Shown here: positions 1 to 46,933 of the stretch, piece by piece
Layout of the letters: each line of letters begins with the position of its first letter
Position numbering within the stretch: position 1 is the first letter of the stretch
Assembly (NCBI GenBank): GCA_017442875.1
Contig: JAFSPN010000050.1
Coordinates: forward strand, 1 to 46,933
Source of the DNA: Bacilli bacterium
GTDB lineage: Bacteria > Bacillota_I > Bacilli_A > RFN20 > CAG-826
Direction: 5' to 3'
Length of the DNA: 46,933 nucleotides
Translations under genes and position numbers: made by a program
Notes under the pieces: generated by a model
Seen by the model: only the letters and a program-made list of their open reading frames with translations
The model's database searches: none
What the model was told of the DNA's origin: nothing

Positions 1-119
1 CTGGTAATGGCAACTCCAAAGCTGGTGCTTGCTTAATCGGTGAGGTCACATTAAAGAATGGTGACAACACATTCACATTCACAAGATATGATAGCTTCAA
101 TCTATCCGTCTCTGATTTC
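1..119 (+). repeat. Copy 1 of a direct repeat (period 576 bp)
   Basis: These 119 bases are identical base for base to 577-695. The offset is 576 bp, exactly 192 codons, so the reading frame is kept. The repeat probably extends left beyond the window edge. Perfect synonymous-site identity points to recent duplication or gene conversion within the repeat protein. Confidence 0.9.
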
Positions 120-710
120 CAACTCGTTATCCCAGCTCACGAACATTCTTGGGGCGAAGATACTCCAGTCGCAGCCAAAGAAGGCGAAGGCTATGTTGGC
201 TACAAAACAGCATCTTGCACAGTCTTTGGCGATGTTACAAGACTCAAAGTCAGAGCCTTAGATGGCACATTCGCTGCTGGTTCATCCAATAAGTCAGGAA
301 CAAGAGAAGGTTATTTAAAACTCAACTCTAATGGCAATTCAATTTCCTACAAATTTGATTATCAAGGCGAACAAGTAACCGCTAAGTTATATCAATTTGG
401 CTTTATGGATAACTGGTCAAGCAACACAACCAGAACTTATACTTCTCAACAAAAGAACAACCTCGGTCCAAACGGATGTAACTTCGGTGTTGAATTCAAT
501 GGTACTGATGTTGCTATTAGTGATGAATTAAAAGCTATGACATACCAAGAATTACTTGCTGACGCAACAGTTGATGCTGGTAATGGCAACTCCAAAGCTG
601 GTGCTTGCTTAATCGGTGAGGTCACATTAAAGAATGGTGACAACACATTCACATTCACAAGATATGATAGCTTCAATCTATCCGTCTCTGATTTCTGGAT
701 TGTCTTTTAA
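3..710 (+). CDS. C-terminal part of a repeat-built, probably extracellular protein (5' truncated by window edge)
   Basis: An open frame enters from the left edge and ends at TAA 708-710, giving 235 visible residues. The visible part has one full 192-residue period: the stretch beginning AGNGNSKAGACLIGEV recurs 192 residues later, and the second copy stops after about 40 residues with a divergent WIVF end. The sequence is rich in Gly, Asn, Thr and aromatic residues and ends each unit with a beta-strand pattern (NTFTFTRYDSFNLSVSDF) reminiscent of carbohydrate-binding-module edges. That likeness is an impression, not a family assignment. No LPXTG motif or C-terminal membrane anchor is visible. 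The signal peptide, if any, lies outside the window. It is followed by a strong terminator at 737-762. Confidence 0.75.
   Translation, partial: GNGNSKAGACLIGEVTLKNGDNTFTFTRYDSFNLSVSDFQLVIPAHEHSWGEDTPVAAKEGEGYVGYKTASCTVFGDVTRLKVRALDGTFAAGSSNKSGTREGYLKLNSNGNSISYKFDYQGEQVTAKLYQFGFMDNWSSNTTRTYTSQQKNNLGPNGCNFGVEFNGTDVAISDELKAMTYQELLADATVDAGNGNSKAGACLIGEVTLKNGDNTFTFTRYDSFNLSVSDFWIVF
577..695 (+). repeat. Copy 2 of the 576-bp-period direct repeat
   Basis: Identical to 1-119. Similarity stops abruptly at 696, five codons before the stop, where copy 1 continues into the next domain and copy 2 reads WIVF-stop. This marks the truncated last repeat unit. Confidence 0.9.
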
Positions 711-736
711 TCGATAATTCTTACTCATTCAAATTT

Positions 737-762
737 GGGGCGCGTTAATCGCGCTCCTTTTT
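737..762 (+). terminator. Rho-independent terminator of the repeat-protein gene
   Basis: GGGGCGCG (737-744), loop TTAAT, CGCGCTCC (750-757) form an 8-bp stem with one G-T pair, followed by TTTTT. It lies 27 bp after the stop and separates this gene from fmt. Confidence 0.9.
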
Positions 763-786
763 GTATGTTTGCTCTTTAAGAGGTGT

Positions 787-792
787 TATAAT
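787..792 (+). promoter_or_regulatory. -10 box of fmt, leaderless configuration
   Basis: A perfect TATAAT lies 8 bp before the fmt ATG. The expected transcription start (about 7 bp after the box) falls on or next to the A of the start codon. There is no Shine-Dalgarno. No good -35 is seen at 16-18 bp. Confidence 0.65.
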
Positions 793-800
793 GTTTCCAT

Positions 801-1739
801 ATGGAAAAGAATAAATTAAGACTTATCTTTATGGGTACGCCAGAGATATCCGCTTATGTCTTTGCAAAAATGATTGAAGATGGATATCACTTTGTGGGTT
901 TAGTGGCCCAACCTGATCATCCTGTTGGTCGTAAAGGCATCATTGAAAAGGTTCCTACTAAAGTCATCGCAGAGAAACATAACATCCCTGTTTTTCAACC
1001 TGAAAAGATTAGATTAGATTATTCTTTTATTAATGAATTAAAACCAGATTTAGTTATCACGCTTGCCTATGGCCAAATTGTTCCCGAAGGATTCTTAAAC
1101 GTACCACGTTTAGGATGCTTAAATCTTCATGGATCCTTACTTCCAAAATATCGTGGAGCCTCACCAGTTCAATCCGCTTTAATAAATAATGAAGAAGTCA
1201 CAGGGGTGACTCTCATGGAAATGGTTAAAGCCATGGATGCGGGTAGAATGTACGCGAAAAAGGAAATTAGAATCGCGGAAGATGATAATGCGACTTCTTT
1301 ATTTGATAAAGTTAAAATCGCCGCCAGCGAGCTCGTTTTAGAGTCTTTACCATTATATATCGAAGGAAAGTTACCTGGCGAAATGCAAAACGAAGAAGAA
1401 GTAACATTCTGTTCAACCATTAAGCCAGAACAAGAAAAGTTAGATTTAAGTTTGTCCGCTAAAGAAATAGTGGGCTGGATTAGAGGGTTAAGCGATGAGC
1501 CAGGTGCTTATCTATATTTAAATAATTTAAAATTAAAGATATATAAAGCTATAGTTATTAATGATTTAGTTGATCATGAAATTGGCGAAATCCTTCAAGC
1601 GGATAAAAACGGTTTAGTTTTTCAAACTAAAGACGGCCAAATTTCAATTTTAGAATTACAAAAAGAAGGCAAAAAGAGAATGGATTATCGTTCTTTTATA
1701 AACGGTAATCAAAATCTTTTAGGTCAAAAGTTATATTAG
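801..1739 (+). CDS. fmt: Methionyl-tRNA formyltransferase
   Basis: Transfers a formyl group from 10-formyltetrahydrofolate to Met-tRNA(fMet) for translation initiation in the cytoplasm. The 312-residue length is normal. The family signature NLHGSLLPKYRGASP is at residues 108-122, with the catalytic Asn108, His110 and later Asp146 in place, and the C-terminal OB-like domain follows from about residue 205. The ATG at 801 has no Shine-Dalgarno and sits 8 bp after TATAAT, so the mRNA is probably leaderless. It is followed after one base by the helicase gene, suggesting co-transcription. Its presence shows that this organism uses formylated initiator tRNA. Confidence 0.96.
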   Translation: MEKNKLRLIFMGTPEISAYVFAKMIEDGYHFVGLVAQPDHPVGRKGIIEKVPTKVIAEKHNIPVFQPEKIRLDYSFINELKPDLVITLAYGQIVPEGFLNVPRLGCLNLHGSLLPKYRGASPVQSALINNEEVTGVTLMEMVKAMDAGRMYAKKEIRIAEDDNATSLFDKVKIAASELVLESLPLYIEGKLPGEMQNEEEVTFCSTIKPEQEKLDLSLSAKEIVGWIRGLSDEPGAYLYLNNLKLKIYKAIVINDLVDHEIGEILQADKNGLVFQTKDGQISILELQKEGKKRMDYRSFINGNQNLLGQKLY

Positions 1740-1740
1740 T

Positions 1741-4074
1741 ATGGATAAAAGTCTACGATTAAGCGTCCATCAACTCGTGGACTTTTTATTAAGAAGCGGT
1801 GATATCGATAACCGCGTTTTTAATCGTTCAAGCATGAGCGAAGGAACTAGGCTTCATGCTGTTTATCAAAGCAAACAATCCGCCAATTACATGTCTGAAT
1901 ATCCTTTAGCGGTTTCTCTTACTGTCGATGAAATCGATATTCTTCTTGAAGGAAGAGCGGATGGCATTATCAAAAGAAGTGATGGAAGTTATGTTATCGA
2001 TGAAATCAAAACAACTGTCGAAGATTTAAAAATCTTTCATCAAGATAATTTAGAATGGCACCTTGGTCAGGCAAAATGCTACGCCTATATGTTCGCTAAA
2101 CTAAATGATTTAGAATATATCGGTATTAAATTAACATACATTCGTCAAGGAAAGGAAAAGGAACATTTTATCGATAACTATGTCTTTAATTATTTAGAAT
2201 TAGAGCAATTCGTCATCGATTTAATCGGCCAATACTTAGAGTTTTATAACATCATTTTTGAAAAGATTAATAAGCGTAATGAAAGCATCAAAACATTACC
2301 TTTCCCATTTGATAAATATCGTCCTGGGCAAAGAGAGCTTGCGAAGTATGCTTATGCTGCCACAAAGAAGGGGAAAAGGCTTTTCGTGGAAGCACCTACT
2401 GGTATTGGTAAAACAATGTCCACTTTATTTCCTTTTGTGAAAGCACTTAATGATGATGAGAAAAGTAAAATCTTTTATTTAACCGCGAAAACAAGCGGTA
2501 AAGAAGCCGCTCATCAAGCGATAAAAATACTAAAAGAAAAAGGATTATCACTAAGTGATATTATCATCACCGCTAAAGATAAGATTTGTTTTTGTAAAGG
2601 TAAAGCCTGTAATCCTGATGAATGCCCATATACGAGAAATTATTACGATAAGATTCAAACTGTATTACGCTACTCATTACTTAATTATGATGACTTTGAT
2701 TTAAATCTTATTACCCAGATTGCCTATGATAATCAAATATGTCCATTTGAATATGAATTGGACTTATCTTTGTTCATGGATGTGATTGTATGTGATTATA
2801 ACTATATGTTTGACCCTATCTCTTATATGAAGCGCTATTTCGATGAGGATGCAACTCATTATCTAGCTTTAGTGGATGAAGCTCATAATCTTATTGATCG
2901 TTCTAGAGACATGTACTCTGCTTCTTTATCCTACCAATCTTTTAAAGAAGCGAGAAAATCAGTCAGGCACAGCAAACTTCATAAACTCAAACTCGCCTTA
3001 TCGAAAATGAATAAGATGTTTAAAGAGTATATAGAAGTGGAAGACGGCAATCATATCGTTAGTGAGTTTAATGATTATACATATAAAACCATCTCTTCAT
3101 TTATTACCACGATGCAAGACATCAATAAAAACGAGAATAAAGAGATGAGCAAAGAACTTTTAGAGTTTTATTTGGACACCAACAGGTTGAATAGAATATT
3201 AGAATTTGTTAATTCAAATTATCTTCTTTTCTATGAAAAGAATAAAGATGATGTGATATTAAGAGTCAACTGCCTTGATGCATCTTGTTTCCTTAATGAT
3301 TCATTATCTAGTATCAAAAGCTCTGTCATCTTTTCTGCGACATTATCACCGATGGAGTATTACGTTAATACATTAGGGGGAAATGCTAACGACGCTAGTT
3401 TAATCTTGCCTTCTCCATTCCCAAAAGATCACTTAAAAATGATTATTGCCCCTAATATCTCAATTAGATATAAAAATAGAGATACTTCTTATCAAAAAGT
3501 CGCGGATTATATCAAAGCTTTTGTTTCCAACAAAGTGGGTAATTATTTTGTCTTTTTGCCAAGTTATGAATACCTACATAACTTAATGCCTTACATCGAT
3601 ATTGAATCCGCTAAAATCTATGAGCAGAATAAAGAAATGTCTGACGAAGATAAGGTGGCGTTTTTAGACAATTTTAAGCCATCGCCAGAAGTGACTTCGA
3701 TCGCTTTTGTCGTCGTGGGCGGCGCCTTTGGTGAAGGTATCGATTTAGTGAGTGACCGCCTCATAGGCGCAGTCATCGTTGGCATTGGGATGCCTAAAAT
3801 CAATTTCATCAGTGATCAAATATCAAAGTATTACGATAATAAAGGTTATTCTGGTTATGACTATGCCTATTTAAATCCTGGCATGAACAAAATCATGCAA
3901 GCCTTAGGTCGAGTGATTAGAAGCGAAGATGATAAAGGTGCGGTTTTACTTATCGATGAACGCTACTTACTTAACGAATATCGCGATTTATTTAAAGCAG
4001 AGTGGCGGGAATATGAAGTTGCCTTTAATAAAGAGGAGATAAGCGCCATTACAAAAGATTTCTTTAAGAAATAA
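1741..4074 (+). CDS. XPD/DinG-type DNA helicase with N-terminal PD-(D/E)XK nuclease domain
   Basis: The 777-residue protein has two parts. Residues 1-170 look like a Cas4/RecB-type nuclease: His39 (RLHAVY), Asp74 (GRADG), Glu88 and Lys90 (DEIK) and Gln110 (GQAKCYAY) fit the H-D-ExK-Q metal-site pattern. From about residue 190 is an XPD/Rad3-family helicase: Q-motif-like RPGQRELA, Walker A EAPTGIGKT (217-225), four Cys (283, 285, 290, 295) matching the Fe-S cluster insert, a DEAH box (VDEAHNL), and C-terminal motifs including GEGID and ALGRVIRSEDD. It probably unwinds and trims DNA in repair; the substrate is unknown. Its ATG follows the fmt stop by one base, without a Shine-Dalgarno. Confidence 0.88.
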   Translation: MDKSLRLSVHQLVDFLLRSGDIDNRVFNRSSMSEGTRLHAVYQSKQSANYMSEYPLAVSLTVDEIDILLEGRADGIIKRSDGSYVIDEIKTTVEDLKIFHQDNLEWHLGQAKCYAYMFAKLNDLEYIGIKLTYIRQGKEKEHFIDNYVFNYLELEQFVIDLIGQYLEFYNIIFEKINKRNESIKTLPFPFDKYRPGQRELAKYAYAATKKGKRLFVEAPTGIGKTMSTLFPFVKALNDDEKSKIFYLTAKTSGKEAAHQAIKILKEKGLSLSDIIITAKDKICFCKGKACNPDECPYTRNYYDKIQTVLRYSLLNYDDFDLNLITQIAYDNQICPFEYELDLSLFMDVIVCDYNYMFDPISYMKRYFDEDATHYLALVDEAHNLIDRSRDMYSASLSYQSFKEARKSVRHSKLHKLKLALSKMNKMFKEYIEVEDGNHIVSEFNDYTYKTISSFITTMQDINKNENKEMSKELLEFYLDTNRLNRILEFVNSNYLLFYEKNKDDVILRVNCLDASCFLNDSLSSIKSSVIFSATLSPMEYYVNTLGGNANDASLILPSPFPKDHLKMIIAPNISIRYKNRDTSYQKVADYIKAFVSNKVGNYFVFLPSYEYLHNLMPYIDIESAKIYEQNKEMSDEDKVAFLDNFKPSPEVTSIAFVVVGGAFGEGIDLVSDRLIGAVIVGIGMPKINFISDQISKYYDNKGYSGYDYAYLNPGMNKIMQALGRVIRSEDDKGAVLLIDERYLLNEYRDLFKAEWREYEVAFNKEEISAITKDFFKK

Positions 4075-4098
4075 AGCATAAATGCTAATATATCTAGT

Positions 4099-4620
4099 AT
4101 GAAAAAGAAAATGGACTTTGAAACAAAGGCTAAACTCATCTATAGCGTGGAGTTAGGCATCTTTGCCGTTATCTTTTTTGTCATTGCGATATTGAAACTT
4201 GTCGGTGTTTTAGGCACTAATACTGTTAGAGCCGCGATTTTTAACTGGGTGACATTATTCGGTGGAACTTGGTTATTAGTGGATTTCTTCTGGGCTATTT
4301 TTGATAAGAAAAGACAAAAAAGAATCGCTCTTATTGATAAGATAATTCACGCTCCAGCGGGAGCCTATCTTATCGCCTTTGATTTATTTTGTTTAATTAG
4401 TAAACCAGATGATCCAAAGGTCTATCAATATGGGGTACCAATTGTTTTAGGCTATTTAGGATTATGCTATACATTTGAAGCCATTTATCATTTTAAATAT
4501 CCTGTTCCAGGTATCATTGATGCCGTTGAACAAGAAAAGACTTTACAAGAACAACAAAACTTAGAAGAAAACAAAGAAGATTCTTCTAAAGAAGAAAGTG
4601 AGGAAGTTAATCATGACTAA
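4099..4620 (+). CDS. Four-helix membrane protein with acidic C-terminal tail, unknown function
   Basis: I do not recognise this 173-residue protein. Four hydrophobic segments are visible at about residues 12-37, 44-66, 84-101 and 110-130. They are followed by a soluble tail of about 35 residues rich in Glu and Gln, ending in a Ser/Glu-rich stretch. A TAATAT hexamer at 4086-4091 lies 7 bp before the ATG and there is no Shine-Dalgarno, so it may have its own leaderless transcript. The gap to the helicase gene is only 24 bp, so read-through is equally possible. It overlaps the next membrane-protein gene by 8 bp, suggesting translational coupling. Confidence 0.8.
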   Translation: MKKKMDFETKAKLIYSVELGIFAVIFFVIAILKLVGVLGTNTVRAAIFNWVTLFGGTWLLVDFFWAIFDKKRQKRIALIDKIIHAPAGAYLIAFDLFCLISKPDDPKVYQYGVPIVLGYLGLCYTFEAIYHFKYPVPGIIDAVEQEKTLQEQQNLEENKEDSSKEESEEVNHD

Positions 4621-5041
4621 AAAGAGTAAAACCCTTCTTATTTTATCTTGTATCTTTGTGACAATCGCCGCAATTTTATCGTTTATCCACCTATATTTAT
4701 CATTCGGACTTTATTCCACAATGTTTACTAACCCGGATAATTTGGGTACAGCAATAGGCGAAATCTTTGCCTTAATGTTCTTTATTGTTTATTCAATTAT
4801 TTTTGCCGCTGGTATTTTGATTTCTAGTGGTTTGACGATTGGCTTTGTCATCCCGTTATTAAAGATCAACGGCAAAAAATGGTATTCCATTGTGATTTTA
4901 GTAGTGGCTATTGTTGCTATTTTATTAGCAGTCTTTGCTATTGTAATGATTCCAGCTGTTTCAAATATTGCTTCTCAAGCTAAAGGCTCAACCTCCTCTA
5001 GTAGTAGTGAAGCTATTTCTCAAGCGCTTACTTTATTCTAA
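4613..5041 (+). CDS. Small membrane protein, unknown function
   Basis: The 142-residue protein has an N-terminal hydrophobic helix (about residues 6-30), a long hydrophobic region (about 45-85, probably two helices), a further helix (about 92-118), and a Ser-rich C-terminus. I chose ATG 4613 over the upstream in-frame start because GAGGAAG (4600-4606) is placed correctly for it. It overlaps the end of the preceding membrane-protein gene by 8 bp. No family is recognised. Co-expression with the upstream membrane protein is likely from the overlap. Confidence 0.78.
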   Translation: MTKKSKTLLILSCIFVTIAAILSFIHLYLSFGLYSTMFTNPDNLGTAIGEIFALMFFIVYSIIFAAGILISSGLTIGFVIPLLKINGKKWYSIVILVVAIVAILLAVFAIVMIPAVSNIASQAKGSTSSSSSEAISQALTLF

Positions 5042-5047
5042 TAAAAT

Positions 5048-6865
5048 ATGGATTTTTCCCAGAAAAAAATTAGAAATTTTTCAATTATCGCTCATATTGA
5101 CCATGGTAAGTCCACATTAGCGGACCGTATTTTAGAATTGACTGGAGCAATTGAAGCTAGGGAAATGAAAGACCAAATTCTCGACTCTATGGATTTAGAA
5201 AGAGAAAGAGGCATTACCATTAAACTTAACGCTGTGACGTTAGGCTATCACGCCGATGATGGGGAAGACTATGTCTTCAACCTCATCGATACTCCCGGAC
5301 ACGTCGACTTTACATATGAAGTGAGCCGTTCTTTAGCCGCTTGTGAAGGCGCCCTTTTAGTAGTAGACGCCACCCAAGGTGTAGAAGCCCAAACTCTCGC
5401 TAATGCTTATTTAGCGGTGGACAACGACTTAGAAATTATTCCTGTTATCAACAAAGTTGATTTACCTTCCGCTAATATCCAAATGGCAAAAGATGAAATT
5501 GAAAAGAAGATTGGTATTCCTTGTGATGAAGCGGTGGAAGTCAGCGCTAAAACAGGCTTACACGTTCACGAACTATTAGAGGCTATAGTGAGAGGCGTTC
5601 CAGCCCCTAACGGTGATCCAAAAGCCCCTTTAAAGGCTTTAATCTTTGATAGTTATTATGATCCATATCGTGGGGTTATCGTTTTAGTGAGAATCAAAGA
5701 CGGGGAAGTCAAAGTGGGCGATAAGATTCGCCTCATGCAAGCGGGAAAAGAATATCAAGTTATCGAACTTGGTATTAGAACCCCAAAAGAAATTAAGACC
5801 GATTCTTTAAGCGCTGGACAAGTTGGTTATATTGCCGCGCAGATTAAGGACATCAAAGATGTCCGTCCTGGTGATACTGTCACTTTAGTGGAAACTCCCG
5901 CTAAAGAAGCGTTACCTGGCTACCGCATTATGAACCCAATGGTCTACTGTGGTCTATATCCCGTCGATAGTGATGATTATCAAGATTTAAAAGACGCTTT
6001 AGAAAAACTGACATTAAACGATGCGTCCTTACAATTTGTCGCTGAAACAAGCCAAGCTTTGGGCTTTGGCTTTAGATGCGGTTTCTTAGGCTTACTACAT
6101 ATGGATGTAGTGCAAGAAAGATTAGAAAGAGAATATAATCTCGATTTAATTTTGACCGCACCTAGTGTTATTTATAAAGTTCACATGACTGATGGAGAAG
6201 TTATCAACCTTGATAACCCATCCAAATTACCAGATGCAAGCAAAGTGTCATTTATCGAAGAGCCTTATATTAAGGCTAATATCATGACACCAAAAGAATA
6301 CATCGGTCCAATTATGGAATTATGTCGTGAAAGAAGAGGTATTTATGAAAACCTCGATTATTTCGATGATACAAGGATGGTTTTAACCTATGAATTGCCT
6401 CTTTCCGAGATAGTTTATAACTTTTTTGATAAATTAAAGAGCTACACGAAAGGCTATACCTCATTTGATTATGATTTCAGCGACTATAAACGCGCTGATC
6501 TAGTAAAACTAGACATCTTACTTAATGGGCAAGTCGTGGATGCTCTTAGCAGTATCATATATCGCCCAGATGGCTATCACCGTGGTTTAGGCATTATTCG
6601 TAAGATTAAAACCGTCATTCCAAGGCAGCAATTTGAAATCCCAATCCAGGCCGCAATAGGGGGAAAAGTCATTGCTCGATGCGATGTTAAAGCCGTGAGA
6701 AAAGACGTCTTGGCCAAATGTTATGGTGGTGACATTTCCCGTAAGAAGAAACTCTTAGAAAAGCAAAAAGAAGGCAAGAAGAGAATGAAGAAAGTCGGCT
6801 CTGTAGAAGTGCCGCAAGAAGCATTTATGTCCATTCTATCCATCGATGAAGAAGAAGACAATTAG
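5048..6865 (+). CDS. lepA: Elongation factor 4 (LepA), ribosome-associated GTPase
   Basis: LepA is a translational GTPase acting on the 70S ribosome, linked to back-translocation and 30S biogenesis. The length (605 residues) is typical. The G1 motif AHIDHGKST is near residue 16, followed by [15 protein letters not shown] and NKVDLP. The distinctive LepA C-terminal domain ends in [17 protein letters not shown]. The ATG begins 6 bp after the preceding stop with no clear Shine-Dalgarno. In many Bacillota lepA is followed directly by hemW and the hrcA operon. Here two extra genes (6949-8652) lie between lepA and hemW. Confidence 0.97.
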
Positions 6866-6872
6866 TGCAAAA

Positions 6873-6897
6873 TTAGTAGTTTTTTAGAAAATATTAT
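6873..6897 (+). promoter_or_regulatory. 11-bp-period TTAGTA-type direct repeat and candidate -10
   Basis: TTAGTA (6873-6878) and TTAGAA (6884-6889) are spaced exactly 11 bp, followed after 2 bp by TATTAT (6892-6897), a possible -10 for the gene at 6949. The same repeat geometry recurs at 22019, 26624, 36397, 39956 and 45445. Confidence 0.45.
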
Positions 6898-6948
6898 TGT
6901 AAATAACGCATCGTTAAGATATCATTATGCTAGAAAGAAGGTATTCAT

Positions 6949-8424
6949 ATGGCAGGCAATGATCTCGCGATGCGTTTTACTGAAGATAAATACGCTACTA
7001 AAAACGAAGTCGCTCGTGAACTTAAAATCTCATCCGTTGATACATTTTGGGCTAACATTTTAGCTTATCGATCAAACTTTTATCATTATTTAACTGTTAA
7101 GACAATTGAAAAGAAAATGCTTTTACTTTGCGGTTGCCCAGCGGTCAATAGTTTAGTCAATAACGTGGAAATGAAAATGATTAGAGTCAACCGCGAATAT
7201 GGAATGCTCTTACCTCAATCCAAGAGTTATCGATACCTAAATCAGACATTCAATAAGAAGATTCTTTATATCTTAAATGAAGCGGAACAACTGCAAGTTG
7301 GTGAAGATTTTGTTAATAGCGTACTTCGTAATGAAGTAGTGAGCGCTTTACCAAATAATATGCTCTTAGTTAACTACTTGAGCGCTTTAAACTACATTAA
7401 GAAAGCTCATGTCAACGCTATCGACGAGGATTTCTTAGCGGCTTTATACGCTAAACTCTTAGGAACTGAAGAATTAACGGAATTCTATCGTTCTAACGAT
7501 GATCATAATCCTGAAAATAGAGTCTTAATTGACCGCATTTATACAAGCGCACCATGGAATATCATTGATTCGATGATGAATAGCTTATTTACCTTTATTC
7601 AAACATCGACCTTATCATCATCTTTAAAAGCCATCATTACATATTTCTATATTAACTATGTTAAACCATTCAATAAATACTCCGAAGAAGTCGCTATTTT
7701 AATGGCTAAAGCCGTTTTAGCTCACGAGACATTTGGAGAAACAGTCGTGGATTTACCACTTGAACAATTGCTCCTTCTTTCTAATGAAGAAGTCGCTCGC
7801 ATTTATGTTGAAGTACAAAAAACCGCGGATGTGACATATTTTGTCAATTATGCTTTTAAGCATCTTAATCAATACTGTGAATCATATTTAGATGAAATCG
7901 CTCAAAGCAAAGTTCAAGAACTAAAAGCCGATTTCTATCAAGCGGATGCTAAAGAAGAAGAAATCGAAGTTCCAGAGCAAGAAGAAAGAGTGGAAACAAT
8001 TGATTTGTTCGAAGCTTCTAAAGAAGAGGAACCAGTTAAAGAACCAGTCTTTAAAGAAGAACCTGCACCTGTTAACGAAAAACCAGTCATCGAAGAACAA
8101 CCAAAGAAAAAGACTGTTAAAGTTACATATGTGCAAGAAGAACTCGCTGTCGCCTACATCCCAGTGGCTCTTGATGAAAAACAAGCTGTTCTTTTAGAAC
8201 AAGACCTTCTTGAAAGGGATCCAGAACTCAAAAAAGGCGAAGCAAAGTTCTACGCTAGACATTGCACAAAAGGCAAAAAATATACTATCGCTCAATATAA
8301 AAAATCACTTAGATGTGCATATGAGACCGCTCGTACAAGTATGGATCATTTAGCAGAACTTCTTTACTATCGAAAAGAAAAAGTGAAAAATAAATACGTC
8401 TATATTCCAGTGGAAAAGGAATAA
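6949..8424 (+). CDS. Fic-fold protein with degenerate active site and C-terminal winged-helix-like region
   Basis: The 491-residue protein resembles Fic/DOC proteins in its middle: a YRS motif near 180, YTSAPWNIIDSMMNSLFTFI at about 198-217, then LKAIITYFYINYVKPFNKYSEE at 226-247. This last stretch aligns with the Fic motif HPFxxGNGR but reads KPFNKYSEE. The catalytic His is Lys239 and the G-N-G-R residues are Tyr, Ser, Glu and Glu, so AMP-transfer activity is unlikely. Residues 320-395 are a Glu/Lys/Pro-rich linker. The last 70 residues (YTIAQYKKSL...MDHLAELLYY) look like the winged helix-turn-helix found at the end of many Fic proteins. ATG 6949 has an AGAAGG Shine-Dalgarno. The role is unknown; scaffolding or regulation is my inference. 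Confidence 0.65.
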   Translation: MAGNDLAMRFTEDKYATKNEVARELKISSVDTFWANILAYRSNFYHYLTVKTIEKKMLLLCGCPAVNSLVNNVEMKMIRVNREYGMLLPQSKSYRYLNQTFNKKILYILNEAEQLQVGEDFVNSVLRNEVVSALPNNMLLVNYLSALNYIKKAHVNAIDEDFLAALYAKLLGTEELTEFYRSNDDHNPENRVLIDRIYTSAPWNIIDSMMNSLFTFIQTSTLSSSLKAIITYFYINYVKPFNKYSEEVAILMAKAVLAHETFGETVVDLPLEQLLLLSNEEVARIYVEVQKTADVTYFVNYAFKHLNQYCESYLDEIAQSKVQELKADFYQADAKEEEIEVPEQEERVETIDLFEASKEEEPVKEPVFKEEPAPVNEKPVIEEQPKKKTVKVTYVQEELAVAYIPVALDEKQAVLLEQDLLERDPELKKGEAKFYARHCTKGKKYTIAQYKKSLRCAYETARTSMDHLAELLYYRKEKVKNKYVYIPVEKE

Positions 8425-8436
8425 GGAGGAAAGAAC

Positions 8437-8652
8437 ATGCCAAGTACACTAGTAATTTTTATTGTCATTATCGCAGCGACTGCTGTCGTGGCCCTTTTAG
8501 CTTTCATCCTTTACCGCATCTTACGTCCACGCTTAAAAGAAGAAAAACCAAGCGATGAACAAATTCTTGAAGATGAAATGAAACGCGTCCTTCAAGATGT
8601 CGAAGACGAAGAAGTTGCTAAACAAATTAGCAATTACAAGGATGATGAATAA
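8437..8652 (+). CDS. Small single-pass membrane protein, unknown function
   Basis: This 71-residue protein has one N-terminal transmembrane helix (about residues 4-26), a short basic stretch (RILRPRLK) and an acidic cytoplasmic tail of about 40 residues. A strong Shine-Dalgarno, AAGGAGG, lies 8-9 bp before the ATG, which is unusual among its mostly Shine-Dalgarno-poor neighbours. The gene starts 12 bp after the Fic-fold gene and its 3' end overlaps the start of hemW, so the three are probably one operon. Confidence 0.72.
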   Translation: MPSTLVIFIVIIAATAVVALLAFILYRILRPRLKEEKPSDEQILEDEMKRVLQDVEDEEVAKQISNYKDDE

Positions 8653-9709
8653 AGTTAAATCTTTATACATCCATGTCCCATTTTGTCATAAGATTTGCGA
8701 TTACTGTGACTTCACCAAGTTGCAGTATTTTCGTAATTTCGCCGTTAAGTATCTAGACGCATTAGAAGAAGAATTAAAGGCCTATCAAATAAAAGATTTG
8801 AAAACTATCTATGTCGGTGGCGGTACACCAACCGCATTAGAGGATGATTTATTCGAAGAATTATTAAAAATAATTGATCCTTATGTTAATGGGGTAGAAG
8901 AATATACTTTTGAGGCCAATCCTGAATCGCTATCATTAGATAAAATCAAGATGCTCAAAAGTCATGGTGTTAATCGCGTTTCAATAGGTGTGCAAACAAC
9001 TGACGACAAGATTCTTAATATGGTCAACCGCGACCACACTTTTGAACAAGTAAAAACCGCGATTAAGAGCCTTAAAGAAACTGGAATTGATAACATCAAT
9101 GTCGATTTGATACTGGGTTTACCTCACTCTAGCGAAACTATATTAAGAAAAGATTTAGAGAACATCTTATCTTTAAATATCAAACATATATCCTGCTATG
9201 GTTTAACCGTAAATCCACATACCGTTTTATTTAATAAAGGGTACAAAGAACCAGAAGGCGACCTATTACGAGCGTTTTATGATACTGTTGAAGAAGAACT
9301 TACTAAAAATGGTTTTGTGCATTACGAAGTCTCAAACTGGGCAAAGCCTGGCTATCAAAGCGAACACAATCTTACCTATTGGCGGAATGAAGAGTATTTT
9401 GGCTGTGGTCTAGGAGCATCGGGTTATATCGGTGAAACTAGATACAAAAACACAGTTAACTTGTCTCAATATATTGACCGTGTATTCGTTAACGAAAAAG
9501 AACTAGTCTCAGAAAAAGATAAACGCACCTATCAAATCATGCTCAATTTAAGAACTATTGAAGGGTTAGATATCTCTTTTGTCAAAGACAAACAAGAAGA
9601 AATAGATTCCTTAATATCTAGTGGCTTACTTATTAAAAAAGACCATAAGTTAATTCCGACATACGAAGGAATGATGGTCCTTGATCAAATACTTCTTAAG
9701 TTAATTTAA
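8642..9709 (+). CDS. hemW: HemW, radical-SAM heme chaperone (coproporphyrinogen III oxidase-like)
   Basis: Radical-SAM protein of the HemN/HemW family. The cluster motif PFCHKICDYCDF (CxxxCxxC) lies near the N-terminus, followed by the glycine-rich GGGTPT and GVQT motifs. The short N-terminus before IHVPFC is HemW-like rather than HemN-like, so heme delivery is more probable than coproporphyrinogen oxidation. No heme-synthesis genes are in the window. Two adjacent ATGs (8642, 8645) follow a weak AAGG; an in-frame codon further upstream would extend into the preceding gene without support. About 355 residues. It overlaps the preceding gene by 11 bp. Confidence 0.9.
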   Translation: MMNKVKSLYIHVPFCHKICDYCDFTKLQYFRNFAVKYLDALEEELKAYQIKDLKTIYVGGGTPTALEDDLFEELLKIIDPYVNGVEEYTFEANPESLSLDKIKMLKSHGVNRVSIGVQTTDDKILNMVNRDHTFEQVKTAIKSLKETGIDNINVDLILGLPHSSETILRKDLENILSLNIKHISCYGLTVNPHTVLFNKGYKEPEGDLLRAFYDTVEEELTKNGFVHYEVSNWAKPGYQSEHNLTYWRNEEYFGCGLGASGYIGETRYKNTVNLSQYIDRVFVNEKELVSEKDKRTYQIMLNLRTIEGLDISFVKDKQEEIDSLISSGLLIKKDHKLIPTYEGMMVLDQILLKLI

Positions 9710-9724
9710 TTTTTTCAACTTTTT

Positions 9725-9753
9725 TTGGACAAATTTCAAAAATCTCCCGATTA
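9725..9753 (+). promoter_or_regulatory. Candidate alternative promoter, copy 1 of 3
   Basis: TTGGAC (9725-9730), 17 bp, CGATTA (9748-9753) followed by GTAA. It is embedded in a block almost identical to those at 16270 and 16793, including the T-run before and the AAA-rich spacer. The invariant 17-bp spacing is what one expects of -35 and -10 elements. A short hairpin CTCC (9744-9747)/GGAG (9761-9764) is also possible. Confidence 0.6.
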
Positions 9754-9797
9754 GTAAGTAGGAGGTGTTTTTAAGAATCGCATCAGGAGGTAAGAAT

Positions 9798-10136
9798 ATG
9801 AAATTTGTTAAATGGCATTTTAGAAATAATAAAAGAAGGAAACAACTAGGCATAAGAAAAGGAAAACACCCTTCCTTAGTGTTTGCGAAATCCGATGACG
9901 AAATGCGCTTTTATAATCTAGGACTTACTCATAGTAGAAAAAGAGGGCATCATAAAAACATCGAAATACACAATCCGCAAAATTGGGAAGAAGTTTCATA
10001 TATCAGAAACGATATTTCTGTTGATGACAAGCAAGTTTTTTCTGGAGTTTTAAACAATTATCGTCTACATCCATATGATTATGGGAAGATCTGGAATGTG
10101 ATTGTTAAGAAGAAAATAAAAAATCTGTTCCACTAG
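9798..10136 (+). CDS. Small basic protein, family not recognised; paralogue of the gene at 16317
   Basis: A 112-residue protein, very rich in Lys, Arg, His and Asn. No transmembrane helix or signal peptide is seen. Residues about 40-108 (YNLGLTH...HHKNIEIHNP...VSYIRNDISVDDKQVFSG...YDYGKIWNVI) align along their length with residues 28-95 of the protein at 16317. The shared pattern is Leu-Thr, basic run, Asn-Pro, Tyr-(Ile/Val), a D-x3-F and a C-terminal Ile-rich helix. I chose ATG 9798 because AGGAGG (9785-9790) precedes it by 7 bp; a second GGAGG at 9761 has no sensible start after it. It is driven by the shared TTGGAC/CGATTA block and followed by a hairpin overlapping its stop. Function unknown. 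Confidence 0.7.
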   Translation: MKFVKWHFRNNKRRKQLGIRKGKHPSLVFAKSDDEMRFYNLGLTHSRKRGHHKNIEIHNPQNWEEVSYIRNDISVDDKQVFSGVLNNYRLHPYDYGKIWNVIVKKKIKNLFH

Positions 10137-10168
10137 GCGGTAGTCATTAGCTACCACGGGTAACAGAT
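10123..10168 (+). terminator. Two-tier hairpin overlapping the stop codon; possible terminator or structured 3' end
   Basis: The outer arms ATCTGTT (10123-10129) and AACAGAT (10162-10168) are perfect complements. An inner stem GGTAG (10139-10143)/CTACC (10151-10155) closes a 7-base loop. A run of A precedes it and an AT-rich stretch with TTTTT (10175 on) follows. The gene's TAG lies inside the structure. The rest of the gap to 10265 shows nothing beyond a -10 for the next gene. Confidence 0.5.
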
Positions 10169-10253
10169 AATATATTTTTAACATAGACAAAGGCTCTTGT
10201 AAACAAAAACTCAAATAAATCCAACATTTATTTTATAAAATCTAAACGCGTAG

Positions 10254-10259
10254 TAAAAT
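10254..10259 (+). promoter_or_regulatory. -10 box of the HD-domain gene, leaderless configuration
   Basis: TAAAAT ends 6 bp before the ATG at 10266. No Shine-Dalgarno precedes the start, so transcription probably begins at the start codon. The -35 is not convincing. Confidence 0.5.
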
Positions 10260-10265
10260 AAAAAT

Positions 10266-11135
10266 ATGGATATATACGATTATTCTTTAGAAAGAAAACT
10301 TAAAGAGCTTGATAGTGATCTCCATCAGAGATTCGTTGACACTGTTTTTGCGTTACAAAAAATATTGTCCAATTATAAGCTTATTTTCCCTGATTTTACC
10401 GATCATACCGAACTCCATTCTTTGAATATTATCGATTTCTGCAATCGTTTGATTGGTAAACAAATTGATAAATTAAACGCTGATGAAATCTATGTTTTAT
10501 TACTAGGTTGTTATTTCCATGATACTGGGATGGGTATTTCTCATAATGATTTCGATGAGTTTTCTAAACAAATTGATTTTGGTAATTATTTTGAAACCCA
10601 TTCACATGATAACTATCCTGAAATCGTTAGAAACTTCCATCATGAATTTTCTGGTTTATTTCTTCATAAATACGCGCGTTTCTTCGATTTTCCTAGCGAT
10701 GAGCATTTATTTGCGATCATTCAAATTTCAAGAGGCCATCGCAAAACCGATTTATTCGATAGAAAAGACTATCCTTTATCCTTGACTCTTCCTAATGGAA
10801 ATACCATTTGTTTACCATATTTAGCCGCTTTAGTGAGGCTAGCGGATGAAATCGATGTCACCGCTTCGCGTAATTCCAAAGCCATCTATGATTTAAATAA
10901 AATCGTTGAAGAAATCGATTTGATTGAATTCATGAAACACGATGCGGTTAAAGACCTTGAGATTAAAGAAGATGAATTTATCATGAGCGTTTCAACGGAT
11001 GATCGAAAAATATTTGATAGATTAACCATCCTCGCATCAAAGATGAAAAAAACACTGGACTATTGTCGCAGTGCGGTTAACGATATTACCCCTTATGAGA
11101 TTACTCAAAAGGACGTTATCATCAAAAGAGTTTAG
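10266..11135 (+). CDS. HD-domain metal-dependent phosphohydrolase-like protein
   Basis: A 289-residue soluble protein with the HD-superfamily residue pattern: His51 (TELHSLNII), His85-Asp86 (GCYFHDTGMG), further His in NFHHEFSG and RGHRK, and a late Asp in RLADEID. This resembles the HD domains found in signalling proteins that act on nucleotides or phosphoproteins, but the substrate cannot be named. No partner domain is fused to it. Its last four bases overlap the end of the convergent STAS gene. It probably has its own leaderless promoter (TAAAAT, 10254). Nucleotide hydrolase, stress signalling and phage defence are all possible, and none is shown. Confidence 0.7.
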   Translation: MDIYDYSLERKLKELDSDLHQRFVDTVFALQKILSNYKLIFPDFTDHTELHSLNIIDFCNRLIGKQIDKLNADEIYVLLLGCYFHDTGMGISHNDFDEFSKQIDFGNYFETHSHDNYPEIVRNFHHEFSGLFLHKYARFFDFPSDEHLFAIIQISRGHRKTDLFDRKDYPLSLTLPNGNTICLPYLAALVRLADEIDVTASRNSKAIYDLNKIVEEIDLIEFMKHDAVKDLEIKEDEFIMSVSTDDRKIFDRLTILASKMKKTLDYCRSAVNDITPYEITQKDVIIKRV

Positions 11136-11431
11136 TCTTGAATATCTAGGATATTAGAGAAACCAGTAATATCGAATATTTCTTTAACGCTGTTATTGAC
11201 GTGACGGAGCGACATCGTTCCTTTTTTATTCATGAGCTTTTGGGCCACTAATAAGACGCGTAAACCAGCGGAAGAAAGATATTCTAATTCTGAGAAATCA
11301 AAAATTAGAGAAGTGATATTGCCTAAATCATTTTTAATAACTTCTTCGACTTCAGGCGCAGTAACAGTGTTGATTTCTCCAATAGGTTTGATGATTAATT
11401 CTTGATTGTTTAAGGTTTTTTCGATAGTCAT
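11132..11431 (-). CDS. STAS-domain protein, anti-sigma-factor antagonist-like
   Basis: A 99-residue single STAS domain of the SpoIIAA/RsbV type. It has beta-strand ELIIKPIGEI, then LIFDFSELEYLSSAGLRVLL, whose second Ser in LSSAGLR is the usual phosphorylation site, and the C-terminal FDITGFSNIL helix. Such proteins release a sigma factor from an anti-sigma kinase when dephosphorylated. No cognate kinase, phosphatase or sigma factor is in the window. I chose ATG 11431 because a -10-like TATATT (11443 to 11438 on the minus strand) sits 6 bp before it without a Shine-Dalgarno; the upstream Cys-rich extension would include that promoter. Convergent with, and overlapping by 4 bp, the HD gene. Confidence 0.88.
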   Translation of the reverse strand: MTIEKTLNNQELIIKPIGEINTVTAPEVEEVIKNDLGNITSLIFDFSELEYLSSAGLRVLLVAQKLMNKKGTMSLRHVNNSVKEIFDITGFSNILDIQD

Positions 11432-11437
11432 ACACCA

Positions 11438-11443
11438 AATATA
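11438..11443 (-). promoter_or_regulatory. -10 box of the STAS gene, leaderless configuration
   Basis: Read on the minus strand this is TATATT, 6 bp before the ATG at 11431. There is no Shine-Dalgarno. Confidence 0.45.
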
Positions 11444-11506
11444 GCACATTTTTGTCCTTTTTCTATATCCTTATTAAAATAATTATAAATATTTAGCAGT
11501 TTAGTA

Positions 11507-11534
11507 TTGACAGTGCTAACGAAATCATTAAAAT
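11507..11534 (+). promoter_or_regulatory. Vegetative promoter of the hrcA heat-shock operon
   Basis: A perfect -35 TTGACA (11507-11512), 16-bp spacer and -10 TAAAAT (11529-11534). The predicted start near 11541 falls within the CIRCE operator, so HrcA binding would block initiation. A further half-site, GTGCTAA (11513-11519), directly follows the -35. Confidence 0.85.
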
Positions 11535-11538
11535 GTAA

Positions 11539-11565
11539 TTAGCACAAAAAGATGAAGAGTGCTAA
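11539..11565 (+). promoter_or_regulatory. CIRCE operator (HrcA binding site)
   Basis: TTAGCAC (11539-11545) and GAGTGCTAA (11557-11565) with the canonical 9-9-9 geometry. The right arm is perfect. The left arm has AA in place of the last two bases (TC), so 7 of 9 match. It overlaps the predicted transcription start and lies 15 bp before the hrcA ATG, giving autoregulation by the repressor it precedes. Confidence 0.92.
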
Positions 11566-11580
11566 AAAGGAGATTAAACC

Positions 11581-12627
11581 ATGGCTCTTACCCGCAGTGA
11601 TACAATCCTTAAATACATCGTTGAATATTTCATCAAGAAAGCCCAACCAGTTGGTAGCCATACTCTTATCGAAGAATACAAGCTTCCATATAGTTCCGCC
11701 ACAATTAGAAATGAGATGTACGCTCTTGAAAAGATGGGGCTTATTGAAAAGACCCATTCAAGCAGTGGTCGTGTTCCTAGCGCTGCTGGGTATCGTTATT
11801 ACTGTGAAAAGCTTAGAGATGGTAGTGTTAACGAAGAATTGAAGAATAGGATTCAAGTCGTCTTAGATAACAAAGTAAAATCCATCGAAGAAGTCATTAA
11901 AGCCTCTTGTGAGATTTTATCTCATATGACTAACTTAGTGACCGTTGTCATGGGACCAGATGAAAAAGAAGAGAAACTCGCTTCCATTCAAATGGTACAA
12001 ATCTCCTCTAATACCATCACCGCGGTATTTGTGACTGATAAAGGCTATGTTGAAAATAAGACCTTCATCGTCCCAGATAACTTATCCGCGGATGAGATTG
12101 TCAGCTGTGTCAATCTCTTAAACGAAAGATTAAAAGGTACACCAATTGTGAACCTTGTGGAAAAGACCGAAGCATTAAAGCCAGTCTTAAGCGAATATAT
12201 CGTTGATCATGACCTTGTTTATCAAGCCCTTCTTGAAACATTCGTGAGATTCGCAAGCGATAGATTATCACTTTATGGAAGAGATGAACTCTTCTCTAGA
12301 GAAGAATATCAAAACGACGCGAAGAAATTAGAACAAGTGTTTAGATTGTTAAATGACCAACAACTTCTTAAAGAAGTCAAAAAAGAGATTAAGGAAGAAA
12401 AAGATGGCCGTATCATCCGTATCGGTGACATTGAAGGAAATCCTGATGTCTCAATGGTGACAGCGAAAATCGACTTAGGCGCTGAAGGTGATCGTGCGAT
12501 TACCCTCCTTGGCCCAACAAGAATCGACTATGACCAAGCCTTATCCGCTTTGGAATATATCGCTAAAACCTTAACCGATTACTTTAATGACTTAAACGGT
12601 AGTAAAGGAGGTAAGGGTGATGCCTAA
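11581..12627 (+). CDS. hrcA: Heat-inducible transcription repressor HrcA
   Basis: HrcA represses class I heat-shock genes by binding CIRCE and needs GroEL for activity. It is 348 residues, the usual length, with the N-terminal winged helix (SDTILKYIVEYFIKKAQPVGSHTLIEEY...SSATIRNEMYALEKMG) and the characteristic SSGRVPSAAGYRYY at about 60-74. The ATG at 11581 has a clear AAGGAGA Shine-Dalgarno. It is the first gene of hrcA-grpE-dnaK-dnaJ behind a TTGACA promoter and CIRCE. Its end overlaps grpE by 8 bp. Confidence 0.97.
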   Translation: MALTRSDTILKYIVEYFIKKAQPVGSHTLIEEYKLPYSSATIRNEMYALEKMGLIEKTHSSSGRVPSAAGYRYYCEKLRDGSVNEELKNRIQVVLDNKVKSIEEVIKASCEILSHMTNLVTVVMGPDEKEEKLASIQMVQISSNTITAVFVTDKGYVENKTFIVPDNLSADEIVSCVNLLNERLKGTPIVNLVEKTEALKPVLSEYIVDHDLVYQALLETFVRFASDRLSLYGRDELFSREEYQNDAKKLEQVFRLLNDQQLLKEVKKEIKEEKDGRIIRIGDIEGNPDVSMVTAKIDLGAEGDRAITLLGPTRIDYDQALSALEYIAKTLTDYFNDLNGSKGGKGDA

Positions 12628-13177
12628 AGATAAAGAAGAATTGAAAGAAAAAAGGTCCAAAGAAGAGAAAAAGATTAAAGAACTCGAAGAAGAGTTAGAA
12701 AAACTAAAAGCGGACGTTGATCATTGGAAAAACGAATACTATCGGGCTTACGCTGATACAAAAAATCTCCGTAACAACTTAGAAAAAGAACATTCCGATA
12801 TCATCAAATACCGCGCGATGGGATTTATCGAAGATTTACTCCCCGTACTCGATAGCTTCCATATGGCCTTGGCTAATGAACCAACAAGCCAAGAACTTAA
12901 GAACTACTTAGTGGGTTTCCAATTCGTTTATCGAAACCTAGTGAGTGTCCTAGAAAACGAAGGGGTTAAAGAAATTTCCCCAAATATCGGAGATAAGTTC
13001 TCTGATAAAAACATGAACGCTGTGGACGTGACCGAACAAGAAGGCGAAGAAAACTTAGTTACAAAAGTGTACGCCAAAGGTTATGAACTACACGGCCGTC
13101 TCATTAGACCCGCCCAGGTCTCAGTGAGCAAAAACAAAAAAGAAGAAAACAATAATAGCGTCAAAGCGGACGCTTAA
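12620..13177 (+). CDS. grpE: GrpE, nucleotide exchange factor for DnaK
   Basis: GrpE releases ADP from DnaK during the chaperone cycle. The long N-terminal coiled coil (about residues 5-55, Lys/Glu heptads) leads into the signature FIEDLLPVLDSFHMAL, and the C-terminal beta domain ends in GYELHGRLIRPAQVSV. Length is 185 residues. I chose ATG 12620 over the adjacent GTG 12617 because AGGAGG (12606-12611) is 8 bp before it. It overlaps the hrcA stop by 8 bp, consistent with coupled translation, and is 15 bp from dnaK. Confidence 0.97.
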   Translation: MPKDKEELKEKRSKEEKKIKELEEELEKLKADVDHWKNEYYRAYADTKNLRNNLEKEHSDIIKYRAMGFIEDLLPVLDSFHMALANEPTSQELKNYLVGFQFVYRNLVSVLENEGVKEISPNIGDKFSDKNMNAVDVTEQEGEENLVTKVYAKGYELHGRLIRPAQVSVSKNKKEENNNSVKADA

Positions 13178-13192
13178 TAGGAGGATATATTT

Positions 13193-15019
13193 ATGGCAAA
13201 AGAAATCATTTTAGGTATCGACTTAGGTACCACAAACTCAGTCGTCAGTTATTTACAAGCTGATGGCACAGTCAAAGTCATTCCAAATCCAGAAGGCACA
13301 ATGACCACTCCATCCGTTGTTGCTTTTAAAGCAAACGGTGAAGAAATCGTCGGTAATGCCGCAAAAAGACAAGCCGTTACAAACCCTGATACCGTCTCCT
13401 CAATTAAGAGATTGATGGGTAGTGCGGAAAAGGTCAACATCAAATGCGTGAACAAAACATTCACTCCACAAGAAATCTCCGCCAAGATTCTTGCTTATAT
13501 GAAAAAATATGCTGAAGCCCATTTAGGCCAAAAAGTTGAAAAAGCCGTTATTACCGTTCCTGCTTACTTCAACGATGCGCAAAGACAAGCGACAAAAGAC
13601 GCTGGCCAAATCGCTGGCTTAGATGTTGTTCGTATTATTAACGAACCAACCGCTGCCGCTTTAGCCTATGGCTTAGAAACCGATAAATCCGAAAAGATTT
13701 TAGTCTTCGACTTAGGTGGTGGTACATTCGATGTTTCCATCCTTGATATCGGTGACGGCACATTTGAAGTCGTTTCTACCGCTGGTGATAATAGACTCGG
13801 TGGCGATGACTGGGATGCTGTTGTCGCGGATTGGATCAAAACTCAAATCAAGATTCAAAACAATGTTGATATCACTGATAAAGGCTCCGTGCAAAGAATT
13901 AGAGAAGCGGCTGAAAAAGCTAAGATTGAACTCTCTGCTTCTATGGAAACAATGATCAGCTTACCATTCATTAGCATGACAAGTGCTGGCCCAGTTAACT
14001 TTGAAACAACTTTAACAAGAGCTAAATTCCAAGACTTAACAAGACATCTTTTGAATAGATGTGAAGAACCAGTTAGAAGAGCTTTAAGCGACGCTCATAT
14101 GTCTGCAAGCGAACTCAACCAAGTCTTATTAATTGGTGGTTCCATCCGTATGCCAGCCGTCCAAGAATTAGTGGCTCGTTTAACCGGCAAGAAACCAAAC
14201 TTATCCGTTAACCCAGATGAAGCTGTCTCCATTGGTGCGGCTTATCAAGGTGGTGTGGTCTCTGGTGATGTTAAAGACGTCGTCTTATTAGACGTCACTC
14301 CATTAACCTTAGGTATTGAAACCTTAGGTGGTGTGATGACTCCATTAATTACACGTAATACAACCATTCCAACCACAAAGAGCCAAGTCTTCTCAACCGC
14401 CGCGGACAACCAACCAGCCGTTGATATCATGGTTTATCAAGGCGAAAGACAAATGGCCCATGATAACAAGTTATTAGGTCATTTCCAACTCAACGGTATT
14501 AAACCAGCCAGACGTGGTGAGCCAAGAATTGAAGTTACATTCAGTATCGACGTCAACGGTATCGTTAAAGTTTCTGCTAAAGACTTAGATACGCAAAAAG
14601 AACAAAATATTACCATTTCTGGTAGCAATGGTCTATCTAAAGAAGACATCGATAGAATGGTCAGAGAAGCCGAAGAACACGCCGAAGAAGATGCCAAACG
14701 TAAAGAAGACATCGAACTCCGCAATAAAGCTGAATCCATGATTAACGATATTGACATTGCTATGCAAGAAAAAGGCGATTCTATGGATCCAACGCAAAAA
14801 GAACAAACCCAAAAGCTCAGAGATGAACTCAAGGCCGCTTTAGACAACAACGATATGGAAACATTAAGAAAACGTATCAATGAATTAGAGCAAGCTGCGG
14901 CTTATATGCAACAACAACAAGCAAATGCGGGTGCGCAACCTAACGGTCAAGCTAACGAACAAACCGCTGGAACAAACCCAGATGATGTTGTCGATGCTGA
15001 CTTCACAAAGAAAAACTAA
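13193..15019 (+). CDS. dnaK: DnaK (Hsp70 chaperone)
   Basis: An ATP-dependent chaperone working with DnaJ and GrpE. The 608 residues include the N-terminal ATPase ([13 protein letters not shown], the phosphate-binding [12 protein letters not shown], and [13 protein letters not shown]) and the substrate-binding domain with [22 protein letters not shown]. The Gln/Asn-rich tail ends in [12 protein letters not shown], matching the acidic end of Bacillota DnaK. The ATPase domain lacks the roughly 24-residue insertion of Gram-negative DnaK. Shine-Dalgarno AGGAGG lies 11 bp upstream. A strong hairpin without a U-tract separates it from dnaJ. Confidence 0.98.
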
Positions 15020-15040
15020 TTATTAATAAACAACATTTGA

Positions 15041-15070
15041 AGCGTTCGGGGACTGCGGTCCCCCTTCGCT
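15041..15070 (+). promoter_or_regulatory. GC-rich hairpin between dnaK and dnaJ
   Basis: GGGGAC (15048-15053), tetraloop TGCG, GTCCCC (15058-15063). A second stem AGCG (15041-15044)/CGCT (15067-15070) sits outside a small internal loop. No T-run follows, so it is not a classic terminator. It may stabilise the dnaK mRNA end or attenuate dnaJ. Confidence 0.7.
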
Positions 15071-15089
15071 ATGAATAGAAAGGATCATC

Positions 15090-16220
15090 ATGGCAGATAA
15101 AAGAGATTTATACGAAACGCTAGGTGTTAATAAAAGCGCATCTAAAGATGAAATCAAAAGTGCCTATCGTAAACTCGCTAAAAAGTATCACCCTGACAAT
15201 CATGAGACGGGTGACGCTGATAAGTTTAAGGAAGTGCAAGAAGCTTATGATATCCTTTATGATGACCAAAAAAGAAGCGCTTACGACCAATTCGGCTTTG
15301 CCGCGTTTGAGCAAGGCGCTGGTCAGCCAGGTTCTAATCCATTCGAAGGTGGTTTCGGTTTCGGTGGTGAGGATGTCAATTTAGGCGATATCTTCTCCCA
15401 ATTCTTTGGTGGTGGTCGTCGTCAATCTCGTGCCAACACTGGTCCAAGAAGAGGCAACGATGCGATTATTCGTATCAAAGTCGATTTCATGGATACAATC
15501 TTAGGCCGTGATATTGAAATACCTTTAACCATTGATGAAACATGCAAAGCATGTAATGGCACTGGCGCTAGAACAGCAAGTGATATCAAGAGCTGCCCAC
15601 AATGTAATGGCATGGGCTATGTAAGAACGCAAAGAAGAAGTCTATTCGGCATGGTCGAACAACAAGAAGCCTGCCCAAGATGTAATGGCCAAGGCAAGAT
15701 TATTCTTAATAACTGCCCAAGCTGTGGTGGTAAAGGCTATAACCGCGTTAAAAAGAATATTAAAGTTCATATCATCGCTGGCATCAATAACGGCCAACAA
15801 ATCCGTGTCCAAGGCATGGGTGAAAGAGGGGCTAATGGTGGCCCTAATGGCGATTTATTTGTCGAAGTTAATGTCAAGCCACATCAATACTTTAAAAGAG
15901 ATGGTAACGACATCCATCTCAACGTCCCAATCGACTTTGTCGATGCTATTTTAGGCACAAGCGTTGATGTTCCAACAGTCTATGGAGAAGCAACGCTTAA
16001 TATTCCCGCGGGAACTCAACCTGGCCAAATATTCAGAATGAGAGGTCAAGGTGTTAAAGACTTAAGAAGTGGAAGACCTGGCGATCAATATGTCCATTTG
16101 GATATCAAGATGCCAACCTCACTTAATAGAGAACAAAAAGAACTTCTCACGAAATATCGTGATGGACAAAAGAAAGACGATTCTTTGTTAGCCAAGTTCA
16201 AGAAAATGTTTAAAAAGTAA
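15090..16220 (+). CDS. dnaJ: DnaJ (Hsp40 co-chaperone)
   Basis: Stimulates DnaK ATPase and delivers substrates. Typical class I architecture in 376 residues: J domain (residues about 5-70, with HPD in KYHPDNHE), Gly/Phe-rich region (about 75-115), four CxxCxGxG-type zinc repeats (CKACNGTG, CPQCNGMG, CPRCNGQG, CPSCGGKG) and the C-terminal substrate domain. Start ATG 15090 has an AGAAAGGA Shine-Dalgarno. Last gene of the CIRCE operon, closed by the terminator at 16229-16261. Confidence 0.98.
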   Translation: MADKRDLYETLGVNKSASKDEIKSAYRKLAKKYHPDNHETGDADKFKEVQEAYDILYDDQKRSAYDQFGFAAFEQGAGQPGSNPFEGGFGFGGEDVNLGDIFSQFFGGGRRQSRANTGPRRGNDAIIRIKVDFMDTILGRDIEIPLTIDETCKACNGTGARTASDIKSCPQCNGMGYVRTQRRSLFGMVEQQEACPRCNGQGKIILNNCPSCGGKGYNRVKKNIKVHIIAGINNGQQIRVQGMGERGANGGPNGDLFVEVNVKPHQYFKRDGNDIHLNVPIDFVDAILGTSVDVPTVYGEATLNIPAGTQPGQIFRMRGQGVKDLRSGRPGDQYVHLDIKMPTSLNREQKELLTKYRDGQKKDDSLLAKFKKMFKK

Positions 16221-16228
16221 AATAAATT

Positions 16229-16261
16229 GCGAAGCAAACTAAACAGATGCTTCGCTTTTTT
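16229..16261 (+). terminator. Rho-independent terminator of the heat-shock operon
   Basis: GCGAAGCA (16229-16236), 11-base loop, TGCTTCGC (16248-16255), then six T. A perfect 8-bp stem 8 bp after the dnaJ stop. Confidence 0.95.
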
Positions 16262-16269
16262 CATCTTTT

Positions 16270-16298
16270 TTGGACAAAAATGAAAAATCTCCCGATTA
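16270..16298 (+). promoter_or_regulatory. Candidate alternative promoter, copy 2 of 3
   Basis: TTGGAC (16270-16275), exactly 17 bp, CGATTA (16293-16298) followed by GTAA and then AGGAGG. The block matches those at 9725 and 16793. Because it begins right after the dnaJ terminator it must serve the gene at 16317. CTCC (16289-16292) could pair with GGAG of the Shine-Dalgarno. Confidence 0.6.
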
Positions 16299-16316
16299 GT
16301 AATTAGGAGGTTTTTT

Positions 16317-16619
16317 ATGGCGCTCAGTGAATTCAGATACAACAAAAAGAGAAAACATTATTCATATTTATTCAAAAGCGCTGGCCCTTTTAGAAAATGT
16401 ATTTTGTTTACTACTAAGCCAACAAGAATTTGGAAAAAGAAAAGCAAAAACAATTATCGGCTATTTAAGCATCCAAATCCCAGTTGTGAAAAAACAGTTT
16501 ATGTTATACCAAGAGTCTATATCGATCATGTTAAGAACTTTCATAAAGACTCTTTGAGTTGGCAATTTGACATAAATGACAAGCGTCGCATTAAACGTGT
16601 CATCAAAGATAAAAAGTGA
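16317..16619 (+). CDS. Small basic protein, family not recognised; paralogue of the gene at 9798
   Basis: A 100-residue protein of very high Lys/Arg/Tyr/Phe content with no membrane segment. The stretch ILFTTKPTRIWKKKSKNNYRLFKHPNP...VYVIPRVYIDHVKNFHKDSLSWQFDINDKRRIKRVI aligns with the protein at 9798 without large gaps, so the two are distant paralogues. The ATG follows AGGAGG by 6 bp. The promoter block directly upstream is shared with 9798 and with the C39 gene. A nucleic-acid or ribosome-associated role would fit the charge but is not shown. Confidence 0.68.
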   Translation: MALSEFRYNKKRKHYSYLFKSAGPFRKCILFTTKPTRIWKKKSKNNYRLFKHPNPSCEKTVYVIPRVYIDHVKNFHKDSLSWQFDINDKRRIKRVIKDKK

Positions 16620-16631
16620 AAGCAAAACAAA

Positions 16632-16675
16632 ACCGGTCACGCACTCACATCAATTAAGACAGGTGTTGGACCGGT
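16632..16675 (+). repeat. Inverted repeat after the small basic gene
   Basis: ACCGGTC (16632-16638) and GACCGGT (16669-16675) are perfect complements separated by 30 bp. The arms are GC-rich in an AT-rich gap. There is no T-run directly after, so it is not a clear terminator. The rest of the gap to 16792 shows only AT-rich sequence. Confidence 0.5.
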
Positions 16676-16792
16676 ACCATTATTAAAACAAACCGATGAA
16701 GAAAAAGCAATAATCGATGTTATAGTCATTTTTGCTAAAAATTTTTAATTCCTTGAATTAAGAAAAAAAGTTTTCAAAAAATATCACTTTTT

Positions 16793-16821
16793 TTGGACAA
16801 ATTTGAAAAAACTGCCGATTA
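16793..16821 (+). promoter_or_regulatory. Candidate alternative promoter, copy 3 of 3
   Basis: TTGGAC (16793-16798), exactly 17 bp, CGATTA (16816-16821) followed by GTAAAGTAGAGGAGG. It matches copies 1 and 2 over the T-run, both hexamers, the A-rich spacer and the trailing GTAA. Confidence 0.6.
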
Positions 16822-16844
16822 GTAAAGTAGAGGAGGTGCAAAAA

Positions 16845-18062
16845 ATGTACTATATCCCACAAGTGACAAAGAGCGGTTGCGGTTTTACATGTTTGAAGAT
16901 GCTTTTGGCAACCGTTCGTAAAGATGAAAGGTATCTTTATTTACCAGAAGATGAGTCTCATGGCCCTTATTCCTATCAAGACCTTTTAGAGATCGCCCAG
17001 CGTTACGAGGTGACTCTCACCGGTCTAAAATATGAAGATAAGAGCGATTTGAGCCATTTTAAGGAGTTTCCCTTAATCTTAACCGTTCAGCGTGAAAATC
17101 AAAGCCCACACGCCGTTTTAGCGACAAAGATTAAAGGGAAGAGGATTAAGATTTTTGATCCGGCAATAGGAACATACTGGAAAAGCATTGATAAGTTTAT
17201 TTTGGAATGGGACGGCACTGCCTTAGCAGTTAACCACATGGAAGACTACCCCTTTACATTAAGGCAGGTCGACGCTAAAGACGCAAAAGGAGAAATAGTC
17301 TCATATATTTTCCAAGCTTTAGCGGCCGTCTTCATTGCATTAGCGACTTTCTTTGTGAAACCAGATGGTTCATTCTTATTACCACTCATCTTCTGTGCTG
17401 CGAGTTTGATATGCGAAATCATTCTAAGAATGATGCTATTAAAGCGCATGCAGAAATGCGACATTTATTTAAGAAGATTCTTACCTTATGTTTATCGAAA
17501 GGATTATTACGAATTCTATAAACGCGGGCAAGAGTATAAAGCTAGCGCTCTAACGATGGGCCTTAACTTTATCTTCTATTTCCTCGTCGTCATATTGATT
17601 GTCGTCGTATCTTTGGTTAACTCTTTAGCTTATATGGTCTCAATCGGCATTGCCTTGATATGCGCTCTAGCTAAAACGATGGTTTTGTTCCCTTACCGCA
17701 AAAACGTGAATCAAGAGCTGACTAATCAAGAAAATGATTTGCGCAGAGTTAAAGAGCAAGAAGAAATGGAATTGAAGGTTAAAAACTTAGAGGTCAAATC
17801 ATATCGATATGCCTACTATGAATTCGCTAGTAAAGTAGTGGTCGGGGCTTTCTTTCTACTTTCTAGTTTCTTAATTTGTCGCATTGAAAACTCATTTACG
17901 ATAACTAATCTCGTCTTTTACACTTGTGTGAGCTTTTTAATCTACCAATACTTGGTGCCATTATTCTCATATGATCAAAAGTTCAGTGATAATATGGTCA
18001 ATAAAGCGAGAATTAATAATCTCGTTCATCAAAATGATGAAATAAATAGCAAAAGGCCATAA
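16845..18062 (+). CDS. C39-family peptidase fused to an ABC-exporter membrane domain, lacking the ATPase domain
   Basis: The N-terminal 130 residues are a C39 cysteine peptidase with Gln6, Cys12 (SGCGFTC), His89 (SPHAVL) and Asp105 (FDPAIG) all present, so it should be able to cleave double-glycine-type leaders. Six hydrophobic segments follow (about residues 145-205, 235-285 and 330-385, two each), as in bacteriocin/ComA-type exporters. The usual nucleotide-binding domain is absent: the protein stops at 405 residues, against about 700 in full exporters, and the next gene is ybeY. No separate ATPase gene is in the window. I chose ATG 16845 because AGGAGG precedes it by 8 bp; the longer frame would run through the promoter block. 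Its natural substrate is unknown. Confidence 0.82.
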   Translation: MYYIPQVTKSGCGFTCLKMLLATVRKDERYLYLPEDESHGPYSYQDLLEIAQRYEVTLTGLKYEDKSDLSHFKEFPLILTVQRENQSPHAVLATKIKGKRIKIFDPAIGTYWKSIDKFILEWDGTALAVNHMEDYPFTLRQVDAKDAKGEIVSYIFQALAAVFIALATFFVKPDGSFLLPLIFCAASLICEIILRMMLLKRMQKCDIYLRRFLPYVYRKDYYEFYKRGQEYKASALTMGLNFIFYFLVVILIVVVSLVNSLAYMVSIGIALICALAKTMVLFPYRKNVNQELTNQENDLRRVKEQEEMELKVKNLEVKSYRYAYYEFASKVVVGAFFLLSSFLICRIENSFTITNLVFYTCVSFLIYQYLVPLFSYDQKFSDNMVNKARINNLVHQNDEINSKRP

Positions 18063-18069
18063 ATGATGT

Positions 18070-18075
18070 TATCAT
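18070..18075 (+). promoter_or_regulatory. -10 box of ybeY, leaderless configuration
   Basis: TATCAT ends 6 bp before the ybeY ATG and no Shine-Dalgarno is present. It lies between the C39 stop (18062) and the ATG. Confidence 0.5.
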
Positions 18076-18081
18076 CATGCT

Positions 18082-18525
18082 ATGGAACTAGATTTTAATT
18101 CATTCGATGAATCGCTCAATCAATACCAAGAGATTTACGAATCACTATTAGAAAAAACACTTAAGCATTTATCCTTAAATTTTGATCCCTATATTAGCGT
18201 GACAATCGTTAATAACGATTATATACACGAAATTAATCGCGCCTATCGTCATAAGGATGCGCCTACGGATGTCATCTCGTTTGCGTTTTTAGATGATAAT
18301 CCCAATCGTGATGAAATATTGCGTTCTGGTAAGATGGTGGTGCTAGGGGAGATTTATATTTCCTCTGATAAGGCCAAAGAACAGGCTTTGTCCTATGGAC
18401 ATAGTTTAGATAGAGAATTAAGATTCCTCTTTGTGCATGGACTTCTCCATTTACTTGGTTATGACCATATGAAAGAAGAGGATGAAAAAGTGATGTTTAG
18501 ATTACAAGATGAGATCTTAGCGTGA
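18082..18525 (+). CDS. ybeY: YbeY, endoribonuclease in rRNA maturation
   Basis: Zinc-dependent endoribonuclease involved in 16S rRNA 3' processing and ribosome quality control. The metal motif HxxxHxxGYDH is present as HGLLHLLGYDH near residues 115-125. The conserved N-terminal NxxYRHKDAPTDVISF is also clear. 147 residues, typical. Probably the first gene of ybeY-cdd-era-recO: it is 7 bp from cdd. Confidence 0.96.
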   Translation: MELDFNSFDESLNQYQEIYESLLEKTLKHLSLNFDPYISVTIVNNDYIHEINRAYRHKDAPTDVISFAFLDDNPNRDEILRSGKMVVLGEIYISSDKAKEQALSYGHSLDRELRFLFVHGLLHLLGYDHMKEEDEKVMFRLQDEILA

Positions 18526-18532
18526 GGTAGTT

Positions 18533-18937
18533 ATGGAAAAGACACAATTAATTGAAAAGGCCATTGAGGCCAGAAAGCTATCATATAGCCCATATTCTAA
18601 GTTTGCCGTTGGTGCCGCTTTACTTTGTAAAGATGGTAAGGTCTTCCAAGGCGCAAACGTGGAAAATGCATCATACCCATTATGTATGTGTGCTGAAAGA
18701 AACGCATTATACAGCGCGATGATGAACGGCTATAAGAAAAGCGATTTTGTGGCTTTAGCCATTGTTGCTGACACAGATGAACCATGCTCTCCTTGTGGTG
18801 CGTGCCGTCAAGTAATCAGCGAATTATTTCCAAAAGAATCAAAGATTTATCTTTCTAATTTAAAAGGTGGTTCCAAAGAAACTAATATCGAAGAGTTATT
18901 ACCGTTTTCATTTTCAGGAGACGATTTAAACAAATGA
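18533..18937 (+). CDS. cdd: Cytidine deaminase
   Basis: Deaminates cytidine and deoxycytidine for pyrimidine salvage. 134 residues with the homotetrameric-type zinc site: CAERNALYSAM (catalytic Glu) and PCSPCGACRQV, plus the N-terminal YSPYSKFAVGAALL substrate loop. It starts 7 bp after ybeY with a weak GAGGTAG Shine-Dalgarno and its stop overlaps the era start by 4 bp, as in other Bacillota where cdd and era are neighbours. Confidence 0.97.
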   Translation: MEKTQLIEKAIEARKLSYSPYSKFAVGAALLCKDGKVFQGANVENASYPLCMCAERNALYSAMMNGYKKSDFVALAIVADTDEPCSPCGACRQVISELFPKESKIYLSNLKGGSKETNIEELLPFSFSGDDLNK

Positions 18938-19818
18938 AATCCGGATTTGTCGCTATTTTAGGTCGACCAAATGTCGGCAAATCGACTCTTATTAACAGTA
19001 TTGTTAATCATAATGTTTCAATCGTTACTGATAAGTCTCAAACTACAAGAAATAATATTATCGGTATATATAACGCAAGTGATGTGCAAATTGTCTTTTT
19101 AGACACTCCTGGTATTCATAAACCAAAGCAACAATTAGGTAAAGAAATGAACAACATGGCCTATAGTGCCGCTCACGACGTTGATGTTGCCATTTTGGTC
19201 GTCGATGCTTCTAAGCCTTTTGGTGCAGGTGATCAATTTATAATTGAACATCTCGATATTCATAACACGCCACTAGTGATTGTTTTTAACAAAATCGATT
19301 TAGCAAGGCTTAATGAAACAGAAGAATTAAAGAAAACATATCGCGAGATATTCCCGAAAGCCATCTTTATCGATACAGTGGCCAAAGAGAAATTTAATGT
19401 TGATGAATTAATAAAAACAGTGGTGAGCCTTCTTCCTGAAGGACCAGCCTATTATCCAAGCGAAATAGTGACGGATAAGGATGAGATTTTCCAAATCAAA
19501 GAAATTATTCGCGAGAAAATCTTAAAGTCACTTCGTGAAGAAGTACCACATAGCATAGCTATTTATATGGAACATATCGATTGGGATAGTAAACCAATTG
19601 AAATTATTGCCTCAATCATCGTTGAAAAAGATAGCCAAAAAGGCATCGTTATTGGAGCTGGTGGTAAAAGGATTAGAGAAATCGGTTCTTATGCCCGTAA
19701 AGATATCGAACGCCTTCTAGGCAAGCACGTGTATTTAGAATTAAAAGTCAAAGTGGATGAAGACTGGAGAAACGAACCCAAATCTTTAAAAAGTTACGGA
19801 TATAAGTACGAAAAATAG
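18934..19818 (+). CDS. era: Era GTPase, 30S ribosome assembly
   Basis: Binds the 3' end of 16S rRNA and couples GTP hydrolysis to 30S maturation. 294 residues: G1 GRPNVGKST (near residue 10), G3 DTPGIH, G4 NKID, and a C-terminal KH domain with GIVIGAGGKRIREIG. It overlaps the cdd stop by 4 bp (ATGA) and is 2 bp from recO. Confidence 0.97.
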   Translation: MKSGFVAILGRPNVGKSTLINSIVNHNVSIVTDKSQTTRNNIIGIYNASDVQIVFLDTPGIHKPKQQLGKEMNNMAYSAAHDVDVAILVVDASKPFGAGDQFIIEHLDIHNTPLVIVFNKIDLARLNETEELKKTYREIFPKAIFIDTVAKEKFNVDELIKTVVSLLPEGPAYYPSEIVTDKDEIFQIKEIIREKILKSLREEVPHSIAIYMEHIDWDSKPIEIIASIIVEKDSQKGIVIGAGGKRIREIGSYARKDIERLLGKHVYLELKVKVDEDWRNEPKSLKSYGYKYEK

Positions 19819-19820
19819 TC

Positions 19821-20531
19821 ATGAAAGTAATTGTTTTAACAATTAATCCTTATAAAGAAAAGGATGCCATTATTTCTGGTATCTCAGAAAATGAGTACAT
19901 CACATTTTTAGCAAGAGGTATTAGAGATCCAAAAAGTAAAAACGCTGCAATTAATAACGCTTTATGCATCGCGGATATCGAACTGATGGATGGAAACTTT
20001 AAACATCCCATATTAAAGAGTTCTAAACAGCTTTTCACGCCTTTGCGTCTGGAAATGGATGCGAAATATTTAGGAACGCTCATAATGATGAACGAAATAG
20101 TGAATTACCTTTTCCCAGACGAAGAAAAGCCAAAGATGTTCAAGGTGTTGGAAGAGGCAGTCAGTGAACTCAAAAAGAAAGATGACTGGCTGTTAACTTT
20201 GTTAATCTTCATGGCCTATGCCTTGCGTGAAGGTGGCTTTGAGCTCGAAGTAAATAAGTGCGTTAACTGTGGTAAGAAAACTAATATTGTGGCTTTTTCA
20301 TTTATTGAGGGTGGCTTTTTATGCGCTGATTGTATCAGCCCAGAAATAAGTCGTGACTTAAACAAGAATCAAATGCTTCTTTTAAGAAAAGTTTTTAATT
20401 CTCGTGATTTTCACCTCCTCGGTAGTGAATACGATTTTGATGAAGCCTATGTCTTACTACAAAAGATGATCGAATTCACCGAAGAAGCCTTTGGCTATCA
20501 CTTTAAAAACCTTTGCCTTATTTTAGGCTAG
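19821..20531 (+). CDS. recO: RecO, recombination mediator
   Basis: RecO helps RecA load onto SSB-covered DNA in the RecFOR pathway. 236 residues with an N-terminal OB-fold region and a four-Cys zinc site (CVNCG...CADC) at about residues 150-175. It begins 2 bp after era without a Shine-Dalgarno, so it is probably translated by coupling. Confidence 0.92.
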   Translation: MKVIVLTINPYKEKDAIISGISENEYITFLARGIRDPKSKNAAINNALCIADIELMDGNFKHPILKSSKQLFTPLRLEMDAKYLGTLIMMNEIVNYLFPDEEKPKMFKVLEEAVSELKKKDDWLLTLLIFMAYALREGGFELEVNKCVNCGKKTNIVAFSFIEGGFLCADCISPEISRDLNKNQMLLLRKVFNSRDFHLLGSEYDFDEAYVLLQKMIEFTEEAFGYHFKNLCLILG

Positions 20532-20560
20532 AAATAATAATAGATAACACTTATAATAGG

Positions 20561-20589
20561 TTGACAACAATTCTAGGTAATTGTAGCAT
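20561..20589 (+). promoter_or_regulatory. Promoter of glyS
   Basis: -35 TTGACA (20561-20566), 17-bp spacer, -10 TAGCAT (20584-20589). The leader to the ATG at 20632 is only about 35 nt, too short for a T-box, and has an AAGAGGTAG Shine-Dalgarno. Confidence 0.7.
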
Positions 20590-20631
20590 TTTCCTCGTGC
20601 GTACTTGTTAAATCAAGTAAAGAGGTAGATT

Positions 20632-22005
20632 ATGGCAAAATTTGAATTTGATAAGCTTTGTAATCATTTCATCGTCTCAGGATATTACTTCCAAGGCTCT
20701 GAAATTTATGGTGGATTAAGCAACACTTGGGACTATGGTCCTTTGGGAAGTGAAATTAAATCCAACATCAGAAAGATGTGGTGGAAGAAGTTTGTGCAAG
20801 AAAGCACAACAAATGTTGGTATTGATGCCGCAATCATGATGAACCCAAAGGTTTGGGAAGCGACAGGTCACGTTGCCACATTTAACGATCCTTTAATCGA
20901 CTGCAAGAGTTGTAAACAACGCTTTAGAGCCGATCAATTAATTGAAAGTGAATTCCCTGACGTCGATGTTAACGGCATGACCAATGAACAAATGATGGCA
21001 TTCATTCGTGAAAACCACGTTAAATGCCCAAACTGCGGCAAGGAAGATTTCACTGATATCCGCCAATTCAATATGATGTTTAAAACACATATTGGTGTGA
21101 CTGAAGATAGTAAGTCAGTGGTCTATTTAAGACCAGAAACCGCTCAAGGCATGTTTGTTAACTTCAAAAACGTCTTAAGAACTACAAGAAGAAAATTACC
21201 TATTGGTATTTGTAATGTCGGTCGTGCATTTAGAAACGAAATCACTCCAGGACAAATGACATTCCGCACACGTGAATTTGATCAAATGGAAATGGAATTC
21301 TTCTGTAAGCCAGGTGAAGACCTTAAATGGTTTGATTATTGGAAACAATACTGCCTCAACTTTGTTGATTCTTTAGGTATTAGAAAAGAAAACCTCCGTT
21401 ATAGAGACCATGAACCAGAAGAATTAGCTTTCTATAGCAAAGCCACAACTGATATCGAATATCTCTTCCCATTTGGTTGGGGTGAAATCTGGGGTATCGC
21501 TGATAGAACCGATTATGACTTAAACCGCCATATCAAATATAGTGGTGAAGCTTTAGATTATTTAGACCCAGAAACAAACGAAAAGTATGTTCCATACTGT
21601 ATTGAACCTTCGGTTGGTCTTGATAGATTAGTCTTAATGACCCTTTGTGACGCTTATGATGAAGAAACAGTTGGTGAAGATGATACACGTATTGTTATGC
21701 ACCTTAACCCAGCGGTTGCTCCTTATAAAGCGGCTATCCTTCCTTTAAGCAAAAAGCTTGAAGAAAAGGCACGTGAAGTCCAACAACAATTAGCTAAGTA
21801 TCTCAACGTCATCTACGATGACACAGGAAGCATTGGCAAACGTTATCGTCGTCAAGATGCCGTTGGTACACCTTTCTGCGTAACCATCGACTTTGATACC
21901 TTAGAAGATGGTGCAGTGACCGTCCGTGACCGTGATACAATGGCGCAAGTTCGCTTACCAATCAGTGAATTAAGAGCCTATTTAGAGGAAAAAGTGTTCT
22001 TCTAA
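20632..22005 (+). CDS. glyS: Glycyl-tRNA synthetase, dimeric (class IIa) type
   Basis: Charges tRNA(Gly). 457 residues in a single chain, i.e. the homodimeric form rather than the alpha2-beta2 GlyQS of many bacteria. Class II motifs are visible: motif 1 region [18 protein letters not shown], motif 2 [25 protein letters not shown], and motif 3 [11 protein letters not shown] zinc-knuckle-like region (CKSC...CPNCG) sits near residues 88-135. It is followed by the C-terminal anticodon-binding domain. Own promoter at 20561. Confidence 0.96.
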
Positions 22006-22018
22006 TTGTGGTAAATAA

Positions 22019-22045
22019 TTAGTAAATAATTAGTAAAGGTATAAT
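22019..22045 (+). promoter_or_regulatory. dnaG promoter with 11-bp-period TTAGTA repeats
   Basis: TTAGTA at 22019-22024 and 22030-22035 (exact 11-bp period, inside two tandem copies of GTAAATAATTA), then 4 bp and a perfect -10 TATAAT (22040-22045). The ATG follows the box by 8 bp with no Shine-Dalgarno, so the mRNA is probably leaderless. Confidence 0.6.
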
Positions 22046-22053
22046 TTTATTAT

Positions 22054-23841
22054 ATGGCATTTGATGAAACATTAGTAAATGACGTATTAAAGCACTCGGA
22101 TATCGTCAGAGTTATCCAAGCTTATTTACCTTTGGTCAGAAAAGGCAAAGACTATTTAGCCAAATGTCCTTTCCATGATGACACTAATCCATCAATGCAC
22201 ATCTCTCCTGATAAACAAATCTTTAAGTGTTTCGTCTGTGGCACGAGCGGTAATGCGATTGGCTTTGTGATGAAATATGAACACCTTTCCTTTAAGGAAG
22301 CACTCAAGAAAGTTGCAGAGATTTGTGACTATCACGATCCAAGGCTTGAAGGCATTAACGAAGTCAAAGTCGTCGATCCAAGAAGAACGCCACTTGTTAA
22401 GTGCTTGCATGATTTAACCGTTTATTATCAATACGCTTTGAATTCACCAGAAGGAAAAGTGGGATTTGATTATTTTGAAAGCCGTCATTTAGACGCTGAT
22501 ATGAGAAACAAGTTCAAACTTGGTTACGCTTTCAAAGACGGTAAAGCGACATGCCGTTTCCTTCAGGAAAAAGGCCATTCCTTAAAGACGATTGAAGATA
22601 TTGGCATTGCTTCTAATATCAATGGTGTTTATTCAGACCGTAATCAAGGAAGAGCTATCTTCCCAATTATGGACGCTAATGGTGAAGTCATCGGTTATTC
22701 CGCTAGAAGAATCGGCGATGGTCCTGAAGCTAAATACGTCAATTCACCTGAAACCTATTTATTTCATAAATCTAATATTTTATATAACTATCATAACGCT
22801 AAAGACAAAGCGCGTATTGCCGGATATATTTATGTCCTTGAAGGCTTTATGGATGTTTACGCTTTATACCGCATTGGTATTGAATCATGCGTCGCCATCA
22901 TGGGAACAGCCTTAACCGCTGAACATATCCGCTTACTAAGAGCGCTCAATGTCGAAATAAGACTTTGTCTTGATGGTGATTTACCAGGCCAAAAGGCCTC
23001 CATGGGCATCGCTAATGAATTAGAAAAGAATGGTCTTAAAGTCCGCATTGTGGATAACCAAAATAGCACTAAAGACCCAGATGAAATTCTTAATAGTGAT
23101 GGCGAGATCGCACTAAATGCTTATTTAAATAAGCTTATTTCCCGTGTGGACTTTGTCCTTAACTATTACAAAAACACCAATCCACTCCAAACAACGGAGC
23201 AAAAGACACAGCTCATTCAAGAGTTTATTCCAATTTTATTGGGTATCCGTTCATCGCTTGAACTAGATAGTTATATCAATAAATTATCAGCCATTACTGG
23301 TTTTGCGCCTGAATCAATCAAGAATATCTTGAGAACAGCGAGAACTAAACCAGAAGAAAAGACCTTTAAACAAGCAATCATGGAAATGCATCCCGAAAGA
23401 AAGGTGCTTAGAAGGCTCTTTACTGCCGAGCGTGAGCTTTTATACCAAATGCTCCAAAATCCAGACGCAGTGGCCTTTTATGAGGCAAAAGTGGGTGGTT
23501 TCTACGATGAGACGTACCGCATGATTGCAAATTACCTCATCGAATATAGCAAAATTCATGAGGAATTCGTTCCTAGAGACCTGATTGCTTCTTTAGAAAA
23601 TAGCAATCTTGAAGAAAAGGATGAAATGATTAATCAAATTTCCACTCTGTACTTGGAGAGAAATCATCCTAATGTTTGTAACGCGACATTACTTGATAAT
23701 CTCCATGCGGTGATAGAGCAAGAAAAAGATCGCATCTTTGAAAAAGATACACTTGATCAATCTCTTGAAGGCAAGGATCCATTAGCAAAGGCTAGGATCG
23801 TTAGCGAACACAACCGCCGCAAGATGAGAAAGAAACAGTAA
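22054..23841 (+). CDS. dnaG: DNA primase DnaG
   Basis: Makes RNA primers for lagging-strand synthesis. 595 residues: N-terminal CHC2 zinc finger (CPFHDDTNPSMHISPDKQIFKCFVCG), TOPRIM core with YVLEGFMDVYAL and LDGDLPGQKA, and a C-terminal helicase-interaction region. It lies directly before rpoD, the classical macromolecular-synthesis arrangement. The gene has its own upstream repeat/-10 block rather than read-through from glyS. Confidence 0.97.
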   Translation: MAFDETLVNDVLKHSDIVRVIQAYLPLVRKGKDYLAKCPFHDDTNPSMHISPDKQIFKCFVCGTSGNAIGFVMKYEHLSFKEALKKVAEICDYHDPRLEGINEVKVVDPRRTPLVKCLHDLTVYYQYALNSPEGKVGFDYFESRHLDADMRNKFKLGYAFKDGKATCRFLQEKGHSLKTIEDIGIASNINGVYSDRNQGRAIFPIMDANGEVIGYSARRIGDGPEAKYVNSPETYLFHKSNILYNYHNAKDKARIAGYIYVLEGFMDVYALYRIGIESCVAIMGTALTAEHIRLLRALNVEIRLCLDGDLPGQKASMGIANELEKNGLKVRIVDNQNSTKDPDEILNSDGEIALNAYLNKLISRVDFVLNYYKNTNPLQTTEQKTQLIQEFIPILLGIRSSLELDSYINKLSAITGFAPESIKNILRTARTKPEEKTFKQAIMEMHPERKVLRRLFTAERELLYQMLQNPDAVAFYEAKVGGFYDETYRMIANYLIEYSKIHEEFVPRDLIASLENSNLEEKDEMINQISTLYLERNHPNVCNATLLDNLHAVIEQEKDRIFEKDTLDQSLEGKDPLAKARIVSEHNRRKMRKKQ

Positions 23842-23879
23842 CATAGTTAACTAATAAACAATGAAAGGGGCATTGATTT

Positions 23880-25190
23880 ATGGGTAAAAAAAAGAAAGAA
23901 GCCACTGAAGTAGTGGAAACTGCGCCAAAGAAAAGGGGCAGACCAAAAGTGAGTGAAGGAGCTTCAAGCTCACCAAAACTCAAACTTGAAAAGAAGAAAA
24001 AAGTGAAAAGCATCTATGATGACGATGGAGAAATCCTTTCTCTTGACGACATCAAAGCAAGCTTATTAAAGAAAGCTAAAAACTCTGGTATTCTCGATCA
24101 AAGTGATATCTATGATGCTTTAAGTCAATTTGAATTAGATGATGATACTATCCTCGATTTAATGAACTATTTCAAAGAAAAAGGCATCGAAGTCATTTCC
24201 GATGAAGAAGATGAAGACGATGATGACTTTGAAGATTTTGACGAAAGCAAGATGAACCTTGACGAAGAACCAGATGATGATGATTTCTTCGCGGAAGACT
24301 CAGATGAAGCGGAAGAAGACATCGATATCGATTATCTCGGCAGTGAAGTTCGCATTAACGACTCCGTCAAGATGTACTTAAAAGAAATTGGTAAATATGA
24401 CCTCTTAAAAGCGGAAGATGAACCAATTCTCGCTAAGAAGATTTTAGAGGGCGATGAAGAAGCCAAACAAACATTAATTAACGCAAACTTACGTTTGGTT
24501 GTTAACATCGCTAAGCACTATGTTGGTAGAGGCATGCTCTTCTTAGACTTAATCCAAGAAGGTAATTTAGGCTTGATGAAAGCCGTTGATAAATTCGACT
24601 ACACTAAAGGCTATAAGTTTTCAACTTACGCCACATGGTGGATCCGTCAAGCCATCACTAGAGCGATCGCGGACCAAGCTAGAACCATTCGTATTCCAGT
24701 GCACATGGTTGAAACCATCAATAAGATGACACGTATCCAAAGACAACTCATCCAAGACTTTGGTCGTGAACCAACCGCGGAAGAAATTTCTGAAGCAATG
24801 AATGGTGAATTAAGCGCAAAGCGTATCCGCGAAATCCAAAGAATCGCCATGGAACCAGTTAGTTTAGAAACCCCAATCGGTGAAGAAGACGATTCACACT
24901 TAGGTGACTTTATCGAAGATAAGGAAAGCGAATCACCAGTGGATTTCACCACCAGACAACTCTTAAAAGAAGAACTCTATAGCATTCTTAAAGATTTAAG
25001 CGATAGAGAAGAAAGAGTCATTAGACTCCGTTATGGTTTAGATGATAATAGACCAAGAACACTTGAAGAAGTAGGCCGTGAATTCGGTGTCACTCGTGAG
25101 AGAATTAGACAAATCGAAGCTAAGGCCATTAAGAAACTTAGACACCCAACTCGTAGCAAGAGATTAGGCGACTATAAGGAAAAGTTTTAA
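23880..25190 (+). CDS. rpoD: Primary sigma factor SigA/RpoD
   Basis: Directs RNA polymerase to housekeeping promoters. 436 residues: a Lys-rich N-terminus, a strongly acidic stretch (about 100-145), region 1.2/2 ([48 protein letters not shown]), and region 4 helix-turn-helix [27 protein letters not shown]. The start ATG 23880 follows GAAAGGGG. It ends TAATG, its stop sharing one base with the trmK start. It is the only sigma factor in the window. Confidence 0.97.
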
Positions 25191-25852
25191 TGATTAAACT
25201 ATCAGACCGTTTACAAATCATCCATGATATGGTTCCAAAATCCGTTGTAGCGGATATTGGTAGTGACCATGGAAAATTGATGGTTGCCCTTGTCCAATCT
25301 GAGACGATAACCAAAGGTTATGCTGTCGAAAACAAGGAAGGACCATTTGAAAGATTGAGAAGCAATCTCATTAGATATCACGTCAATGATAAGATTACTC
25401 CTCTTTTCAGCGATGGTTTGAAAGATTTGCCAAGAGACACTCAAACAATTGTCATCGCTGGTATGGGCGGTCTTAACATTGTTAAAATCTTAAAAGCACA
25501 TCCAGAAAAACTCGTTCGCGTTAATACGATTATTATCGACGCACACACCGCTGTCCCATTAGCGAGGAAAGAAATTTGCCAAATGGGCTACGCTATTGCG
25601 GATGAGAAGATCGTCAAAGAAGATGATATTTTCTATGAAATTATCAAGTTTATCAAAGCGGACAAAGCCATTATCACAGACGAAGATTTAGAATTCGGAC
25701 CGATTTTAAGACAAGAGAAGTCCGCGACTTTCAAAGAAAAATATCAAAGTCGCATCTTTGAAATCGACACTATTTTAGCCAAGGGCAGTTTACCAAAAGC
25801 CCGTATTCATTCTTTGAATGAAGAAAAGGCTAAATTGGAGAGATATTTATGA
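25190..25852 (+). CDS. trmK: TrmK, tRNA (adenine22-N1) methyltransferase
   Basis: SAM-dependent methyltransferase of the TrmK/YqfN family that modifies A22 of tRNA. 220 residues with the SAM motif VVADIGSDHGKL near residue 20 and the family's GMGG stretch (VIAGMGGLNIVKIL). It overlaps the rpoD stop by one base and the next gene by 4 bp. The rpoD-trmK-nif3 order is the standard Bacillota arrangement. Confidence 0.94.
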   Translation: MIKLSDRLQIIHDMVPKSVVADIGSDHGKLMVALVQSETITKGYAVENKEGPFERLRSNLIRYHVNDKITPLFSDGLKDLPRDTQTIVIAGMGGLNIVKILKAHPEKLVRVNTIIIDAHTAVPLARKEICQMGYAIADEKIVKEDDIFYEIIKFIKADKAIITDEDLEFGPILRQEKSATFKEKYQSRIFEIDTILAKGSLPKARIHSLNEEKAKLERYL

Positions 25853-26616
25853 ATACTAAGCAGTTAATTAGAAAACTAGCCGTTAACTTTCCAAAGCGTT
25901 ACGCCAAAATGAATCATGATTTTGTTGGTTTGATGACTGGTAAACTTCCAGAAGAAGTCCATAAGATTGTTTTATGTTTGGACTTCGATCAACAAGTTCT
26001 TCCTTTGATAAAGGAAAATAAACCAGATTTAATCATTACTCATCATCCATTTATCTATGGCACTAAGTATCAAGTGTTCAAATGGGACAAGTTTAAAGAA
26101 GAACTTTGTAGTGAAATAGATGCCTTAGGCGTTCCTGTTTATAGCATGCATACGAATTTCGATACAGGAAAAGATGGCATGAATGATGCTTTAGCGGAAG
26201 CTCTTGAGCTCAATAATATCTATGCCCCTGAAAAGGACATCATGATGCGCATTGGAGAACTAAAAGAAGCGATGCCGATCTTAGAATTCGCTAAATTTGC
26301 TAAGGCAAAACTTGATGTTGAATACGGCTTATTGATTGATGAAGGCAATCCAATGATTAAGAAAGTTGGCATTGTCGGTGGTGCGGGTTCTAGAGCCTGG
26401 AACATCGCTAGAGATGAGGGCTGTGATATATTTATATCAGGAGATACGCCACATCATATTAGAAGATCCATCGTCAACGAACATTTCAACTATTTAGATC
26501 TCCCACATGAAATTGAAAGAATCTTCATGCCACAGATGAAAAAAATCCTTCTTTCCATCGATCCAACACTAGAAATACTTATGGTGGACCACGAAGAAAG
26601 ACCAAAAGTAATATAG
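25849..26616 (+). CDS. Nif3-like dinuclear metal-binding protein
   Basis: A 255-residue NIF3/YqfO-family protein. Metal ligands are visible in THHPFIYG and HTNFDTGKDGMNDALAEAL, plus a C-terminal HFNYLDLPHEIER segment. The family's role is uncertain; a GTP cyclohydrolase-like or metal-handling role has been suggested for relatives. This one lacks the long middle insertion of YqfO, hence its shorter length. Overlaps trmK by 4 bp. Confidence 0.9.
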   Translation: MNTKQLIRKLAVNFPKRYAKMNHDFVGLMTGKLPEEVHKIVLCLDFDQQVLPLIKENKPDLIITHHPFIYGTKYQVFKWDKFKEELCSEIDALGVPVYSMHTNFDTGKDGMNDALAEALELNNIYAPEKDIMMRIGELKEAMPILEFAKFAKAKLDVEYGLLIDEGNPMIKKVGIVGGAGSRAWNIARDEGCDIFISGDTPHHIRRSIVNEHFNYLDLPHEIERIFMPQMKKILLSIDPTLEILMVDHEERPKVI

Positions 26617-26623
26617 TATAATG

Positions 26624-26650
26624 CTAGTATTAAATTAGTAATTATATATC
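26624..26650 (+). promoter_or_regulatory. 11-bp-period CTAGTA/TTAGTA repeats before the cyclophilin gene
   Basis: CTAGTA (26624-26629) and TTAGTA (26635-26640) have an exact 11-bp period, followed 4 bp later by TATATC (26645-26650), a weak -10. A perfect TATAAT also exists at 26617-26622, just before the repeats, so either may be the real promoter. Confidence 0.45.
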
Positions 26651-26671
26651 AAAGATATACGGAGAATTAGT

Positions 26672-27148
26672 ATGAACGCAATTATTGAAGTAGAAAAGTT
26701 TGGAATGATCGAAGTTGAGCTTTATCAAGACCTCGCTCCAATTACCGTCGACAATTTCGTCAAACTGGTGAATAAAGGTTTCTATAATGGCTTAACATTC
26801 CATCGAATTATTAGAGGCTTTATGATTCAGGGCGGTTGTCCTAAAGGCAATGGCACAGGTGGCCCAGGCTATTCCATTAAAGGTGAATTCTCCGCGAATG
26901 GAGTTAATAACCCAATCAAACATGAAAGAGGTGTTATTTCGATGGCTAGAGCCATGGATCCTAACTCCGCTGGTAGCCAATTCTTTATCATGCATCAAAG
27001 CGCACCTCATCTAGACGGCCAATACGCTGCATTCGGTAAAGTTACTAAAGGAATTGAAGTAGTTGATGCTATAGCATCAGTTCAGACAAACTATTTCGAT
27101 GCTCCTTTACAAAAAGTCATCATTAAATCAATTAAGATTAAGGAATAA
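26672..27148 (+). CDS. Cyclophilin-type peptidyl-prolyl cis-trans isomerase
   Basis: Catalyses proline isomerisation. 158 residues with the active-site stretch [13 protein letters not shown], then GTGGPGYSI, and SAGSQFFIM and FGKVTKG. No signal peptide, so it is cytoplasmic. The ATG has a GGAGA Shine-Dalgarno 7 bp upstream. It is 2 bp from nfo and probably co-transcribed with it. Confidence 0.96.
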
Positions 27149-27150
27149 TT

Positions 27151-28041
27151 ATGGCTAAAGATTTATTAATCGGTTCACACGTTTCAATGAATGGTCCAGA
27201 ATACTACCTTGGTAGTGTTAAGGAAGCGATTTCCTATGGCGCGACAACATTCATGTTCTATACAGGCGCTCCACAAAATTCCTATAGGAAACCATTAGAG
27301 GAATTAAAAATCAAGGAAGGCCGTTCTTTATTAAAAGAACATGGTTTTGACGAAAGCAAGATTGTGGTTCACGCTCCTTATATCATTAATGCCGCTAATC
27401 CAAGTAAACCAGAATTATTAGATTTGTCGATTAAGACAATTATTAACGAACTTCAAAGAACGGAAGCTTTTGGCGCTTCAATGTTAGTTCTTCACCCAGG
27501 AAATCATCTTGGAGCAGGACCAGACGCTGCGATTGATGTCTTAGCCGATTCTTTAGATAAAGTATTTGCTAGTGATGGCACAAATGTCAAAATCGCCATT
27601 GAAACAATGGCGGGCAAAGGTTCCGAAATCGGAACTTGCTTTGAACAAGTGCGTGACATAATCGAAAAATGCCATTATAAAGACCGCTTGGGCGTTTGTT
27701 TAGATACTTGCCATGTTTCTGATGCTGGCTATGATATCAACGATACTGATGGCCTTTTAGATGAATTTGATCGCATTATTGGTTTAGAGCGTTTATTAGT
27801 TGTGCATGTCAACGATTCAAAGAATCAACGCGGCGCGCATAAAGATAGACACGAAAACCTTGGCTATGGTGAAATTGGCTTTGATGCTTTATGCCGCATT
27901 GCTAATCATCCGCGCTTAAAGAACATTCCAAAGATTTTAGAAACCCCATATATCAATGAAAAAGCCCCATATTCTGATGAAATCAGAATGCTAAGGGCTG
28001 AATCTTTTGAACCTAATTGGAAAGATAAGTATTTAGCGTAG
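27151..28041 (+). CDS. nfo: Endonuclease IV (AP endonuclease)
   Basis: Cleaves abasic sites in base-excision repair. 296 residues with TIM-barrel metal motifs: GSHVSM, VVHAPYIINAANP, LHPGNHLGAG, IETMAGKGSEIG, LDTCHVSDAGYDI, VVHVNDSKNQRGAHKDRHENLGYG. All the trinuclear zinc ligand regions are recognisable. It ends overlapping the convergent ispG by 9 bp. Confidence 0.97.
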   Translation: MAKDLLIGSHVSMNGPEYYLGSVKEAISYGATTFMFYTGAPQNSYRKPLEELKIKEGRSLLKEHGFDESKIVVHAPYIINAANPSKPELLDLSIKTIINELQRTEAFGASMLVLHPGNHLGAGPDAAIDVLADSLDKVFASDGTNVKIAIETMAGKGSEIGTCFEQVRDIIEKCHYKDRLGVCLDTCHVSDAGYDINDTDGLLDEFDRIIGLERLLVVHVNDSKNQRGAHKDRHENLGYGEIGFDALCRIANHPRLKNIPKILETPYINEKAPYSDEIRMLRAESFEPNWKDKYLA

Positions 28042-29082
28042 GCTATCGATCTCTTGAATCATCGCGTCATAGGCTTCGTCCTCTGACACTTTTTTAATGA
28101 CTTCGCCTTTTTTGAAGATGACATATTGGCCTTTGCCTCCGGCAATACCAATATCGGCATTTTTAGCCTCGCCTGGTCCGTTGACAACGCATCCCATGAC
28201 TGCGACAGTAAGCTTATAGTTATTATCTTCTAAGTATTTGAATATTTTCGCGCCTAATGGACGAACATCAACTTGCGTTCTACCACATGTTGGGCAAGAA
28301 ATGAATGTAGGATAATTATCGTATAGACCACAGTCATGTAATAGACGTTTCGCGGCAATGACTTCGTCTTTAGATTCACCAGTAATGGAAATACGGATGG
28401 TATCGCCAATGCCATCTAAAAGAAGAGGAGCGAGTCCAGCCGTGCTTCTAATAACTGATAAATCATATGGTCCCGCTTCAGTGATACCGATATGAAGCGG
28501 ATATGGGAACATTTCGCTTGCTAATTGATATGCTTTGATCGTTTCTTTGATATTGCTAGCTTTCAAAGAGATGACTATATCGTGGAAATCAAACTTTTCT
28601 AATAGTTCAACTTGTTCTTTAACTGATAAAATCAGTTTATGAGATAATGGAATGTCCAATTCATCGATAATCTTATTAACGGAACCAGAGTTAGCACCGA
28701 CGCGAATTGCGACATGTTTCTTTTTCGCTAATTCAACGATTTCTTTAATTTTGTTCTCATCGCTGATGTTTCCTGGATTAATCCTAATTTTATTTGCGCC
28801 GCATTTAATGGCTAAAATTGCTAAGTTAGGATCGAAATGAATATCCGCGACTAAAGGAATTTTTATACCCTTTTTAATCTGTGCAATCGCCATAGCGTCT
28901 TCTTCGTCCAAGACGGACACACGCATAAGCTTAGCGCCTAATGCTTCGCATTCGTTAATTTCATTAACTACCGCTTCGACATCAGAAGTCTTATGTTTGC
29001 ACATTGATTGGATTAAAACTTTGTCTTGTCCGCCAAGAGTTAAGCGGCCAATTCTGATTTGTCTTGTTTGTGTTCTTTTCAT
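28033..29082 (-). CDS. ispG: 4-hydroxy-3-methylbut-2-enyl diphosphate synthase IspG
   Basis: A [4Fe-4S] enzyme of the MEP isoprenoid pathway. 349 residues with the N-terminal TIM barrel (SMCKHKTSD, ADIHFDPNLA, RINPGN) and the C-terminal cluster domain with SCPTCGRT and GCVVNGPGEA. The TIM-barrel insert of plant and chlamydial forms is missing, as in most bacteria. Minus strand amid plus-strand genes, convergent with nfo. TATAAT on the minus strand lies 8 bp before the ATG with no useful Shine-Dalgarno. Its presence shows this organism makes isoprenoids by the MEP route, which many small-genome Mollicutes have lost. Confidence 0.97.
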   Translation of the reverse strand: MKRTQTRQIRIGRLTLGGQDKVLIQSMCKHKTSDVEAVVNEINECEALGAKLMRVSVLDEEDAMAIAQIKKGIKIPLVADIHFDPNLAILAIKCGANKIRINPGNISDENKIKEIVELAKKKHVAIRVGANSGSVNKIIDELDIPLSHKLILSVKEQVELLEKFDFHDIVISLKASNIKETIKAYQLASEMFPYPLHIGITEAGPYDLSVIRSTAGLAPLLLDGIGDTIRISITGESKDEVIAAKRLLHDCGLYDNYPTFISCPTCGRTQVDVRPLGAKIFKYLEDNNYKLTVAVMGCVVNGPGEAKNADIGIAGGKGQYVIFKKGEVIKKVSEDEAYDAMIQEIDSLR

Positions 29083-29090
29083 ACCTTGAT

Positions 29091-29096
29091 ATTATA
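29091..29096 (-). promoter_or_regulatory. -10 box of ispG, leaderless configuration
   Basis: TATAAT on the minus strand, 8 bp before the ispG ATG. No -35 of quality is seen. Confidence 0.55.
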
Positions 29097-29122
29097 ACCT
29101 AGTTTATAAATAAAAAATATAT

Positions 29123-29150
29123 TTGCATTATATTTTACCTGTGGTAAGAT
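29123..29150 (+). promoter_or_regulatory. Promoter of rpmG
   Basis: -35 TTGCAT (29123-29128), 16-bp spacer, -10 TAAGAT (29145-29150). A GAAGGAG Shine-Dalgarno follows before ATG 29179. Confidence 0.6.
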
Positions 29151-29178
29151 ATTAAGCGACTTTGAAGGAGAAAAGCAA

Positions 29179-29349
29179 ATGGCAAAAGGCAAAGATGATA
29201 GAATCTCATTAACACTTAAGTGCACTGAATGTGGCGAAGAAAACTATCTCACATCTAAAAATAAAAAGAAACATCCAGATAGAATGGAGCAAAAGAAATA
29301 TTGCCCACGCTGCAAAAAAGTGACTCTCCATCGTGAGAAAAAGAAATAA
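29179..29349 (+). CDS. rpmG: 50S ribosomal protein L33
   Basis: A 56-residue ribosomal protein with two CxxC pairs (CTEC near residue 15, CPRC near residue 42), i.e. the zinc-binding form of L33, with the family pattern [34 protein letters not shown]. Start ATG 29179 follows GAAGGAG by 8 bp. The stop codon lies in the ascending arm of the terminator at 29348. Independently transcribed from its own promoter. Confidence 0.95.
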
Positions 29350-29369
29350 TAGGCTTTGCCTATTTTTTT
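29348..29369 (+). terminator. Terminator of rpmG
   Basis: AATAGGC (29348-29354), loop TTT, GCCTATT (29358-29364), then five T. A perfect 7-bp stem overlapping the rpmG stop and ending 4 bp before the next ATG. Confidence 0.88.
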
Positions 29370-29373
29370 GTTT

Positions 29374-30006
29374 ATGACAAAAGTTGTTCCCTTCATATAC
29401 GAAGATAGAGATGATTTATACGCTAACACGTATGTTTTGATTGACGATGATAAAAAGTGCGTCGTTATCGATCCTGCTAAAGCGTACGATGGCTTAGTGA
29501 ATTACATCAAAAAGAATGACTTAACGCTTAAAGCCATACTTTTAACACACGGACATGCTGATCATATTCGCGGTGTCGATACATTAGTGAATGCTTTTAA
29601 TGCACCTGTTTATATTGGATTCGAAGATTTAGATATGCTTAGTGATACATTTACTAACTGTAGCGAATTTTTAGGTGAAAATATTACTGTTAAAGCAAAA
29701 GCAGAAACGCTTATTGATAACGAAATCCTTCATCTTATAAAAGAAGATATCCAAGTTATCGCAACACCTTATCATACCGCTGGAGGCGTGTGCTTCTATC
29801 TAAAAGATAGTGGCATTCTTTTTACTGGCGATTTTATTATTCCACATGGCGTTGGAAGAAGCGACTTACCAAATGCTAAACCACATGAGTTTAATAAGTC
29901 GATAGCAAAGATTCTTAAGCTTCCTATTTCCGTTAAGATTTATGGAGGCCATGAAAGGACATCAACATTAGAAACTGAATTAAGAATCAATCAGTATCTC
30001 AAATGA
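29374..30006 (+). CDS. MBL-fold metallo-hydrolase (glyoxalase II-like)
   Basis: A 210-residue metallo-beta-lactamase-fold protein with THGHADHIRG (HxHxDH), later His in TPYHTAGGV, Asp in FTGDFIIPHGVGRSD and a final His in YGGHERTS. This places it with the GloB/YcbL-like group of thiolester hydrolases. The substrate is uncertain. The ATG at 29374 is 4 bp after the terminator's T-run and has no Shine-Dalgarno. TATTTT (29361-29366), part of the terminator arm, would be the right distance for a leaderless -10. An in-frame TTG at 29356 is less likely because it lies inside the hairpin. Confidence 0.85.
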   Translation: MTKVVPFIYEDRDDLYANTYVLIDDDKKCVVIDPAKAYDGLVNYIKKNDLTLKAILLTHGHADHIRGVDTLVNAFNAPVYIGFEDLDMLSDTFTNCSEFLGENITVKAKAETLIDNEILHLIKEDIQVIATPYHTAGGVCFYLKDSGILFTGDFIIPHGVGRSDLPNAKPHEFNKSIAKILKLPISVKIYGGHERTSTLETELRINQYLK

Positions 30007-30007
30007 T

Positions 30008-30035
30008 TTGTCAAATAATGAATATTTGTTATAAT
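30008..30035 (+). promoter_or_regulatory. Promoter of efp
   Basis: -35 TTGTCA (30008-30013), 16-bp spacer, -10 TATAAT (30030-30035). A GAAAGGA Shine-Dalgarno precedes the ATG at 30071. Confidence 0.75.
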
Positions 30036-30070
30036 ATTCAAGGAAATTTATTGAAAGGAAATAAATATTT

Positions 30071-30628
30071 ATGGTTAATGTCACAGAATTAAGACCAGGC
30101 AACTATTTCATTGATGAAAACAATCTTTATCAAGTTTTAGACATCTTACTCAACAAAACAGCGATGAGAAAGATGGTTGCTAAGGTCAAAGTCAAAAACG
30201 TGCGTACAGGCACAATCAACGAACTTGCTCGTAACTCTGGTTACATGGTGGAAAACGTTCGCTTAGACAAAAGACAAATGCAATATCTCTACGACAGCGG
30301 TGATTTCTTGGTCTTTATGGACCAAGAGACTTATGAGCAAGTCGAAATCCCAGTGGAACGTTTACAATGGGAAAAACAATTCTTAAAAGGTGATGAAGTC
30401 GTGGAAATCACTTCTTATGAAGGCGAAATTCTCGGTGTCAACTTACCTGCTAAAGTTGCTTTAAAGATTACGCAATGTGATCCAGGTGTCCGTGGTGATA
30501 CAGTTAACAAACCAACCAAACCAGCAACATTAGAAACTGGTTTAGTCGTTAGAGTTCCATTATTCATCGAAGAAGGCGAAGAAGTCTTAGTTCGCACAGA
30601 TACTGGCGAATACGATGGAAGAGCCTAA
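30071..30628 (+). CDS. efp: Elongation factor P with non-canonical modification loop
   Basis: EF-P relieves ribosome stalling at polyproline. 185 residues with three beta domains; MQYLYDSGDFLVFMDQETYEQVEI and the C-terminal DPGVRGDTVNKPTKPATLETG are classic. The domain I loop that normally reads PGKGxA or similar (the modified Lys/Arg tip) here reads KTAMRK. Aligned without gaps against what I recall of the Bacillus protein (VVDFQHVKPGKGAAFVRSK against VLDILLNKTAMRKMVAKVK), the Lys position is occupied by Met, with Arg and Lys one and two residues later. It is therefore a variant EF-P, perhaps unmodified or modified differently. It precedes yneF by 12 bp. Confidence 0.93.
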   Translation: MVNVTELRPGNYFIDENNLYQVLDILLNKTAMRKMVAKVKVKNVRTGTINELARNSGYMVENVRLDKRQMQYLYDSGDFLVFMDQETYEQVEIPVERLQWEKQFLKGDEVVEITSYEGEILGVNLPAKVALKITQCDPGVRGDTVNKPTKPATLETGLVVRVPLFIEEGEEVLVRTDTGEYDGRA

Positions 30629-30640
30629 TAGGTAAGCAAA

Positions 30641-30856
30641 ATGGAAGTTTGGCAAATTATTTTATTAGCCGTTGGTACATTTATTGTCGGCGGCATCGCG
30701 GGCTTCTTTATTACCCGTTATATCTTTCAAAAGCAACTTAAAGATAACCCACCTGTCAACGAAAAAATGATTCGCGCCATGTTCAGAAGCATGGGTCGTA
30801 CACCAAGCGAAAAGCAAGTTAGAGAAATCATGAGAAACATGAACTCTAACAAGTAG
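30641..30856 (+). CDS. yneF: YneF-like small membrane protein (UPF0154)
   Basis: A 71-residue protein with one N-terminal transmembrane helix (about residues 4-26, GTFIVGGIAGFFITRYI) and a cytoplasmic tail NPPVNEKMIRAMFRSMGRTPSEKQVREIMRNM that is the hallmark of the UPF0154/YneF family. Its function is unknown in all relatives. Shine-Dalgarno is weak (AGGTAAG). Probably co-transcribed with efp and closed by the terminator at 30874. Confidence 0.92.
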   Translation: MEVWQIILLAVGTFIVGGIAGFFITRYIFQKQLKDNPPVNEKMIRAMFRSMGRTPSEKQVREIMRNMNSNK

Positions 30857-30873
30857 TAAAACAAAACAAAAAT

Positions 30874-30898
30874 AAAGCACTCATTGCGAGTGCTTTTT
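30874..30898. terminator. Bidirectional terminator between yneF and plsY
   Basis: AAAGCACTC (30874-30882), 5-base loop, GAGTGCTTT (30888-30896), then TT. A 9-bp perfect stem with A/T on both flanks, so it can serve the convergent plsY too. Confidence 0.9.
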
Positions 30899-30914
30899 GT
30901 TTGTAATACAAAGT

Positions 30915-30929
30915 ATTAGTTCTACTAAT
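30915..30929. repeat. Palindrome ATTAGT-TCT-ACTAAT
   Basis: A perfect 6-bp inverted repeat around TCT, immediately after the plsY stop. The core TATTAGTTCTACTA occurs again at 45437-45450, so it may belong to the TTAGTA motif family. Confidence 0.45.
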
Positions 30930-31710
30930 TCTCTACCGGCTTTTTCCTATCCATCCATTTGATTTTTCTCTCATTACCAGCCTTTAAACGAGCGATGTTT
31001 TCGTGGTGTCTAATGACTGTGATGATGACGATGATGGTCATGACAATAGCGAATACATAGTTAACATACAACATTGGTCCCCAAAGAATGAACCAATAGG
31101 CGTTATCAGGGATGACATGGAGCATTAATAAGATGGCCCAAACCCAACTTAAGATTGCGCTTTGAATGCCCACTAAGATGGAAGATAAAGAAACATAACG
31201 CCATCTATATAAAGTGGCTAAATATGTGATAGCACCAGCTACTCCATATGCCCATGATGTTGTAATCATTAAGCCAATGTATGTAGAGGCGGCTTTGCCA
31301 CCTCTAAATTTGGTGAATAGTGGGAAAATATTACCTAAAACAGCACCTAAACAGGCTAACCAATAAACTGGCCATTGAATGATATACATTGATAAATCGG
31401 TGGATGTGTACATTTCTTTAGCACTTGGAAGAATCGTAGCACCGTTATTTAATGGAACAAATGTAAGAATTGCCCAGCATAAATATAGGGAAGCGATTGT
31501 TTTGAAAACATCAAATAAGAAAACGATGAGAAAATACTTCTTTCCCCAAAGTCTACCGCAGTTTGTGGCACCGCAATTATGTGAACCATAATCGCGTGGA
31601 TCTTGCTTAAAAACTAATTTTCCCAAAGGAATAGAGATATTTGCGCTACCTAAAATGTAGCCAATTAATAGACATGCTAATGCTACCAATATATTAACTA
31701 ATATATTCAT
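30925..31710 (-). CDS. plsY: Glycerol-3-phosphate acyltransferase PlsY
   Basis: Membrane enzyme transferring acyl groups from acyl-phosphate to glycerol-3-phosphate, the first step of phospholipid synthesis. Hydrophobic throughout (about seven segments) with motif 1 GSANISIPLGKLVF followed by YGSHNCGATNCGR, and motif 2 FRGGKAASTYIG. At 261 residues it is longer than most PlsY (about 200); the extra part is a hydrophobic stretch near residues 90-125 and a longer C-terminus. Start ATG has a GGGGGGAAG Shine-Dalgarno. It is alone on the minus strand. Confidence 0.93.
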   Translation of the reverse strand: MNILVNILVALACLLIGYILGSANISIPLGKLVFKQDPRDYGSHNCGATNCGRLWGKKYFLIVFLFDVFKTIASLYLCWAILTFVPLNNGATILPSAKEMYTSTDLSMYIIQWPVYWLACLGAVLGNIFPLFTKFRGGKAASTYIGLMITTSWAYGVAGAITYLATLYRWRYVSLSSILVGIQSAILSWVWAILLMLHVIPDNAYWFILWGPMLYVNYVFAIVMTIIVIITVIRHHENIARLKAGNERKIKWMDRKKPVEN

Positions 31711-31807
31711 TTTCTTCCCCCCGATTTTTACTCTTTTTATTCTACTAAAACGCTTTATATTTGCAACTTAATTTGTATATAATTAAGTCTTGCAAAGGAA
31801 AAATATA

Positions 31808-33751
31808 GTGTCTGAATTAAGAAAAACAACATATACAGCTGATGATATTCATGTCATGAAAGGACTTGAAGGTGTCAGAAAAAGACCGGCCATGTACATT
31901 GGTTCTACCAACGCAACAGGTCTTCATCATTTAGTGTGGGAAGTCGTTGATAATAGTGTTGACGAAGCCTTGTCTGGATATGGTAAAAAGATTATTGTGA
32001 CCATGCATAAAGATGGTTCGATCTCTGTTTTAGACGAAGGTCGTGGTATTCCAGTCGGCATTAATAAAGAGACAGGTCGACCTGCGGTCGAAGTCGTTTT
32101 TACTGAACTTCATGCCGGTGGTAAATTCAATAATGCTGTTTATAAATCCGCTGCTGGTTTACATGGTGTTGGTGCTTCTGTTACCAACGCTTTAAGCGAA
32201 TGGATAGACATAAATGTCTATCAAAACGGTAATATTTACCATTTAAAATTTGAAAATGGTGGTAATCTCGTTACTCCACTTGAAATCATCGGCACAACTA
32301 AAAAACATGGTACTTATGTTAGGTTCAAACCAGATGCGACTATTTTTAGCACTGTTGAATTCAAATGGGATACAATTGCAAGCCACTTACAAGAATCCGC
32401 TTTCTTGATGAAAGGCGTCGAATTCGTCTTATTAGACGAAAAGACTGGACAAAACCAAAGCTTTTTATATGAAAATGGTTTAGTGGAATACATCAATAAC
32501 ATCAACGGAAATAAGAACGCATTGTCTAACGTTATCGACTTTTCTGATACTGATGCAGAGACACAAATCGATGTTGAAATCGCACTTCAATACTGCAACG
32601 AAGACTACAATGAGACAATCTATTCTTACGTTAATAACGTAAGAACAAGAGATGGTGGTACTCATGAAACAGGCTTTAGAGCGGGTATCACAAAAGCAGT
32701 CAATGATTTCGCTGATGAATACAAGATTTTAAAAGGCAAAAAGCTTGAAGGTAGTGATATTCGTGAAGGTTTAACTGCGGTTATTTCCTTAAAAATCCCT
32801 GAAACTCTTCTTGAATTTGAAGGCCAAACAAAAGGTAAACTAGGCACACCTCAAGCCATTTCTGTCGTTAGCAATTTTATTTATAATAAGTTTACTTATT
32901 ATCTTACCGAAAACAAAGAGTTCGCTATTAATTTGATCAATAAATGCGTTGCTTCTCAAACTGCAAGACTTGCCGCTAGAAAAGCTAAAGAAGAGGCAAG
33001 AAGCAGCAAAAAACCAAAACAAGACCTTATTTTAAGTGATAAATTGACCCCAGCGCAGTCTAAAGACTACGCTAAAAACGAGCTTTTTATCGTTGAAGGT
33101 GATTCCGCTGGTGGTACTGCCAAAAAAGGTAGAGATAGATTGCATCAAGCTATATTACCACTTCGTGGTAAACCATTAAATACAGACTCGATATCAATTG
33201 ACAAATTAGTGCATAATGAAGAAATCGCTACCATTATTAATACCATTGGTGCGGGTTTTGGACAAAGTTTTGATCTTGAAGACATTAAGTATGGCAAAAT
33301 CATTATTATGACCGATGCTGATACCGATGGTGCTCACATTCAAACATTGCTTTTAACATTTTTCTATCACTATATGAGACAGCTAATTACTTCCGGACAC
33401 GTCTTTATTGCGGTTCCACCTTTATACCGCGTCTTCAAAGAAGACGGAAGAAAAGTTATCCAAGAATATGCTTGGGATGATGAAGGCTTAGAAAAAGCGA
33501 AAAAGATTGTCGGTGGTGGTTATAAAGTCAGCCGTTATAAAGGTCTTGGTGAAATGGATGCCATCCAGCTTAAAGAAACAACCATGGATCCAAAAACTAG
33601 ACTTTTGATTCAAGTGGATATTGAAGATCCAATCCTCGTTGAAAAGCGTGTTAATGTCCTCATGGGTAGAGACACCTCTATTCGTCGTGCATGGGTTGAA
33701 GAAAACGTCGATTTCAATAAAGTCGATTCATTTATGAATGAGGTAAAGTAA
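31808..33751 (+). CDS. parE: Topoisomerase IV subunit B
   Basis: The ATPase subunit of the decatenating type IIA topoisomerase. 647 residues: GHKL ATPase (VVDNSVDEALSGYG, DEGRGIPVG, HAGGKFNNAVYKSAAGLHGVGASVTNALS), transducer with QTKGKLGTP, and TOPRIM (FIVEGDSAGGTAKKGRD, IMTDADTDGAHI). The sequence is closer to Bacillota ParE than to GyrB (DILPLRGKPLNT region, NEEIATIINTIGAG). I chose GTG 31808 because AAAGGA lies about 8 bp before it; a TTG at 31790 would extend into the leader. It is 4 bp from parC. Confidence 0.93.
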   Translation: MSELRKTTYTADDIHVMKGLEGVRKRPAMYIGSTNATGLHHLVWEVVDNSVDEALSGYGKKIIVTMHKDGSISVLDEGRGIPVGINKETGRPAVEVVFTELHAGGKFNNAVYKSAAGLHGVGASVTNALSEWIDINVYQNGNIYHLKFENGGNLVTPLEIIGTTKKHGTYVRFKPDATIFSTVEFKWDTIASHLQESAFLMKGVEFVLLDEKTGQNQSFLYENGLVEYINNINGNKNALSNVIDFSDTDAETQIDVEIALQYCNEDYNETIYSYVNNVRTRDGGTHETGFRAGITKAVNDFADEYKILKGKKLEGSDIREGLTAVISLKIPETLLEFEGQTKGKLGTPQAISVVSNFIYNKFTYYLTENKEFAINLINKCVASQTARLAARKAKEEARSSKKPKQDLILSDKLTPAQSKDYAKNELFIVEGDSAGGTAKKGRDRLHQAILPLRGKPLNTDSISIDKLVHNEEIATIINTIGAGFGQSFDLEDIKYGKIIIMTDADTDGAHIQTLLLTFFYHYMRQLITSGHVFIAVPPLYRVFKEDGRKVIQEYAWDDEGLEKAKKIVGGGYKVSRYKGLGEMDAIQLKETTMDPKTRLLIQVDIEDPILVEKRVNVLMGRDTSIRRAWVEENVDFNKVDSFMNEVK

Positions 33752-33755
33752 TCTT

Positions 33756-36386
33756 ATGGCCAGAGCAAAAAAGATTGATTTAGTCGAAGAAAATTACGCT
33801 GAAAATATCTCCATTCAACCTATGGAAGATGTAATGGGTGACCGTTATGCGACATACGCAAAATATGTCATTCAAGATCGTGCTATTCCAGATGTTAGAG
33901 ATGGTTTAAAACCAGTTCAAAGACGTATTGTTTTCACAATGTATCGCAATAACAACGTCTTTAATAAACCGACTAGAAAATGCGCTCATACCGTTGGCGC
34001 GGTTATGGGTACTTTCCACCCACATGGTGATACATCTATTTATGAAGCCTTGGCTAGAATGAGCCAAGATTGGAAGGTTCGTTATCCATTAATCGATTTC
34101 CAAGGTAACAACGGTAGTATCGATGGTGACTCACCAGCGGCTTATCGTTATACCGAATCTAGACTTAGCGAATTATCTAACGAATTAGTGCGTGATATCG
34201 ACAAGAAAACGGTCGATATGCAGCTCAACTTCGATGATACAGAACTCGAACCAATCGTTCTTCCAGCGAGGTTCCCAAACCTCTTTGTTAATGGTACAGA
34301 AGGTATTGCTGTTGCTTTAGCAACAGAAATCCCACCTCACAACCTTAGAGAAATCACTAATGCGATTATTTATCGTATTGGTCATAAAACTGCGACAATT
34401 GAAGATTTAATGCAATTCGTTTTAGGCCCAGATTTCCCTGGTGGTGGTATTATTTACGAAAGTGAAGGGCTTAAAAATATCTACTTAACTGGTAGAGGCC
34501 GTATTGAAATCGCTAGTAAAGCTGAAATCGTCCAAAATAAAGATAATCAGCAAATTATTATCACTGAAATTCCATATAAAACACAGAAAAACCAGTTGGT
34601 TTTTGAAATCGATAAAATCGTCCACTCTAAAGCGGTTGATGGTCTTTTAGAAGTAAGAGATGAATCTGACTGGAAAGGCATTAGAATTGTCATTGATTGT
34701 AAGAAAGACGCGAAGTGTGATCTACTTTTACAATACTTGATGAATAAGACTGGTTTAGTCACTTCATATTCTACGAATATGGTTGCCATTGTTGATGGCC
34801 GTCCAAAGACCTTAAATCTTTTAACTTATATCGATGCTTACATCGCTCATCAAGTTGATGTCGTCACCAGAAAGAGCCAATTCGATTTAGAAAAATTCAG
34901 CGCTAGATTACATATCGTTGAAGGTCTTATTTACGCTTCTTTGAATATCAATGAAGTGGTGGAAATCATCAAAAAGAGTAAAGATAAAGCAGATAGCAAA
35001 CTCAACTTAATGAAACGCTACGAATTCTCTAACGAACAAGCAGAAGCAATCGTGACAATGCCTTTATATAAGTTATCTCATACCGATGAGGTCATTTTGC
35101 AAAAAGAAAAAGAAGGCTTAATCAAAGACATCGAAACACTCAAAGGAATTCTTGAAGACGAGGCTAAACTCAACCGTGTTTTAGTTCGTGAACTAAAAGC
35201 TATCGCTGATAAGTATGGCGATGATCGACGTACACAAATCCAAGAAAAACAAGAAGTGGCACCAATCGATAAGCGTGAATTAATTGCCAAAGATGATGTT
35301 ATGGTGGCTTTATCTCGCGATGGTTATGTCAAAAGATCAACCCTTAAATCATATCGTAGCAGCCAAGATAATTACCTTCCTGGCTTAAAAGATGGCGATG
35401 AATTAGTGGGTGCTGGCTTACTCAATACCACCGATTATTTGATTTGTTTTACAAATCAAGGTAATTACATTTGCGTCCCAGTTCATAAGATTAGTGAAAA
35501 TAGATGGAAAGATGAAGGCGGTCACTTAAACGTCTTCTCAACCTTAGCACCAGGCGAAAAAATCATTAAAGGCATTGCCGTCAGCGACTTTAGAGATGAC
35601 ATTTATTTAGGCATTCTCACCAAGTTTGGTCAAATCAAACGTATGCCTTTAAATATGATAGAAAAAGGAAAGCGCTCGCGCCCAATACGTAATATGCGTT
35701 TATTAAATGGTGATGAAGTAAGTGATGTCCAAGTATTAAGCGGCAATTCTAACTTACTAATCGTCGCAAGCAATGGTAATGTTTCTTATTTCAATGAAAA
35801 CGAATTGACCATTCTTTCCAGCAAAGCTGGAGGTGTTAAATCCATGGCGGGTTTAGGCAAGAATAGTGCGGTTGCTTTGATTCCTTTTGACGAAGAAGAA
35901 AAGAACAAAATCATCTTATTTACCGATAAAGGCCATTATCGTATATTCGATAATGCTCACGTGACTTTTACTCCGCGTTTAGGCAAAGTGACATCGGTGA
36001 TGCCGTGCTTTAAGAGCGATATCCATCATGTTGTCAGCGCATTTAAACTACCAAAACAAGATTTATTAAAAATAAATCTTTTCCTTGATAATAATCAATA
36101 CCAAATCTTTGAGTTGACTGATTTCTACTTATCTGATCTCGCTAAATACGCGAAAAAGAACATTGATATCCCTGCTAAAACCAAAGTGCTCAATGTATTT
36201 GATTGCGTTATTGACGTAGTCAATAAAGATACAATTTCTCATCCAATTACCATCAAAGAAAAACCAGTTGTTATTAAGAGCTTTGATGACGAAAACGTTG
36301 AAGCGGAACAAGAAAACGAAGTTATAGAAAAGCCAGAAAAAGAAGGTTTTGAACAGATTTCAATCTTTGATGACCTCGATGATTAA
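33756..36386 (+). CDS. parC: Topoisomerase IV subunit A
   Basis: The DNA-cleaving subunit paired with ParE, needed to unlink daughter chromosomes. 876 residues: DVRDGLKPVQRRIVFTMY, quinolone-region HPHGDTSIYEA, catalytic Tyr132 in AAYRYTESRLSE, and the C-terminal beta-pinwheel. GNNGSIDGD identifies it as ParC rather than GyrA (which has GNFGS). The residue at the quinolone hotspot is Thr93 with Glu97. It has an acidic tail. Shine-Dalgarno is weak (GAGGTAAAG), overlapping parE's end. Confidence 0.94.
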   Translation: MARAKKIDLVEENYAENISIQPMEDVMGDRYATYAKYVIQDRAIPDVRDGLKPVQRRIVFTMYRNNNVFNKPTRKCAHTVGAVMGTFHPHGDTSIYEALARMSQDWKVRYPLIDFQGNNGSIDGDSPAAYRYTESRLSELSNELVRDIDKKTVDMQLNFDDTELEPIVLPARFPNLFVNGTEGIAVALATEIPPHNLREITNAIIYRIGHKTATIEDLMQFVLGPDFPGGGIIYESEGLKNIYLTGRGRIEIASKAEIVQNKDNQQIIITEIPYKTQKNQLVFEIDKIVHSKAVDGLLEVRDESDWKGIRIVIDCKKDAKCDLLLQYLMNKTGLVTSYSTNMVAIVDGRPKTLNLLTYIDAYIAHQVDVVTRKSQFDLEKFSARLHIVEGLIYASLNINEVVEIIKKSKDKADSKLNLMKRYEFSNEQAEAIVTMPLYKLSHTDEVILQKEKEGLIKDIETLKGILEDEAKLNRVLVRELKAIADKYGDDRRTQIQEKQEVAPIDKRELIAKDDVMVALSRDGYVKRSTLKSYRSSQDNYLPGLKDGDELVGAGLLNTTDYLICFTNQGNYICVPVHKISENRWKDEGGHLNVFSTLAPGEKIIKGIAVSDFRDDIYLGILTKFGQIKRMPLNMIEKGKRSRPIRNMRLLNGDEVSDVQVLSGNSNLLIVASNGNVSYFNENELTILSSKAGGVKSMAGLGKNSAVALIPFDEEEKNKIILFTDKGHYRIFDNAHVTFTPRLGKVTSVMPCFKSDIHHVVSAFKLPKQDLLKINLFLDNNQYQIFELTDFYLSDLAKYAKKNIDIPAKTKVLNVFDCVIDVVNKDTISHPITIKEKPVVIKSFDDENVEAEQENEVIEKPEKEGFEQISIFDDLDD

Positions 36387-36396
36387 CAAATATTAT

Positions 36397-36424
36397 TTAG
36401 TAGTATATTAGTAAAGTATTAGTA
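36397..36424 (+). promoter_or_regulatory. Three TTAGTA repeats with 11-bp period after parC
   Basis: TTAGTA starts at 36397, 36408 and 36419, two successive 11-bp steps. They begin 11 bp after the parC stop. AT-rich sequence follows, then the terminator at 36464. This is the longest array of the motif in the window. Confidence 0.5.
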
Positions 36425-36463
36425 GATAATAAAACTTTGTTTTATAAGCAATATATTAAAAAT

Positions 36464-36492
36464 AGTGAGACTTAATTTGACTCACTGTTTTT
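36464..36492 (+). terminator. Probable terminator after parC
   Basis: AGTGAG (36464-36469), 11-base loop, CTCACT (36481-36486), then GTTTTTC. A 6-bp stem, moderate strength. Confidence 0.65.
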
Positions 36493-36526
36493 CTTTATTC
36501 GGCCGTTAACAAACTGCTCTAATGTT

Positions 36527-36577
36527 GTGAGAATGAAATATTTTCTTCTCACACAATTCCGCTATTTAAGGTATGAT
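36527..36577 (+). promoter_or_regulatory. Inverted repeat and -10 box upstream of yqeG
   Basis: GTGAGAA (36527-36533) and TTCTCAC (36546-36552) form a perfect 7-bp inverted repeat with a 12-bp centre, just upstream of a -10 TATGAT (36572-36577). The second arm lies near the -35 position, so it could be an operator. No Shine-Dalgarno precedes the yqeG start. Confidence 0.45.
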
Positions 36578-36591
36578 ATTTATTGATAAAT

Positions 36592-37125
36592 ATGTTCAAA
36601 CGTTTCATTCCATTTGCTCACGCTCAATCGGTCTATGAGGTACCAGTTGAATTCTTCCTTAATAATGGCGTTAAACTCTTATTAATTGATCTCGACAATA
36701 CCCTTGATAGTTATCGCTTGTATGAGCCTACTGATCGAGCGGTTGAAAAGCTTAATGAAATTAAACAAGCAGGCATTACACCAATTATTGTGTCAAACAA
36801 TAAGGAGAAGCGTGTTAAAAGGTACGCTGATGCTGCTGGAGTTGAATGTATTTACAGCGCTCATAAGCCGTTTTCTAGACGCATTCGTAACTTTTTAGCA
36901 AAAAAGAACGTCCAGGCTTCGGAAGTCATGCTTGTTGGTGACCAACTCATGACCGACGTTTTAGCGGCTCGTGGAGCGCATATACGCGTCTTATTGACAG
37001 AAAAAGTCGTCAAGGAAGACCAATGGACCACTCATATCAATCGTCTATTTGATAGACCGATAAGAAAACATCTAGCAAAAAAAGGCAAACTGCCAGATTG
37101 GAGAACAAAAAATGGGCAAATCTAA
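36592..37125 (+). CDS. yqeG: YqeG-family HAD-type phosphatase
   Basis: A 177-residue HAD-superfamily (subclass IIIA) protein with the catalytic DxD in LLIDLDNTLDSYR, a Thr/Ser motif in PIIVSNNK and VGDQLMTDVLAA. The family phosphatase is conserved next to yqeH, yhbY and nadD in Bacillota. Its substrate is not established; phosphatidylglycerophosphate phosphatase activity has been shown for relatives. I use ATG 36592; TTG 36583 is an alternative that would be nearly leaderless. It overlaps yqeH by 14 bp. Confidence 0.9.
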   Translation: MFKRFIPFAHAQSVYEVPVEFFLNNGVKLLLIDLDNTLDSYRLYEPTDRAVEKLNEIKQAGITPIIVSNNKEKRVKRYADAAGVECIYSAHKPFSRRIRNFLAKKNVQASEVMLVGDQLMTDVLAARGAHIRVLLTEKVVKEDQWTTHINRLFDRPIRKHLAKKGKLPDWRTKNGQI

Positions 37126-38251
37126 AAGAGTATTACGTTGCTATCACTGTGGAGCAATCTTACAATGTGAAAACCCAAACGAAAAAGGATACATCATCCC
37201 AGAATCATTGAATCGTGCGACACCGATCCAAATCATTTACTGTGATAAATGTTTTGAAACGATGAAAGCGTTCAATAATAGTCAACTCAATCAAGATGTT
37301 GACCAAGAAGTATTAAAAATACTTGATGATGCTTATGCGACTGACGCATTCATCCTTTGGGTCGTCGATTTATTCTCCTTTAATGGCACATTAAATAAGG
37401 AAATCGCTAATAAGATTAAGAAGCTAAGAGTGTCCGTTATTGGCACTAAACGCGATTTATTCCCACAAAATGTGAAGGATTCATCCTTAGTGGATTACCT
37501 CACTGAAAGATTTAATGAATATGGCATTAAGCCATTTTCTGTCCGTTTAGTGGGTTCCGCAAACAAAATCGATCCAAAAGAATACATTGACGCCATGAAT
37601 GTGGCTCGTAAAGGTCATGACGTTTACATGATTGGTAACCTTACCTCAGGTAAAACATCAATTATCAACAAAGCGCTCAAGGGTTTTGAAAACAAAACCA
37701 CACGTCAAATTAAGACTATTACCTATCCAGGCACACATGTCAATGTTCTTGAAATCCCATTATCTCGTTCGTCATTCTTTTATGAATTACCAGGCGTTTC
37801 TCAAAACACATCTGCCGCTGGCATCTTGGAAAAAGATGTTTCCAAACAAATCGTTCCTAAGAAAGCCATCAAGATAACACAAAAAATGATGTATCCTGGT
37901 GATGCATTGATGATTGGCTCATTAGCCGCATTTGAAGTGCTTAAAGGCAAACAATCATCTTATCGTTTCTATGCTGCTGAAGCAGTCGAAACACGCAAAG
38001 TTTCTTTAAAGAAACTAGATGATGAAATCAACGAAAACAATGTCCGTCGTTCTGTTAGACCAGTCTCTGAAAGATTAATCAGTTTCTTAGACTATGATAT
38101 GTTTGAATTTGCGATGGAAAACGATAAGAAATGGCACGATATCGCCATTGAAGGCTTGGGCTGGTTGTCGTTTGTGGCCCAAGGTCAAATTATCCGTGTC
38201 CGTTTCCCAAAGGGAGTCGCTATTAAAGAGAGTTTAGCGAAGATTAGATAA
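37112..38251 (+). CDS. yqeH: YqeH, circularly permuted GTPase in 30S assembly
   Basis: A ribosome-biogenesis GTPase of 379 residues. The N-terminal zinc finger is CYHCG...CDKC. The permuted order of G motifs is visible: G4/G5 region (VIGTKRDLFP...) precedes G1 GNLTSGKTSIINKAL and G3 ELPGV. The G1 Ser/Gly content (GNLTSGKTS) differs from the more usual GxxNVGKS, with Thr-Ser replacing Asn-Val. The C-terminal region is typical. It overlaps yqeG and is 1 bp from yhbY. Confidence 0.93.
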   Translation: MGKSKRVLRCYHCGAILQCENPNEKGYIIPESLNRATPIQIIYCDKCFETMKAFNNSQLNQDVDQEVLKILDDAYATDAFILWVVDLFSFNGTLNKEIANKIKKLRVSVIGTKRDLFPQNVKDSSLVDYLTERFNEYGIKPFSVRLVGSANKIDPKEYIDAMNVARKGHDVYMIGNLTSGKTSIINKALKGFENKTTRQIKTITYPGTHVNVLEIPLSRSSFFYELPGVSQNTSAAGILEKDVSKQIVPKKAIKITQKMMYPGDALMIGSLAAFEVLKGKQSSYRFYAAEAVETRKVSLKKLDDEINENNVRRSVRPVSERLISFLDYDMFEFAMENDKKWHDIAIEGLGWLSFVAQGQIIRVRFPKGVAIKESLAKIR

Positions 38252-38252
38252 T

Positions 38253-38540
38253 ATGCTTAATCCAAAACAAAAACGCGAACTAAAAGGCTTGGCTTCAACC
38301 CTTAAAACCCGTTACCAAATTGGTAAGAATGATATTTCCGATATCCTTATCGACATGCTCGATAAAGCTTTAACCGCTCATGAACTAATCAAAATCGATG
38401 TCATGAAAGGCTGTGCTTTACCAGTCATGGAAGTAGCGGTGGATATCGCTAATACATTAAAAGCCGAATTAGTGGAAGTCATGGGAAGAGTGATTGTGTT
38501 ATTCCGTAGGAATAAAGATAATCCAAAAATCAAAATCTAA
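38253..38540 (+). CDS. yhbY: YhbY/YqeI-family RNA-binding protein
   Basis: A 95-residue CRM-domain protein that associates with pre-50S particles in relatives. The start LNPKQKRELKGLASTLKTRYQIGKNDIS and the end GRVIVLFRRN(K) are characteristic. Its stop overlaps the next start by one base (TAATG). Confidence 0.94.
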   Translation: MLNPKQKRELKGLASTLKTRYQIGKNDISDILIDMLDKALTAHELIKIDVMKGCALPVMEVAVDIANTLKAELVEVMGRVIVLFRRNKDNPKIKI

Positions 38541-39616
38541 TGAATAGAATTATCTTCGGTGGTGGTTTCGATCCAATCCATTTAGGCCATATCAATATGG
38601 CTTTAGTGGCCAGAGACACTCTTAAAGGAGAAGTCATTTTCGTTCCCGCGAAAGTCGCTATTTGGAAGGAAGAATCAATTGACGAAGAGCATAAACTTGC
38701 AATGCTAAGACTTGCCGTATCAAAATATGAGGGTTTTAGTATTGATACGTTTGAATTAGAACAAAAGGAACAACCACGTTCATATCAAACAGTTGCTTAT
38801 TTCAAAAAGAAGTATCCAAGGGATAAACTCTTTTTCTTAATCGGTCAGGACCAGGCTAATGCCTTTAATCAATGGCTTAATCCAGAAAAAATCGCTAAAG
38901 AGGCTCAAATAGTTTACTATAAAAGGCCAAAATTCATCGTCAATCAAGAAAATGTAGACCGATTTAAGATGATTGCCTTAGAAGGACCAGTAGTGGATAT
39001 TGCTTCTAGCGATGTACGCGCTTTAAAGTCGGTTGCTGTTCCAGAAGAAGTGCTTAATTATATCGAAGAAAACAATCTTTACTTTATAAGTAAAGTTAGA
39101 AGTTATATCAAAGAATCCCGCTTCAACCACTCATTGTCTGTCGCTCATTTAGCGTATCGTTTAGCCAAGAAGCACCAATTAGATTATCAAAAAGCTTATA
39201 TAGCTGGAATCTTGCATGATCTCGCTAAAGGCATTGATAAAGATGAGAGTTTAGCGATGATGAAACAACTTTATCCAGAGTTTCTGGATATAGGCGCTTA
39301 TGCATATCACCAATTTTTAGGTGAAACGCTCGTTAAGAGAGACTTTAACATTCAAGACGAAGAAATACTCAATGCGATTAAATATCACACAACTGGGCGT
39401 GCGAATATGTGCTGGCTCGAGAAACTAATTTATGCCGCGGATAAGATTGAACCATCTAGACCATTTGATTCATCGGATTTAATAGCCGCGATGGAAGAAG
39501 ACCTCAATGGTGGATTCTTAACAGTTTTAAAAGCCAACTATGATTATCTAAAAGAGCATCACAAAGCCATCGATAATCGTCTCAGCGACGAGTGTTTTAA
39601 GCAGTATTTAGGCTAA
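38540..39616 (+). CDS. NadD-YqeK fusion: nicotinate-nucleotide adenylyltransferase plus HD-domain Ap4A hydrolase-like protein
   Basis: One 358-residue frame joins two enzymes encoded separately in most Bacillota. Residues 1-190 are NadD: GGGFDPIHLGHINMA (GxFxPxHxGH), FVPA and the C-terminal SSxDVR variant SSDVRAL. It makes nicotinate adenine dinucleotide in NAD synthesis. Residues about 195-358 are YqeK: SRFNHSLSVAHLA, GILHDLAKG (HD motif), YHTTGRANMCWLEKLIYAADKIEPSRPF. YqeK relatives hydrolyse diadenosine tetraphosphate. No internal stop or start with a Shine-Dalgarno is seen between the two. It ends the yqeG-yqeH-yhbY operon; the terminator is at 39641. Confidence 0.92.
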   Translation: MNRIIFGGGFDPIHLGHINMALVARDTLKGEVIFVPAKVAIWKEESIDEEHKLAMLRLAVSKYEGFSIDTFELEQKEQPRSYQTVAYFKKKYPRDKLFFLIGQDQANAFNQWLNPEKIAKEAQIVYYKRPKFIVNQENVDRFKMIALEGPVVDIASSDVRALKSVAVPEEVLNYIEENNLYFISKVRSYIKESRFNHSLSVAHLAYRLAKKHQLDYQKAYIAGILHDLAKGIDKDESLAMMKQLYPEFLDIGAYAYHQFLGETLVKRDFNIQDEEILNAIKYHTTGRANMCWLEKLIYAADKIEPSRPFDSSDLIAAMEEDLNGGFLTVLKANYDYLKEHHKAIDNRLSDECFKQYLG

Positions 39617-39640
39617 TCATTGAGACAAAATGAAACGAGT

Positions 39641-39668
39641 AGCAGCCCAAAAAGCTGCTTTTAATTTG
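39641..39668 (+). terminator. Terminator after nadD-yqeK
   Basis: AGCAGC (39641-39646), 7-base loop, GCTGCT (39654-39659), then TTTTAATTT. It is preceded by 25 bp after the stop. Confidence 0.85.
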
Positions 39669-39760
39669 TTAACACACATTTCTTGAATTTGTATTTGCCT
39701 TTCTAATCGATTATCCTGTAATTAGGATGATCTAAAACAGATGAGAGTGGTTGAATATGC

Positions 39761-39788
39761 TTTTCCACAGTTATACACATTTTCCACA
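39761..39788 (+). promoter_or_regulatory. Cluster of three DnaA-box-like 9-mers
   Basis: TTTTCCACA (39761-39769), TTATACACA (39771-39779) and TTTTCCACA (39780-39788) each differ from the DnaA consensus TTATCCACA at one base and are spaced 10 and 9 bp. They lie 21 bp left of the dif-like site. A fourth, CTATCCACA, is at 39928. The orientation of flanking genes argues against an origin here. Confidence 0.5.
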
Positions 39789-39809
39789 TCAAATTTCGCA
39801 AATATATTA

Positions 39810-39837
39810 ACTTCGCATAATTGCCATTATGTTAACT
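39810..39837. other. dif: dif-like chromosome-dimer resolution site
   Basis: A 28-bp site with the XerC-type 11-bp arm ACTTCGCATAA (39810-39820), 6-bp centre TTGCCA and XerD-type arm TTATGTTAACT (39827-39837). The left arm carries the CGCATAA core of the E. coli site and the ACTTC start of the Bacillus site. The right arm differs from the E. coli XerD arm by one base and from Bacillus by one base (from memory of those sequences). It lies in a 362-bp non-coding gap exactly where gene direction switches. A xerD-like recombinase gene is 3.4 kb away. The remaining sequence of the gap is AT-rich. Confidence 0.88.
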
Positions 39838-39927
39838 AAAATACATAAAAAACGAAATATTACTAAAGTAAAATAAAACCTAATATTACAACGAATTTAA
39901 AGCACGCGAAAAACTTTGTGCGATTAT

Positions 39928-39936
39928 CTATCCACA
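39928..39936 (+). promoter_or_regulatory. Single DnaA-box-like 9-mer
   Basis: CTATCCACA differs from the DnaA consensus at the first base. It is about 90 bp right of the dif-like site. Confidence 0.4.
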
Positions 39937-39955
39937 AATGTTGAGAAAATCAAAC

Positions 39956-39972
39956 TACTAGAAAACTACTAA
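39956..39972 (-). promoter_or_regulatory. 11-bp-period TTAGTA/CTAGTA repeat (minus orientation)
   Basis: TACTAG (39956-39961) and TACTAA (39967-39972) on the plus strand, i.e. TTAGTA-N5-CTAGTA on the minus strand, with an exact 11-bp period. It lies between the dif-like site and the end of the PemK-like gene. No gene starts within reach, so its target is unclear. Confidence 0.45.
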
Positions 39973-39978
39973 TTTGAA

Positions 39979-40557
39979 TTATCGTCTTTCAACTGAGCCG
40001 ACAAATAGATAATTGTTAACCGCATGCAAAATCTTGTCGTATTGTTCTTTTGTTAACCTATATATTTGTTTCAATTGAACCTCATATTCGCCTGTAAAAT
40101 CTTCAATATGGTTACAAGCATCGTTGACAAAGTTCGCTAATGCCTTGTCTCCAAACAGTCTCATCTTATCTATTGTCCTAATTTGATTTACTAAAGCTAC
40201 AGATTCTTTGCAGTTCGGTATTTCTGGGATTTCACCTAAACGAATTGTGCTTTTTGAATTGTATTCTCTAGATTCTTTCAACGAACTTAGTGGCACAATC
40301 GTAATCATTTGGTTGTTTTCTCTTGAAGTTTGCATCGCCACAACGAAATGCTGACCCCTTATTTCGGATCCATATCCTTGTTGAAAACGAACTTTGAATA
40401 CTTCGCCCCTTTCAATAGCGATTTTTGTCGTAAAGTGATTATTAAAGAAAATTCCTCTATTAATATCACTGACGAACTGGTTGTTGTTTTTGTTGTCAAT
40501 ATAAGAAGAAAAAAGAGGTTCTTCCCTTTTGACAGCTATTAGTTTTTTGTTTTCCAT
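39979..40557 (-). CDS. PemK/MazF-like protein with N-terminal extension
   Basis: A 192-residue protein. Residues about 50-170 match the PemK/MazF fold: RGEVFKVRFQQGYGSEIRGQHFVVAMQT...MITIVPLSSLKES, with the Arg and the Ser/Thr residues of the MazF RNase site region present. Typical toxins are about 110 residues; this one adds about 50 polar residues at the front and about 30 at the end. No antitoxin-sized gene precedes it, so its identity as a free-acting toxin is uncertain. I chose ATG 40557 because AAGGAG lies 9-10 bp upstream. It is isolated between the dif-like site and a TnpB transposon, a place where accessory genes often lie. Confidence 0.72.
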   Translation of the reverse strand: MENKKLIAVKREEPLFSSYIDNKNNNQFVSDINRGIFFNNHFTTKIAIERGEVFKVRFQQGYGSEIRGQHFVVAMQTSRENNQMITIVPLSSLKESREYNSKSTIRLGEIPEIPNCKESVALVNQIRTIDKMRLFGDKALANFVNDACNHIEDFTGEYEVQLKQIYRLTKEQYDKILHAVNNYLFVGSVERR

Positions 40558-40611
40558 ATGTTTTGTCTCCTTATAAAGCAAAATATGAAATCTAAGGGAC
40601 TATGAAAACAA

Positions 40612-40672
40612 AAAACATCATTTTTATGTTGGAATCGATGTTTTTAAAGGTTCCACCACTATATGATGTTTT
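40612..40672. repeat. Long imperfect inverted repeat upstream of the PemK-like gene
   Basis: AAAACATCAT (40612-40621) and ATGATGTTTT (40663-40672) are perfect 10-bp complements, with an inner pair TGGAA (40630-40634)/TTCCA (40651-40655). Its ends are A-rich and T-rich, so it could act as a terminator on either strand, or as an operator for the minus-strand gene starting 55 bp to the left. Confidence 0.6.
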
Positions 40673-40812
40673 AATTTTAATCGTTTAACATATTTTAGTA
40701 AGAAGTCTCCCACATCAATTTGATGGTTACCTCTATAGGTAGGGGATGAATTGCTAATTATAAATGTTTATAAAGCAAGTAAATATTTATTGAGGATATA
40801 TCAATGAATTGA

Positions 40813-40818
40813 TATAAT
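40813..40818 (+). promoter_or_regulatory. -10 box upstream of tnpB
   Basis: TATAAT 72 bp before the tnpB ATG. Transcription from here would run into the hairpin at 40839. An A/T-rich upstream region gives no clear -35. Confidence 0.5.
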
Positions 40819-40838
40819 ATAAATAGAAAAAAGGATAT

Positions 40839-40875
40839 GGGGAAAAGATAAATTTGTTTTATCGTCCCCTTTTAT
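40839..40875 (+). terminator. Terminator-like hairpin in the tnpB leader
   Basis: GGGGA (40839-40843) pairs with TCCCC (40865-40869), and GATAAA (40847-40852) with TTTATC (40858-40863); TTTTATTTA follows. It stands between the -10 at 40813 and the start at 40891, so it may attenuate tnpB or block read-through. Confidence 0.65.
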
Positions 40876-40890
40876 TTATACCTGTTATTT

Positions 40891-42048
40891 ATGAAAAGAA
40901 TTGCTTATAAGTATCGTATCTATCCTAACACTGAGCAAAAGATCTTATTTGCTAAATGTTTTGGATGTGTTCGTTTCTTTTATAATAAGTCTCTATCTGA
41001 TATGAATGAGATATATAAAAGCACGGGTAAGTTTAAAAATATTACTCCTGCCTCATATAAGGAAGATTATTCGTTTTTAAAAGAAGTAGATTCGCTTGCT
41101 TTAAGTAATGCTCAACTTAATAGAAACACCGCGTTTAAAGCTTTCTTTTCTCACAAAACAGGTTTTCCTAAGTTTAAAAGCAAAAGAAACGATCAAAGCT
41201 ATACGACAAATAATCAAGGAAGCGTGAAGTTTTCTAATAACAATAGATATATCTCCATTCCTAAATGTTCAAGAATAAGAATTAAAAAACATCGTGGCTT
41301 TGATGGAATAATTAAATCAATTACTGTTTCTATGACCACTGATAACAGATACTACATTTCTTTACTAGTTGAAGAAGAAAATAAACCAATGGGACCAGCA
41401 AACAAGATGATTGGTTTAGATTTAGGTATAAAAGACTTAATCGTTGATAGTAATGGTAAGAAATATAAGAATCAAAAATACTTAACTAAATCACAGAATA
41501 AACTCGCTAGAGAGCAAAGAAAACTATCTAAAATGGTTAAAGGTAGCAACAATAGAAACAAACAAAGAATCAAAGTTGCTAGATTACACAAACATATTCA
41601 AAATCAAAGAAATGATTATCTCCACAAACTTTCAAAACATATAATTGATGAAAACCAAGTCATTTGTATTGAAGATTTGAAAGTAAAGGGCATGATGAGT
41701 GATTCTAAAATAGCAAGAAACATATCTGATGTATCTTGGTCTAGATTAGTATCGATGCTAACTTATAAGGCTAGTTGGTACGGAAGAACTGTTATTAAGG
41801 TTCCTAAAGATTATCCAAGTAGTCAACTTTGTCATGCATGTGGATATAAAAACTCAATCACTAAGAATCTCAACATTAGGAAATGGACTTGTCCTAAATG
41901 TGGGTCTATTCATGATCGAGATATAAACGCTGCGAAAAATATTCTAAGTAAGGGAATTGAAATGCTTACAAAGGATGGGACACATCCGGATAGCTTGTTT
42001 ATGCTTGGCTCGTTAGAGTCATCGAGCAAGAAGCCCCCACTTCTTTAA
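40891..42048 (+). CDS. tnpB: TnpB, RNA-guided nuclease of the IS200/IS605 family
   Basis: TnpB is the transposon-encoded ancestor of Cas12 and cuts DNA guided by an RNA from the element's right end. The 385-residue protein is full-length. The RuvC residues are visible: Asp in GLDLGIKD, Glu in CIEDLKV and Asp in HDRDINAAKN, with a zinc finger CHACGYKN...CPKCGSIH between the last two. The N-terminal MKRIAYKYRIYPNTEQK is the usual start. No Shine-Dalgarno precedes the ATG. Its last codons and TAA are inside the right-end hairpin, so the guide RNA overlaps the 3' end of the gene. Confidence 0.93.
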   Translation: MKRIAYKYRIYPNTEQKILFAKCFGCVRFFYNKSLSDMNEIYKSTGKFKNITPASYKEDYSFLKEVDSLALSNAQLNRNTAFKAFFSHKTGFPKFKSKRNDQSYTTNNQGSVKFSNNNRYISIPKCSRIRIKKHRGFDGIIKSITVSMTTDNRYYISLLVEEENKPMGPANKMIGLDLGIKDLIVDSNGKKYKNQKYLTKSQNKLAREQRKLSKMVKGSNNRNKQRIKVARLHKHIQNQRNDYLHKLSKHIIDENQVICIEDLKVKGMMSDSKIARNISDVSWSRLVSMLTYKASWYGRTVIKVPKDYPSSQLCHACGYKNSITKNLNIRKWTCPKCGSIHDRDINAAKNILSKGIEMLTKDGTHPDSLFMLGSLESSSKKPPLL

Positions 42049-42056
42049 GTGGTGGG
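42034..42056 (+). ncRNA. Right-end hairpin; probable 3' part of the TnpB guide (omega/reRNA) scaffold
   Basis: CCACTT (42037-42042), loop CTTT, AAGTGG (42047-42052), extended by CCC (42034-42036)/GGG (42054-42056) around one bulged T. In TnpB elements the guide RNA covers this end and its guide comes from the flanking host DNA, here the 3' end of deoB. The 5' limit of the RNA cannot be seen. Confidence 0.5.
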
Positions 42057-42062
42057 AGTATG

Positions 42063-43268
42063 TCACGCGAGAACTTCTTCGATAGGTTCACCTAGAAGGT
42101 GACTTGGTTTTTCAATATGGAAATTCTTTAAAATTGTTGCGCCGATATCAGCAAATGATAGTCTCTCATCAAGTAATCTTCCATCTTTTATTGATTTGCT
42201 ATACATGATGAGCGGTATTTTTTCTCTTGTGTGGTCTGTCCCACTCCAAGTTGGATCATTTCCATGATCAGCGGTAATGATTAATAGATCGTCATCCTTA
42301 AGGTAAGGAATGAGCTCTTTAACGCGTTTATCGAATCTTTCAATACATTCACCATAACCGATTGGATTACGGCGATGACCGTATTCACTATCGAATTCCA
42401 CTAAGTTGACAAAGCAAATGCCTGTAAAGTCATGTTCTTTAGCCTCGTTAATGGTTTTATCCATGCCATCTTCGTTTGAGACAGTTTTTTGTGTTTTTGT
42501 AACGCCATATTGGTCAAAGATGTCGCCAATCTTACCAACGCAGCTTGTCATAAAGCCATGATCTTCTAAAACATTCATGACAGTTTTTTGCGATGGCCTT
42601 AAGGCCAAGTCATGACGATGGCCAGTTACGCGTTTGAAATTGGTTTTATCAGTACCGATGTATGGTCGAGCGATAATTCTTCCAACCATCCATTCTGGTT
42701 TCATACATATTTCACGAGCGATTTCACAGCAACGATATAATTCATCCAAACCAAAATGCTCTTCGTGAGCGGCGATTTGAAGTACGCTATCGCTTGATGT
42801 ATAGACAATCATTGAATCGTCTCTGCATTGTTCTTCACCAAGTTCTTCTAGAATGGCTGTTCCACTTGCAGCGTAGTTACCAATCACTTTGTGACCAGTT
42901 CTTTTTTCAAGTTCATCAATGAGTTCTTTTGGAAAACCGGTATCGGTAAAAGTTTTGAAAGGCACTTGCGTATTGATGCCCATAATTTCCCAGTGACCAG
43001 TCATGGTGTCTTTGCCTCTACTAACTTCGTTAGCCTTAGCAACAAATGATTGAGGGTGTGAGACTTTTGATGTGCCTTTAATAGGATCAAAATCACCGAG
43101 TCCGAGACTATTTAATGTTGGAACATTTAAACCATTTGGCATTTTTTCACCAATATGGAGCAATGTATTGGCTCCTTCATCACCAAAATCCTTGGCGTCT
43201 TTCATATAACCAGTGCCCATGGAATCGGCAACGATAATAAATATTCTTTTATAACGATAATTACTCAT
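42063..43268 (-). CDS. deoB: Phosphopentomutase
   Basis: Converts (deoxy)ribose-1-phosphate to the 5-phosphate in nucleoside salvage, which fits with cdd in the same window. 401 residues of the alkaline-phosphatase superfamily: VADSMGTG (metal Asp), KDTMTGHWE (catalytic Thr), DFDSEYGHRRN, TADHGNDPTW and GTDHTREKIP. Length is normal, so the transposon right against its stop has not shortened it. A GAGGAAAA Shine-Dalgarno overlaps the xerD stop, 10 bp upstream. The xerD-deoB order is the same as ripX-drm of Bacillus. Confidence 0.97.
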   Translation of the reverse strand: MSNYRYKRIFIIVADSMGTGYMKDAKDFGDEGANTLLHIGEKMPNGLNVPTLNSLGLGDFDPIKGTSKVSHPQSFVAKANEVSRGKDTMTGHWEIMGINTQVPFKTFTDTGFPKELIDELEKRTGHKVIGNYAASGTAILEELGEEQCRDDSMIVYTSSDSVLQIAAHEEHFGLDELYRCCEIAREICMKPEWMVGRIIARPYIGTDKTNFKRVTGHRHDLALRPSQKTVMNVLEDHGFMTSCVGKIGDIFDQYGVTKTQKTVSNEDGMDKTINEAKEHDFTGICFVNLVEFDSEYGHRRNPIGYGECIERFDKRVKELIPYLKDDDLLIITADHGNDPTWSGTDHTREKIPLIMYSKSIKDGRLLDERLSFADIGATILKNFHIEKPSHLLGEPIEEVLA

Positions 43269-43278
43269 TTTATTTTCC

Positions 43279-44154
43279 TCACTTCATCATCTTATCATAA
43301 TCGGACTTTAATTTCTCGCTTGAAACGTGCGTATATATTTGTGTGGTCGCAATGTTGGTGTGCCCAAGCATGCTTTGGACGATTCTTAGCTGCGCTCCAT
43401 GATTTAATAGATGCGTAGCAAAACTATGTCTTAGCGTATGCGGCGAGACATTTGTTTCAATGCCTGCTTGAAGACTGTATTTTTTTACTTGCTTAAAGAA
43501 ATAGACGCGTGAAAGCGGTTCTCCTTTCTTTGAAAGGAATAAGTATTTGCTACTTTTGAATTCACTCTTGTTTCTTACTTCTTTAATGTATTCTTGAATA
43601 TATTCAACAGCGTAATCCGCAATTGGAACTTTCCTTTCTTTTGCGCCTTTGCCAAAGACGGTAATGATGCCTTTTGAAAGATTGACCTGTGCTTTTTCTA
43701 AAGATAAAAGTTCACTAACTCTGAGACCAGAAGAATACATTGTCTCAAGCATTGCTTTGTCTCTAAGACCACTTGGAGTGGATAAATCAGGAGCGTTAAG
43801 CAAAGCTTCTACTTCATCTTCAGTCAAACAGTTTGGCAAGTATTTAGGTTTCTTAGGTGTCTCAATATCTGGAATGACACCTTGATAATAGCCATCTCTT
43901 TTAAGAAACAAGAAAAAGTTTCTCATACATGACAAACGTCTCAAAGCAGTTGAGACAGAATGGCCAATTGATAATTCGTATTTTAAAAACTCATACAAAT
44001 CTGATTCTAATAAATCATCTGTGGTTTTCTTATCATCAAAATGATTGAAAAAAGCTTGGATATCTTCTAGATATGATACCCATGTTTGAAAAGAGAGACC
44101 TTTTTCCACTAGAACATATTGCTTATAACTATCGACGGCATCAATTATTTCCAT
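43279..44154 (-). CDS. xerD: XerD-type tyrosine recombinase
   Basis: Resolves chromosome dimers at dif. 291 residues: N-terminal SAM-like DNA-binding domain (about 1-100), and the catalytic domain with Arg (SGLRVSELL), Lys region, HTLRHSFATHLL (HxxR), GHTNIATTQIYTH (His and nucleophile Tyr). The near-perfect Xer motif and its place beside deoB support XerD rather than an integrase. The start overlaps dinB by 14 bp, with GAGG 10 bp upstream. The dif-like site is 3.4 kb away. No second Xer protein is in the window. Confidence 0.94.
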   Translation of the reverse strand: MEIIDAVDSYKQYVLVEKGLSFQTWVSYLEDIQAFFNHFDDKKTTDDLLESDLYEFLKYELSIGHSVSTALRRLSCMRNFFLFLKRDGYYQGVIPDIETPKKPKYLPNCLTEDEVEALLNAPDLSTPSGLRDKAMLETMYSSGLRVSELLSLEKAQVNLSKGIITVFGKGAKERKVPIADYAVEYIQEYIKEVRNKSEFKSSKYLFLSKKGEPLSRVYFFKQVKKYSLQAGIETNVSPHTLRHSFATHLLNHGAQLRIVQSMLGHTNIATTQIYTHVSSEKLKSDYDKMMK

Positions 44155-45331
44155 CTTTATTTACCTCACTTGCTCTTTTTAATAAAGGCTTCTTTAAAGA
44201 ACGATTTATGTCATTGATGATTATCTTAGTGGCATTTTCTTTTTCGTGGCTCTCATAGTCGAAAAGCGACATTTGCACCGCTGTTTCCTTTGGATCGATG
44301 AGGTTTTGAAGCGTCACGCCCACCAATCTAAGCATTACGCCTTTAAAATTCTTGTTATATAAAGCCCAAGCTTGTTCGAATATCGTCTTAGCGTCATTTG
44401 TAGGGCTTTCTAAAGTAATTGATTTATTGAAACTTTTGAAGTTTGTATCTTTGACCACTATTTGAATAGTGAAACCTAGTTTATCTTCTTTCTTGCTGCG
44501 AGATGAGACTTCTTTAGATAAATCTTGGAAGTATTTCTTGATCACCGCTGGAGAATCACTATCAAAAGGCAATGTTGTGGAGTTACCAATGGATTTCGGA
44601 TCCCATTTTTCTGTCTCAATTTCATCAGAACCTTTACCTTCTAGCCAGTCCTTGAGAGTGTAATAACTTTTGCCGAGGATGTTTGTAACATCAGGATCTT
44701 CTTTTTCCATCTTTTGATGCAAATCACCAATGGTATTGATGCCAATGCTTTTGAGACGAGGAGCGGTTTTCTTACCAACGCCAAACATCGATTCAATCTT
44801 TAAAGGAAAAATAATGCTAGGGATATCTCTTTTATGAATAATAGTCAACCCCATAGGCTTTTTATAATCACTAGCCATTTTGGCTAAGAACCTTGTCGTT
44901 GAGACGCCTATTGAACATTTGAGACCAGTTTCTTTAAATAAGTCTTCTTGCAGTTTTTTGAAATACTCAATCGGATTCTTCTCATCTCTAAGTGCGAAAG
45001 TAAAATCAGCAAAACATTCGTCAACAGAAGCAGCTTCCACTAAAGTGGTATAGCGGCCTATGAATGAGAAAAACCTCTTGCTCATCATACTGTAGAAATG
45101 ATAATCAACAGGGAGAATGATTAAATGTGGACAAAGCTGTTTTGCTTTAAACATCGGCATAGCCGAAGATACGCCATATTTCCTAGCAGCGTAAGAACAA
45201 GTTGAGACTATTCCACCTCTTCCTTCGTGGCCAATGGCAACCGGCTTGCCTTCAAGACTTGGATCTTTAATCTCTTCGCATCTCGCAAAGAAAGCATTTA
45301 AATCGATATGAACAATAACTTTACTAGCCAT
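44141..45331 (-). CDS. dinB: DNA polymerase IV (Y-family)
   Basis: A translesion polymerase lacking proofreading. 396 residues: the palm motif HIDLNAFFARCEE (metal Asp), YSYAARKYGV region (SYAARKYGVSS), ASVDECFADF (catalytic Asp-Glu), a helix-hairpin-helix FGVGKKTAPRLKSIGI, and a little-finger domain. The C-terminus lacks a clear QLSLF-type clamp motif but has VQMSLFDY (about residue 365), which is a good beta-clamp binding match. I chose ATG 45331 because a TATAAT on the minus strand ends 6 bp before it; the upstream in-frame ATG would include that box. No obvious LexA box is seen. Confidence 0.95.
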   Translation of the reverse strand: MASKVIVHIDLNAFFARCEEIKDPSLEGKPVAIGHEGRGGIVSTCSYAARKYGVSSAMPMFKAKQLCPHLIILPVDYHFYSMMSKRFFSFIGRYTTLVEAASVDECFADFTFALRDEKNPIEYFKKLQEDLFKETGLKCSIGVSTTRFLAKMASDYKKPMGLTIIHKRDIPSIIFPLKIESMFGVGKKTAPRLKSIGINTIGDLHQKMEKEDPDVTNILGKSYYTLKDWLEGKGSDEIETEKWDPKSIGNSTTLPFDSDSPAVIKKYFQDLSKEVSSRSKKEDKLGFTIQIVVKDTNFKSFNKSITLESPTNDAKTIFEQAWALYNKNFKGVMLRLVGVTLQNLIDPKETAVQMSLFDYESHEKENATKIIINDINRSLKKPLLKRASEVNKDGNN

Positions 45332-45337
45332 ACATAC

Positions 45338-45343
45338 ATTATA
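45338..45343 (-). promoter_or_regulatory. -10 box of dinB, leaderless configuration
   Basis: TATAAT on the minus strand, 6 bp before the dinB ATG. No Shine-Dalgarno precedes the start. Confidence 0.6.
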
Positions 45344-45357
45344 TACGCACATATAGA

Positions 45358-45371
45358 TTATGTTAACTAAA
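45358..45371 (+). other. Second copy of the dif right arm (TTATGTTAACTAAA)
   Basis: These 14 bases are identical to 39827-39840, the XerD-type arm of the dif-like site and its three flanking bases. The bases on the left (TATAGA, then ATATACGCACA) do not make a good XerC arm without a gap. It is therefore a half-site upstream of dinB, 5.5 kb from dif. It may be coincidental. Confidence 0.35.
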
Positions 45372-45444
45372 TTGTTGCCTTTTGAAAGTAAAAATAAAAG
45401 ACTATCAACTAGTCAATTATTTCTGTAATATAAAATATTAGTTC

Positions 45445-45463
45445 TACTAGTAAAATACTAGTT
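45445..45463. promoter_or_regulatory. ACTAGTA-AAA-TACTAGT palindrome with 11-bp period
   Basis: A perfect 7-bp inverted repeat (45446-45452 and 45456-45462) that contains CTAGTA-N5-CTAGTW in both orientations with an 11-bp period. On the minus strand TAATAT (45440-45435) follows 4 bp after the repeat, as a possible distal dinB promoter. It lies between xseB and dinB. Confidence 0.5.
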
Positions 45464-45477
45464 ATGAACCATTATAA

Positions 45478-45672
45478 TTATTTTGTTTCAATGACCTTTT
45501 CGATCTTTTCTTGCGCCTCTTCTAAGGCTTTTTCAAGCTTCTTAACGATCTCTTGGCCTTCTTTATAAAGCGTTAAGCACTCATCTAAAGGCAAATCTTG
45601 AGACGAAATCTTAGCGACGATTTCATCGAGGCGTTTCATTTCTTTTTCAAAATCAAATTGTTCATCTTTCAT
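45478..45672 (-). CDS. xseB: Exodeoxyribonuclease VII small subunit
   Basis: A 64-residue helical protein with the family pattern FDFEKEMKRLDEIVAKISSQDLPLDECLTLYKEGQEIVKKLEKALEEAQEKIEKV. It binds XseA in many copies to form exonuclease VII. Its ATG is 1 bp from the xseA stop, so translation is coupled. The last gene of nusB-xseA-xseB here. A 125-bp gap follows before dinB; it holds the motif at 45445 and the half-site at 45358. Confidence 0.96.
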   Translation of the reverse strand: MKDEQFDFEKEMKRLDEIVAKISSQDLPLDECLTLYKEGQEIVKKLEKALEEAQEKIEKVIETK

Positions 45673-45673
45673 A

Positions 45674-46807
45674 TTATTTCTTCTCCACTTCTTTGACTTC
45701 GCTGGTCAACGCACCATCTTTAAAGATGGTTTTAATTTTATCACCTGGTTTAGAATTTTGAATTTTAACTGGCAAACCTTTTTCATCTACGGTTAATGTA
45801 TAGCCTCTAGATAAAACATTCTCTGGATTCAAAGCTTCTAGAGCAATTCTTTTGTGTTCTAATAATTGTTTTTCTTGTCTGAGCATATTAAGGATGCTTT
45901 GATTTAAATCTTCTTTATAAGAAGATAATTCTTCTTTTAGATCATCCACCATGCCTTTAATGCTCTCTTCCATCTCTTGAATTGAGAAAGATAAGTGCTC
46001 AAGTATTTCTCTTTGATCAATTGTGGCTAGTTCCGCAGCGCCTGTCGGTGTACTTGCGCGCTTATCAGCCACAAAATCCACTAGTGTGGAATCAATCTCA
46101 TGGCCAATACAGGCAATAATCGGCATTTTGCTAGACGCTAAAGCGCGGACTAAGGTTTCATCATTAAAAGCACTTAAATCTTCGCTAGCACCGCCACCAC
46201 GGCCAATTAAAAGGGTATCCAAAGGATAAGTCTGAGCGATATTGAACGCATTTAATAGTTCTTTCGCGGCATTATCGCCTTGAACGGCACTATAAAAGAC
46301 ATAGATATCTGCGATTGGATAGCGGCGCTTTAGATTAAACAATATATCTTTAATCGCCGCACTATTAGGCGCGGTAATCACACCAATGGCTTTAGGATAT
46401 AAGTTAATCGGTCTTTTCCTTGATTCATCAAAGAGACCTTCTTCTTTGAGTTTCTTTTTAAGTTTTTCGAGTTCAAGCAAAGCTTGACCAACACCAACTT
46501 CTTGCATTTGATAGACGATAATTTGATATGTGCCTCTTCCTGGATAGGCATCAATTGAACCAAAGACGACGACTTCTTGTCCGTTTTCTGGCACAAAAGT
46601 GTTTTTAGCAGCGTAGCTAGAAAACATCATCGCACTGATCATGGCTTTGTCATCTTTCAAAGAAAAATAAAAATGACCATTGCTTGCCATTTTGAAATTA
46701 GAAATTTCACCTTTGACGTAGATGAACTTGAGATTTTCATCCCTATTTAAAAGAGCTTTGATGTATTGATTGATATCGCTAACGGTAAAGACTGGGCGAT
46801 TATCCAT
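45674..46807 (-). CDS. xseA: Exodeoxyribonuclease VII large subunit
   Basis: The catalytic subunit of exonuclease VII, degrading single-stranded DNA to short oligonucleotides. 377 residues: N-terminal OB fold (FIYVKGEISNFKMASNGHFYFSLKDDKAMISAMMF), and the catalytic region VITAPNSAAIKDILFNLKRRYP, LIGRGGGASEDLSAFNDE, ACIGHEIDSTLVDFVADKRASTPTGAAELA, then a long coiled coil. The length is somewhat below the usual 400-450. It starts 4 bp after the nusB stop. Confidence 0.96.
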   Translation of the reverse strand: MDNRPVFTVSDINQYIKALLNRDENLKFIYVKGEISNFKMASNGHFYFSLKDDKAMISAMMFSSYAAKNTFVPENGQEVVVFGSIDAYPGRGTYQIIVYQMQEVGVGQALLELEKLKKKLKEEGLFDESRKRPINLYPKAIGVITAPNSAAIKDILFNLKRRYPIADIYVFYSAVQGDNAAKELLNAFNIAQTYPLDTLLIGRGGGASEDLSAFNDETLVRALASSKMPIIACIGHEIDSTLVDFVADKRASTPTGAAELATIDQREILEHLSFSIQEMEESIKGMVDDLKEELSSYKEDLNQSILNMLRQEKQLLEHKRIALEALNPENVLSRGYTLTVDEKGLPVKIQNSKPGDKIKTIFKDGALTSEVKEVEKK

Positions 46808-46811
46808 AGGA

Positions 46812-46933
46812 TCAAAGCACCTCGTCTAAGATAGCATTAACAAATTTAGCCTGCTTTTCTTCGATATACTTTTTAGCGAAATCAACAGCGACATTAATGA
46901 CAATACGCTTATCAATCTTTTCTACATAGTAGA
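46812..46933 (-). CDS. nusB: C-terminal 39 residues of NusB (5' part beyond window)
   Basis: The minus-strand frame ending at TGA (46814-46812) reads YYVEKIDKRIVINVAVDFAKKYIEEKQAKFVNAILDEVL. The INxAVxxAKK...KFVNAILDxxL pattern is the last helix pair of NusB, the antitermination factor for rRNA transcription. The nusB-xseA-xseB order is standard in Bacillota. The rest of the gene is outside the window. Confidence 0.85.
   Translation of the reverse strand, partial: YYVEKIDKRIVINVAVDFAKKYIEEKQAKFVNAILDEVL

Follow-up and report, generated by a model that had tools for sequence, protein, structure and literature searches.

Gene content and layout of the locus

The window, that is, the whole stretch of 46,933 nucleotides that was analysed, contains a 28-bp site with an XerC-type and an XerD-type arm at 39810-39837, as had been reported in an earlier sequence-only reading of this DNA. 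The site is accompanied by genes of chromosome resolution and by short sequence motifs on both sides:

31790-36386, plus strand: parE and parC, topoisomerase IV
39761-39788, plus strand: three tandem DnaA-box 9-mers on the XerC side of dif (39761-39769, TTTTCCACA; 39771-39779, TTATACACA; 39780-39788, TTTTCCACA)
39810-39837, plus strand: dif site (XerC-type arm, 39810-39820; centre TTGCCA, 39821-39826; XerD-type arm, 39827-39837)
39928-39936, plus strand: DnaA-box-like 9-mer CTATCCACA on the XerD side of dif, 18 bp before the repeat array
39955-39973, plus strand: 11-bp-phased array CTACTAGAAAACTACTAAT, 118 bp after dif, at a fixed place across the genus and with 11-bp spacing across the order
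43279-44154, minus strand: XerD-like tyrosine recombinase that probably acts on dif (TIGR02225 XerD, E = 3.8e-96; PRK00283 over its cut-off)

XerC and XerD bind the two arms of dif, and FtsK activates both recombinases to resolve chromosome dimers. The XerD-like protein scores 321.8 bits on TIGR02225, just under the curated cut-off of 329.6. Its gene lies 3.4 kb to the right of dif, and topoisomerase IV ends, with parC, 3.4 kb to the left; both distances are as the sequence-only reading gave them. An Xer-type gene is found less than 5 kb from dif in all five genomes checked (G033, G067, G099, G014 and that of the window), and each of these genomes also encodes an FtsK gamma domain and additional recombinases of the Xer type. 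Linkage of an Xer gene to dif has more often been noted for the single-recombinase XerS and XerH systems.

Three other genes adjoin the site. Directly to the left is a fused NadD-YqeK gene (38540-39616, plus strand), coding for a nicotinate-nucleotide adenylyltransferase joined to an HD hydrolase. To the right, a PemK/MazF-type toxin-like gene (39979-40581, minus strand) ends 6 bp beyond the dif array, and at this position genus relatives seemingly encode a C-terminus related to it. Between dif and xerD lies an IS200/IS605-type TnpB gene (40891-42048, plus strand), which seems to have been inserted into the terminus recently, because the distance from dif to xerD is about 1.4 kb shorter in G014.

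Sequence and conservation of dif

The 28-mer ACTTCGCATAATTGCCATTATGTTAACT, which reads ACTTCGCATAA-TTGCCA-TTATGTTAACT, has the 11-6-11 layout of known dif sites, with two 11-bp arms around a 6-bp centre. It is present once in the 1.32-Mb, 68-contig assembly when up to 3 mismatches are allowed, and shuffled windows gave no match at 3 mismatches. With the arm pattern and any centre, dif is found in 13 of the 16 genomes of the genus, once each, and in 165 of the 196 genomes of the order, in nearly every case as a single copy, most of these genomes being fragmented metagenome assemblies. A second, weak match occurs in G046 and G045. The sequence-only reading had proposed that the site be aligned across relatives and checked for uniqueness, and on both counts it behaves as a chromosomal dif, single in its own genome and present once in nearly all relatives. 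Records with the genus form of dif are mostly ruminant metagenome assemblies labelled as Bacilli, Bacillales or Erysipelotrichaceae.

The same reading had called the GC-rich centre unusual. It is not: the arms are kept across the order, and it is the four inner positions of the centre that differ from genus to genus (GTCC, TGCC, TGTC, AGAC, ATAT and others), which makes TTGCCA unremarkable. Such variation is expected if the centre must match only between two copies in one cell.

The system resembles XerCD/dif of Bacilli and E. coli in its 28-bp, 11-6-11 site with an ATAAT....ATTATGTWAAC core, in its single copy at the terminus, and in the presence of XerC/XerD-type and FtsK gamma genes. It differs in the TTGCCA centre, in the closeness of an xer gene to dif (less than 5 kb in the genomes checked), and in the conserved DnaA boxes and 11-bp arrays that adjoin dif.

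Position of the replication terminus

GC skew was computed on stretches of genome, and long contigs of relatives were added, the window alone being too short to settle the matter. Within the window, the slope of cumulative GC skew changes at about 42.1 kb, 2.3 kb to the right of dif (651 there vs. 628 at dif). In contig C2 of G014, a member of the same genus, the cumulative maximum (98,259) and dif (98,304) are 45 bp apart, and the fraction of coding sequence on the plus strand goes from 0.84 to 0.00 across dif, within the next 10 kb. The maximum in contig C2 of G011 is 1.6 kb from dif. A skew switch at dif was one of the checks that the sequence-only reading had named, and these two contigs provide it. 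The skew minimum lies 2.2-2.6 kb before the matched dnaA domain in the genome of the window and in G014, within the stretches sampled. In G077, a single contig, dif (1,871,765) and dnaA (809,287) are separated by 51% of the circle; the skew in this genome is noisy, and the 11-bp arrays are absent though the genome is in one contig.

Nearly all genes to the left of dif were described as lying on the plus strand and nearly all to the right on the minus strand. This is the case; in the right half of the window three run the other way. To the left of dif, 28033-29082 and plsY are on the minus strand, and to its right, tnpB is on the plus strand. The GC-skew maximum at or near dif in relatives and the flip of coding strand in G014, together with the single copy, support the earlier proposal that dif marks a probable replication terminus. 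What that proposal missed are the conserved DnaA boxes and repeat arrays that flank the site. We consider it highly probable that the 28-mer at 39810-39837 serves as dif, where chromosome dimers are resolved at the replication terminus, and that it belongs to a conserved terminus module with a DnaA box and arrays.

DnaA boxes and phased repeats beside dif

DnaA boxes are usually a feature of replication origins. Those described here are identified by the 9-mer consensus: a cluster of 9-mers of the form TTWTNCACA occurs at dif, outside oriC. Those on the XerC side, at -39 and -30, recur in most members of the genus. On the XerD side the arrangement extends across the order: a DnaA box lies at about +85 from dif, and CTACTA repeats with 11-bp phasing occupy about +110 to +130. 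Enrichment was measured in 103 dif loci of the order, oriented on dif, which are related by descent, so that the counts are not independent. DnaA-box 9-mers reach 10.2 per kb at +51 to +100, against a background of 0.03 per kb, and ACTAMT words reach 32.5 per kb at +101 to +150, against 0.34 per kb. A TWTCCACA box lies at +40 to +150 in 56 of the 103 loci and in none when the interval is shifted by 300-1100 bp; CTACTA lies at +70 to +190 in 83, and in 1-4 with the same shifts. About half of the loci have no perfect box in the interval. An unbiased ranking of k-mers in dif flanks placed CTACTA words and TTTCCACA at the top, and GTGGATA at the top in other orders.

GTGGATA is the DnaA box reversed. 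In a set of 70 dif loci that belong to other families of the class, no 7-mer less than 100 bp from the site is more enriched (12 loci vs. 0.96 expected), and GTGGAWA recurs there at exactly +39 (8 loci), +48 (6 loci) and -35 (5 loci). Judged by the consensus, a DnaA box beside dif is present in several families of the class, in differing arrangements; in many other families, none was seen beside dif among these 70 loci. In the open-access literature, no prior report of DnaA boxes at dif was found.

The spacing of the repeats is regular. Of the pairs of CTACTA units, 67 have an 11-bp spacing and few have any other, and the gap from the end of the box to the first CTACTA is mostly 19-20 bp, then 30-31, 41-42 and 52-53 bp. 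Gaps that grow in steps of one helical turn argue that proteins occupy the same face of double-stranded DNA. DnaA boxes accompany 12 of 13 arrays at dif vs. 6 of 43 arrays elsewhere, some of the 6 being dif arrays that the dif pattern missed. The idea that the CTACTA units are themselves weak DnaA boxes (TTATCTACT compared with TTATCCACA) was considered and found no support, the order consensus being A-rich before CTACTA.

Arrays across the terminus region

Arrays of this 11-bp type are also found away from dif, at the 3' ends of genes up to about 65 kb distant. Seven are in the window, at 6.9, 22.0, 26.6, 30.9, 36.4, 39.96 and 45.4 kb. Besides the array at dif, these are:

6863-6890, minus strand: array at the 3' end of a lepA-like gene, orthologous in G014 and G011
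22009-22036, minus strand: array at the 3' end of a class II tRNA synthetase gene
26614-26641, minus strand: array at the 3' end of a DUF34/NIF3 gene
30922-30949, plus strand: weak array at the plsY 3' end, antisense to the minus-strand plsY
36398-36425, minus strand: perfect three-unit array (0 mismatches), 12 bp after the parC stop codon
45444-45460, plus strand: array between dinB and xseA, antisense to these minus-strand genes

Two-unit matches with up to 2 mismatches number 12 in the window, vs. 1.6 expected. Three-unit arrays are found 6 times in the window, a count that includes the parC array on both strands, and 10 and 5 times in the C2 contigs of G014 and G011 (expected 0.0, 0.6 and 0.2, respectively). 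The arrays of these two relatives are at places orthologous to those of the window, and array-like hits in G099 and G170 cluster within about 30 kb of dif. No three-unit array was found in 194 kb sampled from two contigs that hold dnaA and hence the origin. Of 18 assignments to an adjacent gene, 15 place the array antisense to it, and the repeat contains TAG stop codons. Their orientation is mostly opposite on the two arms, with conserved exceptions that follow gene direction; the reversed arrays include the one at the end of plsY, 8.9 kb to the left of dif and conserved in place, and another 8.8 kb to its right.

Other explanations for the site and its flanks

The position at gene 3' ends, the antisense bias and the stop codons inside the repeat are what would be seen if the arrays were ordinary 3'-end elements, i.e., signals for transcription or RNA processing whose tie to the terminus is only apparent. 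We regard this as unlikely: the 194 kb of the dnaA contigs has many gene ends and no array, and the helical phasing and the register with the DnaA box point to binding of double-stranded DNA. A similarly small chance is given to polar replication fork traps, functionally analogous to RTP/Ter of B. subtilis, where nine ter sites span about 10% of the chromosome (PMC13220808). Confinement to the terminus, mostly opposite orientation on the two arms and several short sites on each side of dif would suit a trap, and ACTAA words are common to both systems. The RTP family (PF02334), however, is represented in none of 58 order genomes, with a positive B. subtilis control; the units are 11-bp direct repeats rather than the 32-bp imperfect inverted repeats of ter; and orientation follows the adjacent gene, as the reversed arrays on either side of dif illustrate.

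The presence of strong DnaA boxes beside CTACTA words, which we take to resemble the DnaA-trio sequence of B. subtilis, raises the question of an origin-like unwinding element, and hence of a second replication origin next to dif. The layout is not that of the B. subtilis trio region. The repeats are phased by 11 bp and not by 3, contiguous 3-nt trios are not found near the box, and the box is mostly 19-20 bp from the first repeat, or farther by 11-bp steps. The skew at dif is a maximum and not a minimum, and dnaA has a normal cluster of DnaA boxes, accompanied by a ATTATTATT region of its own and, not far off, by a skew minimum. The 11-bp periodicity and the skew maximum make an origin at dif very improbable. 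The least probable reading, to which we give hardly any weight, is that the 28-mer is the attachment site of an Xer-using mobile element and not the chromosomal dif. The TnpB and PemK-like genes just to its right are the sort of neighbours that such an element might have. Against it, the genome has one copy and no second dif-like site, the same site and flanks are found across the genus, and conservation at the skew switch extends across the order. A search for repeats within the window gave short matches at chance level only, and no tRNA was found near dif, which indicates that this is not a tRNA-type attachment site.

A proposed terminus module

The preferred reading is that dif, a DnaA-binding site and arrays for a putative terminus-domain protein together constitute a terminus module. 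The arrays most likely bind a sequence-specific protein that would mark the terminus domain or organise it, and DnaA would bind the boxes at dif; both proposals derive from motif sequence and spacing. DnaA could then be titrated, or its nucleotide state changed, as the terminus is replicated. Alternatively, dif may be held in a DnaA-containing complex. More broadly, and tentatively, we suggest that in this order of small-genome gut and rumen Bacilli DnaA may be recruited to dif alongside, and in register with, a new terminus-specific protein, that the 11-bp-repeat sites of this protein may tile the terminus domain, and that control by DnaA of the following replication round may thereby be tied to termination or to dimer resolution. 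This broader model is possible, although we would not favour it over the sum of its alternatives. Sites of the dif type are well known; if a DnaA-binding motif is conserved at a set distance from them, initiation and termination would be linked by sequence. Such a link can be tested directly, as the exact bases of the sites are known and purification of the proteins is feasible.

Several known systems invite comparison. XerD mediates unloading of SMC at the B. subtilis terminus. The present system is similar to it in having sequence-specific sites and a recombinase-linked function at the terminus; it is dissimilar in that the CTACTA arrays resemble neither arm of dif, the dif arms being the sequences compared. 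As in the MatP/matS macrodomain of E. coli, a dispersed short motif is confined to the terminus domain, although the motif differs. The arrays look like an undescribed terminus-domain system, apparently outside the MatP and RTP/Tus types. The boxes recall datA and DARS of E. coli, which are non-coding clusters of DnaA boxes that regulate DnaA from conserved positions away from oriC (PMC4585315). The cluster described here, known from sequence, is likewise non-coding and conserved in chromosomal position, but is fused to dif at the terminus.

Variant repeats in relatives

Some relatives depart from the common arrangement. One genus of family f5 (g49) has different, TAGTACTAAT repeats beside dif and no box. 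The f5 dif loci L014 and L016-L022 have many repeats of the TAGTACTAAT type on both sides instead of the box and CTACTA array; these flanks are possibly a diverged version of the box and array system. At the parC array, a palindrome, ATATAACAAAGTTATAT (or ATAAAACAAAGTTTTAT), is fixed 13 bp before the array in the genus (from 36425 upwards in the window, and in L124 and L135). It was considered as a general feature of the arrays and rejected as such, being real at the parC array of the genus and not general. In G111 (contigs C18-C21), more than 100 loose three-unit matches are found, far above most relatives, which suggests that the array family has expanded in this genome.
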